A stretch of DNA of 64,000 nt from Tribonema minus (Eukaryota > Sar > Xanthophyceae > Tribonematales > Tribonemataceae): the NCBI GenBank assembly GCA_017506865.1, contig JAFCMP010000501.1, positions 744,001 to 808,000 on the forward strand. The letters run 5' to 3'. The position numbers and the translations under genes are program-made. Shown in pieces: positions 1 to 64,000 of the stretch. Within the stretch, counting starts at the first letter, position 1. Every line of letters begins with the position of its first letter. The notes beneath the pieces are model-generated. The model was not told the DNA's origin, did not search any database, and worked only from the letters and a program-made list of their open reading frames with translations.

Positions 1-536
1 TGTGTGCTGAGCATTGCCAGTCATGGCCGAAATCTTGAACTTGAGCGATGCTCTTACGGCTCTTCTCAACCCCGTCGCACCAAACAACTATCGATCACGA
101 GTGTTGAGCGCTGTGCATACTGAACCATACCTACCCACATAGCTGTCGTTTCGCGCTCAGGCTCTGCTGTACCTTCAACTTGCGTCCACATCCATGGAAA
201 ATAGCCCGCCGCATGCCAGCAGTTTGTACGCAGCAATGTTCTGTGAGTTCACTGCAATGTTCCATCTGCTGCTTTGCTGGCCGCTTTCATACACAAGATT
301 GTGCCGCACTGCCATTTCGTTGCATAGCCATGGCTGTGGCGGGCTGCTGCAATCAACGACAAGAACAACAGAGAAAGTAGCTTGCCGCATGTATACATGT
401 GTGTGTGTGTCACTCACACAGCTGTTGCAATCATGCACGGCATGTCCCATTCGCATCTGTTCAACCTGACTTGACCTGATGGCACACACACACTGTGCAG
501 CTCAACACCCACAGACGGTATGTGGCATGGTTGCAG
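1..536. other. Upstream intron of the SAMHD1-type gene; no exon recognised
   Basis: This stretch precedes the first recognisable SAMHD1 exon, which opens with a CAG acceptor at 534-536. No segment could be matched to the missing N-terminal part of the enzyme. There is a short GT/CA-rich run near 400-420. It is most likely intron, possibly with an unrecognised small exon. Confidence 0.5.
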
Positions 537-3500
537 GTATCAGCCCTATCTCAACATCACCAAGGAGGACCTGCTTTGCGTGCAGATAGCGGGCCTGTGC
601 CATGACCTGGGGCACGGCCCCTACTCACACATATGGGACAACAACTTCATGAAGCGCATGGGCATAGACTGGAAGCATGAGCAGGGCAGCATCGACATGC
701 TGCGCTTCCTGCTCAGGGACAACAATATCGACTTGCGGAAGTATGGGCTACAGGAGAGAGATTTGGTGCGTGTCAGAGGCAACAAAGCAGCAAGTATGCA
801 TACTCATGCTGGATCTGTTGCATACCCTATGTATGTAACGCTGGAAACATGCATGTCTGTCGCACACATGCCTCTGCACATGCCTCTGCGTGTGCCTCCG
901 AGATTTCTGAGACAAGCTTTTGTGGCTGGTCACATGCAACATACGTCAAGCTCAACAGCAACTTCAAAGCACACCAGGAGCGCACTGCTGCCGTTCTGCT
1001 GGGAAGTCAGACCGTACACATGCGCCCGACATTCATTTATTCATTCAGGTATTTACACACAGTGCCTTGCGTGCTCAGGTCTTCATCGAAGAGCTCATCA
1101 TGGGTGTTGGGCCAGAGAAACGCGAGGGAGGGCGCGATTCAAAAAAGGTAAAACAAGATTGACTCATGACTCATGACTTGTTTGGCAGCGCTCTATTCAC
1201 CTCTCCTGCTGCACCCCCATATGACCACTTTAGAGCTCCAATGGTTGCAGGTGCAGTATGCCTGCCCATATCTTGTGTGTGGCACATGGCCGTGGCCGGT
1301 GCCATTGCGCTCGAATATGAAAAGATTGACACGCAATGCAGTTGCCTTGCGTGCCTCACTTCTGATGGCATCCACTTTGGATGCAAATAGGTGCATATTG
1401 CGCCATCAACCCTCGATATCGGGAAGCTTCTTGACTTTCCAGTTTTTTCATTGCTGCGAAGCTGTGCTGCTCTCACAGTGGCATCTGAATCCTGCATCTG
1501 CTTATGACATACTTGGTAGTTATACCTAGTCTAGTCTGTATACATACAAAAGTGACTTTCACACTATTGTGTAAATGACGATCAGCTGTTGCCCCATGCA
1601 TGAGAACGCTGTTGACTGACACTGGATCCATTTGAATAAAATTTGTTGTTTGAATGGGAACCCTAAGGTAATTGGCAACGGCAACATTGTCCGGACATGG
1701 TCATGTGTGCAGGCTTTGACACACGCCCATGTCTGGTCTGCCATTTGCTCCTGCTGGTTGTGCTTTGCAATACTGCCACCAACGGAGCATGTTGTCCCGT
1801 CACACCTGTTTACACACATGTACTGCACCTGCACCATGCAGGGGTTCCTGTATGACGTAGTGAATAACGTGCGCAGCGGGTTGGACGTGGACAAATTGGA
1901 CTACTTCAAAAGAGACACCAACAGGACTGGCGTCGGTGCAGCGCCGGCAATTGGCCGCTTTTTTGACCTGGCCAGGTGCGTCACACGTCGTCATTGCCTG
2001 TTGCTGTATGTTGAAAATGCGTGGGTGATGTGATGCGCAGCAGATTAATGCCTACCAAAGGGGGGGTGTTGAGTCATCAGGCTTCAACTTGAAGGTTTAT
2101 AACAGATCCGGCGATGAAACTCTCAAGTTCAACTGGGGCAGCGAATGCACACCGTAAAACGTGCAGCTACCCGCTACAGAAGTTGTGGCAGCAATCGACG
2201 CATCGCTCATCACAACCAGTAGCCTGTCTGTACATAGTGCGCTAATGATTCATCACCTGCTCTTGTCACCTCTTTAAGCACCACACCCCCGGTGCCAACA
2301 AGTGCACTCAATCTCACAGACACGCTAGAAGGTGACAACCACACCACATCTGAGCACTGAGACCGTGCCATGCACCAAAAAACCGTTTGTTTCAAAGGAG
2401 TGCACCCCTACAGCTTGTTGCTCAATCAATATGGTGGCACTTTGCATCTTGTGATCAACGCTCATCTGTCGCTTCACAACCTGCAACAGGGTTTGCTGTC
2501 GTTTTGCATCTCTTGCTCAATCTGCATGTACTGCTCTACAACCTGCTGCAGGCACTTTGCATCTCTTGCTTTTGCTTTACATCCGCAGCAGGCACCTTGC
2601 GTCTCCTGCTCCAAGCTTATCAAGTGCACCATGCCCTGCTCATCGCTCGCTCAATGCCCTGCTGCAGGGTCTGCTGGGCGCGCGACGCCAACCACCAGCC
2701 CCACCGCATGATCTGCTACCCCGAGAAGATGGCCTCCGAGATTGCCATCCTCTTCCGCCACCGCATGAGCCTACACCAGACCGTCTATCAGCACCACGGC
2801 ACCAAGGCCCTGGAGCTCATGCTCGTGGATGCGCTGTGCCTGGCAGAGCCGCACTTTCGCGTGCGCGGCTCGGTCGACGCGGAGCATCCCGACGGGCGCT
2901 GGCGCCTGAGCGAAGCCGTTAGCGACATGCGCGCCTTTACGGGACTCAAGGACAGCGTCATAGACCTCATTGAGAACGCAGAGGCGCCCGCGCTGCGTCC
3001 CGCGCAGGCGATCATCCAGCGCTGGCAGCGCCGCGACCTCTACAAGTGCGTGCTCGTGCTGGACTGGCGCAAGGTGCAGCAGTGGCGCGGGGGCGGCGGG
3101 GTGGGGGCACAGGGGGAGGCAGACTTGCCCGCGGTGCAAGCGGAGATTGTGGAGGTGGCGCGGCGGGCGCTGAGTGCTGCTGCGGAGGTGGCGCGCACGG
3201 GCGGGGCGTGTGCGCCTGTGCGTGAGGAGAGGGGGAACGCGGAGCGCGCGGCGGCGGACGGCGAGGAGACGGAAGAAGATGATGATGAGGAGGGGGAGGA
3301 GGGGGAAGGGGGTGAGGCAGCAGCAGCGCTCACCGAAGAAGACCTGATCCTGGACATCCTGCACATACACTGCGGGCAGGGCGACAGGAACCCCATGGCG
3401 GCGCTGCGGTTCTACCGCAAGTGGGACCACGCGTGCGAGGACCGACCGGACAGGCCCCTGGGGCGCGTAGTGGAGAAGGAGGCGTACATCAACCACCTGC

Positions 3501-3646
3501 CACGGCAGCTGAGCATCCGCCAGCTGCGCGTGTTTGTGCGCGACGGCGCAAAGGCGGAGGCAGCCAAGGCGGCGTGCGAGGACTGGGCGGAAGCGCACAG
3601 GTTACGGTGCCCGGAACCGGAGGAGAAGAGGGATGAAGACGAGTGA
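537..3646 (+). CDS. SAMHD1: SAMHD1-type dNTP triphosphohydrolase, 5' end missing
   Basis: HD-domain enzyme that cleaves dNTPs to deoxynucleosides and triphosphate. Visible exons are 537-765, 1079-1147, 1842-1975 and 2668-3646 (TGA); GT-AG sites and phases join without conflict. The first visible exon carries the family signature AGLCHDLGHGPYSHIWD with the metal-binding HD pair. Exon three has GLDVDKLDYFKRD, whose last Asp matches the distal metal ligand of the family. The last exon starts in ARVCWARD..RMICYPEK and runs through the C-terminal lobe (NPMAALRFYRKWD, NHLPRQLSIRQLRVF). A long acidic Glu/Asp/Gly insert sits at about 3230-3330, inside the usually compact C-lobe. Exons for the N-terminal part, including the substrate-binding start of the HD domain, must lie left of the window. 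An antiviral role is known in animals; here only dNTP-pool control can be inferred. Confidence 0.93.
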
Positions 3647-5387
3647 GTAGTGAAATGTGGCAGGAAAGAGCAGCCTTCAGCTGCCACTGCCGCTGCGGGG
3701 TGATGTGGGGGGTTGTGTGGAGGCTGCCATCTGCAGCAAGTGGTTCCGAGGGTTAATGGCGCAATGTTGTGCTGCACTGTTTTGAAGAATTTACAGTCGG
3801 TATGGCTATGTTGGTAATGCAACTGTGATCGCGATCCTCTCGTCAAACGAGCTCACGCCTTGTGTGCTAATTCACAAATGCTTCTGCTGCAGCTACTGCT
3901 GTGGTGCTCTACATACTGATTGGCTGAGCGTTCTCAAGCTGCTGGCTTCATGTACAAGCTTGGCGGCGGTGGCGTTTGAGTGGTTGTCGTTGCGACACTT
4001 TCAGACTGTCATACGACATGTGATTCCTTACAGCTAGATGCCAATCATCTGGGCTTTTTCGCGCCCTGAGCGAGAATTAATAAAAAGTACAAGCTCATGA
4101 CACATGGAAGCATTCAGAAAGCACAATGAACCCATTGCTATTGACTGCCCTGGCTCTGATGTTAATGTCTAAGGCCACTCGTCTCGTGGCATCAAGTGCT
4201 TCTGCTCACTTATTTATGTTCACTGCCACTGGATGCACTTAAAAGCTCGAGGAGTTTGCAATGTCAACATGTGTAATGCAACGAGTATCCAGATCTGCAA
4301 TTATGCTGATGCTCAGACTCTGCAATGGTCTTCTCGTCTACATGTTTGACAAGGGTTCATCAGCCAACCATCTGGGAAGATGCGAAGAGCCATATACATA
4401 TATGTGTACATGTATGAGAAGATGTGGGGACGCATGTGCAAACATTGCGTGTTGCAATGCAGAGAGCTGCAGCTCCACAATGCCAGAGGTAGACACCAAA
4501 GTGACTACTGCAATAAACAATGCACCAGAAGACCGATGCCAGCCGTGTTCGTCTCAAAGTGAATGTGGTCGTATGCCAAAGCAAGTGCAAGTGCCGTAAC
4601 CATTAAGCGCAACAATGGCAATCAACGGCCATGAGTATAAATATGCCCAATGCTCCAACAAGTTGCTGAGCAATGCCACGGACAGGATGATCAACGCCAT
4701 GGGAGTTGACCAGTAGGAGCAGCAATTTGCTGCAATTTCAATCACAACACCTGACGGCAGCACACGAGGCACACACAGAGACACTCAGGAATGCACTGGT
4801 CTTGTCTGCAAAAAAAGTCACGCAACTGTTCATTTACTCCGTGTGAATATCCCCGGCAACGCCGTGATGCCAGCCTTGAGTACACAACACCACCCACTTT
4901 AAGCACCAGCACACGAGACTTATGTGCCGCTTCCGCTCAACAAAGTTGCACACCAGTTCACCAAACGCGCGACGAGGAAGGCAGACCGGCCTTGCACATT
5001 CGCACCTCGATTTCCTGACGTGAACCGACCGTATGCGTCCAATGCCTAACGATGGGCGGCTGGATTTGATTGCCGCAAATGCTGCTCTGAACGCTGAATT
5101 GGGTGCACAGGTGGAATGAATGAATTCGATTTCACCCCCGCGTCACACTTGCTACTGTGCACGCAGCCGCTCTCAGGGGCTGCAAACCTTCAACTGGACG
5201 AGCTGGAATGGCCCCAGTAACGATCTTCAAGGTAACTTCAAGTGTGCCCACGGTGCACTTGCAGCACACTGCCCGATGCTCCTTGCTGCTTCACAAGTTG
5301 AAGAGGGGAGAGTCACATCCTTGCTTGTGACGCTCAACGTCCCTTCGCAATGCCGTCAATCGCACAATGCGCTGTTCCACACTGCTG
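3647..5387. other. Convergent intergenic region between SAMHD1 and the DOT1-like gene
   Basis: Lies between the stop of the SAMHD1 gene (+) and the stop of the DOT1-like gene (-), so it should hold both 3' UTRs. An AATAAA lies near 4079. One exon-like pair is noted separately at 5033-5231. Other open frames here are short, rich in Cys/His/Thr from CA/TG repeats, and match nothing I know. Confidence 0.5.
5033..5231 (+). other. Possible two-exon start of a small unrecognised gene
   Basis: An ATG at 5033 opens 26 codons ending in a CAG|GT donor at 5110/5111 (…LIAANAALNAELGAQ, heptad-like). A CTCTCAG acceptor at 5176 leads into GLQTFNWTSWNGPSNDLQ with a G|GTAAC donor after 5231. The two pieces join in phase, and neither has an internal stop. 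No continuing exon could be defined before the oppositely oriented 3' exon of the DOT1-like gene at 5388. I do not recognise the protein, and chance is a real alternative. Confidence 0.18.
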
Positions 5388-7456
5388 CTACTCCATGTTG
5401 CTGTGAAAGTCCACCCGCCGTTGGATGGCAATGGTGGCCTCTCCCCAGCTAGCCCGACACCTGACACGCTCCACAGTAACCATGTTGGTACGAGGCCCCG
5501 TGCGGAGCTCCTTTGTAACGCACAAAAACCAGCACCCTACCGGGCACTCTTCTGCTCTAAGCTGCACAGAGCTGAACAGGTCTCCGTCGAAAACGGTTGC
5601 GTGGATGATGACCAGCGCAAGATTGCGGTCGCTCCACCAGTCTGCACACCACAAGCACACAAAACACAGAACAACAAGCAATGTTACTGTACTTGTCGTC
5701 ATGGCGTGGAGAATTGAGGCACTTGGTGGAAAATGATAGATGGTGCTGCAGTGCACAACGGTATTGACAGTGCCCTTAGCAGTGGATTGCCACGCCAGGG
5801 GATACCCATCTCTGTGCAAGGAAAGCAGCTGCCAAGCAGGTGAATACTTCAAAAGCTTTTCACTCAAATACAGGCAGAACAAATCGTGGCCTGCCTGCCT
5901 GTATGTAAACACCTCACAGGTGGTCATATATGTGTTGAGCGGTGAATTTCATCTCGCTGCTATTTCAGCCCACTGCTACAGAACGCAGTCGCTCGTGAGC
6001 TCACTGCTACAGAACACAGTAAATAGCTTGTAAAACAATGCACAAGGAAGGCCCTCCCTTATACCTCCGGAGGTAGGGGGCGAGCGACCCCTCCTGACGA
6101 ACAGGTGTAAGTTGCACTCAAAGCGGGTCAGAGACCAAACTCCACTCAGCAAGTTTTGCGTGTTCAGATGCTTTTTCTTGCGGTGAACCTTTAATCATAA
6201 AGCACGTACTTGCAGCGGGCATGAATTCTGCCTTGCTGCTAGAAGGAGCTTTTCCTACCCCAAGCACATCCAAATGGCACCAGGTCTCAAACAGCACGGT
6301 CTGCGACACCTTCAAAGCCGTTACGCCCAACTTTGATTCTGAGGTGCAAAAAAAGTGGGACCATGATGAGAGCGGCCTGCAAGCCGTGAAGCGTGGCCGC
6401 AGGCTTGTGCCTGCAGTACGATAAGTGCCAAGCATCGATACGCTGCACACGCTCAGCGCCCCCTGTGCAGCAACACCCCACGCGCTGGAGAGCCAGCGCC
6501 AGAATAAGCTCGAGGCTTCCATGGTGTTCCCGCTGTCCCACCATTGGGGAGCAGCAACTAAACCCCTGCACGCTGATTGGTAAACGGTCGTGCCGTGCTG
6601 CCAGAGCAACTCGACCTCAGCGCGCTGATTGGTGGACGGTAGCAGCGATACGCATATGCGCGTACCCGTCAACGCAAAATTAGCAAGCCCAGATGCATCG
6701 GTAGTGTGGAGAATCGCGCGCGCTCCGAAAAACCTAAGAGGCTCGCGCCCGGAAGAGTCTCTCGCCTAAAAACATGAGGTTTCAGGCACGCAATGCGTAC
6801 CTCTCATTAAGATGATGCTCCACTCCTAAAACATGCGCTGCACTCAAATCTAGCGCGCAGCTTACCGATCTCAGTTATGTCGCCTTCCACAAAGCTGATG
6901 TTGCTTGTGGAACCCTCGTTGGCGCTTTGGGACTGCCACTGCGCCAGGTTTTCCTCCGCCTTCCTGTGCAAACCGCTCAGTATTTCTATTCCATAAGCTC
7001 TGTCGAATCGATGGGGTAGCCTGCAACACACCAGGCGACACAAACAACAGACGATAAAACCTGTTCAGTGATTGTGATAATATGCCGCTAAGTTAGGGCG
7101 CGTCTGAACAAACGAAAGCACGTTCCAGACTACCACCAATATGTCACTTCGCGCTGACTCAATGAACCCAGCATCACTTACGATGCCGCAAGAAGAGCCA
7201 GCCCCGCGCCAGATCCGATATCGACCAGCGTTCCTCCGTCCCTAAAGCCCATGTGCTTCGTGGCGATGCGCTCAACTAGCGCTGTTGTGTCGGTCATGCA
7301 TAACTCTCCATAAGCGAGCGATGTAGAGTTCATGCCCTGAGCTTCTCTACATTGTCTGCTGATGGCTTCTGCCAGCTCCACAGGAGACGCTGCCGCAAAG
7401 AGTGCCGTGAGTTCGCTGAGTCGAGCACCCAAAGACAATTCATCGATGTCTGGCAT
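5388..7456 (-). CDS. Small DOT1-like class I SAM-dependent methyltransferase
   Basis: Three exons on the minus strand: 7456-7182, 7020-6866 and 5641-5388 (TAG), giving 227 aa with phases that join exactly. It is built like the catalytic core of DOT1 histone-lysine methyltransferases: SLAYGELCMTDTTALVERI resembles the D1 loop, TLVDIGSGAGLALLAASL is SAM motif I, and YGIEILSGLHRKAEENLAQW matches motif II with its acidic residue. FVEGDITEIDWW leads to IIHATVFDGDLF, where the family has an N-S-T/C-F motif, and the chain ends in SWGEATIAIQRR. No chromatin-binding extension is present, so the substrate is uncertain: histone H3 is possible, another protein equally so. Intron 2 is 1.2 kb and holds only chance open frames. 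The gene is head-to-head with the coiled-coil gene at 7687. Confidence 0.82.
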
Positions 7457-7686
7457 GACGAGTCGACTCTCGGAAGCCTCAAACCCTGCCCCTCAAGCTC
7501 TAAATGTCACCCTGCGCCTGCTACCGCAGCACGGCCTGAGGCAGCAGCGGTCGCCCTCCGCCTGCTACCGCAGGCCTGAAAAAAAGTGTCCGTGTAAAAT
7601 TCAACTCTGAGTTGAGGTACATTGTGACAGTTGAGCATTTTTACAGAGCAGCGGTTCAGCACCTACCCTGCCAACAGACTACACAC
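7457..7686. promoter_or_regulatory. Shared 230-bp divergent promoter region (DOT1-like / coiled-coil gene)
   Basis: The start codons at 7456 (-) and 7687 (+) are 230 bp apart. An exact 15-bp direct repeat, CGCCTGCTACCGCAG, occurs at 7515-7529 and 7559-7573 (44-bp step), a plausible factor-binding pair. No TATA box is obvious. Confidence 0.5.
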
Positions 7687-10600
7687 ATGTCGCGGCTGAA
7701 CGTATCGTTTGCGGATGAGAACGACCTCCCGTTTCCCTTCGAATTCAGGGCGGCGGCCGCAGGCCCGTCTGTGAAGCCCAACAAAAGTGGTGCAGGAGCC
7801 AGAGCGCCGTTTGCGTCTCCCCTGAAGTTCACCAAGGCAGCAGTTGGGCCCACGGCAGGCCCTGCTCCTTTCAATTTTATCGCTGCCGCAGCCAAGCCGC
7901 CTGCGCCAGCACCGCAGAAGAGCAGGCCGGCTTCTGCGCTCAAGCCCCCGACATCTGCCATGAAGGCCAGGCAGCAACACAGGGTTGGCATCAAGGCCAT
8001 GCCCCTGACGCCATCAGCCAAGGGCACGGGGGACCCCCGCAGCACTGCCAAGAAGCGCCTGCACACGCCACGTGGCGCAGCTACTGGCACCCCCGTGACG
8101 TCCGCAGCCAAGGCTTACCTGTCCAAGAGCGTGAACAAGAACCTGCAGGCGGGCAGGGAGGCCAGAGCCGCGTGCATTGAGCAGAAGCGGGGCACTGCCC
8201 TGGAGCAGAAGCAGCAGTGGCAGCAGACCGTCTCTGAGTCGAAGCTGGAAATGGAGACGCGTATGGAGGAGGAGCGCATCGCCCTGCACGAGAGGAGGCG
8301 CATCGCTGATGAGACAACGCGCATCCGACAGGCCCACGAGACCCAAGCTCGCAAGGAGGAGGCCGAGAAACTGGAGAAGGAGAAAGAGGAGGAGAGGGCC
8401 GCCGCAAGGGAGGCTGAGGTGCGCATCAGGACTGCTGAGGCAGAGCGCCGCCGCCACAGCACCATGTACAAGGCAGAGGGCAGGGTTATGCAAGCGGAGG
8501 CTCAGGAGCGCGCACGCGAGCGCACGGAGCAGGAGCAGGTGGAGCGCTTCGACTGGACCCGCGACAACAGCGAGGCTGCGGCGACGGAGCGCGAGAGGGA
8601 GGCGCAGAGGCGCCGTCTCAGCACCGCGCTGCGCGCCAAGCAGCAGATCAAGGGCAGGGAGATGAAGGAGGCGCAGGCGATGGAGGTAATTGAGGAGGAG
8701 ACTGCGGACAGGGAGCTGACGACAGCCGCAGCGTCGGACGTGGCTGCGGCTAAGGCGCAGGAGGAGGCTCGGCGCCGGGCTTCGCTCATGGGCAGGACGT
8801 GAGTCTTAGTCGCATTTTGTGTTGATGCAGGGCCTGACCCTGGCGTCCCATAACTTGAAACTTGGTTCGCGTGTTTTGTGCCTCGTCAGTTTGACTCATT
8901 GGCGCTGCAAGGCGCGCAACGCATGCACATGTGTCTCATTGTAATTCCGTGCCTGTGCCTGCGTGCTGCAGTGACAAGTTCAAGGAAGAAATAGCCATGG
9001 ACAAAGAGGCCAAGCAGCTGCAGCACGAGCAACTCATTCAGGAGGTCGCTGACAAGCATGAGTCCAGGCTGGAGGAGGTCGCGTATGAGGAGCAGGAGCA
9101 GGAGAAGCGCCGCATGTCTCTGGCTGGCAGGTGATACGCCGTCTAACCCTAACCCTAATGTGACAAAGTGTCGTGATACGTAGTACATGCAGGCATGTGC
9201 GTGTGTTTGGTCCTGTTCTTGTACACTCTCGTGTAACTCATTGGTACAGCATGCACACGGTGGCCATAGTGGGTATGTATGTATGCTCATGTAGGTAGGT
9301 AAGGCTGCTAGTTAGCGCTTTCGACCCCCACATGCTCCAAATCAGTAGATGAGGGTGCTGTTGAAGCTGCAGCCGGTGTGCACATCACGGTCATGCCGCG
9401 AACCGAATGGCTGCAAGCCAACAGAAAGACAATCACAAACAACAGCGGACCGCATTCGAATGAGTAGATATGCTAGGGTGCTTTTGAAGCTGCAGCCGTT
9501 GTGCATATCATGTTCATGCCATGAATTGAATGGTTGCAAGCCACTCTTCAATACAAGCACACTCAATAACAACAGCAGACCGCATCTTGTCGCATTGTGT
9601 TGCCAATAAATTGCCGTGCATGCCTCACCAGCAACACAACCGTGCCTAACACGCATTTTTCTGCAGGGCCGAAATCGCCAAGGCCGATGCCCGGGAGCGC
9701 CGTGCCAACAGGCACCGCGCGGTGCTTGAAGTCGTGGCTGAGGTAGCTGAGAGGCAGGAATCGCGCGAAGACATTGCAGCCCATGCGGCCGAGCTCGACG
9801 AGGCCCGCCGCATGTCTCTGGCGGGGCGGCGCGTCTCGCACAGGCGCCAGGCTACGGAGGTGATAATCTATCTGGTGCCTGCTGTGATCAGTACACCTGC
9901 TCATTGCTCTTTATTGGCCTGTGACACCCTGAGTTGTCAATGATTAGTAGACACCCTGTGACTCTGCTGGTGACGGAGCTAGGGTTGAGATTAGGCAGCC
10001 ACAAAGGTCTGGCATCATGTGTGCGCAAGCCTCATCCCATTTCAAACTTTACGGCATAAATTGTCAGCCTTCTATGAATGGTTTTGTGACGGTGGTAATC
10101 ATGAAAGCAGTGAGTATGTGGTCCGCTTCTTTTACTCTCCAAGGCTTTGCTTGTAAATACGCACCAAGCGGTTCCATCACTTTTTTATGAGTTGTATATA
10201 TGCAGAGGCCTCTGTCAATGCAGTAGCCGTGTCTCAAACTGCTTTTCAGTACATCAACAGTCGCCTCAGGGGCCATGCATTCCATTGCCATCTCTCGCAA
10301 GCGTGTGTCAACCTGCATACATCGGGATACTGCTGTCTATGCCAATGCAAGTAGCTGTGTCTCACACTGCTTTTCAGTACATAAGCTGTCGCCTCAGGGG
10401 CCTTGCATTCCATTGCCACCTCCCGCAAGCGTGTGTCAACCTGCATACATAGGGATACTGCAATCTCACACTATTGTGTCAAACCATGCCCACGCCCCCC
10501 CAACTGCAGGCTGCAGCGGCAGCTGAGCAGGCCAGGGTAAAGGAGGCTGAGGACCGTGCCCTGGAAGCGGCTGCGCGCCGTGACGTGGAGGCTCACCGCA

Positions 10601-11623
10601 GTGCTCAGCAGGCGCGCGACAGGCTGTCCATGGTGGGCCGCCGCGCCGCAGACGTCGCCAACAAGGACATGCAGGTATGATGTAGGCATGATGAGGCTTT
10701 AGGGTTTGGTTAGCCATGGGCCATGCAGGTATGTAGGTATACGATAAGGATGCAGGGTATGTAGGCATACTGAGGGCATTCAGACATGTAGATAGTGTAA
10801 ATGCGCAAAAAAGGACACGTAGGTATCCACATATACATTCATAAGCATGTACTACTTCGAAGTACATGCCTATCAGAACACGCGAGTATGCAGGGATGGC
10901 AGGTCGCTCTGGACAAGCAGCAAATGAAGTTTGTGACAGTTGTTGAACGGGCATGATAACCAAAATCGAATGCGCCAGATCAAGCGCAAGTGCACTGTCC
11001 ACGCCGGTGACATGTGACAGGTCACTGTGAAGACAATGGTATGTATCATGATTTGAGGGGTACGCGGCGATGCACTGCACATGGGACGCAGGGCTGTGCT
11101 GCAGTTGTTCGTTGCAGTCCGTGATGTTGCAGTTGGCGCCAGAACCATTTGACATGCATCTTGGGAACGTAGGAGCTGGTGGGTCAACTCGCTCCTGATT
11201 GGGGGCCACTCTCTTCACGTGATCTGTTTTGGAAAACTGTGTATTGCAAGCACTTTCCTGAGCTGCCAATATGCTGCTTGTTCGGGACCCTCGATGAGCA
11301 TACTGCTGCACGGCTTCGATTTTGTAATGTGGACACAAAGCTGCAGCTGCAGCCTTGATCACCCATCAATGTGTTGGTTACCCACTACATGCAGACAGCG
11401 CTTCAAGCTATGCATGTAGCTCATCACACGACTACATCGCCACCGCTCTGTATATGGCCACACACAGGCGGCGATGGCCAAGATGGCTGCCGAAATTGCA
11501 GCTGAAGAACAGCGCCTGGCGCAGTGCGTCCGTGACGATGTGATGCGCGGCACCAGCAGATTGAGCGCCAGGGCTCAGCGCGCCGCCATGCGTGCACTCA
11601 AGCACACAGGGACGGACCTGTAG
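7687..11623 (+). CDS. Coiled-coil protein with exact 54-residue RRxS repeats
   Basis: Exons 7687-8798, 8972-9130, 9667-9859, 10510-10674 and 11468-11623 (TAG) encode 594 aa. The ATG at 7687 is chosen because the frame upstream has no ATG. Residues 1-150 are Ala/Pro/Lys-rich with several S/TP sites. From about 150 the chain is a highly charged E/R/K/A helix. Basic motifs end in Ser at residues 258 (RRRHS), 312 (RRRLS), 366 (RRRASLMGR), 420 (KRRMSLAGR), 474 (ARRMSLAGR) and 528 (RDRLSMVGR), every interval exactly 54. RRRIAD at 203-208 looks like a decayed earlier copy, and the last exon holds a loose copy. RRxS is the consensus for cAMP/cGMP-dependent kinases. I do not recognise the family. The charge and repeat suggest a filamentous or microtubule-associated protein, but that is inference. 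Confidence 0.82.
9344..9585 (+). repeat. Two-copy tandem duplication in intron 2 of the coiled-coil gene (about 119 bp)
   Basis: AGTAGAT..GGTGCT..TTGAAGCTGCAGCC begins at 9344 and again at 9463, and the two copies then stay alignable through AACAGC(G/A)GACCGCAT. They differ by scattered substitutions, so the duplication is not recent. Confidence 0.8.
10211..10466 (+). repeat. Two-copy tandem duplication in intron 3 of the coiled-coil gene (128 bp)
   Basis: GTAGC(C/T)GTGTCTCA(A/C)ACTGC begins at 10223 and 10351. The copies continue in register through CAAGCGTGTGTCAACCTGCA and a GGGATACTGC end. The step is 128 bp with a few percent divergence. Confidence 0.85.
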
Positions 11624-12709
11624 ACAGCGCACACGGGCGCGTGGCGTTTGCGGTTTTAAGAGCTGGTGTTGCTGCTGTGGAGTGAATTGGCAGCAGACGA
11701 GGGGCATGCAAGGGGGGCAAGGGGGGGAGCAAGCAGTTGCAGCTGACAGAACCCCTGCGCACCAAAAACGAGCTTACACCCATGGAGCCAGGGCAGGCTT
11801 GTCTAGCGGGGGAGAGCCTTTTCATTTCCTGTATGTCAGTGGCGGGAGTGGCATGGCAGGAAGTGATATGGTGTGTTAAATGTGTGTAGACTATGAGTAA
11901 GTTCAGGAGCGAGTAAGCAGCACTGCTGCCATCAGTGTCATGGGTGAGGATGGGGGTGTATGCTGGGTCAACAGGTGGGAATGGGGGGAATGCTGACCTA
12001 CAGGCAAGGAGGAGGCTTTGCAGTGCCATTTTAAGGCCTACATCATCATGCTGTGAATGTAGCGGCTGGTTTGCTGGCAGTGCATGAGTTCGCGGTGATA
12101 CGTCGTACATGCTAAGAGACGCACTGTACTTGAAAGCTGCTGCTGTTTCAATCTCCTGCTTCAACTTGTGACTCAGCCCTCAACTTGTGACTGCAACTGT
12201 TGACTCTCCACGACTTTCATGCGCAACGTCAATGTGTCGCTTTGGCTGGTGCTGGTGCGAGGCTGCTGTGTTGCGCTGTGCTGAACCCTACTGCTGGTCC
12301 CGCCTGCAGCTTGCTACTGATGTTGCTGCTTCTTCTCGATGTTGCTGCTTGACGATGCCCTTGGTGCCTGCACAGAAAGCACGAAGCCGAGCTGAGCGTT
12401 CGCGGCGTAATGACCCGCTCTTTGTGTGTGTCTGCCTTTGAGTGGCTCTTGCCCGTCTCATCGACGATGGCGACGTTAACTTGCCACGCCACACTCGAAT
12501 AAAAAAGCGTGCCATCGCGAGCAACAAACACCGCTGCGGCGGTTGGCGTTTACGTGGTGGTGCTGGACGAACTCGGCGGGCGCTCAAGCGCAAGTGCTCG
12601 GTGGTTGCGGTGGTCGCAAACGACAAAGCAGCGCGCAGAAAGGGTGTTTCCACATTGCTGCTAGGAGGGCGTGAGGGCGAAGCACGGAGAGGCGGCGGCC
12701 GCAGCTCCC
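11624..12709. other. Intergenic stretch with a GC-rich 3' half, no gene resolved
   Basis: Follows the stop of the coiled-coil gene. From about 12440 the composition turns coding-like (GC-rich) and open frames exist on both strands, for example minus-strand VFVARDGTLFYSSVAWQ near 12530. None could be spliced convincingly or matched to a family. It probably holds the 3' UTR of the upstream gene and the promoter or 5' UTR of the small gene at 12710. Confidence 0.4.
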
Positions 12710-13033
12710 ATGGGGGCAGCGGCGTCTATCAATGGTGGTACCCTCAGCGGTTGCTGTGGCCCGCAGCTACCACAACAGGCGCTGCCGCTGGCGCGTGCAT
12801 GCTCGGAGAGCGCGCTTGCGAAGCCGCACCATCGCGCGTGTGGCATCGAAATGCAGTCCGAGCAGCACTTGGAACACCACCTGTCCTTGCGCGAGTTTTT
12901 ACAAGAGTCCAATCACTTGCACAGGCACGTGTCGCTGAGAGAGTTCTTGCAAGAAACAGCAGCCGCAGCCACTGACTTGCACTGCACACAGAGCATTACA
13001 GTTGATTTTGTACAGCATGCGTGCACAGCATAA
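12710..13033 (+). CDS. Small candidate N-myristoylated protein with a duplicated SLREFLQE motif
   Basis: Intronless 107-aa frame ending in TAA. The ATG at 12710 has a good context (CCCATGG) and gives MGAAASINGG, which fits the N-myristoylation rule (Gly2, small residue at 3, Ser6). A Cys pair follows (LSGCCGP), as in dually acylated membrane proteins. The octapeptide SLREFLQE appears at residues 59-66 and 75-82, DNA 12884-12907 and 12932-12955, a 48-bp step. The two DNA copies differ at seven bases and all seven changes are synonymous, which argues for selection on protein. His-rich spacers (HLEHHL, HLHRHV) surround the motifs. Family and function are unknown. Competing frames overlap (one starts at 12442), so this is a candidate. 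It converges on NUP88. Confidence 0.5.
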   Translation: MGAAASINGGTLSGCCGPQLPQQALPLARACSESALAKPHHRACGIEMQSEQHLEHHLSLREFLQESNHLHRHVSLREFLQETAAAATDLHCTQSITVDFVQHACTA

Positions 13034-13320
13034 ATTGTAAAGAAACCATCTCCGCAGTGCAGCTTCCAGCAATGGGGTGTGCGAGCAGTACGCTGCTCGG
13101 GCAGACGGCGCAACAGAAGAGCTGTGACATCAGCATCAGCAGACTCGACATGCACAACAATCAAATGTATACATTCTGTTTGTCTCTGTGGACGGACGTG
13201 CTCGGTGTGCGCACATTGTGTGTGTGTGTTGCTGCTGCTCGTTGCTTGTTGTTGGTGCCCTATATCAGTCATATCACTGCGTGCCGTGCTCAACAGCATC
13301 CGCCTACAGCCACTGTGCAG

Positions 13321-16300
13321 CTACGAAAGCGCAACGCCCTTGAGACCGTCGCGCACTTGGTGGAGCTTCTGCGAGCTCTGCTGCAGGTGCTGAGCCTCAT
13401 CGCGCAGCAACGCAACAAGCGTGGAGTGCTGCTGCTGGGTCAGCTTGAGCCCCTGGCCGCTGCTAGCGAGTGCTGCATCCTCAGCAGCGGCTTCGTCCGT
13501 GGCGACTTGCTTGAGGCGCTGCACAATCTGCCCCCACCGCGCGCGCTGTGATTGCCACCGCTGCAGCTCTGCTTCGTACGCCGCTTCAGCAGATGTGCGC
13601 CGCGGTTGCAGCGTCTGCGGTGGAGGAGCAGATAGGGCGACGCCATTGGTGGTCAATAGGTGGTATGCTGCAATATTTGCAGTTGCATGTCGCTGCAGAC
13701 ACAACGATGCGTGAAGCCGGTATAAATGGCAGTCGAAGCAGTTTCATTCCGGGAAACTGCTGTCACCACACCCCGCGCGCGGGTGCACAAGTCTGCAAAT
13801 TCGGCAGGCGCTTGGACTCTCTCAGGCGCATGATGATCATGCGCAGCCAGCGATCTTGAAGCCATAAGGGCACGAACAGCACACAGCTGTAAGCAGAGAT
13901 CATGACGTGTGTAGTTCTGGTGTGACGGTGAGATGTCTAGGCCTGCAGGCGAGCAGTAGGCCGCTGCAGCTTGCACGCTGACAAATGCAGACAATGAGCA
14001 CTGCAGGTGACAAGTATACCTATATAAAGGGGCGTTGGCATGCAACGGCACTGGCACAGAGAAAGGAACATGTACTTCGAAGTATGCAATGCAAGCGTAC
14101 GAAACTCGGCTTCACCTGCACAGTTGCTGGTATCACCAGCTTGTGCTGAACGAGTGTCAATTGCAAGAGAGTCTCATGCGTCAAACGATGACCGTAAAAC
14201 AAAGGATTCTGGCAGTTACAGTACCTGTGCCATGCTGAGAGCCTCTGCGGCCCGTGCCAGCAGGTTTTCGCTGAGTTCCTCCACATCGGCTTGCTTTTGA
14301 AGCAGCGCCGCTTGCTTGGCGGCTGCCTGTGCCAGTAGCTCCTCCAGTTGCCGCAGCTGCTGGTGCTGGTACTGATGAGCGTCCACCAGCACGTGCATGC
14401 GACGCAACGCGGCCACCTGAATTCAAGAACACATTCACATTCATGAATCATTCATGTTGGTACGTTCATGATCAAGTACTGGCTCTTGGGTGCGTTAGTA
14501 CCCATTGCCGTTGCGTAAGGGGTGGTGACTAAACACACAGATCTCTGTTTGCAGCAGCAGCGCTACTACTGCTAGCTTCATAGCGACGCACCCATGCTCG
14601 TTACAGCGCATGGGCAAAACCATGCACCTTCATAACCACGAGGGCGCCACCCGCGCCACCACGTGTGCTATTGGCGACAACAGCAATGCTGCATGCACGC
14701 CTTAGATGACGGAAACGTTGAGCACTGCCACACAACCTTCAAGTAGCAGCTGAAAGCCGCACCGTCAATGACTCCAAGTACGCTGGGAGCACCCATCACT
14801 TCGAAACCATCGAGACATTGCATTGTGCACGACTGAGCTTTGTACCCGGTGGTAGGAGTACTATGTGTGCGTCTTAGGGTTAGGGTTAGTATAGTGCATA
14901 CATGAGCTTCGTACCTGTGCAGCCTCCAATGTGGCCAGCGCACCCTCCTGCAGCGCCTCGCTGGCCTGCATGAGCGCTGTCACAGCAGCCTCATCCCCCT
15001 CGTCCACCCTCCTGCCCGCAACCGCTGCGTCCACGCCCTGCATCAGTGCTCGACTTCGCCTCAGCGCGCCGTCAATGTCCTGGCATGCCACGGCCAGAAC
15101 CTCTTGGTAGGGCTGCGTCATGTCGCCCGCCGCAGCTGCTAGCCGCGCGGCGCTGGAGGGGGGCTGCAGCTCCTGCAGCTTGCTGGTCAGCTGCCGCAGC
15201 GATGAGAGTCGCAAAGGCATAGCGCACGTCAAGAGAGCTAAAACATGCACTAAGAGCACGTTAGACTGCGCGATAGGCGGTCGCATGGCGCGCTAACCTG
15301 CGCGTAACGGTGGCCAGCACAGCAGCTAATCTTAACCGTGACCCTAATCTAAGCCTTGGCAGCATACAAGAGAGGGCATTGACGCGCTTGTTCATTCTGT
15401 GCAGCTGTAGTGGCGAACTCACAGAAGCTGACTACAGTTCACTGCTCGGCAGCCAAGTCATCCGACAACGCTGTACAGAACATCGATCTGCATCGCTGGA
15501 TTGACATGGCGCCACTTGATGGCATGACATCAAATCGAGCAATGGAGCAATTGAAATGCAGATCGAACGCCCGTGATACATCACTTGTAGAGCGAGGCCC
15601 CTTTAAGCTGCTGTAGTCATACAGCGGGGCGCAATTTGTACATTGTGCAAGTTTGTTTGTGCCAAGTTGTGCTGACAAGATCCAAGCTGGGCCATGAAAT
15701 TCATAGCATATGGATCATATGAGATCGTCATCTATGCTGCCATGGCCCGCATTATTGCACTGTCATCTCCTCACCTTCGCCTCTGCCTCTGCTTGTGCGG
15801 CAACAGCGGTGATGTTGATGATCTCCATAGCTCCCCCTGTCTCCCGCGTCAGCATGAGGTGCCCAAGCACCGGTGTTGCTAGCACTGCAGCACCCACTAA
15901 TGTAGAGCTGGTCTCCGGCGCGACTTGCCCAATTTCCACCACGACACTGCACATAATGCAAGGCACGGCATTGTGTAATGATGAGCCAATATGGTGCACG
16001 CGTTGGATTGTGCGTGATAGGATTCATGCAGTGAAACAAGGCCCAACAGCATGACGGTTGAGGGCGAGGTTTACCTTGCAGAGGTAAAGCGCCCAGGCAC
16101 ATGGTGCGCATGGGCAAAGACCGGGGATCAACGTTCAGAACTGAAGCCAGTCAGACACCCAGTGTTGAAAGTGACCAAGTGCTGTTGACTTGAACTGCAA
16201 CCGAGGTTAGCACAAGGAGCGGTGCGGCTGAAGTTATCAATGTGCAATGTGGCTCGCTGCGCCAACTGCTGTGGTCTGGGTGCTCCCACGCTACCTTCTG

Positions 16301-19300
16301 CCACTAGTAGCGAAGAAGGCCGCCAAACTTGAAGTTGAAGTTGTGGAAGCTGACCATCGCACCTTGTGCTACCACAAGGACAACATTGAAGGAACGCCAG
16401 CGCCATATGCACCACAAGCGACGTAGCAGTTGCAATATGCTGCCAATGCCAATGCTCAACTATAGTCCCAATAAAACACTCCCAAAGCTACGAGACGCCA
16501 CTCCCTTTGGCAGTGGGCTTGTGAGCCACTGCTCACAATAGTCAGAAATGGCAACAAATGTGCACATACCGGTATCAACACACCATACCACTATCACTTG
16601 AATCACCTGCTGCCGCATTGACGAGCACCAGAAACCCAAGAGCATTGCCATCTTCAACTTGCACTTGCCTCTTCTCCAAGTCACCCAGACCATCGGGCAC
16701 AAGCCCCCCCCGCGCGCCTGGCGCAGGCGTGCTATACAGCTGCCTGCCCCCCCCTACCCCCTGCCCTTGGCCTGTCTCTGCCGCCAGCTTGGTGGGCACG
16801 GCCTGGCACCACTGCCGCAGCTGCTCCAGGCACTTCAGGCGCAGCATGACTATCCTGTGTGGCAGCACCACGTGCATGGTGTCCTGATCACAGGGGTCCA
16901 CAAGCTGAGCCAGGAGCAGCGGCGGCGGCAGCGGCGGCGGCAGCGGCGGCGGCAGCGGCGGCAGCAGCATGTCAGTAGCATGGATTGCTGGCAAAGTGCA
17001 TGGCAGTGAGCATGTCAAAGTTGAAGTTGAAGGCAGTTCAGATCACACCTACATGCATATTGACTCATTGCAGCCGGTTGCTGACCACAACATCGCCAAG
17101 CCGCATGTGTAGCAGGTGATGGATGTGTAGCCGGGCGATGTGAAGATCATAGTCTAGGTTGTGCGGATCTGATCTGGTCCAGAACAGAGGCCACAAGAAG
17201 TGACTGAGACCTTTGATGACAGTGTTTGAGGTCTGTGGCATGAGCAGACTGTGACTTTGATGCAGCTGAGAGCATGCCAAGGTCCGCATGCACTTGTGCA
17301 CTTCATGCTTCAAGCAGTCAGTGGAGCGTGCAACGCATCACTCCAATCAGTACTAGAACCACTACAACACCAACAGACGCTCCAGGCAGTTACACCTACA
17401 GTTACAGCGCGCCATCTGCTCACCAGCATGGGGCCGCCGCTGCCGCCGCCACCGCAGCCGCTTGCCTCGCCAGCATCCTGTAGCGTGATGCACTCCACCA
17501 CCACAGACTGCGTCATCAACCTCCTCTCCTCCGGGCCCTCAGAGTCAATGCGCTCGGCCCACTGCGGCTGCGGTCCGCCTATCAGCAGCAGCACGTCCAC
17601 GTGCCCCGATGTGAACGCTCTTGCTAGGGCTACGCTGCCGCCGAGGGGGCCGTCTTTGTCCGCCACTAGCCCCCCGTGAGGCCCGGTGAGGTGTGCCAGC
17701 GAGCAGGCAACGGTTGCTGAGCTGCTGATTTCTTCCGCCAGGGCGTCTGCTGACTGTTGCACTGTGCACACCTGGTAGCGTCAACAAAGAGAGGAGCAGA
17801 TGTACTGCAGCAGTTACACTTCCGTAACGGCGAGCGTGCGCCAGCGGCTGCACTAGTGACATGCTTCCACTTCCGGAATTGTGAAGTTATATGCAAGTGT
17901 ACGCTGTAGTGAAGGCAGCACTTCACACTGCCTGTCATTATCTGATGATACAGGGGCTGAGTGACCTGGCACAGTTGATTGGTATGGAGCATGGTGCATG
18001 GTCCTCAGACTGAAGCACACACTGCATCAAAACCAGCGGTACCAGGCGTGACATCTTCAAGAAGTGACTCTCCAGCTAGTAGTGCGTGAAAAGAGTATTG
18101 CGCCTTACTCTGCTGAAAATGGACTGCCGTCTGCATGGAATGCCTACTGCATCTGCGCCGTGCAAATCTATCTGCTATCTGTCAACAAGTATATGATGGC
18201 ATCACGCATGCATGGCGGCACAAAGTGCACAGCAGATGTGTACACCGCGGCCGTGCGCATGAACCACATTTCTGTGCTAGTGAGCGCTGACCACTCTTTT
18301 TATGGAAATGGTTCCAAATGAGACTGGTGCAAAACCAATGAAACTCGCCCAGATCCCTGTACTGCCATCTGTGGTTGAGACATGCTGCGGCTTGCTGATC
18401 GCATGCGCCCATCACCAGCAAAAGCAGCTGCAAACACGGCAGCACGTAAGCATGCACGTATACTTACCCGTGCCTGCGATATCAACATGTAGCCGCCCAT
18501 AACCTGAAAAGCCATGCTACTAATACACTAAAAAAAAAACAATGACTTAGCTTGAACCATTGGCACAGTGTGACGTGACCACTCACCTGGTCTTGCAGCG
18601 TTGGCAGGTTCGCATGCAGGTGCTCCGCCTTGCTGACTTGCACCCACCCCCCTCTTCCACGCCCCCCCCTCTCCCCCGCGCCCTGACCGCTGCTCCTGCG
18701 CATCCTTCCCGCCGTGCGTCTCTCTGCGCTCCCAAACTGCAGCGGCAACAGGGCAGTTCATGACAAAGTTGCAGCATGAGCGGTATGTAGGCACATGTTG
18801 TCAATGGGCATGCTGATGCATTGACTTTGCAGTGCCAGCAGCAACTTCGCAGCTCCGTCCGTGCCCGAGAACCCTGAATATGTGCACATGAACACTTCTT
18901 CAAATATGCACACAAACGCAGTGCATGCCTCTCTCACAAATGGCAGGGCATTGCAAAAGCCTGATGAAGCGTGCCATGCGCTGCAATGGCCTGCTGGTTT
19001 GTTGCACTTATGTCAGCTACAGGATCCACGCTGCTGAGCACCGACGCGCACGAGCGTGAGGTAAACAGAACGAAGATCATCGCAGCCTCCCGATATCCTT
19101 CCCATTTCAGCGGAGTGGGTAGGTATTACAAATGCATGCTCTGAGCAGTGAGCGCGAACATAGTCAGGTCAGGCGTATGATCCTAATGACTCACTCACCA
19201 GAGTCCTCTGAGGCCCCGATCTTACTGGCGATACCCGCACGTCTGTAGCCTCCTCACTGCTGTAGCCATTGCCACCGCCCAGAGAGAGGCCAAACACGTT

Positions 19301-20983
19301 TGTGATCCAATCCCACTGGTCCTGAAGTATGCGCTTTTCATTCCATCGCGTCTGCTGCGCCCCTGAGCTGGACTGCTCCACGCGGCCGCTGTTGTCTGCA
19401 GGCTGTGACTCAGGCAGCATGCAAATTGCTGTGTTAGTGACGGCATTGCGGAGAGCTTGCTGTCATTATAACGCGAGGCACTCAGCTACAAGCACCAGAC
19501 TCTGGAGAATACTAAGAAGAAGAATGAAGGAAAGTTGCCCAGGATAATTCCCTTTGCCCAATGCAGGTAGCGTTTGATCACCCATGAACCCATCATGAAC
19601 CCATTAACGCCTGCACGTTGCTTTGTGGAAGCAGTGAGAGCCAAGGAAGTCTTCAGTGCGTATGCTGCAGGCCTGTGATGACTTGCACGCCAGTTGCATG
19701 CACACAAACATGTACACAGGCGTACCTGTCCAACACCAGTGGCTTCCAGCTCGTCTATCTGGTCCTCAATCGACGACAGCAGGTCCACCTGCAAGAGCGC
19801 AGCATTACAGTACGTCAGAGTTGAGTCACAGGGCTTGGCACAGGAGTCTCTATGTACCTACTCCCGGAATAGTACACAGCAGCATGTCATACAGATGCGC
19901 CTGCCTTTGCAGCGGGCTTGCTAGTTTCCACATCCGTGGACTGAATATTAAAAGGGGTGGGTGTCAGGGGGGCTTGCTAGTTTCCACATCCGCGGACTTA
20001 GTGTTGACTGGGGTGGGTGTCAGGGCATTACAACTGCCAGTCACATGACCACCGTTGAACGTCACTGATCACAACGCCCTGTCATTTGCACTCTTGTTTC
20101 ACCTGCTAAGGTCGCAGCATATGGAAGCTGCTCATCTCTTAAATCTGGCAGGCATACAAGCATACGGCACTGATAGCTGCAATTTTGCACTCACCACAAC
20201 AGCTCGTGGTGACGTGGCATCCTCAGGCACCACAGGGCACAGCACTGAAATGTCCCCGTTGTGATCCAAAATGTACGCTGCAAACCGGTCCCACCCGCTA
20301 TCGCCATTGCCAAAGCTTATTGCGGTCAGGTTGGGTTCGTCAAAATTCAGCTGGCCGAGCATGAGCTTTTGCGTTGGCTTGACAGGTCCGCCATGAGCTC
20401 CTTTTGGCAGGTTTGCCAGGCAGTACAGCAGGAGTTGCGGCTCGATCGTACGGCAGTCCACAAGAAGTGCCACGCAGCCGCCAGAGCTCATGGGGTGCCA
20501 TTTAGCATCCACTATTGGCCCGCCAAGATCATCCACAGCATATCCCGACAAGTCTGTCAGCTCGAAGCCATCTTCTTTGCGTGTGCTGCTGCTCGCCGAG
20601 CGCTCCGGCAGTCGTATGTCACCAAATCTGCTCCTGTGAGGTAGCTTCACTAGCGCTGCATAATATTCCCCCCAGACCAGCAAGCTTTCCCCGTCAGGTG
20701 CAAACTCGAGCCCTGAAATGGCAATGTCGGGGGGTATTGAAGGCCGACTTGTGGATCCTTGGGGCGGTTCGAAGACGACATGCAGCAGACCGGAGTTGTC
20801 GGTTGCTGCAAGGTTGACATAGATCAGTTCGTTGTGGTCAGCGAGCAGAAACACATCGCTCCACTCGTTCACAGCCAGCAGCTGGCGCGGTTGTGCTAAG
20901 GGATCGGTGAGCCGCGGAGCTTTAACGTGCTGCAGCTCTTCCAGCAGTTGTCGTTGCTGAAGATCTCTCGCCATTGGTGGCAC
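13321..20983 (-). CDS. NUP88: Nucleoporin NUP88-like
   Basis: Twelve minus-strand exons: 20983-20195, 19788-19726, 19402-19199, 18736-18587, 18503-18468, 17771-17396, 16987-16607, 16349-16295, 15946-15775, 15190-14915, 14416-14225 and 13614-13321 (TAG); phases close to 995 aa. NUP88 forms the cytoplasmic-face pore subcomplex with NUP214/NUP62 and works in export. Exon one gives the beta-propeller: ISGLEFAPDGESLLVWGEYYA, VDAKWHPMSSGGCVALL, and GWDRFAAYILDHNGDI followed by VLCPVVP, the classic plant/animal NUP88 motif. Then come VSKAEHLHANLPTLQDQ and a 12-codon exon, VMGGYMLISQAR. DTMHVVLPHRIVMLRLKCL matches the family's GVH..W motif. The last three exons form the C-terminal coiled coil. Exons 6-8 (17771-16295) and the 15190 acceptor are the least certain; they were set mainly by phase. 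It is longer than the human protein (about 740 aa). Confidence 0.87.
16919..16966 (-). repeat. 12-bp tandem repeat coding for LPPP in NUP88
   Basis: GGCGGCGGCAGC-type units repeat about four times. On the minus strand they read in frame as Leu-Pro-Pro-Pro repeats just before LLLAQLVDPCDQD of NUP88. They may instead lie in the intron if a later acceptor is used. Confidence 0.75.
19914..20025 (+). repeat. Two-copy 56-bp tandem repeat in NUP88 intron 1
   Basis: GGGCTTGCTAGTTTCCACAT begins at 19914 and 19970. Each copy ends in GGGGTGGGTGTCAGGG. The two are nearly identical apart from a short middle segment. Confidence 0.9.
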
Positions 20984-21128
20984 CGCAGCCGACAGCTTGT
21001 TTGGCTACCGACTGCAATGCAGGTCGGCCAGGATGTTGGCTTTGAGGGCGCGCTTTTGTCAGGCAACTTCACCCAGGAAGTTGGTTGCGATTTGAAGTTT
21101 GAAGTTTTGGGGGAGCCGAGCCAGAAAG
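20984..21128. promoter_or_regulatory. Shared 145-bp divergent promoter region (NUP88 / SET gene)
   Basis: The start codons of NUP88 (20983, -) and the SET-domain gene (21129, +) are only 145 bp apart, so the core promoters must overlap. A duplicated TTGAAGTTT element lies at about 21093-21110. No TATA box is seen. Confidence 0.45.
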
Positions 21129-24100
21129 ATGAGGCTCTGCGCGGCCGCTGCTGTGGCATGCGCGGTATGCGGAGCTGCTCTTGCGTTCGTGACGCCACCA
21201 CATGCAGCTACAGCTGTGCAACGCCAACAGCATCAGCGGCAACAATCATGCACACTCCACATGGCAGCCAAGAAGCCTGCAAAGAAGCAAGCTGCAACGA
21301 AGATCAGCCTCAGAGGCTTCGGTGGCACTGCTGCTAAACCATCAAAAGAGGCTGCAGCAGCTGGCTCTGCGGGGGACGGCACGCTGATTCGTGACGCGAG
21401 CACTCTGGCGCTTTATCAGTGGCTGGACAGTGCTGGCGTCGACATGAGAAAGATTGCAATCGCTGACTTCGGTGGGCTGAGGGGAGTGATGGCTCTTGAG
21501 GATATCAAGAAGGGGCAGTGCATTATAGAGGTGCCTGCGAAGTCTGCCATCGACCTGGGGGACGAGGGCACGGTGAGGGACGCACTTCAAGTTGAAGTTG
21601 ATGGGTGAGAGTGGGTCATGCTTGTATACTTGCTCCGACCATCAGTTCTGATTTGAAAGATTCACTTCTGCCGCCAGCAGATAATCGCCGCCCTACTGCC
21701 GGGTATAATTGAACCCCAGCCTCTTCACCGCACCACCGACCTCTGATTTCTTGACCTCACACGAGTGTTGTCAACTGTCGTTGTGCTGATGGCCAACCCC
21801 TAGGATCCCACAATGCCGGCGCTGGAGCTGCTGAAGGTCTGGTGCAACAGGGAGGGCCGCTGGAATGCATACCTTGACTCACTGCCACAGCCGGGCAGCC
21901 CTGACCTGACAACAACGGATTTCTTCACAGAGGCGGAACTGGCCATGCTGCAGTGGCCACCCGTTGTGGATGAAACGCGCAGACGCATTGCGGTGAGTGA
22001 TTTCGGTCATATTGTCGTTTGCTGAGCATGAGTTGATACCAGGCAGACAGACACCTGTGACATGCGTTTGAGATGATAGTCCTGCTACCGAGCGGCCTAT
22101 CCAACTCAACAAGGTGCTTGATTGGAAGAAATATATTCTGGCAGATGCAGCTAGATGCAACATACTAAATGGTCAATTGTGCTGATACGTCTGTAGTTTC
22201 TTCTTGCATTCTATATGAACAATGTGACCCACATAACAGCGCTGATGCCCTGCAATTAACTGCGCGTTCTTGCAATATATCTGCCGCACCCAGCAGTTGC
22301 ACATTGGATAGATGGGCATCAACCAGGCTCTATGCTGTTGAACCACCAACTAGTAGATGAATGAGAGGTTGCAAGTTGTTGCATTAACGTTGCACTGCTT
22401 GTAATTCCATCAATGTCTATTGCCGCATACATACAAAGTATACAAAGTAACACTTCAGTCACGAACATCTTTGGCACCTTCTGAAGACTGATACTTCATC
22501 TACACTGCCAAACCGTGATGATCACAGCAGCGCTCATCATACACCTGCATCATATGTGCAGCATGCTACATTAGACTGTGTTGCTAAGGCGTTGGAGCGT
22601 TGACCTGCTGTCGGTGTTCTGAGACTATGGTCAATGAAACTGTTTCTGGTCAAATCGAACGCAACTGTGCAATCAATGTCGGCACTTGATGTTGCCATGA
22701 TTCAGTTCGGAAAGTGCCAGTACATCAGCCTGGCTCGATCCCTCACCTAACCAAATTTCACCTAGGCTTCAACTGGTTGTGACCCTCCTGCCCTTGCTGC
22801 AGCTGTGCGAGAAGCTCTACGAAGACGTCATCAAGATGCAAGTGCAGATGGGCAGCGCTTTCAACGGAAAGCAGGTCACTGTTGAGGACCTCAAGTGAGT
22901 GACACTCGTCGGCTAGGTGCTTTCTACGGTTGACTCGTTTGACGGCTGTCATGACGATTGCAGATGCCATGCGGTAGCGCCATGTATGCCTAGCCTGTGT
23001 CAAGCGTATCCATTTTGCTGGCCTGCTCAGTGCTCATACCTCAGAGTTTATGTGGCAGTCGTCTTGCTCAAGCGATTCTGTTCAGGTATATTCAAAGACT
23101 ACTTCTCACTGCGTCTGCTCTGCTGCATGTGTTAGGTGGGCAGTCTTCATAGTGGTGAGCAGAGTTCTAACGGTGGTCCGTGGGGATGACGTGAGATTTG
23201 CCAAGCTGCTCATACCGGGCATCGACATGTTCAACCACGATGCATCCAGGTGAGCAATGCTCAAAGCAATGCCTACATACGGCGTTGTTTTTTAGGAGCA
23301 AAGAGCTGATGCAGTAGTGGTGCAATTGCGGTAGATGATTCTGTGGCCAGTGCACATGAAGGTACTGGCTTTTATGTCAGGCAGAATATAGATGTGATGC
23401 ACACAAGTGCAACGTACGCAAGCTGGCCTGATGGCTGAGCTCCGCAAGCAACTGCATCAACTGCAGTAATGCGAGGGCGTCAGAGGGCTTCAATGCTGTT
23501 TGAGACACGGGTTTGGATAACAGGACGACCCCTGTGAAGCCAGCATCAGCTTGTGGCTGCACCATGTTTGACAATGAGCGCAGCTGCACATGCACAGCAT
23601 TACCTCAGCTCTGAAGATTCACAGTCACTGATGAATCAATTGTGCGCATGGATGTATGCACAACATGATTCAGAAGAAAGAGCTCTGTCCTGTACATACA
23701 TGCCTGTGCATACATACAACTGTGTGACCAGGTCAGGGCACAAAGTGGTTGAAAACGGCATGGCATGTGACATCATATGGCAGTGCGCATGACAGAGGAT
23801 ACCATCCCTGGCACCATTCATAGTTGCTCATGGACGTACAATCACGTTTTTGCACAACATCTTTCCTCATACTTTCAAGCATATGTTAACCCAGTTCATT
23901 CGGCGGCCGTCTGTTGCTGTCTGCTGCTGCTCATGTCCATCTCTCACATTATGCGCCTGTACTCTATGTTTTGTTGTCACATATTGTTCGTATGTTTGCA
24001 GTAGTCGCGCACTTGCCGGACATGAGCAAAACACGCGTCTGTATGCATACTCATATGGACATGCAGCTTCACAACAATGCCCATGATTATCACTCACACC

Positions 24101-25253
24101 AGTCACCTGGATGCCGCTGCCATTGAGAGATGGCGTGGACCTGCTCCAGCACTTGGCTGTATGGCACCGAAAGACTGCTGCGCAAGAAGAGTCACATACG
24201 CCAACGCCCACACATACGTCAGGTGATACCAAATCAAGTAGCGGCAACACTGACCTTCCTCCTGTGTGGCGATTGCAGTCCGCATGTGCTGACAGGCAGG
24301 ATGGCCGCGGGCGCATCGCTCAAAGTACTGGCAGGCGCTGACGTCAAGGCAGGCACGCAGGTCAACATTGCCTACTCTGGAGGTGTGCCGCGCAGCGACA
24401 GGTTCATACAGGACTATGGTTTCTTGGATGCTGCTGGCTGCTCTGAGGCGGTGAGTGTGACCATGTTATTACGATATTATCATGACATGATGCACTCGCA
24501 GTGAATGGAGCATCTGGTCGTTATATGGCTGTTAGTATGTGGGAACGCTGGCACGCATGCGCAGATAGGTGGGGCTGAGGGCGGTGTATGTGCAGCACCA
24601 GCGTTTGGAGGTACCATCAAGAGTCACACTATGGTGGCGCAGTGAGCATGACAATGGGCATGGGTTCAAGACAACATGCGATTTCTGAACCATATTTGAA
24701 AGCAGCAGCCGGTCGTGCGCACCATGCATCAACACAGGTGCCCCATGGGAATAATTGACTGTGTGAGAGGTGCGACAATTGCACATGAGCTTTGTAACTC
24801 TCTTGTGTACTTGGCAGTACTTTATCAGTGTGCACAAGCTCAGCAGCGCTTGACTTGCCTCTCAAGTACTCATAGCCTGCTGCGAAAACATTTCTGCGTT
24901 CTTGCCCTCCGTGTCGATCGATCAATTCCTGTTATCCTGTACGCCCCCCCCCCCCCCCCCACCCCCACCCCCACCCGCCATCCCCATCCCCGCCTCTCCC
25001 TCCCCTTTGACAGCATGTGCTTACCTGTGCCTGGTTTTTGGTGAGGATTGCTCACAGTTGGCCCCTTTGCCTCCTCTCGCAGGATGCCATTCTGCTGGCC
25101 GGTTCCTTGGGCAAGCGCTACGAGGCACAGCTAAGGGAAACCACTGCCGCGGAGGATCAGGCACTGCTGGAAGGGGGTACTCTGTCGCCAAAGGAAGCTC
25201 TGGCGGTGCAGTTCAGGCTCGCACTCAAGACGGTATTAGACTCAAAGGCATGA
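21129..25253 (+). CDS. Plastid-targeted SET-domain protein lysine methyltransferase (Rubisco LSMT-like)
   Basis: Exons 21129-21590, 21804-21992, 22803-22894, 23136-23249, 24279-24450 and 25083-25253 (TGA) give 399 aa; phases close. Family members methylate lysines of Rubisco large subunit, aldolase or other targets. Residues 1-19 are a hydrophobic signal peptide ending ALA, followed by FVTPPHAATAVQRQQHQ: a bipartite leader with Phe after the cleavage site, as in complex red plastids. The SET core begins at IADFGGLRGVMALEDIKKGQ and spans PALELLKVWCNREGRWNAYL, WAVFIVVSR, IPGIDMFNHD (the family NH motif) and VNIAYSGGVPRSDRFIQDYGF with the C-terminal Tyr motif. The substrate-binding domain is short. 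The end of exon 1 is ambiguous: GT after CAA at 21590 keeps phase, but the repeated CTTCAAGTTGAAGTTGATGG there offers other donors. Confidence 0.9.
24944..24976 (+). repeat. Poly-C/CCCCCA tract in the last intron of the SET gene
   Basis: An uninterrupted C run starts at 24944 and passes into (CCCCCA)n. It lies about 110 bp upstream of the last exon and may act as part of a polypyrimidine tract. It is also a likely site of sequencing error. Confidence 0.9.
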
Positions 25254-25933
25254 TGTCCCAGCCAAGGCTGAGCATTACAGCAGCCACAAGCAGCCATAGA
25301 GAGAGAGCCTTAGAAGAGAGAGTCTTAATGTGACTTTTCCCGCCTTGTACGCAAGTGCTTGTGCCAGTGTTTAAGTGCTTGGACCACCGACCACTGATGT
25401 TGCGCTGCTTTGACATTGCTTGGCACAGCAAACGATCGCGCCTGCGTCACACAGCTGTGCAACAGCACTCTTTTGCACATTTTTTTGCTGCATTATGCAA
25501 GATTCTTCTAGCTGCTGCAGCAGGGCACCATCCGCAAGTAAACATCATGAATTTGTATGCGTTGCTGACCACTGTTGCTCGTAGTAGCCGGAACAGAAGC
25601 AGCCATTGGACTGGTAATGCTGTCTGCCGATACACTGCGAACGCACACTTGTGATAGCACGCTGCATCCGCTGTTACTTTCAAAGTAGTGCAGCCAGCGA
25701 TCCGAAGTTGCTGGCACTTCAAAACAAAATTACGCATTGTGGTGTCAGCATTGTCAGGTGCTGATGTTGAATGAATCAAGCCAATCAAGCCACTGACCCT
25801 ACCATTGGCATGGCGAGAAGGCGGGGGCGGGGGGGGCGAATTAAAAGATTGGTTTCCGTGAACGCTTCTTTTGGGGGGCTCTCTCGCGCCGAACACACAC
25901 ACACGCATACGCAAGTGAACCAATCTGGCAGCC
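25254..25933. other. Tandem intergenic region between the SET gene and pyrophosphatase
   Basis: Contains the 3' flank of the SET gene and the promoter of the pyrophosphatase gene. A short GA-rich run (25300-25312) and an AC run before 25934 are the only features noted. A minus-strand open frame crossing it has no recognisable content. Confidence 0.5.
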
Positions 25934-28900
25934 ATGGCGTCCATGCTGAGCGATTCCGCGAGCGGCAAGCCCTCCAGAAGCGTCAGCCCAGCGAGGCGGG
26001 CGTCGCGCACAGCAGGTGAGCCTTTTCGAGCCAGTTTCAAAACGTACGACCGACGTCCTACACTTTGCAAGCAGCCTGCTGGAGATTGTCTGAGCTGCTG
26101 GCGCTCTGGATCTCACAACTCCATGGCAGATCCATCTAATACGTCCATCACTTGTCCAGTAGGCTGCAGGCAGCGTGCAGTCCCGTCACACGACGTGGGT
26201 CAAGGTTTACGTCACGCCTTATCAATCCTGTTAATGTGCACTGTCCTGCTAACCAAGTTGCGCAACATAGTGCACCAGTAAAGGTCGCGCAGGAACACTG
26301 CTGAGCCGCTTTTGTTGGGCCAGCTGTCTCTTGACGTTCATCACCAAAGTCCTTACATCGGGCTGCTCGAATCTGGATGCCACTGGGCACGTATATATAT
26401 CGCAATTGTGCTCTTGTTATGAACGCATTGCTATGCAACAGAGTTGCATCAATGCAACGAGATCGTGAGCGCCCACGGCGTTTTCAGCTGGGATTTATGT
26501 GACCAAGGCTGTGCGACTTTTGGCGTTTCGTGTGTTCATGACCCACACGCTGGCCTGGAGGACATATGTAGCCGATATTTACATATGACACAATGACACA
26601 TGAATAAACTATAAAGATATCTAGTGATTAACAACTAGACACGATGCAATTGCTGCTTGAATCCTTGGAAGTTTATGTATTCAGTAACTGGACGAAACCC
26701 AAGAAACACACAGGATACCCAATCTCCCTTTGGGGCCTTAGTAACTAAAAGTCCCGCCCTTGACATCGAGTTTTTCCGGCAATGAAGGCATTGTTTGGGC
26801 TGAGAAGCTGAATTTGATCACAACCAACTCTTCAACACAGTGCTGCAAAACGACAATTGCCATTAGTATTCTCCATGCACAAAACCAACCAGATTGTTGT
26901 AAAGTCTGCATGCTCTCCTTCATTTACCTGCACACTGTCAAGGCCCAAGTGAACGCTAGCTTACATAAGTTCACATTCTTCTGGAGTGAAAATCATATGC
27001 ATACATAGTGGCTGCTTGACTATGAATCATCCACACCGTCAATGCGTGCAAATCGGTACATAAAACACTCGCCAAGCATCACCTGGGCATGCATTTCTTC
27101 TGTTAACACTCGGCAACACCTTCCAGCACCAGTATTGTCAGTGAAGTAGGGGTCCAAGTCAATCTTTCTCCACTTATGTGAATGATTGTGGGGACAATTC
27201 TTACGATATGGTGTGTGATAGTCGCTCTCTAGGCTGACTACGATCATGCGCCGCCTTCATGCACGTGCTACAGCTGCGCATGCCCCCATGCTCAGCTTAC
27301 AAAATAATATGCCCCTAACCATCAAAAATCTTATGTGCGGTACATGTAGCTAGATCAGCACTATGATTATTTCCTCACAATCATCAGCTCAGGACAGCAG
27401 CCTGCACTAGTGTACTGCCCGTGCCATTGTCATCTACAAATTTGGACTCTACTTGGCGTGGTATTAGGACTTTGAAAATGATGGTGGTACTGTTGCACAG
27501 ATACTGGCAGGGCAGCACAATTTGTGCCATCATGTGTGGCAGTGACTTTCCAAACGTAATCACTCTTGCTGTTGACAGCTCCGTGGCTTGTGCCTGCTGA
27601 TGACTCACCTGCCTGAAAGGGGTCATCAACGTCTGCTGGCATCAGCAGTGCTGGTACAACAATGACCCTGCTGCACACCGAATGTATTCTGTTACACCAG
27701 CCCGTTGTCAATGCGAAACACTAAGTCCAAATGCAAGTCATTTGTCATGTGGTGACGTGCCTCTGCTATGCCGTCTGTTCGCACGTCAGGCGAGATGGGA
27801 ATGCGGCGCAACAGCAACTCCTCTATCAATCTGGTGTCTGCGGGAGAGGAGGGCACATTGGAGTACCGCATACAGGTGATCTCAAACTTCAAGTATATAA
27901 TAAGAAAGGGGAGGGAAACAAGAATTCAACAAGTCATACTGTTTGAGGCATTTCAGTGACCACACACGTACAGTGAAAGCGCGGTTTACGCTGGGGGCCT
28001 GGGCCGCACACACTCAGAAATGCACAAGACCTACATGGCGGTTCCTTTGAGTGGTGACGTCTGATCATGAAAAAAAACCATCGCATGGTCAAACGTGATA
28101 TAGCCTACGTCTTGTCAGCATAAGCTAACAAGCCGAATGTGTGAGGACACGACTCATGCAGTATTCACAGCACTAGCCTTCTCGATACGTGGCAGGTCTG
28201 AGGCCCCTGGCCTTGCCCTAACTTTGCCTCTATCCCAGAATAACGGTTTGTGCGCCAGAGACTCTGGTCACTTGCAAGTGAGGCACTTCAAGAGGCAATT
28301 CAAAGTTGAACACGCACGCTCTCACAGTGCGTCAGCAGTAGATTTTCATGCAGACGTGCGGACTGCATCCTCTGAGCAGTCCTCTTGATGCTATCAAGTA
28401 TGCTACTGTGACCGACCGGATGAGCATGCAGCTACTGCGGTGGCATTTCGACTTTACCATGGCAAGCTCGGCAACATTGCTGACATATGAGCTACTTGAA
28501 AAAAGGTGGCTAATGACACAGGTATCATTGTAGTTTTGTGGCAAATGCCTGTTGAGATGGCTGTATAGCATATTGCGATGGTCCAGTGAATGATTGGTCC
28601 ACATTCTGGTCTAGAGGCTCTCATTAAAATCCACGGGTTCTCATGTTCAGCTCCAACAGCACGCAGAGCTACCTGCTGCCGGTGCGGCCCAGATGTTACT
28701 GTCTGGAGCGATACAAATCGTCATGATGTAGAAGTATACATGTACGCCTATTAAGATTAGAGGCAATAGAGGCACTGACTTATGCATCCCCATATATGTC
28801 TTATTTGGTATTGGTTTGTGTCAGCTAGCTTTGATGGGCATTAGCACAAACTAGCTCATTGTATCCCTGATGCTTGCTCGGTGAGGGTGTTGCTTGCATT

Positions 28901-31209
28901 TGAAGCACTCATCCCAAGTCATGCATACATACATGCAGATGTGAAAATGGCTTTATGAGTACGTATGGGGGGGGGGGTCATCAGGTTGCAATTGTAGTGC
29001 ATCTGAGCATACACTTGATGTTCACTCTCAAATCTCAGTCCTTCACTTTCATATACGCGTCGTATCTGAATCATTGACTGCTCATGGATCCTAAGACTCA
29101 CTCACGTCCACTCTCCACTCACCCATTGCTCAGCACGTGATGGAGGACCACGACAGCAAGGTCATCTCCGCCTGGCACGACATCCCCCTCTACGTGCTGG
29201 ACGAATTCAGCAACAAGCCCACAGGGCTGCTCAACTTTGTGTGTGAGATCCCCCGCTGCTCGCGCAAGAAGTTTGAGATTGCCACCAAGGAGCCCGGAAA
29301 CCCCATCAAGCAGGACGAGAAGAAGGGCGTGCTCAGAGAGGTGAGGTTACATCTTCTGGATTCTTGAAGATTATTGCTTTACCAAAGTGGTAGCATCTTG
29401 TAGATTGTAGGACATTGGTCTTCTCCTGAGGGGGTTGGGTGGCAGTGTTCAGCAGCTAGCTGCACAGTGCTCAACGGCATCAGTTCCACTGCTCAGCCGC
29501 TACTGCCACAGTGCTCAGAGAAGTCGGTGGCAGCGCTCATCGGTTGCTGGTGTCGCGGATGTGCCTTACAAACATCAGCCATGATGCTGACAAGTCTTGT
29601 GGGCTTGACTGACATGAGGGCTTGAGACTTGTGATCAAAGTTCATTGAAATTCATCATGGCACCCGCAGCAATCATGCTGTGTGCTGCAGCTCAACACAA
29701 AGACGCACGGAAAAATGCTGACCGGTCCGCCTTTTACCTACATGCATCATACCTGCAAGCACCCCCTGAAAGCCGCACTTGCACTGCCTGTTCACGTCCA
29801 TTTCAGTTCAAGAAGGGCGACATCTTCTTCAACTACGGCTGCTTCCCCCGCACGTGGGAGGACCCTGAGCACAGCCACCCTGACACGGGGTGCGCAGGCG
29901 ACAATGACCCGCTGGACGTGTGTGAGATTGGCATGCGCATTGTGCCCACCGGCGATGTGCGCCAGGTCAAGGTCTTGGGGGTAAGTAGGAATAGTTAGGC
30001 TTCCACACATCGGCGCTTGACATGACAAGACACGTGTTGCAAGAACACATGGATGGGTTGCATAGTGTACATACTGTGCGCTAGGGTTAGGATTAGGTTC
30101 AGGAGTTTGATTGATGCGTGGGTAGTTTGTAGTTTGAGTGCAGGTGTGTCCATACATTGAAGCACTATGTCGAGTCACCCATGCTCTTTCAGTAGCAAAA
30201 TGGCAGCTTGATGATGCCTTCAATGACTGGGGACATGTAGTGCGCTAATCCTAACTTGCTAACTAACCCAAAGGCGCAAATCGTCACCGCCATGAGCTTT
30301 GTGTGCATACTTACCTGAATGGCAGTCCATAGGGCAAGGAAACCAGGTTGACCTCAATGCAATTGCTGTTGGTTTGCCTCAGAGTAGTGGGCTTTTAGCT
30401 TTGAGCCATGCTTGGCGTGTCGGACTGCAACAGTGTCTGTTGGATGTTTTTGGAGAGCACCACTGGTTCATCACCTGCAAGAGCCCATTCACCCCTGTGA
30501 GCACGTGCAGTCCTCAACCAGATAAATCCATGTGACACCTTGAACTTTTCAGTCAATCGTATTTTGCAGGTGCCATATCAACAACATGTACTGTACAGGT
30601 GCTGGCCATCATTAGTATTGGCCATCATCAATACCAAAACATGCCATCAGCACTGAGAACACGACATTGAGGACCTACGAGCTGGTATATAGAAGTATAA
30701 GGAAATGTGGGACCGCATTGACTGCCACGTGTCTCACCGCGCCCATTTGCATATGGTCCCCTGGTACGCAACTGCAGGTACTGGCAATGATTGATGACGG
30801 CGAAACCGACTGGAAGGTCATTGCCATTGACGCAGACGACAGGTGGGCCCCCGAGCTCAACGACGTGGAGGACGTAGAGCGCCTGCTGCCAGGTGTCGTC
30901 GACTCCATCCGCGAGTGGTTCAGGACGTACAAGATCCCTGACGGCAAGCCCCCCAACGTCTTTGGCCTGGGCGAGCGCTGCATGCCCCGCACCTACGCCA
31001 TGAAGGTCATCAACGAGTGCTACCTGGCCTGGAAGACGCTGGTCAGCAATGCGAGCCTGGGGGGAGAGGTGCCTCGCAACCTCAGCGTGTCCAAGCTCAC
31101 GGACCTCATGGCAGAGTTGGAGCCAGACCACGTGCTCAGCGCGAGCGATCACCTAGAGGCCACCTCAGACGGCGAGGCAGAGGACTACCCTGCATCGCTC
31201 ATCGCCTGA
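25934..31209 (+). CDS. PPA1: Soluble family I inorganic pyrophosphatase
   Basis: Exons 25934-26015, 27790-27875, 29134-29340, 29807-29980 and 30778-31209 (TGA) encode 326 aa; every phase joins. It hydrolyses pyrophosphate to phosphate with Mg2+ in the cytosol, pulling biosynthesis forward. It reads as the eukaryotic type: [62 protein letters not shown], then the signature [11 protein letters not shown] with its three metal-binding Asp residues, [23 protein letters not shown] and [14 protein letters not shown]. The roughly 45-residue leader ([19 protein letters not shown]) is basic and Ser-rich, not a clear transit peptide. About 60 residues follow the core, with an acidic end, longer than in yeast or animal enzymes. 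Introns 1 and 2 are 1.8 and 1.3 kb with no further gene recognised. Confidence 0.96.
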
Positions 31210-32643
31210 GGCGCCTAGCTACGGCGGTTGGCTGGCGTTTGGGGCCGACTCTTTCAGTTGACCTGGCCCTGGTTGCAAGGTTGCCTGCACATCACTGCTG
31301 ATGCCTGTGGCACCAACTAGGGTTAGTACTGACCCCGAGCCTTGCTGTAGGTCTGTCCCGTTTCGAATCTGTCGTCGCTGGATGTAGCTGCATCTTTAAC
31401 TTGAACGTAGGAGCAGTGTCTGGGGGTGTTGCACGCGGGGGTTGGCTCAGCAATTGATTGTTGTTACTTAAAAGTTGTGGCGCTTGCTCCTGCCGCCCGC
31501 CGCAACTAGACATATGTGGCTGCAGCTGCTGCTGCTGCTACCACTTTTGCCACGAGTAGCCAGTAAGTGATGGAGTGGAAGGGGGCGGGGGTTAGTTGTT
31601 GCCGTTTGTTGCACAGTGACAAGGGCGGGAGGAGGGGGGGGGGCGATCAGGGTGTGTCTGCTGTTGTGTGTTTGCCCGATTCCCGAGCAGGATATGAATA
31701 CGACACTCGCATCCTGCCCTCAACACAAGTGCGTGGCTTGTTGGTGCTACCGCAGTGAATGCTTGACATGACTTGTCGCTTGCACAAAAGCATCGATGAG
31801 CGCGTGTTGACTGCTATGGCGACTTCGCCAGGTTGGCATAGCCGCAAGCATCAGGGCATCACAGGGAACCTTGTCAAACGGCTCATGCATGCAATTCAAC
31901 ATAACAGTGCCCAAGGCTCACACAGGCGAATGTTAGTCTTGCCGCATTACGAACGCACAACATGTGGACTGCCACACTTCTATTACATGTAAGCTGCGTT
32001 GAGAAAGGACCAGAAATAGGAGACTTTTGACTATTGATGCGATCTGTGCATTTTGAACCCAATGAACCTCATTTGAAGACTTGGCTGATGCTCACATGTG
32101 CATTGAATATGCATGACATTGGCAGTTTGCGTGTCACATCGTGTTGAGCGCTTGCCGCATACCGTCAGGGCAAATACTGCGCAGTGCAAGTAACAGCAAC
32201 ATGGCGACACCTATGTCCCCTTCGTACAGCAGGTCAGTCATGCAGCATCCATCAATAGCACGGGATTGTCCATTCGTGTTCACACAACGAGAAGAGGCAT
32301 GCGTCTCTGCAAACTTGAACTGCTTGAGGTACTGCTGTGTGCACAGCCCCCATTGACCATACAAAAGCCGCCCCACAGAGGCTAAGCTTACACATCGCTG
32401 CCCCACATGGCTGCGGCATTATGCCAAGGGACATGTCCCCAGGCACACCATGACATCCTGCTGCCACTGAAACAAACACTCACGACAGTGCAAACCAGCA
32501 AGCGAGCGCCCACGACGCTTCTGCACGACTCGAACGCAAGTGCAGGCGCTGCCGTCGCTTCGCACACAACAATCATCACCACTCTTCCTGCAGAGTAGCA
32601 ACAATATTCTCAAAACGCCGCCCCGCTGCAAACAAGGGCGAAG
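31210..32643. other. Convergent intergenic region between pyrophosphatase and permease
   Basis: Holds the 3' UTRs of two convergent genes. A G-rich run lies near 31622-31645 and a single TTAGGG-type unit near 31318. No coding segment was recognised on either strand. Confidence 0.55.
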
Positions 32644-35600
32644 CTAATGCGTAATTACCCTCACCCCCCCCAGCTCACTGATCTTGACCTTAACGCTGTT
32701 GCTGCACGTGACAAAGCACATGTTTCTAGGCACGTCCCACTCTTGACAGAACCACTCTATGAGGGCCCCACTGAAGGTCTCGTGTCCTGGCGGAAATGTC
32801 AGTGTCACCAGGCTGCTGCTCAGCTTGGGGTACATGGCACACAGCATGGTGGCATGCTCACTGAGTCCCGTGATCGTGTCCGAGAAGGGGTTGCTCGTGG
32901 CATGCACGATCAGCAGCCGCTGTGTCTGCACACAAGGCAAGCGCAAGCGTGGTGGCAGGGAGTAAGACACCGTTGTGAGCATGTCAATACTGAAAATGCA
33001 TTGTGCATGCTCAAGTGGTCCAGTGAGCAGCTGATGCATCAGCAAGTGGAGCGGGCTTGCGAATGAGCAGACTTGTTTGTACTTGATGGGGCCAGTACCA
33101 CCAAGTGCAATGTCAGTTGCTGCCCACTGCGGAACGTGCTGCTGCTGTTGACCAGTTGATTGAGGAGCAATACTTTCAAACCTTACATACACACATGCTC
33201 ATGTAGCTGCTTTGCAACGCCAGACTGTCAAGTGTGGTTGCACGCCAAACATACCATTTGAATTGAAGTCAGGGCAGAGCACTTGAGGCATACGTGACAT
33301 TTATATGATTGCGCTTCAAGAAAACTGTTGCTGATTGCGGCGAAGAGCACTTGAACTGATGCCAGCTGCACAGAAGATAACGAGTGTAGTTGAACTTCAT
33401 GCACAATGTGTGCAAATGTGAACGTTGGTGGTAGGGACAACAAGTAGATTGTAAAACAACGTGTGTGAAGCTCAAGTAGCATGGTGTGCTGCATGAGGCA
33501 CTCAACCCAACATCAAAAACTCAATCTAATACGAAAAACTCAGTCCTATTGCACGGCGCAATGACCAGACACAAATACTCAGACACTTTTGATATACAGT
33601 AGTAGAAGTATACAGCTCGACATCTGATCTGTGTTGCCTGGCATGTTTGACCACACATGCTTGTATCGCTTGTCTCACCTGCTCATTGTTGCGCACGTAT
33701 AGGGCGGCCTTGTTGAGCACGTACAGGTCGTCGCGCTTGCAGAAGAACACACACGGCACATCCAGCACGCGCTGCACCTCCAGCTGCACCCACGCCGCCA
33801 GGCGCGATCGAGGCGACCACTTGTCAACGACGTGTGCCACCAGCTTGAGCAGCCGAACGCGCTCAAACATGAGGCCAACCAGGGCCAGCACACACCCCAG
33901 GTACAGCAGGAAGTAGACGAGGATTTCCGGTTTGAAGGCCACGTTTACCACGAGTGACGTGCCAACGGCAAGAAGGGCTAGGGCTAGGGTGAGGGGTGGG
34001 GTGGTGATGTCCCGTGGTAGCTTGAGGCGCTTGGCTTGCAGCAGTACTACGCCCACCGCAAACGCGATCATGACACACAGGAAGGCCATGGTGTAGATAT
34101 TGCCCAGCACCTGGCCAGGAGCACACACGCGGGCATGGGCGAGGCAACAAGAGAGAATGAGCTGCAAGTACATGTTGTTGATGCTGTCAAGCTTATCACA
34201 GTTACTTGCCATGAAGTCTGATGGATGGTATTGGCCAGCTTCAAGCTGGACCTTGTTGCCATCTTGTCAGATCGTGAATCTGACGAATGGCACAGCTATG
34301 AGAGAGATTGCAACGATGCGCTTAATGTGCTCAATGTAAACAAGCACACAGTGCCACAGCAGCCTTATATTATGTTTGGATCACATCAAGAACTGTACGT
34401 TCGCCGTGATTTCTGTCCTTGTACCATTGAAAGAGCGCGACACAGCAGAGCTTCATTGGCACTGATCAGTTGCATGTCATACGTCAACTGCTCACTTGCA
34501 GTTAGGTGTCCAACTCAGGAACATGGACAACTTCAACAAGAGAGGTCACACAGCGACAACCTTAGCCACCACTCGCACTGCCATCACAAGTACTTAGCAC
34601 CAGCATAGCATTACGGTAGCACAAGAGCATCAAATTACAGAGAGTGCAGGGAGGAGGTCGTTGTGATTGGTCATCGCAATTCATGTGTTGCCCAAATCTG
34701 CACCTCTGTCAGCCAGTTACAAAGCGTGGAGGCAGGCTGGGCTTGCATGTACTTCTTGTGATAAGTAACAAGCAATGCTGCTGCACAGCTGTAACACTGT
34801 AGGTAGGCTTGATTCTTCCAATCATGCAAGCGCTTAGGTAAATGGTACTTGGTGTGGTCTACAACATAGGCTATCATGGAACCATTATCGAAGTACTTGT
34901 ACACGTACACATTCAGCGCACAATCCCGGCTGAACACTCAAGCTGCGACTGCGTCAACGTGAGGGATCACACACTTCAACTATAACTTCAAGCCGACGCT
35001 CCCACCTCAATGTCGCCGCCCATGAGCAACACGAGGCTCGACCCCAGCAGGAAGTAGCCGAAGATGATGTTGTGGCACGACCCGTTGCGGTTGGTGGCGA
35101 GGAGAAATTGCGGCAGGCAGCGGTCGCGTGCCATGGTACGTACCAGCCCCGTAATCCCCACATACGCCGTCAGCACAGCACCGCTCAGCACGATGAAAGC
35201 GTCGATGCTGACCCATGTCATGAGTAGGGAGCCCAGGTGTGCGCCCCCCCCGTGTACCCCCAGCAGCTCTATCTGCAGCCAGTTGCCGACGCGGCGAACG
35301 ACGTGTGCTAGCACGGAGTCTTTGAAGGTGACGACTTCGTCGATGTCCAGCACCCCCAGAGAGAGCACGCACAGCAGCGGGTTGAAGACGGTCACTCCAA
35401 ACCTGCACAGTGTGAGGGGAGGGGGGGTAATAGGGGGGATATCACAATCAGATGTGCATGCATCATCCGAGCAGTCCATGACTTTTGTTTTAGCCTGACT
35501 GCTACTCAGGGTTTGGAGTACTTCTAGCGGTAGTTGTAAAAATGTTAAGGTTAGAGCAATGCCGACATACATGGGTCGACGGACAAGCGCAGTTGCTGGA

Positions 35601-38600
35601 TGTCAAATCACATCGGTGCACATAACGCCATGCGCCTAGAGTAGTGATGTGATGGTCAAGGATGAATCCGAGGGCATTAACCAGTTGAAGTGTGACATGT
35701 CAGTGCACTCCTGACAAAAGTGCAGCAGATGCTCAACCTAACACTAGCCCATGAGTGGGAGGCCGACACTGCCAAAATAACTGGCGCTCATCAAGAGCGC
35801 TCAAGCTTCATGATGTATCAACAAACTTGAAGTACGTACGCATATCATGAACCTCAAGACCGGCTCAAAATCGCACACATTGAGTCAATGGTCGCAACTT
35901 TTGTTGGCGCCACTTCGTCGACGAGAGCGCACTGCACAAACATTGCCCTCTCCATAAAACATCTTTCACAAGTATGTGTTCACAAGTTTCTGTTCACAAG
36001 TGTGTGTTCACAAGTGTGTGTTTACAAGTGTGTGTTCACAAGTGCGTGTTCACAAGTGACAGGCATTACTGGCTTGCGCGCCGCCTCATCACATGTTGCT
36101 GAGCGTCTTAGGAAATACCCCCGCCACCTGCTCCTCCACAAATTGAGCACTGGTCTCAAAGCCGCTCACGCCCAGAAACGCCGTTGACACGCCAAAAAAC
36201 AGTGCCGTCCAAAACGTCCCCCGCACCCGCCCCCCTGCCAGAATAACGTCCGGATAGCCGGCCTCGATGTTTGCGTGCAGCGTCGCTGAGTTGAACGCTA
36301 CGTATACGCTGGAGAGCAGGCACACGGCTGTGAGGGTAAGCACGTGCAGGGCAAATATGCCCACGGCCACTCGCGCGCTTTCGCTGACGCCGAATGCCGT
36401 CAGGCACGCAAAGAAGAGCAGCAGCAGCACTGTGCCGTAGACCAGGTGCACCTGAGAAGAAGAAAAGCAGCAGCAGTGGCACGAGGACTGAGTGTCAATC
36501 AGAGGCGGCATGGCGTTGTATGGTCTGCATACATGCATACATACACTTGCCTTCTGTGCTGAACATCATCATGGAACAAAACAGATGGTCGATAGTGCTT
36601 CAAATCAAGCAATGATGCTTTCAAGCTCCAGTATGATGGCCCTGTGTGCAGTGGGCAGCGCTTGTGTACACAGGGCATATACATGCTTCAAAGTAGATGT
36701 ATATGCGGGTGTGTGTGTATGTGCCAACGTGCATGTGCGGTATGTAGGCTTGCAGCACTAGCTCTAACCCTAACCCTAACCCCAAGTGCTCTCAATCCAA
36801 ATGCAGTACCTGCACAAGCAACAGCACGAACGGCCGAAGCTACCGACCCCTAATAACCCTACCTGATGAGGAACATATGCCTTCCCTTGTTACTAGCTAA
36901 GAGGCCATGACCATAGAGCGATGCTCACGACATAGCACAGCAGCACATGTGATGTACATGACACAGTCATTACTTGACGGATGCTGCATCTCAATACGGC
37001 CCGCACTAGGCAGCTGGAATGATCAACAAGGTCGACCTCCAAGCACATCTCTTGCCAGTTATGCCTTGTATACATGCTTGAATACCATCTGGCACATGCT
37101 GATGCTGCAAAGTACTCTTGGGGAACATTGTTGTGTAACTGATGACAAAGTCAGGGTCTTCGCCAGGGAGTCATGATGGGACAACATGACCAATATCACA
37201 CGTTATCGCATCAAATCTGGCGTTGGTCGAATGGTAATGCTCACCTGTGGGAACACCACGTGCAGGTAGGCGATCGCCGATGCAGCGCTGACAACACCCG
37301 TGGTCACATATGACAGCACTGTGACACATGCCGCTAACGCTGCCACGCTCTTGCTTGTCGCGTTGAGCTGCATTTGCACCACCACCACATCGCAAACACG
37401 CACAACATGCGGGGTGAAGATGGAGGCATAGGTGGGGTTGTACGCAGCGCACTTTGAGACAATGGTTGCGAGTACAAAGATGACTGCGCATAGTGCAAAC
37501 CAAGAAGGTCGTGTGCCCATGTCAATGTCACTGCAAGTGTCAACGAGCAGGCGATACCTAGTTTGATCACTACACGTAGGTGAAGCCACTACGGCGCAGG
37601 TTAGGGTGAGGGTTAGGGCCAAATTTAGGACTGAGCCACAGTCAACAGGATGCGATGGGAGTTTGACTCTGATATGGCCGCAGTACATGAAACACTGCAG
37701 ACGAAACCAGACTGCAATGCTCTTGAACATGCTGCTTAAAGAATCACTCTGTCAACAAAGGCTTGGGCCAGTGATCAATGCTGCGTCATTTTAACAACAA
37801 CCATGTCCATAATCAAGCAACACGTACGCATGTTCTGTTGCTGACATGAGCTGTGCAGCGCTGCAGGCAGTGACACCGTACACGTATCAGCTAATGTTGA
37901 ACTTCAATTACTGTTGCTCAGAGCGCATTAGACTATCGAGGTGGGCCCGTGGTACGGTCACACGGAATTTCCGGTTAGAATGAGGTTGCGGACACTATGT
38001 ACATACATAGTCTACACACAGGCAGCAGCGCTCACCAGGACGTTGTAACTGCCGCCATTGCTTGGGAGAGCACTGATTGCCTCGCAGTAAATGGACTGCA
38101 GCACAAGTGCATGGCAGCGCATGAGAGCGTCAGTCAGATGCATGCGTGCAATGGTGAACTGCAATGTTGACTTTGTTTCGTTCCACAGCTCATGACATCC
38201 TCAACGTGTCAATTTCCCCTGAAGCACTCTATGCGTGGGTTGCACTTTGTGTTTAGCTGTTGCTGTGCAGCTTAGCCGTCCGATTTCCTCCTGTTGTGCA
38301 CTAGTCGAGGCCTACAGCGTATCATACCAAGCACTCAAGCATCGGGAGTCAGAATGGTCTGTCGCAACTGCTGACTGACTGTCCGATGGCCTCCAAATCT
38401 TACAAGGACAAGCTCCAATCATGAGGCACATGACTGCTAATTGAAGTTGCTTTCTCACCTTGAACAAGTGCAGCACTCCTGCCACAATGAACAGACACAC
38501 TGGCGCCAGCACTCCCGCCGTTGCTGACACCAGGCCGCTGGTGTAGATGACGCTGGACAGAATGTCGTTTGCACAGATGGCGGTCGACATCCACTCTCCC

Positions 38601-38830
38601 AACAGATGTTTTGGCTTCGCCTGTCCTTCAATAAGCTCCAGCGGTCCTGCTGGCACATCAACCTTGTAGTGCCTGCCAAACCCCGGATGCTGAAAGCTCT
38701 CCACTGACAGCTTGCTAAGAGTCTGCCTGATCAGGTAGTGTGCGCTATCAGGGGTCGCATGGCTGAATGAATGAGATCGGTCATGTCCTCCGAGCTTTGT
38801 GGACTTCCAGCCCGTGCCCTTGGGCCCCAT
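32644..38830 (-). CDS. APC-superfamily amino-acid permease with a C-terminal soluble domain
   Basis: Seven minus-strand exons: 38830-38459, 38095-38036, 37367-37245, 36451-36093, 35402-35006, 34110-33679 and 32925-32644 (TAG), 674 aa, phases consistent. It is an integral membrane transporter for amino acids or cationic relatives. After about 75 cytosolic residues, TM1 is LLGEWMSTAICANDILSSVI, with the broken helix typical of the fold. Next come EAISALPSNGGSYNVL (family consensus P.NGG.Y), a run of hydrophobic helices, and GVSGFETSAQFVEEQ + VAGVFPKTLSNM, matching the conserved E..VEEQ.PGVFPKTL.NM segment. About 12 membrane spans are expected. The last about 140 residues form a soluble domain (VFFCKRDDLYVLNKAA; LIVHATSNPF; NMCFVTCSN) with alternating strands, possibly regulatory. 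Substrate not determinable. Minus-strand neighbour of actin. Confidence 0.9.
35966..36058 (+). repeat. 14-bp tandem array in a permease intron
   Basis: About six and a half copies of TGTGTGTTCACAAG with single-base variants lie within the intron between the fourth and fifth exons, ending 35 bp from the donor side. Confidence 0.9.
36764..36782 (+). repeat. Interstitial telomere-like CCCTAA tract
   Basis: Three consecutive CTAACC-type units lie in the permease intron at 36452-37244. Similar short tracts lie at 9144-9158, 14874-14889 (as TTAGGG), 46535-46545, 55582-55606 and about 62788-62799, all in introns or intergenic DNA. Confidence 0.9.
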
Positions 38831-40141
38831 TGTGCTACGATGGTCAGGCTACAGTACGCGGTGAACTTGAAGCTTCGCAAGCAAAACCATCGCTTGCTGT
38901 GATTCGCGCGTAGCCAGATCTCGGATAATGTCAAGGGCAATTCTCTGATTACAGGTTGAGGCTGAGGCTCGCTCACACTCTGCTCCTCACCCCTTAGGTT
39001 TTTCTCCAGTAACAGTTGAAGATGAGGGCAAAACAGTTGAATCAGGGTTACTTGGCAGATGATGCCATTTTTTTGCACACACACCATGGTGAGGCCTCAC
39101 GACCCGTAATTACAGATGATCAAATGTGCAACACTGTACAAGTGCACTCTCCGATGTGCAAAGTGGCTTGCAACCTGGCAGGTGGAGCACAAGCCACTGC
39201 CAATGACACTACAAGATGATAATTATCTCTATACATGTGGGAACAAGCTCTGCATAAACGTCCAGTCATGATGTATATGCGCGCAGCACAGCGCTCAACA
39301 AGCATTTCGCATACGCACCTGGACACGGCTTGGCAATGTTGCATGTGCTATCCAAATGCATGCTGACAAGAGAGCGACTGCCATGTACACGCACATGAGC
39401 ATACTGTACACCACGGAAAAACAAACCAAATGCGCACACTTGACACAGCTTGTTGACGTCTGCGCACAAGTCGACTTGCAAAAATTATTATCATGCTGTA
39501 CACCATGAAGACACAAGCCAAATGCGCACAAGTGACAAAACTCACCATGACGCCCATGCACAAGTCTCTTGCAAAATAGCCAAGGCACAGAATGCGCCAT
39601 GCCACCAATGCATACATACAAGGTGGTCACAATGTGACCAACATCATGCGATCAAGGCACGCCAGCCAACATAATCAAAACAAACAGGCAAGCGAGCAAG
39701 TCAAGGCAGCGAGCAGGCAAAACATGCAGCAGAAACACAGAGAACACATGCAGAGGGTGATGTGTTTGTTCCACTCCGCCATGATGGTGCGGAGGGTGGT
39801 GAGATTGGAAACTACCATAAGGCGCGCGGGATGAGCACTTAAGCCCATCAACCAACGCTCGCTTCCCTGTTGTTGCTTTGCACTTCTCGACAGCCCCAAT
39901 ACCGACAGCACGCGCAGGAGGCTGGTGCACTACACAGCGCTCAGCTGGGGACACCCGCAACACCCGCTACAGTATGCACACGGATCTGCCCTTGTCATCA
40001 CAGGTACATCTAACGCGGCGCGCAGACAGTCGCGCTCGCACCTCCCGACGCAGTCAACCGCGCTGCTGCTCGACAACAACAACAGAGCCGACCGCCCGCT
40101 TCTCTACACACAACAAGAGAGCGCCGTGCGCAGCAGCTCGC
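38831..40141. other. Intergenic region between actin 3' end and permease 5' end
   Basis: Both neighbours are on the minus strand, so this holds the actin 3' UTR (right end) and the permease promoter (left end). A two-copy repeat lies at 39399-39576. Nothing else was recognised. Confidence 0.55.
39399..39576 (+). repeat. Two-copy diverged tandem repeat (about 91 bp)
   Basis: (A/T)CTGTACACCA..CAA(A/G)CCAAATGCGCACA begins at about 39399 and 39491. Both copies end in TGCACAAGTC..CTTGCAAAA or a close variant. Confidence 0.7.
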
Positions 40142-41986
<1,845 letters not shown>

Positions 41987-42164
41987 GTTGCTGCTTGTTT
42001 GTTGCCGAAGCACAGTAGGGAGTGATGCATACGCAGACAATTTTTTTTTGCAAATCAAGCGCGGTGATGATCAGCATATGCCACTGCAGAAGCGCTTTCA
42101 AGCTAGCTCTAAAAGCAGCTGCTCGCTGTGAGTGGACTCAGCAGCGTGAGGGGGGAGCGTTACT
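41987..42164. promoter_or_regulatory. Shared 178-bp divergent promoter region (actin / PRMT9)
   Basis: The interval between the two ATGs. It includes a T9 run near 42042-42050, which may be nucleosome-depleting, and no clear TATA box. Actin is presumably far more strongly expressed than PRMT9, so the promoter should be asymmetric. Confidence 0.45.
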
Positions 42165-45100
42165 ATGCAGGACGATCCGGTGGTGCGAGCTGTAGCGCAA
42201 GCCAGAGCTTTCGCCCAGCAAGGCAAGCAGGCACAGGCGATAGCGTTGTGGCTAGACGTCCTCACCTCAGTGCCGGAGCTTAGATTGGAGCTGGAGGACG
42301 ACCTGGCGTCCAGTTTGCAAAGCTACACACAAACTCTCGTGCGACACGGCCATAAAGACAAGGCCAAATGGCTGTTTGGCAAGGCTGTCGAAGTGGCGCC
42401 TGGATCCTGCGCGCTGCTGCAGCACTTCGGCGCCTATCTCGTCAGCACTGGCGATGCTGCTGGTGGTATCGACAAGCTCAGGCAGGCCATTCAGGCCGAT
42501 CCATCGAACCTGCAAGCTTTGGCAGCCCTGCAAAGCGCCTGCGGCAATGCTGTGGGTGAGTGAAGCACAGCACTAAACACTATTGGAATTCAGATCGCGC
42601 TGTTGACGCAGTTTCTCTGGCATTATCCACAGCATAGGCTCACAACCCTTCAAGTGTTTCGTCAACCTGAACTTGAAATCTCAACACAGCTTTGTCAGGA
42701 AAGGCTCAGAGCACGAGGCTACAACTGTCGAATGGTACAGTAGCGGTGCGCCATGCTGTTCAGTTTTGTTACATGCTGGCAACCAGCTGTAAACGATAAC
42801 TTGCAGTGCAAGTGCGCGATTCATTGTGGTGCATGCTGGCAACCAGCTGTACGATAACTTGCAGTGCAAGTGCGCGATTCATTTTGGTGCATGGCTTGTT
42901 GCATGCTTGATGGCTACCTCCTATAGAAAGCAAGGTGTTGAGTTGAGTCATGTACAGTGCGCCAGGTGGTCTGACAAGCTTGTCGCCAAGCACAACATGA
43001 AGAAAATCTGCAGGATTTGCCTATGCCCGCCGCGAGCAACTGCTTTCCAACAATGCATTGCATCTGATGATGCACCTCAAGAAGCGTGACTGTGCTTGTG
43101 CACATTGGTGGCTCGTCAGAATACTCAGCATGATGAATGAGCTAGCGGGATGCTCTTGAATTCAACAACAAAAAACAGGTGCTGCTTGTGCTCAATGCTG
43201 CACCGCTTGCATGCATCCTCTCCTCGCCCACCTTCACAGTCGCCAATCCCTTAACAACGCTCACTGCCAATATTGGATCCTAATTCAACAAACACCGCCT
43301 GTCCGCATCTATGCAGATCGCTGGCACTTCCGAATGCTCAACGACACCGCGCGCAACTCGGCATACGCCCGTGCCATCCGCCGCGTCATGGCCGCTCGCC
43401 CCGGCTGCACCGTCCTGGACATAGGCGCTGGCACAGGGCTGCTGAGCCTGATGGCACTGCGCGCAGGCGCCTCACGCGTGTACGCATGCGAGACCAACGC
43501 CGTCCTCTGTCAAGTCGCAGCTCGGGCGGCAGCTGCGTCCGGCTACCAGGACCGCTTGACGCTGCTTCACTCTCACTCAGACGCTCTGGAGCGCGGGCGG
43601 GACCTGCCACTGGGGGGTGTCGATGTCATTGTCACGGAGCTGGTGGACTCTGGTCTGCTGGGGGAGCGCATTGTGGCAGTGCTCAGGAGTGCTGTGCGGC
43701 TGCTGGCTGGTGCCGGCGCGCTGGTTGTGCCGCGCGGGGCGACGGTCTGGGTGCAGCTGATTGAGAGCCAGGTATGTGATCATACTTGAAGTAGCTCTAG
43801 GCGTTGGATGTACTGATCTGTACCAGATTGTGCATTTGCTGCGTCCTCTGGTGTAACGTTCAATGGGCTTAGCTTGATGTACCGTTGTGATGTGATCGAC
43901 GCAGTCGAAACGCGCTTGTTGAAGTGAAATCTGCCTCAATTACAGGCGCCTGCCTCATGACCATCATGACCATGTTGAGTGAAGCAGCCACATGCAGCTA
44001 CAACACCTATGTGCCATGTATGCCATCATCCCTGACGCCATCTCACGCATGCTGCCCTGCCACTGCAGGAGACGCGCAATCGTACGCGCTGCGCCATCGG
44101 CCCTGCGCCAGACAGCAGCTGCAGCGCTGTTGTGGACGAACGCTACACATGCGAGCGCCTGCAAGACCTACACCACACGCCGCTCACTGCTCCAACGCAG
44201 GCTCTCAGCATCCAATTCCTGGCGCCTCTGCCGGATAATCCCAGCATAGTGTGTCTGCCGGTCACTGCGTCAGGCACGGTGGACGCCATTGCCGTGTGGT
44301 TTGACATGGATCTGGACGGCCACACTTCAGTTACCACGGCGCCTGACGACAGCAGCGCTCAACATCGCTGCTCCGGATGGGACCAGGCACTGTTCTTTGT
44401 CAAAGCCGACTGGCGCGTGCAGCGGGGAGAGCTGGTGCATCTGCCCTGCACGTACACGGACAGCTCGCTGCGGTTCCCCTTGCACGAGCCCACAGCCCTG
44501 AGCACGCCTCTCGCAGCAACAGCAACAGCAGGCACGTCACCTGTCCTCCCCGCTGCGCTACCTACCTATCGCCTGGGGGAAATGGACGTTGCCAGGTTCA
44601 ACGATGAGCGCTGCTGCGCTGCAAGTGGGCGTGCGATAGCGGCGGCGGTTGCGGGCAGCAAACACGTGCTCGACCTCAGTGGTGGGTGGTGGATGAGCTT
44701 CACCGCTTCAACTGCGAGAGCATGTGGCGCGTCAGCTGTTGAAGTTGCGTGCACAGGCGCGGCTGACGAGCAGGTCGCATGCTTGAAGAACGTTCTGCAG
44801 CAGCAGGAACAGCGCGCGGCACTCGGCGCCGCTCCCTGCGCTGTGCGCGTTCATGACGACATTGGCAGTGCACTTCAAGAGGCGGCGACGTCTGTTGAAG
44901 TTGTGGTCACGGAGCTGGTGGAGGGCTCGGGACTGCTGCGGCAGGGCGCACTTGAGGATCTGTTGCACGCACGGCGCGTTTGCTCGCGTGGAAGCGGACG
45001 CGCGTGTGTTACTGTGCCGTGTTCACTGCGCATGATGGTGCAGGGGTACAGCTGCGGCGGCCTGGAGGAGCAGCGCCGCGTGCTTGCCGATCGCACTGTG

Positions 45101-45508
45101 GACATCGATGTCAGCGCGCTGAATGCTTTCGGTGTGAATGTCTTTGGGGAGATGTGCCTGTCGCAGCACACTGCGCTGACAAGCGTAGAAGCCTCCCACG
45201 ACCTACTTGCTGTAGGTGGTGATCAGGCGGACTCGGATGCTTTCATTGTGCTTGCGTGTAGTGTCAGCGGCACCATGAATGCCGTCGGGTTTTGGTACGA
45301 AATGGGGTTAACACCAGGTGAAGATGGGGAAGTGTACAGCACATATACATACTCATCGCGTCATGTTGATGCAGGACTGCCGCACGACTTCACCTACTTC
45401 AGGCAGGCTGCGTACTTGTTAACTGAGCCCATTGATGTGGTGCTTGGACAACAAGTTGAGGTGCATTTGCGAGGGCCGACTGGCACCATACTAAATGTCA
45501 CAACTTGA
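42165..45508 (+). CDS. PRMT9: PRMT9-type protein arginine methyltransferase (TPR plus two MTase modules)
   Basis: Exons 42165-42555, 43317-43771 and 44069-45508 (TGA) give 761 aa; a split GAT codon joins exons 1 and 2. Residues 1-130 are helical TPR-like repeats (ALWLDVLTSVPEL, AKWLFGKAVEVAPGS, IDKLRQAIQADPSN). The first methyltransferase module follows: DRWHFRMLNDTARNSAYA, motif I VLDIGAGTGLLSL, acidic motif YACETN, and the double-Glu loop VTELVDSGLLGE. The second module is partly decayed: VLDLSGGWW lacks the GxGxG SAM loop, but VTELVEGSGLL persists. Such duplicated PRMTs (PRMT7/9) work as an intramolecular pseudodimer, and the N-terminal TPR makes PRMT9 the better match. Human PRMT9 makes symmetric dimethylarginine on the splicing factor SF3B2; the substrate here is unknown. 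Confidence 0.92.
42772..42891 (+). repeat. Two-copy 60-bp tandem repeat in PRMT9 intron 1
   Basis: CATGCTGGCAACCAGCTGTA begins at 42772 and 42832. Both copies contain CGATAACTTGCAGTGCAAGT and CGCGATTCATT with only a few differences. Confidence 0.92.
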
Positions 45509-47297
45509 ATGATATCTGAAGTGGGTGTGGCTCTGTTGTGTTATGGGTGTTTTCTCTGCTGTGACTGAGGTGCTGGCTGCCTCTTGTGAGTTGGCGTATA
45601 GCACTTGCAAATGCGTCGCCATGTTTGTATGCCTGCATCATAGTTGCATGTGTTTGCTGTGCACATCTAAGCGTGTCACAGTACCCAATGCTATTGTAAC
45701 CCAAATTTTGCAACAAGATGATGTGACATGTACATGGGAATCAACGGCTGCGCTGGGCTGTCTGCTTGCATGTGTTTTTGCCGGGCATTTTACTCTGAGG
45801 TATGAGCAGGTACTAAGGCATGCTAGCGTTGCCAACAGCCTGAGGGGTCAAGCTGCAACTCTCATTTGGGTCAGGAGTGGCTTACATACTGTTGAATTTT
45901 GTTGATGACCGCTTTTTGTGCCCGCTGTGCACTTTTTCTGAGATTAACCGATGTATTTGTTGTTGCATACACATGCCACATTTGCAAGCACATGTGCACA
46001 CAAGGCCATGAGACCTGCCTCTTCTGCTGGCAACATAACTTCAAGGCACTGTTATACATATGCCACATTTGCAAGCACACACAAGCCCATGAGACATGCC
46101 TCTTCTGCTGGCAACATAACTTCAAGGCACTGTTATACATATGCCACATTTGCAAGTACACACAAGCCCATGAGACATGCCTCTTCTGCTGGCAACATAA
46201 TGTCACGGCACTGTTTGTATAATGTCCTTGCCAAATGAACGTACTTGTTCGAGCTCTGCCATGGCCGTGGCCAGTATTCGGGACAATCCACAGTTGACAG
46301 CCGCTGACACACTGAGGGCCACCATGACCAGACAGCATTGAGAGCATCACAGGCAAGTCCAAGCAGTGACAGTAGTGATCGGTTTCAAAACTCTCGAGTA
46401 ATCATCAGTGGTCCAACCTATGTACCCTACCATACTCTGCATGCAATATTGGGAATTTGCACAAATGGTTCCCCCGTTTGGGCGACCTCACTATATTGGC
46501 ATAGACAGCGTATGCCCGCAGCGCAGGTAAGCCTAACCCTAACGCTTATCAAGGAACCACGCATCATTCAAGTGCACCATGGCATGTGACTAGGACTTGA
46601 AGAAACCGCCCCGGGACTGTCCTGGTATGAAAGTCAGAGTTGGAGAATAGGCATGCACGCATGTGGACGTCATCAGCATACAAACCATCTGCATACATTC
46701 TAGGTGAACGTATGCACATGACAGCATCGCGACGCCACGGCTTCTTTGCTGAAGATTTGTCTGTACTTGAACTTGGGGTGTAGCATCAGGCAGCATTGCG
46801 TTGAGGGGCTCCACGGTTGTACATCTTACACAAGGGCAAAACAGCAACACACGCAAGTAGGTTGCTGCCAGCCAGCAGTGTTGCAATGGCAACTCCATCC
46901 ATCATGTGCTGCAGCAGGCGTTGCAAGCAGGTCATGACAACACAATGATTGAGAGCAGGTTGCTGATGTATGATACAGTGTTTGGGTCAAACAACATCAA
47001 TTTATTTGTCGTGGCGAGCCGACACGAGAGCAAGTGTGCTGCAGCGGTGCGCACAAATGTCAACACCAGCCGTAACCACGCCAGTATGCATCAGCTCCAC
47101 CGCCAACACTCACACCTTCAAGTTCTTCCACTGTTGCACAGCATACGCCTGGCATGCCACACTAATGCGCTCGCTCTGCAGCGCAGCGATTGTAGCTGGC
47201 GGCTCATCGCCATCAACAATGGCATTTCCGCCACTGCAGCTCCCCGTCCAGCCAGAGAGCACAGCAAAACTGCGCGCTGTGCGTGCCGCCGCTGCTG
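45509..47297. other. Convergent intergenic region between PRMT9 and the CS-domain gene
   Basis: Holds two 3' UTRs. The one structured element is the tandem repeat at 45975-46220. A short CCTAACCCTAAC tract lies near 46535. Apart from the repeat-borne open frame described separately, no coding segment was recognised. Confidence 0.5.
45905..46222 (+). other. Open frame over a tandem repeat with a Cys/His finger-like pattern
   Basis: Three units (starting about 45975, 46062 and 46143; steps 87 and 81 bp, both multiples of three) read in one frame as CHICKHTQAHETCLFCWQH plus a short linker. Each unit has C-x2-C-x5-H-x2-C-x2-C-x2-H spacing (the first carries a two-residue insertion). An ATG lies at 45905 and the stop at 46220-46222. 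The copies are too similar in DNA to test selection, and the opposite strand is also open across the repeat. It could be a small zinc-binding protein or non-coding minisatellite. Composition resembles the neighbouring non-coding DNA. Confidence 0.25.
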
Positions 47298-50160
47298 CTA
47301 CAACTCATCCGCCAGCGGGAACGCCTTGTACGCCGCGTTCACGCGCTCGTCCTGCAGCTTGTCATATTGTTGCCGGACCTCTTCGCGCTTGCGCTCCAGC
47401 TCCTTGTCCATGGCCCTCTTGCGCGCCTTGAAGTCCTTCTCCAGTGATTGCAGCGCCTCCTTCCGCTCCTTGGCAACAGCCTTCTTTGCCTCTTCTACTT
47501 TGGCCTGGCGGGAGGCGGCGGCCAGCTGTGCTAGGGTGCGCACGGGCGCCTCCTTTGGCTTGTCATTATCCTGGAGAACATGCAGGGTTAGGGCCGATGA
47601 GAGCGTGGGTCAAGTTAATACGTTGAGACGCCATAGCAGAGATATGTCATTTGATATAGAAGTACATATAAGTATGTAGTCTACAGTATGATTTAATATC
47701 AAACATTTAATGTGCGTTGGCTGACATAAAGCTGCATGCGCATCTTTCCTGCAAACCGACTGTGCATTGTCAAACAAGAGAGTCAGTCGTACGCGTACAT
47801 GGACGCCGCTACCATCCCTTGAGTTGAAAATATTTTAGATATACACATGACGTCTTGTGTCCCATTTACTGGCATTATGATTCTACGCCAGCTACAATGG
47901 CTTCAGCTATTCATATTAGGCATCACCGTTGTCCTGATTTGAGCCAGCGCATAGACAAATGCACATACCTCCAGAAGAATGTGCATGCAGAACCTGGATG
48001 ACTTGCGCTACAAAAGCTGTCAAAATTTCAACAACGATGACCCGACTGCAACGGTCAGACACCTGCTTTGCTGCGTTGTTCAAGGTTGTAAACATCAAGC
48101 CACAACCTTTTGAGACAGCAATCACAGTTGAAGTTCGAAAGTCAACGCCCACCTTTGCAGGCTCCTTGGCCTTGTCAGAGACATCTGCCTTAGCCTTGAC
48201 ATCGCCCCCCTTTGCAGCCGCCTTTTCCTCCTCCTCACGCTTGTCTGCTGCCTTCATTTTGGCCAGCAGGTCCTGCCCCTCTTGCTGCTCCTCAAGTGTC
48301 TCCAGCTCTTCCGAATACTGCAGTGCGATCAGATGGGCAGTTCATGTGTCAACTTCAATGAAGCCGAACAACGCTCACGAACAGCGCAGGCTGCACAATA
48401 CCCATTCATGAACGTCATGATGCACAAAAGCAAATCGTGCAGTGGCGCATGTTGTCACTCTTGGTCTAGCAGCACAGCATGTGTATGCCCAGGGACATGG
48501 CATGCTGGCTGCAGTATACGTGAGTGCATGTGCAAGAGCCAAGCAGTGTGTGTCATCACCAGCAGGATTGCGCCCTACATGGCAAGAAAAGCGACCAGCT
48601 GCAGTGCTCAATCGCCCTTTCCAGGTCAAGCAGTGTGCATTTCAGTGCTGGAATGGTATGATAACTACATACACTCATACATGCATCACTGGATGGCAGC
48701 TGCAAGATGGCTCCCGCCAGTGCAGTCATTTGACGTGCTACGCACAATCAGCAATATACAACTGCCAGATAACCCCGTCGTAGATTCCGCCAAAAAATGC
48801 AACGGTAACTCTTGCTCTCTCTCTCTCTCTCTCTCTCTGCCGAGTATCCTGCTACGTCGCACCTGCTTCACTTTGGGGTTGAACTGTTATTGCTGCATCG
48901 CTGTTTACATCGCACGCCCTGTTCAGCAGAAGCCTTAATCAACACCAAAGGATATTACTACCTGCGGCACAGTTGTCCTATGTGGTTGTACAGCGGCACC
49001 TCCGCATGACATTAAGTGCAACTGTCATCAGTGAAGTAACGACTGCTCACAAGAGCGTACTGGGGGTCTAGGAGGCGGTACACGTGCTGGTGAGCCTATA
49101 ATCAGTACTTAATGGTGCCAGATGCACATACTTAGCCACGCGTTTGCTTCCCGTGTGCAACTAGCAAAAGGACCTGAAGGCGTACAACAGTCAATGCGCA
49201 TTCAACCCTCTTTACTTGACTGAATTGACTCACCGACTCGTGCTTGTCATACCAGAAGTGCATATTGGGCGGCTTCTTGAACCCCTCCTTCAGCAGCGAC
49301 GGCCACCGCGATGGCTTCTCCTGCATCTTCTTGAGCTGCAGAGTGCACCTGCCCACACTCCCCAGCTGCCAGGTAGATGCTTCCGGATCAATGTCACCAA
49401 ACAGCTGCAGGTCCAGCAAGAACTGTTTCCGCCCCGTTGTGGATGCTTTGAGGGTGACCCTGTCGCCCACCATGTCTACGGAGTCAACAGCAACGCCTAA
49501 TGTCGCTGGCGCGTCCACCTTCGCGGCAGTGGAGCAGGAGCAGCAAGTGACAAAGGGGCTGTGAGAGAGATGTGAGGTGAACGATGCGCAAGTGGTGAAC
49601 ATGTTCTGACTTTGCGCAGGCACCCTGAAGGCACCCTGGGGGCTTCACAACGCTTTACTGCCTTCATGCATTGCATTCATTCATGAAGGTGACACACCGG
49701 ACGCATGCAATCCAGGGATGGGGAGTACGCTTCGAGTCAGCCCAGAAGGCTAGCAACACAAATCAGAGGTGCAACTCACCTTGTGAGCAAACTTGACAGA
49801 GATAAAAACTTCATTGCCACTTTGAGCCCACTCGAAAGCTGGGCTCAGCTGCTGCATTGGCTTTGACGCTTCCAGCACCGACTTGAGGGAGTTCAGTTGT
49901 CGGGTGATTGACCGCTGCTCCATTTGAAAGATATGATCCAAGTCCTTGTCCATAGTCACTGCCAGGCGCTTGATGAGTTCTTCACTGCACGCCCACCACC
50001 CGCGCTGCAGCGCCACGCCCAACGACTCTGCTGCCAAGCCACCTTGTGCTGCAAGCACTGCCGTCAGGCAACCCTGGTCATCTGCTGCTTCCAGGGGGGC
50101 TGTGGTACCGCGGCACATGCCCAAGGTCAGGCAAGTCGCCAATAACAGCAGTGCCCGCAT
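47298..50160 (-). CDS. ER-luminal CS-domain (p23/NudC-like) protein
   Basis: Exons 50160-49780, 49518-49234, 48317-48153 and 47570-47298 (TAG) give 367 aa; all junctions are phase 0. Residues 1-18 (MRALLLLATCLTLGMCRG) are a clear signal peptide. A helical region (residues 50-105) with MDKDLDHIFQMEQRSITRQL follows. A CS domain spans about 109-222: FEWAQSGNEVFISVKFAHK, LGVAVDSVDMVGDRVTLKAS, a W-led strand (STWQLGSVGRCTLQLKK), W..LL and FWYDKHES, as in p23/NudC. The rest is a charged coiled coil (KERKEALQSLEKDFKARK) ending FPLADEL. The terminal ADEL resembles KDEL/HDEL retrieval signals and agrees with the signal peptide. The likely role is a secretory-pathway co-chaperone. I know of no characterised ER-luminal CS protein to compare it with. 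Confidence 0.85.
48815..48838 (+). repeat. (CT)n microsatellite in an intron of the CS-domain gene
   Basis: Twelve uninterrupted CT dinucleotides within the intron between the second and third exons. Confidence 0.95.
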
Positions 50161-50709
50161 TGTGACCGGGCTTGCAGGCCTGCACACAACAGCTCCTCCA
50201 AAGTTCCAGAAGTTTTGGGAGACTCGCCAGTTGAAGTTTGGGATGTCGGTGTCGTTGGCGGATAGGTACACACCGTGAAGGAGATGGTGCAAGCGTCGTT
50301 TCGATCTGCAGGTAATACATCAGACACGACTGCAGTGCTGATGTGACTTTGGTCTAGCAGTGACATGTGCAGCACAAAGTGGTGACGCTCTGCCGGAGCA
50401 GCTCAGCTGTTTGCAGTGCTGCATGGGACAATCGGCGCCCTGAAGATGGCACCCGATTGAACGGCTGCCCGCTCACTCAGTATAGTCGAGTCGCACATAG
50501 ATCCTGCTCCCCTGTAGGCGTTCAGCACACCAACAACTCATTTTCACTTCAGAGGGTTCCAATCACCAGCAAGTCGCTACGACACATATTCTGGTCTTGG
50601 GCAGTTGCATTTTCAACAACAGCCCTGTTTGACACGTGGCGCTGACCTACCTGCAATTAACACCGCTTCAATCTGCTGCATGCCGCGTTGATCTGCTGCC
50701 TGCCTGCAG
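50161..50709. promoter_or_regulatory. Divergent interval between the CS-domain gene and hotdog thioesterase
   Basis: Holds the promoter of the minus-strand CS-domain gene and, on the plus strand, the promoter and probably a first exon of the thioesterase gene that I could not define. No recognisable promoter box was seen. Confidence 0.35.
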
Positions 50710-51332
50710 CATTGCCCCTGGCGCTGTGTGCAGCTGCTGGCGCGCTGGTTTTACTAGGTCAACACAAAAGACGAATCGTCCAGGCAGCAGCAGAGCGGGA
50801 GCTGCGGGATGCAGCTGTCAGCACTCTTTCCTCCAAGCAGGCGGGCACATCTGAGCTGCATGATGTCACTGACCTCTTACGCAGATACCCGGAGTATTGG
50901 CGGGATCACGTGCTGCATGACACGCTGAACTATCGCCATGGAGTGCAGTGCCCGGTCGTCAGTCATGACAGCGCAGGTTGCAGGCTGCAGGCGGTGGTGA
51001 GGTTTGGGCAGCAGACACGGGGGCACCCAGATCTTGTGCACGGCGGCATCACGGCACTCACATTTGATAATCTTCAGGGGTGGTGCATGTTTATGGACGG
51101 TCGTACAAATGTGCTCACGGCGTATCTACATGTGGACTTTAAGGCGCCGCTGCCTACGCATACTACGGTATTGGCGGAGGTCAGGATCGATCGGCAGGAG
51201 GGCCGCAAGCTGTTTGCATCGGGCACCATACGCACTCTGGATGGCAGCATCACCTTTGCAACATGCTCCAGCCTCTTCATTATCCCGAGGGATCAGACCG
51301 TATTCCACTCTCCATCACAGCTACAAGCGTGA
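50710..51332 (+). CDS. Hotdog-fold acyl-CoA thioesterase (PaaI/THEM4-like), 5' end unresolved
   Basis: Single recognisable exon ending in TGA at 51332. The frame is open from 50661 but has no usable ATG before the domain, and a TGCAG acceptor at 50709 suggests an upstream exon. The first residues form a hydrophobic segment (LPLALCAAAGALVLLG), a likely membrane anchor, followed by HKRRIVQ. The hotdog domain holds LHDTLNYRHGVQCPVV, VVRFGQQTRGHPDLVHGGITALTFDNLQGW and YLHVDFKAPLPTHTTVLAEV, the HGG..-D arrangement and strand order of the PaaI/THEM4/THEM5 group, which hydrolyse medium- to long-chain acyl-CoAs. Substrate and location are inferred only. A run of synonymous C/G-ending codons supports coding. 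Confidence 0.85.
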
Positions 51333-52482
51333 TGCAGGTGCCGCAGATGTTTCTAGCTAGTTTTTGATTGGCAATAGCATTAAGTGGGTCAAGATACACT
51401 TGTACGGACGGTGGTACTCACGAGTCTCTGTGGCAGGTGTACAAGCATGCCGTGCCTTGTCAGGCGGCTCTGCATTTACTGTTTATGAATCTTGGTGCGT
51501 CACCAGTGGGCAAATCATCGTGCAAACAGACGAATGCAACTGCAACACACATCAAGCTCACGTCACTGCTATTACTGCTGCTTGCAACACAATGCATGCC
51601 TTGTGTGTGCCGCGCAATGCTCAACGTTTTCTACAAAATCACGCGTTGCTGGCCTTTGTACATGGATGCACAATTCAATACGTCTACTAAGTTATGCACT
51701 GTTCTCGTCACAACTGCATTCCACACATTCCATTGACATTGTCAGTTGTTGCCTTCTTTACAAACGCGCATACTCTGAGAGTGTCAGCAGTTGTTTCGAG
51801 TTCTCTGGTACTTCTGAAATATGATAGATTCATGAGACAGCCCGTACCAAAGTATGCTCTCATCAGCATCCTCTGATAAGGTGTCTTGACTTGATAGCCA
51901 CCAAACTTCAACTAAGTTACTACAGGTGCACGTGACGTCAGTGATATACCGCAGGATGAGCATGCATTTCTGTGCTGAACTGCTTGATTGCAGCAGCTCA
52001 GAAACTGTCACATTTCACGACTAGACACCAGTGGTCAACATAAGCATGGCAAATCACCAACGCTGGTAGAAGTGCGGGTCTGGCATGCACCATGTTCACA
52101 CGAAAGCATGCTAAAGCATGGTATCCGCAGCCATCGAAGGTGATGCATGGATGGGCGTATTCTGAAAATTGTCACGGATGATGCCACCATTTACTCACAC
52201 AACTCACAGAACTGTGCGGCAGACTAGCAGCATTGGCAAAGTGCACACCTACGTTGCAATGTCAACTTTTCGATTTAACCAGTGCCATTTAAACAGGAGC
52301 ACTCATGGCAATGCTTCAATATTCCATGTTCCTCATGTGTTCACATCCACATGTCCACATGCTCAGGCTTAATTAACAACATGACCAGACCGCAGCCTTG
52401 CAGGAACATGTTGCCACTCTGCACCTGCCTCAACCACCAGAGTAGACCTACCATCTCAGACTTGCGCGAGTACTTGTCTTTC
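51333..52482. other. Convergent intergenic region between thioesterase and CFAP100
   Basis: Only 3' UTRs are expected here. No repeat or coding segment was recognised. Confidence 0.55.
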
Positions 52483-55400
52483 TCATCTAAGGTGCTTGAG
52501 CTCATCCTCATCCTCATCCCTGGCCTCCTCTTTGGCCTCATGGGTGGTACGTCGCGAGGGGCGTATGCGCTCCATGACCTTGCGCCCCGCCTGGCGCCTG
52601 GGCGCTTGCAGGCTTCGCTCAATGGCCTTGCGGTTGCGCTCCTCTTGCTGGCGCTCCTGGAGAGCCTGCAGTGTGGGGTATGGCGAGCAGTGCGTTTGCA
52701 TGTAGTACACTATCGTGAGGTACGCTGAAGCAACTTCAAGTTCAACATGCAACTGCATGTACAGGTGGACTGCTCAACACAAAGAAGCATCATGAGCGTG
52801 AGGGTACAGTAGTGGCCGAGAGGAAGGCGATGTTCATGGATGTAATGAAAAGGCTCCAAATATAATTACAAGCGTACCTGTATCATGCTTCCGCATTTAC
52901 TGCATAGACGACATCAGCGACAGGTGAAGCGGCGTGTAATCAAGACAGCAATGGTAGTATGAGTGGCTGTATATGCCTCTTTGTCATCTACAGCGGCAGT
53001 GAGCAGCAGCAGCACATCTTATGGCACATGCAGGAGACTACAACAGTGGAGACTGTGAGTGTTTGAGTCATCATATGCAGACCGCAGGGTCAGAAATTGT
53101 GATTCCTGCCTACCCTTAGCCCACACATTGCCTCGGAGTTCATGCTCACAGAGAGCTGCTGATTCTGAGTACAGCCATGCGCGCCTGTCTTGAGCAAGCC
53201 GCTTGTCGGATGCAGGGCCTCATTGTTAAGGCACTTCTAGCTGCCATTACCTGCTGCTCAGCGCGCTTGCGCTCGCGCCTCTTCTTCTCCTTGTCCTTCT
53301 CTGCCTTGACCACATACTCCTCTGGCATCTGGGCGATAGCGCTCAGCAAGTCTTCAAGTCGTGACTCCAGCTCCCCCAGCATGAACAGGGTGGTGGGGTT
53401 TGAGCCAGCTTCAAAGCCGCACCGCTCGTACACTTCGCGGACCTGCGGTAGACAGAGGCAGCAGGGTGCATTAAGGTCACGAGGTAGGGAATGCTTACTG
53501 CAGTGATGGCTACATCAAGTGTACACGGCGTGGCTTTGCATTGAAGTGTACATGTACAAGAGTGTATGCACCGGAGTGTATGTACATTGGATGTATGCGC
53601 GAGTGCAACGAGCACTATATGTTGATGTGCGTTCAATGACGGTCGCTTTGCGGAGGTGGAAGATCGGAAATCCATTTGTGATGTTGTTCCCAGACACATG
53701 TGCCTCAATATATGTTTACTACATGTAATGTGAGTCAGATGCCAATGACCAAATTCTAATCCTTACCCTAGTCACCAATGCTTACCGAAACCCTAGTCTC
53801 AACTCTAAGGAGGTGCCTCATATCATTGTAGTAAATGCATATAGTGAAAGCTGAAACTGATGGTTTTGGTGTTGTGCTACACGATTGTGAAGCTAACGTG
53901 ACACTAATGACTCGGTACACACAGGTTGTCACGCTACAACAGCTAATAGTCATGGTTGGCCGCCGCAATGCGAGGTACCTTTGTCCATGTGTCATGTTCA
54001 AGTGCACCCTCCCCACGTCGTAAGATGACACACACCACACAGTCATGAAACTGAGATGTTCAGCTCACCTTGCCGTGCAGCTGCCTTAGCAACTCCTCCT
54101 GCTGCACGAGCGTGAAGGAATCGCCGGTGGTGGTGGTGTTGGTGGTAGCACACATGCGCTTGCGCAGCTGCTCAGCCTTGGCCCTCTCCTCCTCAATGCT
54201 GCCCACGAGATCACCAATGTTGCTGCGAAGGGCAGCGGTCTTGGTGTCCATTGACCTCTGGGCCTCGCGGAATGTGGCCTTGAGCTCCTCCAGAGCATGC
54301 TCCGTTTCCTGCAACGACACGCGCGGGAGGGGGAGGTAACCCTACATGCGCATGTGGCATTGACGCTTGTGCACATGCCATGACTGGCAATAACATGATT
54401 GAGCTGCATCTATCCAGATCATCTCAGTATTGTGCACCAGCGTTAAAAGTAGTAGGCAACGGACAGGACTGTATCGTGAAGCCGGTACAAACTCACGCCA
54501 GTGTACAGTAGTGAAGACAAACTGTGATACGGCAGAATTAGGTTAGGTAGGGTTAGACTGACACCTGTGTTGGCATGGAATCATCACGGTCCGTGAATCA
54601 CATACTGTGAAGTAATGGAACTGTGCATGGTGCTGAACCTGCTGCTAACAATGGCAATTAGCACGAATTAGATAAGCACATCAAGCAGTACATGTAACAC
54701 TCAAGCTACTCAGCGCTCAATTTTGGCAGGCTACACTGCTGCGCACTCAAAACTTTGTGGAAGGCCGCTTCTGTCGTTTGCGAGCACTTCATTTGAAGAT
54801 GGTCCGTATTCGCAAATACATACAAACAGTCAAAACAGTTTGGCCAAATTCAAGTAGGATCGTCTACTTTGTGGCGTTGAAGTTGTATGCACATTCGCTC
54901 AGAGTCAACGTCCGCATCATTGACCTCAATAGGCCTTGCAGTATTTGCCAGCCAGGCTAACATTCAGATCCTGATGCATGCTGACTTGCCATGTTTACAC
55001 GCATCACCCTAAAATGAGCATTCTGTTCCTTGAAGTGAAGTGGCACATGATCCCAGGTCGGCAACAGGGGCTCTGCATCTGTGCTAAGTCATTTTCCTTA
55101 TGCAGATCATAGCATGCAAAGGCAGCTCACACACCTGCGAGTTCTGAATGAGAAACAAGTTCTGCTCCTCTAGGGCTTGGAAGATGTCCAGCAGCTGCGC
55201 AGGATCGGCAAAGTACATGGGCAGGTCCTCCCCACTGCTGCTATTGGTGTCAGCTTCTGGGACATCCAGGATGGGCGGCGGTGGTGCTGCAGCCATGTCC
55301 AGGGAGGCGCGCTGCGCCTTCTTATTAGTGCTGTTGTCGCCCTTCTTCTTGATGCGGCCCTGCTTATGCATACAGAACGAGGCACGGTAAATCTGTAAGA

Positions 55401-58137
55401 TGCAGATGACGGAATGGTTGAATGGTTGTGACCGTAATGCTGCACATGCATGCATGAAGGTTCGCTTCTTTGGAAGAATTATTACGTCCAATGCAAACAC
55501 AGAGTAGAGGCTCTTTAGTAACCCGGACCCTGTTGCGCGTCACCTGCATCTTCAGTGACTGAGCACTGATGCTGCTTTGGTTAACCATAACCCTAACCCT
55601 AACCCTGCTGTCACCTGCTTGGCAAGTGCCTCTTCCCGGCGTCTCTCCTCCTCAACAGCCTCAAGAGCAGCACGCCTCCTGTCCTCCTCCCATGCTCGCT
55701 TCTTGTTGGCAATGCGCGCAGCACGACGGGCCTCCTGGCGAGCACGTTTCTCTGTAGAGCACACGGGAACAATATGCAGTTGAATGTTACTTACCTGAAG
55801 TATGCGTGCGCATGTGCAATCTTACGTGCCAAACACGAGTTTGCATGTCCTTGACCATTTTTGACAGCGAGTATTTGCACATCAATGGTGCGTATGTCAT
55901 GCGCATCGCAATGAAGGGCATGCATGCCGCCCCACCACTATGACTGCTGTCGCTACCCAATCCCAACCTATCCTCACATTTGGCTGACAATATGTGTAGC
56001 AGGAGATAGATGGCAGAGTACCATAGGTACGTCATGAACATCATGAACATGTGCAAGGCAGTCCATTGGTGCCAGCGTGTCTGGGACTCCCTGATAGCGC
56101 ATGCAGTCCTTCTCGATGTGTCTAGGGTTAGGTTTTGCAACATATGGGTATGTACACTTGAAGTGTATGAGAATAATCAACGTGTACACCATGGACAATA
56201 CCTGAGCGCTGCTGCTCGAACCACTCCGCAGGCGTGAGCATGTCGAGAAACTCTTTGTAGCGCATGCAGTCCTCCAGGGCCTCCCTGTGCTTGGACATGT
56301 CGCTCTGCACCATTTGGATCTGCTGGTTGAGCTTCTTGATCTCCTGCACCTTGTCATTCTTGAGCTTGGTCTCTCGCTCCGCTCGCTTTATCGCCTGTAC
56401 TCAGGGGAATGCAGGGCTGATTGTCAATTACCTGGTGAATTCATGAGCTGTGGGCAGGTGGTTGTCACACCATTTCCTGACAATGAAACGTGTGTTGTCA
56501 TTTGCACAGCTCTTGTCTGACAGACGACAGGGCCTTGCTCTCTTGAAGCGCTACAGTACCTGAAGTATGCGACAATCGTCAAAAGCTTACTGAGGAGTCC
56601 CCCCAGCATCTGTCTGTGGCAAAAGATTCAAGAATACAACTCAATGGAGTTATTAGGTGAGCGTGTACAATGAGGTACTTCCAAGTATAAACTGTAGACT
56701 CTGTCCACAACACACCACTGCAGAGGGCCAGCTGCAGACGTGCATGCACAATGTACTTCATATAGGCCCTCACATTTGTTGCTCACAGATATCTTCAATA
56801 GTGGACTTGCCATCACTTGCCTTGCCCGTTCATTCATATACACATGGCTTGCACTCACCTCGTGCGCCTTCTTGTCGTTTTCCTTGAGAAACGTGTCAAA
56901 ACGCAGCGCATCCTCCTCAAGCATCTGCTCACTCTTCTTGAGGGCCTCCTCCTTCATTGTAGCCTGTGAGAACAACATAAAGTCAAAACTACAGTTACAT
57001 GGCAGCTACGGGCTAGCCTGAAGATCGTGGCCGCGTCATGCAACTCAATCCAGCATGCCGTGCCATGGCTGGAAAACTACCACACTACACACCCGCAGAC
57101 AGGTGATGCAACTAAATGCTACACATAGGGGCACAAAGCAATCAAACATTTGGCTCTCATGTGTTGCACTCCCAGGCAGTCAGTAGGTGCCGATGAGATC
57201 ATCCAGATTGAATGCAGAGGATGCTTGGCAGAATATGAACTAGTGTGGCAGATATAATGACGAGTCAATGACAAGGTGTTCGCGGCATGAGCACCCACAA
57301 ACACCGTAAAAAAGCTAGCTGCTTAACCTGTGCACAATGCGCACGGTCGACTCGGGCATTACCATTCATGCACAATCAAATGGTAAGAGATGGACCCACG
57401 CACAAGCCACACATGCTGGAGCTTGCATCCTATTAATTTGCAGGTAGCATGCAATTTTGGTTCGGTCGGCCTGCTGAACGCGCCTCGGCAGGAATGAACT
57501 TAGATATCTTGCACATTTTGTCATGCGTGTTGTCTCGTGAGGATGCAAACTCTTCTGAGCCCTTCTGCAGTCGTGTTTGTCGCTCTTTGCTACTTGCGGG
57601 CTCTATTGGCAATTCATACTTTTCATCAATAGTGCACGAAACGCCTCGTGGCTGTTGTGATAATAAACTTGAAGTAGGTTTTTGAGAGGAGCTCACCTTC
57701 TCCTCAAGCTTTCGTATCTCCTCTCTCTTAGTGTCCAGGCTCATCTGCACCAGAAACATCTCCCTCTTCTTGGCTATCAAGTCAGCCATACTCTCCTTGT
57801 CCTGCACCTGTCGCCTCTGCTTGAACAAGCCCGAAGCAGCATGTGGAGGTGCTGCTTTGCCGCTGGCAGCACTATTGGCGCCCACGATGCCAGTCCCTGC
57901 CTCCCGGAGCATGGCTCCTAGCTTGCGGCTAGTTGTGACATTGGTGGTCAGCCCCTTCTCCCATATCTTCTGGCTCTTGCGCAACTCTCGCTGCTCCAGG
58001 CGCTCTTTCTTCTCCTCGTCTCTGAGGCGGAAGACCTCTTCGTCACTAGGCAGTGTGAAGGGGTTGCGCTGTTGTGATGGGTCCTGCAGCATATCATCGA
58101 TAGCATCTGCTGGCTGCACATCTGATGCAGCCGCCAT
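52483..58137 (-). CDS. CFAP100: CFAP100 / MIA1, axonemal inner-dynein regulatory coiled coil
   Basis: Eight minus-strand exons: 58137-57697, 56963-56859, 56394-56202, 55751-55615, 55392-55135, 54308-54069, 53442-53251 and 52665-52483 (TGA), 582 aa, phases consistent. CFAP100 (FAP100/MIA1 in Chlamydomonas) pairs with CFAP73 in the MIA complex at the base of inner dynein arm f and tunes ciliary beating. Diagnostic stretches, in order: NPFTLPSDEEVFRLRDEEKK; MADLIAKKREMFLVQMSLD; EEALKKSEQMLEEDALRFDT then FLKENDKKAHE (the DUF4200 core); MRYKEFLDMLTPAEWF; MYFADPAQLLDIFQALEEQN then LFLIQN; ETEHALEEL; REVYERCGFE. The C-terminus is basic then acidic. The ATG at 58137 is preferred over an upstream GTG in the same frame. 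The gene is divergent from the TTLL glycylase. Confidence 0.95.
55582..55606 (+). repeat. Interstitial telomere-like tract in a CFAP100 intron
   Basis: AACCATAACCCTAACCCTAA followed by CCCT: about three CCCTAA units lying within 10 bp of the donor-side end of the exon at 55615. Confidence 0.9.
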
Positions 58138-58346
58138 GGTGCCCGGAGCCACAGCTTGACTGTACGCTTCACCTTCTCTCCGGAAGTTGTAACGCCTGCA
58201 CGCCTTACGTGGGGTTCAGAAACTTCACAACAACGGATCAACTTTTGCGAGCCTCGGCCACAAGTGTGCCAGATATACTGACAGCATTCGTCGCGCCAGT
58301 AGTATCTCAAGTAGCACCATCTGCTGCCTCATTGGCAAAGTAGGTG
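58138..58346. promoter_or_regulatory. Shared 209-bp divergent promoter region of two ciliary genes
   Basis: Start codons of CFAP100 (58137, -) and the TTLL3/8 glycylase (58347, +) flank 209 bp. Joint activation during cilium assembly is a natural expectation. I could not identify an X-box-like palindrome with confidence. Confidence 0.5.
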
Positions 58347-61300
58347 ATGTCCGTCGGCGTAGCACCAGGGCATGATGGCGCAGGGGAGCTGCTTGAACGC
58401 TACCTCTCTCAGTACGTGCCATCCGCGGCAGTTGCGCTCGGGAATCACAGAGTAGCATCAGAAGACGATGACTTTGATGCCGAAGAGTATCTTGAGGACG
58501 ACGATCGGTCTTATGGTAGCTTGCAGTCAGAGGAGGACTGCGCTGACGCCGACAGCAGCACTCCGACTGTGCAAGTCGGCGGCGGTGAAAACGATGTGAT
58601 AGAAGGGCTCACCATGGGCCTCCTTGGCGTCAGTCCAGAGCCTGGCCAGCTGAGCTATGCCCATAAGTTCTGCTCGCCGGAGGGACGATCCATCGACACC
58701 GCGGCCTCGCGCTACGGAGCTCTGGACACCTGCGAGGGGGGTTTATCACTGGTGCTGGAGGACCCAAACAGCCTGGGTAGTCCCCGGCTGTATGACTACA
58801 TCACTGGGCGGGTTCCTGCACCACCAACAGAGGAGAAAATGCTGGTGCCACCATTTCACGGCGAAGGCTTTCACCCTGCTGTGAGTGGACAAGCGCACTG
58901 GGTTACCGACCCTCTGCTGCCAGGCGACAAAAAGAAGCATCACCATATGAACCAGCAACAGCCACATTACCAGGGCCTCAAGCAGCACCGTAAGGTCAAG
59001 CATTTCAACCAGCCAGCGCCAAACGCAAAGGCAGTAATGTATGCCCCTGCTGCCGATGCTGCCTTGGCCACGCATGCCTACAAACAGCAGCAGCGGCAGG
59101 GCAGCGATGGTGGTGGCGATGCTCCGCAGATGCTGGCGGCGCAGGTGAAGCACCAGCAGTGGCTGGAGGAGCTGGCAGAGGGCAAGAGGAGAGAGAAAGA
59201 TGAGGAGGCAAAGCGGGTACGGCGAGAGGAGAAGCGGCGGCGACGCATTCAGGTACATACTACATGGTGAATATCTGCACTTGTAGTGGTGGTGTCAGGT
59301 GATGTCACGCCAAGAGTGGTCGGCCTGTACACTGTGCAGATTACATTTGATCATGACAACCTGCTTTCAAGTGTAAGCTTTCAGGCAGTGGTTTACAGCA
59401 AATAGTGTACAAGGATAAGGTCCCTTTCACAACATGTCCTTGTTGTGATGTCAATGTTGCGCATGTCATCGTGTAGCCCTTCGACGTGTAGGCTGCGTTT
59501 GCGAGCGCTGTGCATGCAAGAGAGTGCAAGATGACGCGCATAGCATGCAATGATGGCTGGCAGCATCAAAGCACCCAGGCTTTTTGGTGAGGCAAACCGC
59601 AGGTGATGGCACCTACATGATGGGGACTTGTGCGCACTGCACTGCGCGCAGTGAAATGCATAGCAGTGAAATGCATAGTAGTGTTGTTGTCAATCCCAAT
59701 GCACTTTGATGAACTTTGCACACGCTGCCCTACAACTCACCAGTTTTGCTGTCACAGTACATCATCTGCATCCTGCGCATTTGCTGGTCCTAACCCTGCA
59801 CTTTCAGGAAGCACTGCTGGCCAGAGCTCGTCAGCGTCAGGATGGAACTGACGACCACAGCGGAAGTGGAGCTGGGCCAGAAACCATGAGTGTGAGCAAT
59901 GGCAGCCATGGAGCTAGGGGGCACACACCCCTGTATGCGAAGGCAACTGCTGCTGCTAAGACCTGGAAGCTTGCGCAGGTATGCATGTGTTGTGCAGGCA
60001 ACCACTCAGATGCTAATAATGTTTCATTCACAATCATCTCATAAGGAGGGCTGACGTGTGTAGAGCTGTTATGGGAGGCCTCTCCGTATACATGCGCAAC
60101 AGGCACTCATTTATGGAAGCTTCCTGCATGTCACGTCCCGTCCGATTTTCTGATGCACTTGATGATCTCGCTCTCAATCATGCAAGGTGCTCTATGCAGT
60201 ATGGTGCATCCGGATCAGCATGTGTGTCTAACATTGACTGCCGCTAGACAGCACATTCATGCTCCTTGCAAGCTCATCTATATCAGAAGTCAACCGAACA
60301 GTGCACACAGCATTGCAAATGTGTTCTGTTGGATATGATGCCTTACCATTACTTACTTGACCCCGCCTCTGCACTCGCTCACCATTTGCAGGTGGCAACC
60401 AGCGATACGTGCGAGGATCCCGTCGAGCTGGAGCGGCTAGAGGCAGAGCGTACCGCAAAAATAGGCGCACTACGCCGCCAGCGCAAGGAGGAGCACCGCC
60501 ACTACCTGCAGCAGCTTGCAGACAAGCGCAAAGTGGAGGCCGAACGCGCAGCAGCAGACGAGGAACGGCAGAAGGCTATGAGACAGAAGGTGCGCCGCGC
60601 CGCCGCCAGGCAGCTGTTGCAGGCAGCAGCGCAGCACCACCAGAGCCAGAGCCATAGCGCCGACGACTGCAGCGGCGGCGGTGGCGGCGGCAACGTGGGC
60701 GGCAGTGCCAGTTGCGACTGTTGCTCGGATGCCGACGGGGGCGGCGGCAGCACAGGCGCAGCATCTTCGCGGCGAGGATCGCACGTTGGCAGCGCCGTCG
60801 CAGCTGCTGCCGCCAGCGGCGGGGGGCTGGCGGCGGTGCGCGCAGCGCGGCAGGAGACCTGCTCCGAGGGCGACGCCAATGACTGTCGCACGGCGGAGGA
60901 GGTGGAGGCGGCGCGGCGCAGCGAGCGGCGGCGGCAGGGCGAGCTCATCAGGAGGGCTCGCGAGCGCGCGCAGCAGTACATTGATGGACTCAAGACGCGG
61001 CGCTCGCGAGAGCAGCAGGAGGCCGAGGAGGCCACGAAAAAGGCGGCGAAGCAGGCGGCGGCGCGGCGGCACCGGCTGGCGCGGGAGGCCGTTGAGAAGA
61101 AGAGAGACAGCGGCAGCAGTGCTCATGGTACTGGGGAAGAGCAGGATACCTCAGTGGTGGCGGCGGCGGCAGCGGCAGCGGCCGTGCAGCCGAAGGAGGA
61201 CGGTCACGGTGGCTCTGCGGCGGCTAGGAGGAGGAGCTTGAGTGCCAAGGAGGTGGAGGCCAGTGTGGCGCGCCTCACACAGCAGCGGCGGCGGCGCAGC

Positions 61301-64000
61301 CAGAGCCTGGACGGCACCAGCGACACGGCTGCAGCAGCAGCAGCGGCGGCTGCAGGCGGGACAGTGGCCACGGCGGCGGCGGCGCTGCCTTCATCACAGC
61401 TGTCGTTGCCCGATGCACGCGACTTCAACGACTGGAAGCGGCGGAACGGCCTCAGATCAGACGCCAAGGTGTTCATCATGACGGGCTGGTTCCCGTGCGT
61501 AAAGAACGCACTGCAGCAGCGCGGCTGGCACAACAACCCCGACCGCACGTCCCCCTTCTTTGACCTCCGCTGGGCGCTGCACAGCTCCGACAGATCCGCA
61601 GCAGCGCTGCAGCCGTGGCAGCTGAGCAACCACTTTGTGCGCAGCGTGGGCCTCACCACCAAGGCAGGCTTGCTGGACACCATGCGCAGCCTGCGCTGGC
61701 ACGTTAATGCCGACGGCGACAGCGTCTTCCCGCGCTGCTACAACCTGTCGGTGGACACGGACGCGCTGGCATTCATGGAGGACTTCAAGGTGACCGCAGC
61801 CACGAACGTGCTCAAGCACGTGTTGCTGCGCGCCGAGGGCAGGCCAGATGCGCAGGCGGAGTCAAAGCACAACGGCGACGCTGCAAGCGGTGACAAAGCG
61901 GCTGCAGCAGCCAGCAAGGGCTGGCCGGAAGCAAGCAGTGCGACAGCAGCAGCTGATGACAAGCCAGCTCCATCTCTGCCATGCAAGGAGGCTGATGGCA
62001 GCGGTGCTGCTGCTGCCGCTGCTGCTGCCGCAAGCGCCGCCACAGACACTAAGAGTGATGACGCCTCAGAGGGGACACTGGCTTCTGATGCGGCATCAGC
62101 GGCGGCACCAGTGGATGCGCATGCTGACAGCAAGACCGACAAGAGCGACACTCAACACGACTGCGCCAGCGGCAGCAGCAGTGTTTTAGAAGACAGCGAC
62201 TTGGAGAGTGACTATGGCGGTGACGTGCCTGCAACAGCGCTCAACCTGCCGTCCTCAATACGGCAGAACAGCAGTGGCGCGCACGCCCGACTCGTGTCTG
62301 CTAGGCTGCGGCAGTGGTCGCCCGAAGGCGCTCACTTCATGGTCAACGGCACCATTTTGGAGGCAGCACTGGCGGTGTGCATGCGGCGGGTGCGGCGAGC
62401 CAGCAGCTGTGGAGAATCTTGCAGTGGCAGAACAGGGGGGAGCGAGAATGCGGGTGAGTCACCAGTTGCATTGCATTGTGTCTAGACTCTTGTGATATAT
62501 TCCTTATAACTTGAAGTTGACGGCCTGGTGCAATGGCACCAACACTGATGAAAGTCACCAACAAGCAGCTGTTGGTACTAATGATTGCGAGCAAATGCAC
62601 TGGCAGCACGCCCCCTTCACGGTTGCCAAATGACAACGAACGGGTATTCACCGAAAGTCTGCAGCTCACAAATTGTCAAATACAACAGCAAGCTCATCTT
62701 CAGAAGCACGCTGCAAAAAGATGCATCAGTGATTGCAAAGCGGCGGTAAAGGTTATGGTTATGGTCACGGTTCTCCGCACTGCCCTAGGGCTAGGGTTAG
62801 GACGGCAAACGTAAGCATGACTTAACTTCTGCACAATCAACTTTGTACTGGTGTACTGGTGCAAGTAAATGTACCTTTCGGCGACCAACTATTGGACTAC
62901 ATCTCAAGTCCCGTAAAGGTGCATAACTTTGGGTGGCATGGTGCGGCAGGTTGCCATGAAATGCTCAGCCTATATGCTGTCATAATGAATGTCACTGCTG
63001 TGACCATCTCCGCTGCAACACATTGCAGTGTGACCAAAGATCCTTCAACAGATAATGTGGGGTTGCAAGCTGATGCATCATCTGAGCTGAGCTCATGCTG
63101 AGCACGAGAGTATGTTGATTTGTGTGTTGTTGGTGGTGGCCCTCCTCAACTTCAAGTGCACTGTCCGAATCTGCACGCTTTTACGAAACCTCACATCATG
63201 TGTTTGTGCCTTGCTGTTGCATCTTGGCAGACACAGACATGGACACGCCTGAGGGCGAAGAGCCCCTGGTATCCGCAGTGGAGTGGGAGCTTCTATGCCT
63301 GGCCACACACACCACCACCAACCACCCCGACCCTGACTTCACGGGTCTGTACCGTCGGCACACACTCCCCGACGCGCCGCCCCCAGCCCCGGATGCGGCA
63401 GCACTGTCCAAGGCACGCGACAGCGCCACCGCTGCGCCCGTTACCTCCCACGAATTCTATGAGGCGCGGCGCCGGCAGCAGGCGGAGGCGCGCAGGGCAG
63501 ACGTGCGGAGCGCCGCTGCACGCTCAAAGGCAGCAGAAGCCGTGTGGCAGGACGTATCGGTGCTGGGCAGCGGGCGGTTACAGCGCGTCAGGACGGCGCT
63601 CGCGGCGCTGAGGCGCGTGCACGCGCAGTTTGACCTCGACGGCACGTTCGGCCAGAACATCTGGATCATCAAGCCTGCGGCCAAGTCGCGGGGCCGCGGC
63701 ATATCGTGCTTTGCGGACCTGGGGAAGCTGCTGGAGTGCACGGAGACGCTGCACAAGGGGGGCGGCACGGGACTGGACCAGTGGGTGGTGCAGAAGTACA
63801 TTGAGAACCCGCTGCTGATATCGCGGCGCAAGTTCGACATCAGGCAGTGGGTGCTCGTCACCGACTGGAACCCCCTGACCGTCTACTTCTGCGACAAGTG
63901 CTACCTGCGCTTTGGCGTGGAGGACTACACGACCAGCACTTCTGCGCTGAGCAATGCGTACGTGCACCTGGTCAACAACTCCATCGGCAAGACGTCGGAC
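58347..64000 (+). CDS. TTLL3: Tubulin glycylase TTLL3/TTLL8-like, 3' end outside the window
   Basis: Exons 58347-59252, 59808-59978, 60392-62453 and 63231 to the window end, over 1300 codons. It adds glycine to tubulin tails in axonemes. The long N-terminal half is low-complexity and charged (DDFDAEEYLEDDD; RREEKRRRR; poly-Ala, poly-Gly and His/Gln tracts). The catalytic unit starts near residue 700 with DFNDWKRRNGLRSDAKVFIM, TGWFPCVKNALQQRGWHNN and SNHFVRSVGLTTKAGLLD, the TTLL3/8-specific region. It resumes in exon 4 after another Ala/Asp-rich insert: GQNIWIIKPAAKSRGRGIS (ATP-grasp), QWVVQKYIENPLLI, RKFDIRQWVLVTDWNPLTVY and VHLVNNSIGK. The closest known groups are the monoglycylases TTLL3 and TTLL8; which one cannot be decided. 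The metal-binding C-terminal part lies right of the window. Confidence 0.95.

Follow-up and report, generated by a model that had tools for sequence, protein, structure and literature searches.

Six serines in an R-x-S context, at residues 258, 312, 366, 420, 474 and 528 of one predicted protein, were found to be separated by five intervals of exactly 54 residues. The protein (594 amino acids) is encoded on the plus strand at positions 7687-11623 of the 64,000-nucleotide stretch of Tribonema minus DNA analyzed here (the window), and the original prediction of these serines and intervals was confirmed in the five-exon frame. The structural reading of the array was strengthened by the analysis, and a microtubule ruler is its best single explanation, one that we consider possible rather than probable.

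Gene model and the 54-residue step

The gene model joins five exons without internal stops (Table 1), and it starts at the first ATG of a frame that is open as far back as position 7540. GC3 lies between 0.73 and 0.79 in all five exons and the introns have a GC content of 49-54 %. Intron phases are paired (2,2 and 0,0), and the introns are located at +5, +4, +14 and +15 relative to the motif serine, with a difference of three bases within each phase pair. The third, fourth and fifth intervals (Ser to Ser) span introns 1, 2 and 3, respectively, and intron 4 is downstream of Ser528 and thus has no bearing on the 54-residue step.

Table 1 Exons of the gene and positions of the first three motifs (positions are those of the window)
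Feature	Position	Strand	Residues	Content	Remark
Exon 1	7687..8798	+	1-371 (codon 371 split with exon 2)	basic N-terminal region, predicted helix start, Ser258/Ser312/Ser366 motifs	
Exon 2	8972..9130	+	371-424	motif KRRMSLAGR, Ser420	
Exon 3	9667..9859	+	424-488	motif ARRMSLAGRR, Ser474	
Exon 4	10510..10674	+	489-543	motif RDRLSMVGRR, Ser528	
Exon 5	11468..11623	+	544-594 and stop	out-of-step motif SRLSARAQR, Ser576	
Motif 1, ERRRHSTMYKA	8443..8475	+	253-263	Ser258 central	position computed from residue number
Motif 2, QRRRLSTALRA	8605..8637	+	307-317	Ser312	position computed from residue number
Motif 3, ARRRASLMGRT	8767..8798	+	361-371	Ser366; last codon finished in exon 2	position computed from residue number

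When frame-keeping, stop-free donor/acceptor pairs within about 45-60 bases were scored with a simple splice-site consensus (GC donors included), 26, 12, 76 and 30 pairs were compared for introns 1-4. The pair used in the gene model had the top score at all four introns, with a lead over the runner-up of 4, 2, 1 and 1 points, respectively, and the exact spacing of 54 across introns 1-3 follows from these pairs. Thus, the later units lie on separate exons with their spacing intact, as had been predicted. An artefact of splice choice behind the spacing is disfavoured, since the model pairs score best and the exon GC3 is uniform compared with the GC content of the introns.

When residues 171-594 were compared with themselves, lags of 54, 108, 162 and 216 ranked as the top four among 215 lags, and the score at lag 54 was 0.632 (maximum of 0.256 in 300 shuffles). 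Six of the eight R-x-S sites in residues 178-594 fall into one class modulo 54 (and likewise modulo 27). Among 2000 shuffles of the residues, no more than four sites ever fell into one class, and six were reached in 10 of 200,000 random placements of eight sites. The array consists of six units and is imperfect. A seventh R-x-S serine (Ser576) comes 48 residues past Ser528 and is off step, the RRVS around Ser481 does not keep the phase of the array, and an RRR cluster near residue 204, upstream of the array, is three residues off register.

Other genes were observed in the surroundings. A divergent gene on the opposite strand, about 230 bases upstream, gave a DOT1 match (25.2 bits against a cut-off of 23) when one exon junction was guessed. 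The 64-kb window also encodes a FAP100 relative, for which the best PDB match was chain 8glv_AW (2.8e-17) of the Chlamydomonas axoneme (8GLV), as well as an actin and a tubulin-tyrosine-ligase-like protein. With this gene content, an alga that has flagellar genes is a likely source.

Motif conservation and searches for relatives

Aligned from -5 to +5, the six motifs shared 48 % identity, compared with 17 % for the spacers. A strict RRxS was found in five of the six sites and the sixth reads RDRLS; the original prediction of a kinase-like RRxS site in each unit therefore holds for five units and fails for unit six. The substrate consensus of PKA and Aurora kinases has basic residues at -3/-2 before the serine, and the PKA substrate Kemptide resembles the best motif copies (RRASL and RRMSL). 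The proposed closeness of RRRASL to the PKA consensus extends to the five sites with RR at -3/-2, and is weakened at site six, where R is kept at -2 but position -3 is D. Basic residues occur at -4, -3 and +4 in five, five and all six of the six units, respectively. Glycine is present at +3 in four of the six motifs and could signal a helix kink.

No relative was found in Pfam, where one unrelated match stayed below its cut-off (11.1 against 29.6 bits) and the matches at E ≤ 1 included no IN-box (PF03941), tubulin-binding, TPX2, MAP7 or Tektin domain. When the PDB was searched by sequence at E ≤ 10, the only matches were to three V-type ATP synthase subunit sequences (E-values 6.5-6.9), with no MAP7 chain among them. 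This search, which covered the axoneme entry 8GLV, thus gave no relative of the protein, so that an axonemal location is possible at most. Protein-database searches gave no relative at E ≤ 0.001 or E ≤ 10 among the best 7993-7996 candidates by shared words, which is a weak negative because E/R/A-rich words may have displaced true relatives among the scored candidates. When viral contigs were scanned with exon 1 only, 12 pattern matches and no relative were obtained. The search for paralogues in the organism's own genome (a 158 Mb assembly of 554 contigs; E ≤ 1e-3, 74 of 87 first-look candidates scored) returned five matches, which are the gene's own exons, and by this comparison the gene is single copy at the sensitivity of the search. 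In the open-access literature searched for 54-residue repeats and lattice-matched helices, we found no description of the protein or of a 54-residue helical step. A MAP9-type Phi-X-X-W-X-X-X-K motif was also considered and was rejected, since residues 171-594 contain about two Trp (0.5 %), too few for five copies.

These results bear on a reading that we regard as rather doubtful, namely that the helix is a scaffold or spacer rod and not a lattice reader, in which the 54-residue step would set even distances between phosphosites or between sites at which a non-tubulin partner docks. A kinase, a 14-3-3-like reader, or a membrane or chromatin factor could be that partner. Such a rod is consistent with the conservation of the motif rather than the spacer, with the Kemptide-like copies, and with the lack of a matched tubulin-binding domain or chain in Pfam and the PDB. 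However, a flexible list of phosphosites needs no exact step, and all five intervals hold.

Predicted helix, charge stripe and spacer divergence

AlphaFold2 was applied to the exon 1 product (residues up to about 370) as single-sequence models of an E/R/A-rich input. Residues 1-138 showed no secondary structure, with pLDDT means of 39-49 in 10-residue blocks up to residue 140, and residues 139-368 formed one helix. The mean pLDDT was 89.4 when the fragment 140-370 was modelled alone, and confidence dropped to about 70-80 near motif 3 in both runs. Thus, the predicted continuous helix stands for residues 139-368, which take in the first half of the array, the part covered by the models.

The net charge is +21 over residues 1-177 and about -4 over the array. 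Microtubule binding of a net-negative array would depend on local basic patches. Charge (R/K minus D/E) over residues 178-594 has a period of 3.62 residues with a power of 11.6, which was reached in none of 1000 permutations over the 3.3-4.0 window; this window is a fairer test than the 3.60-3.62 window, which was picked post hoc. When the motifs were masked, the period was still 3.62 (power 8.6, permutation fraction 0.01), and the array alone gave 3.61 with and without its motifs (fractions 0.004 and 0.03 for the complete and masked array, respectively). The spacers, with the motifs masked, have a basic face turned by about 45 degrees from that of the motifs. No charge periodicity was observed in residues 1-177 (fraction 0.65) or 178-228 (0.68).

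For hydrophobic residues in 178-594, the power did not exceed 0.1 at periods of 3.5 (0.06) and 3.6, and was 2.7 at 3.667 and 5.3 at 3.9. A local signal near the C terminus was found in the window of residues 529-582 (power 5.1 at 3.75), and given these 3.75-3.9 signals the C-terminal end may have a packing partner. A heptad peak was not clearly visible in the control either, a FAP100-like stretch, so that the missing heptad in the present protein is weak evidence. A heptad coiled coil is disfavoured rather than excluded, in view of the absent 3.5 signal, the uninformative control and the 3.75-3.9 hydrophobic signal. Acid-base pairs from i to i+4 are slightly enriched compared with 400 shuffles (E to R 23, z 1.7; R to E 20, z 0.8). 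An excess of i to i+4 salt bridges is typical of very stable single helices, and single alpha-helix (SAH) domains have no hydrophobic seam. Leaving the C-terminal end aside, the models and periodicities speak for a straight, charge-striped helix rather than a coiled coil.

An improbable alternative is a self-assembling filament of the intermediate-filament-like or striated-fibre kind, in which parallel or staggered helices would be offset by 54 residues and the charged motif would set the register. The long charge period over residues 229-552 (power 7.0 at 54, with a maximum of 7.4 at 55.25) is of the kind expected for an axial stagger, and the hydrophobic signals at 3.667, 3.9 and, at the C terminus, 3.75 allow local coiled-coil packing. 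The negligible heptad power at 3.5 argues against it, although the control was uninformative, as does the composition of residues 171-594 (5 % Leu and 20 % Ala).

The spacers have diverged close to background. Their identity among the six units is 17 %, against 13 % expected from composition, and their DNA matches at 33-45 % of positions, with an expectation of 33 %. In register, spacer identity (17.4 %) was the highest of 13 shifts and the BLOSUM score (0.27) was the best of 55 shifts. A shift of +4 was nearly equal in identity (17.2 %) and second in score (0.18), as expected of a helix with a charge stripe. The units containing Ser420 and Ser474 retain one residual match (37 % protein and 51 % DNA identity). 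With spacers so near to background, the units would be either very old duplicates or sequences whose spacers hardly share a common ancestry.

At this spacer identity the motifs should have moved, given the assumed indel rates: the probability that all five intervals stayed unchanged is 0.017 or less if indels occur at 1 % or more of the substitution rate. Selection on the length of the step, as the original prediction had it, is therefore the simplest reading of diverged spacers, an unmoved step and introns shifted by three bases, all within a single genome. The least probable reading is that a 162-base unit was simply duplicated in tandem and that the spacing is an unselected relic of this origin: the Ser420/Ser474 match, the best in-register BLOSUM score and the paired intron phases suggest unit duplication, but the near-background spacer DNA means that any duplicates are old while the step is unchanged, and the intron positions in the unit differ by three bases per pair while the step stays.

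Proposed mechanism and comparison with microtubule proteins

The calculated length of a 54-residue helix is 7.9-8.1 nm, and about 450 residues would measure 66-68 nm if fully helical. MAP7 is reported to have a 53-residue helix parallel to the microtubule axis that spans about one tubulin dimer (PMC8985661), and its residues 63-151 cover about 13 nm (PMC10908866), which scales to 7.9 nm for 54 residues. The predicted match of 54 residues to about 8 nm is upheld by these reports. It is no rare coincidence, however, because helical repeats that stay on one face tend to come in multiples of 18. All motifs would share one face, as was claimed, only at 3.60 residues per turn, and at 3.62 they drift by about -30 degrees per unit; the two values are inseparable at the estimated period resolution of about 0.03 over 417 residues. 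At 3.62, a slow supercoil would be needed. When the helix is projected as a wheel at 100 degrees per residue, positions -4, -3 and +4 are within 60 degrees of the serine, so that a phosphate would enter a basic patch.

With less than even confidence, we propose by analogy that the gene encodes a MAP7-like microtubule-associated protein whose binding helix is repeated and matched to the lattice. Its N-terminal region (residues 1-138), which is basic, rich in Pro and would be flexible, would lead into an uninterrupted alpha-helix, monomeric for the most part and about 450 residues long, that runs on past residue 368. The helix would lie along one protofilament and present six basic R-R-x-S-L-x-G-R patches to six consecutive tubulin dimers, one patch per dimer. 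If a basophilic kinase (PKA- or Aurora-like) phosphorylated the serine beside the basic face, each contact would gain negative charge, and the multivalent grip could thereby be loosened by degrees. As for the predicted phosphoregulated microtubule- or filament-following protein, the 54-residue step, the predicted helix, the charge stripe and the length match to MAP7 point towards it, and the lack of a matched tubulin domain or chain counts against it.

Among known systems, Tau, MAP2 and MAP4 have one phosphorylatable basic KXGS motif per tubulin-spaced repeat, and the Tau repeats (about 31 residues) are extended rather than helical. The protein described here likewise has a basic, putatively phosphorylatable motif per repeat; it differs in the predicted helix and in having no Pfam match. 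Tektins and other axonemal rulers have axial periods that match the tubulin lattice (PMC4067180), and no tektin match was found in Pfam for the present protein. HURP is described as using a short helix across beta-tubulin (PMC11549086), in contrast to MAP9. INCENP binds microtubules through a charged single alpha-helix that had once been predicted as coiled coil (PMC4571873). It was considered because of the charged helix and Aurora-like sites and was rejected, as no IN-box was found in the present protein among the Pfam matches at E ≤ 1; in this genome, the IN-box was found above the cut-off at two other loci, on other contigs.

MAP7 is the best analogue. MAP7/ensconsin has a long charged alpha-helix, as predicted for the present protein, and a further region outside the helix, and differs in that one binding helix is described for it in place of six serine-bearing motifs at a 54-residue step. 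No sequence relation to MAP7 was found in the Pfam or PDB sequence searches. A preprint (PMC12667982) describes MAP9 as a single extended helix in which five tandem pseudo-repeats are spaced to successive tubulin sites, with a Phi-X-X-W-X-X-X-K motif, spacers of 35-36 residues and a course across protofilaments, around the microtubule. Both proteins, the present one by prediction, have one helix with several repeats at a lattice-fitting spacing, and they differ in the motif (RRxSLxGR in the present protein) and in the longer step, which fits the axial dimer. The protein would thus be an axial version of MAP9.

In its most specific form, which we hold to be rather unlikely, a single helix would read the axial lattice as a ruler with a phosphorylatable basic clamp for each dimer, six dimers (about 48 nm) per molecule. 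About 48 nm is also the span of the axonemal inner-protein repeat. No ruler of this kind was described in the open-access literature searched. If true, an E/R/A-rich, featureless-looking sequence can be under strict length selection, and the axial period of tubulin is written into the primary sequence as a number of helix residues, so that the protein itself would be the ruler and would contain its own switch. Of the helical microtubule binders compared here, MAP7 is described with one binding helix and MAP9 with repeats that are spaced laterally, and a six-dimer ruler would be the longitudinal, phospho-switchable counterpart of the lateral staple of MAP9.

The gene with R-x-S serines at 54-residue steps

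Three alike motifs, FEFRAAAAGPS, LKFTKAAVGPT and FNFIAAAAKPP, were observed by eye in the basic N-terminal region of the protein, and S/T-P sites were seen by eye close to them. The three are possible binding motifs.

Introns 2 and 3 of the gene each contain an imperfect direct duplication (9349-9600 and 10230-10460, respectively, both +; by eye).

Neighbouring genes

The start codon is located about 230 bases from the DOT1-like fragments, which are transcribed in the opposite direction.

Features in and around the gene
Feature	Position in window	Strand	Remark
DOT1-like methyltransferase fragments	6807-7492	-	Divergent to the gene
Three alike motifs	7738-7902	+	By eye
Actin gene	40145-41188	-	Profile match
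FAP100/CFAP100 relative, exon	57436-58215	-	DUF4200 and PDB matches
Tubulin-tyrosine-ligase-like exon	63119-64000	+	Continues past window end

Comparison with known structures

The top PDB match of the FAP100/CFAP100-like exon was 8glv_AW, from the Chlamydomonas axoneme entry 8GLV. A single open frame holds most of the actin coding region (profile positions 43-410 of 410), and among the best 60 of its 107 PDB matches, the actins 1nlv and 3chw and a pollen actin outscore the chain common to 7ju4 and 8glv.
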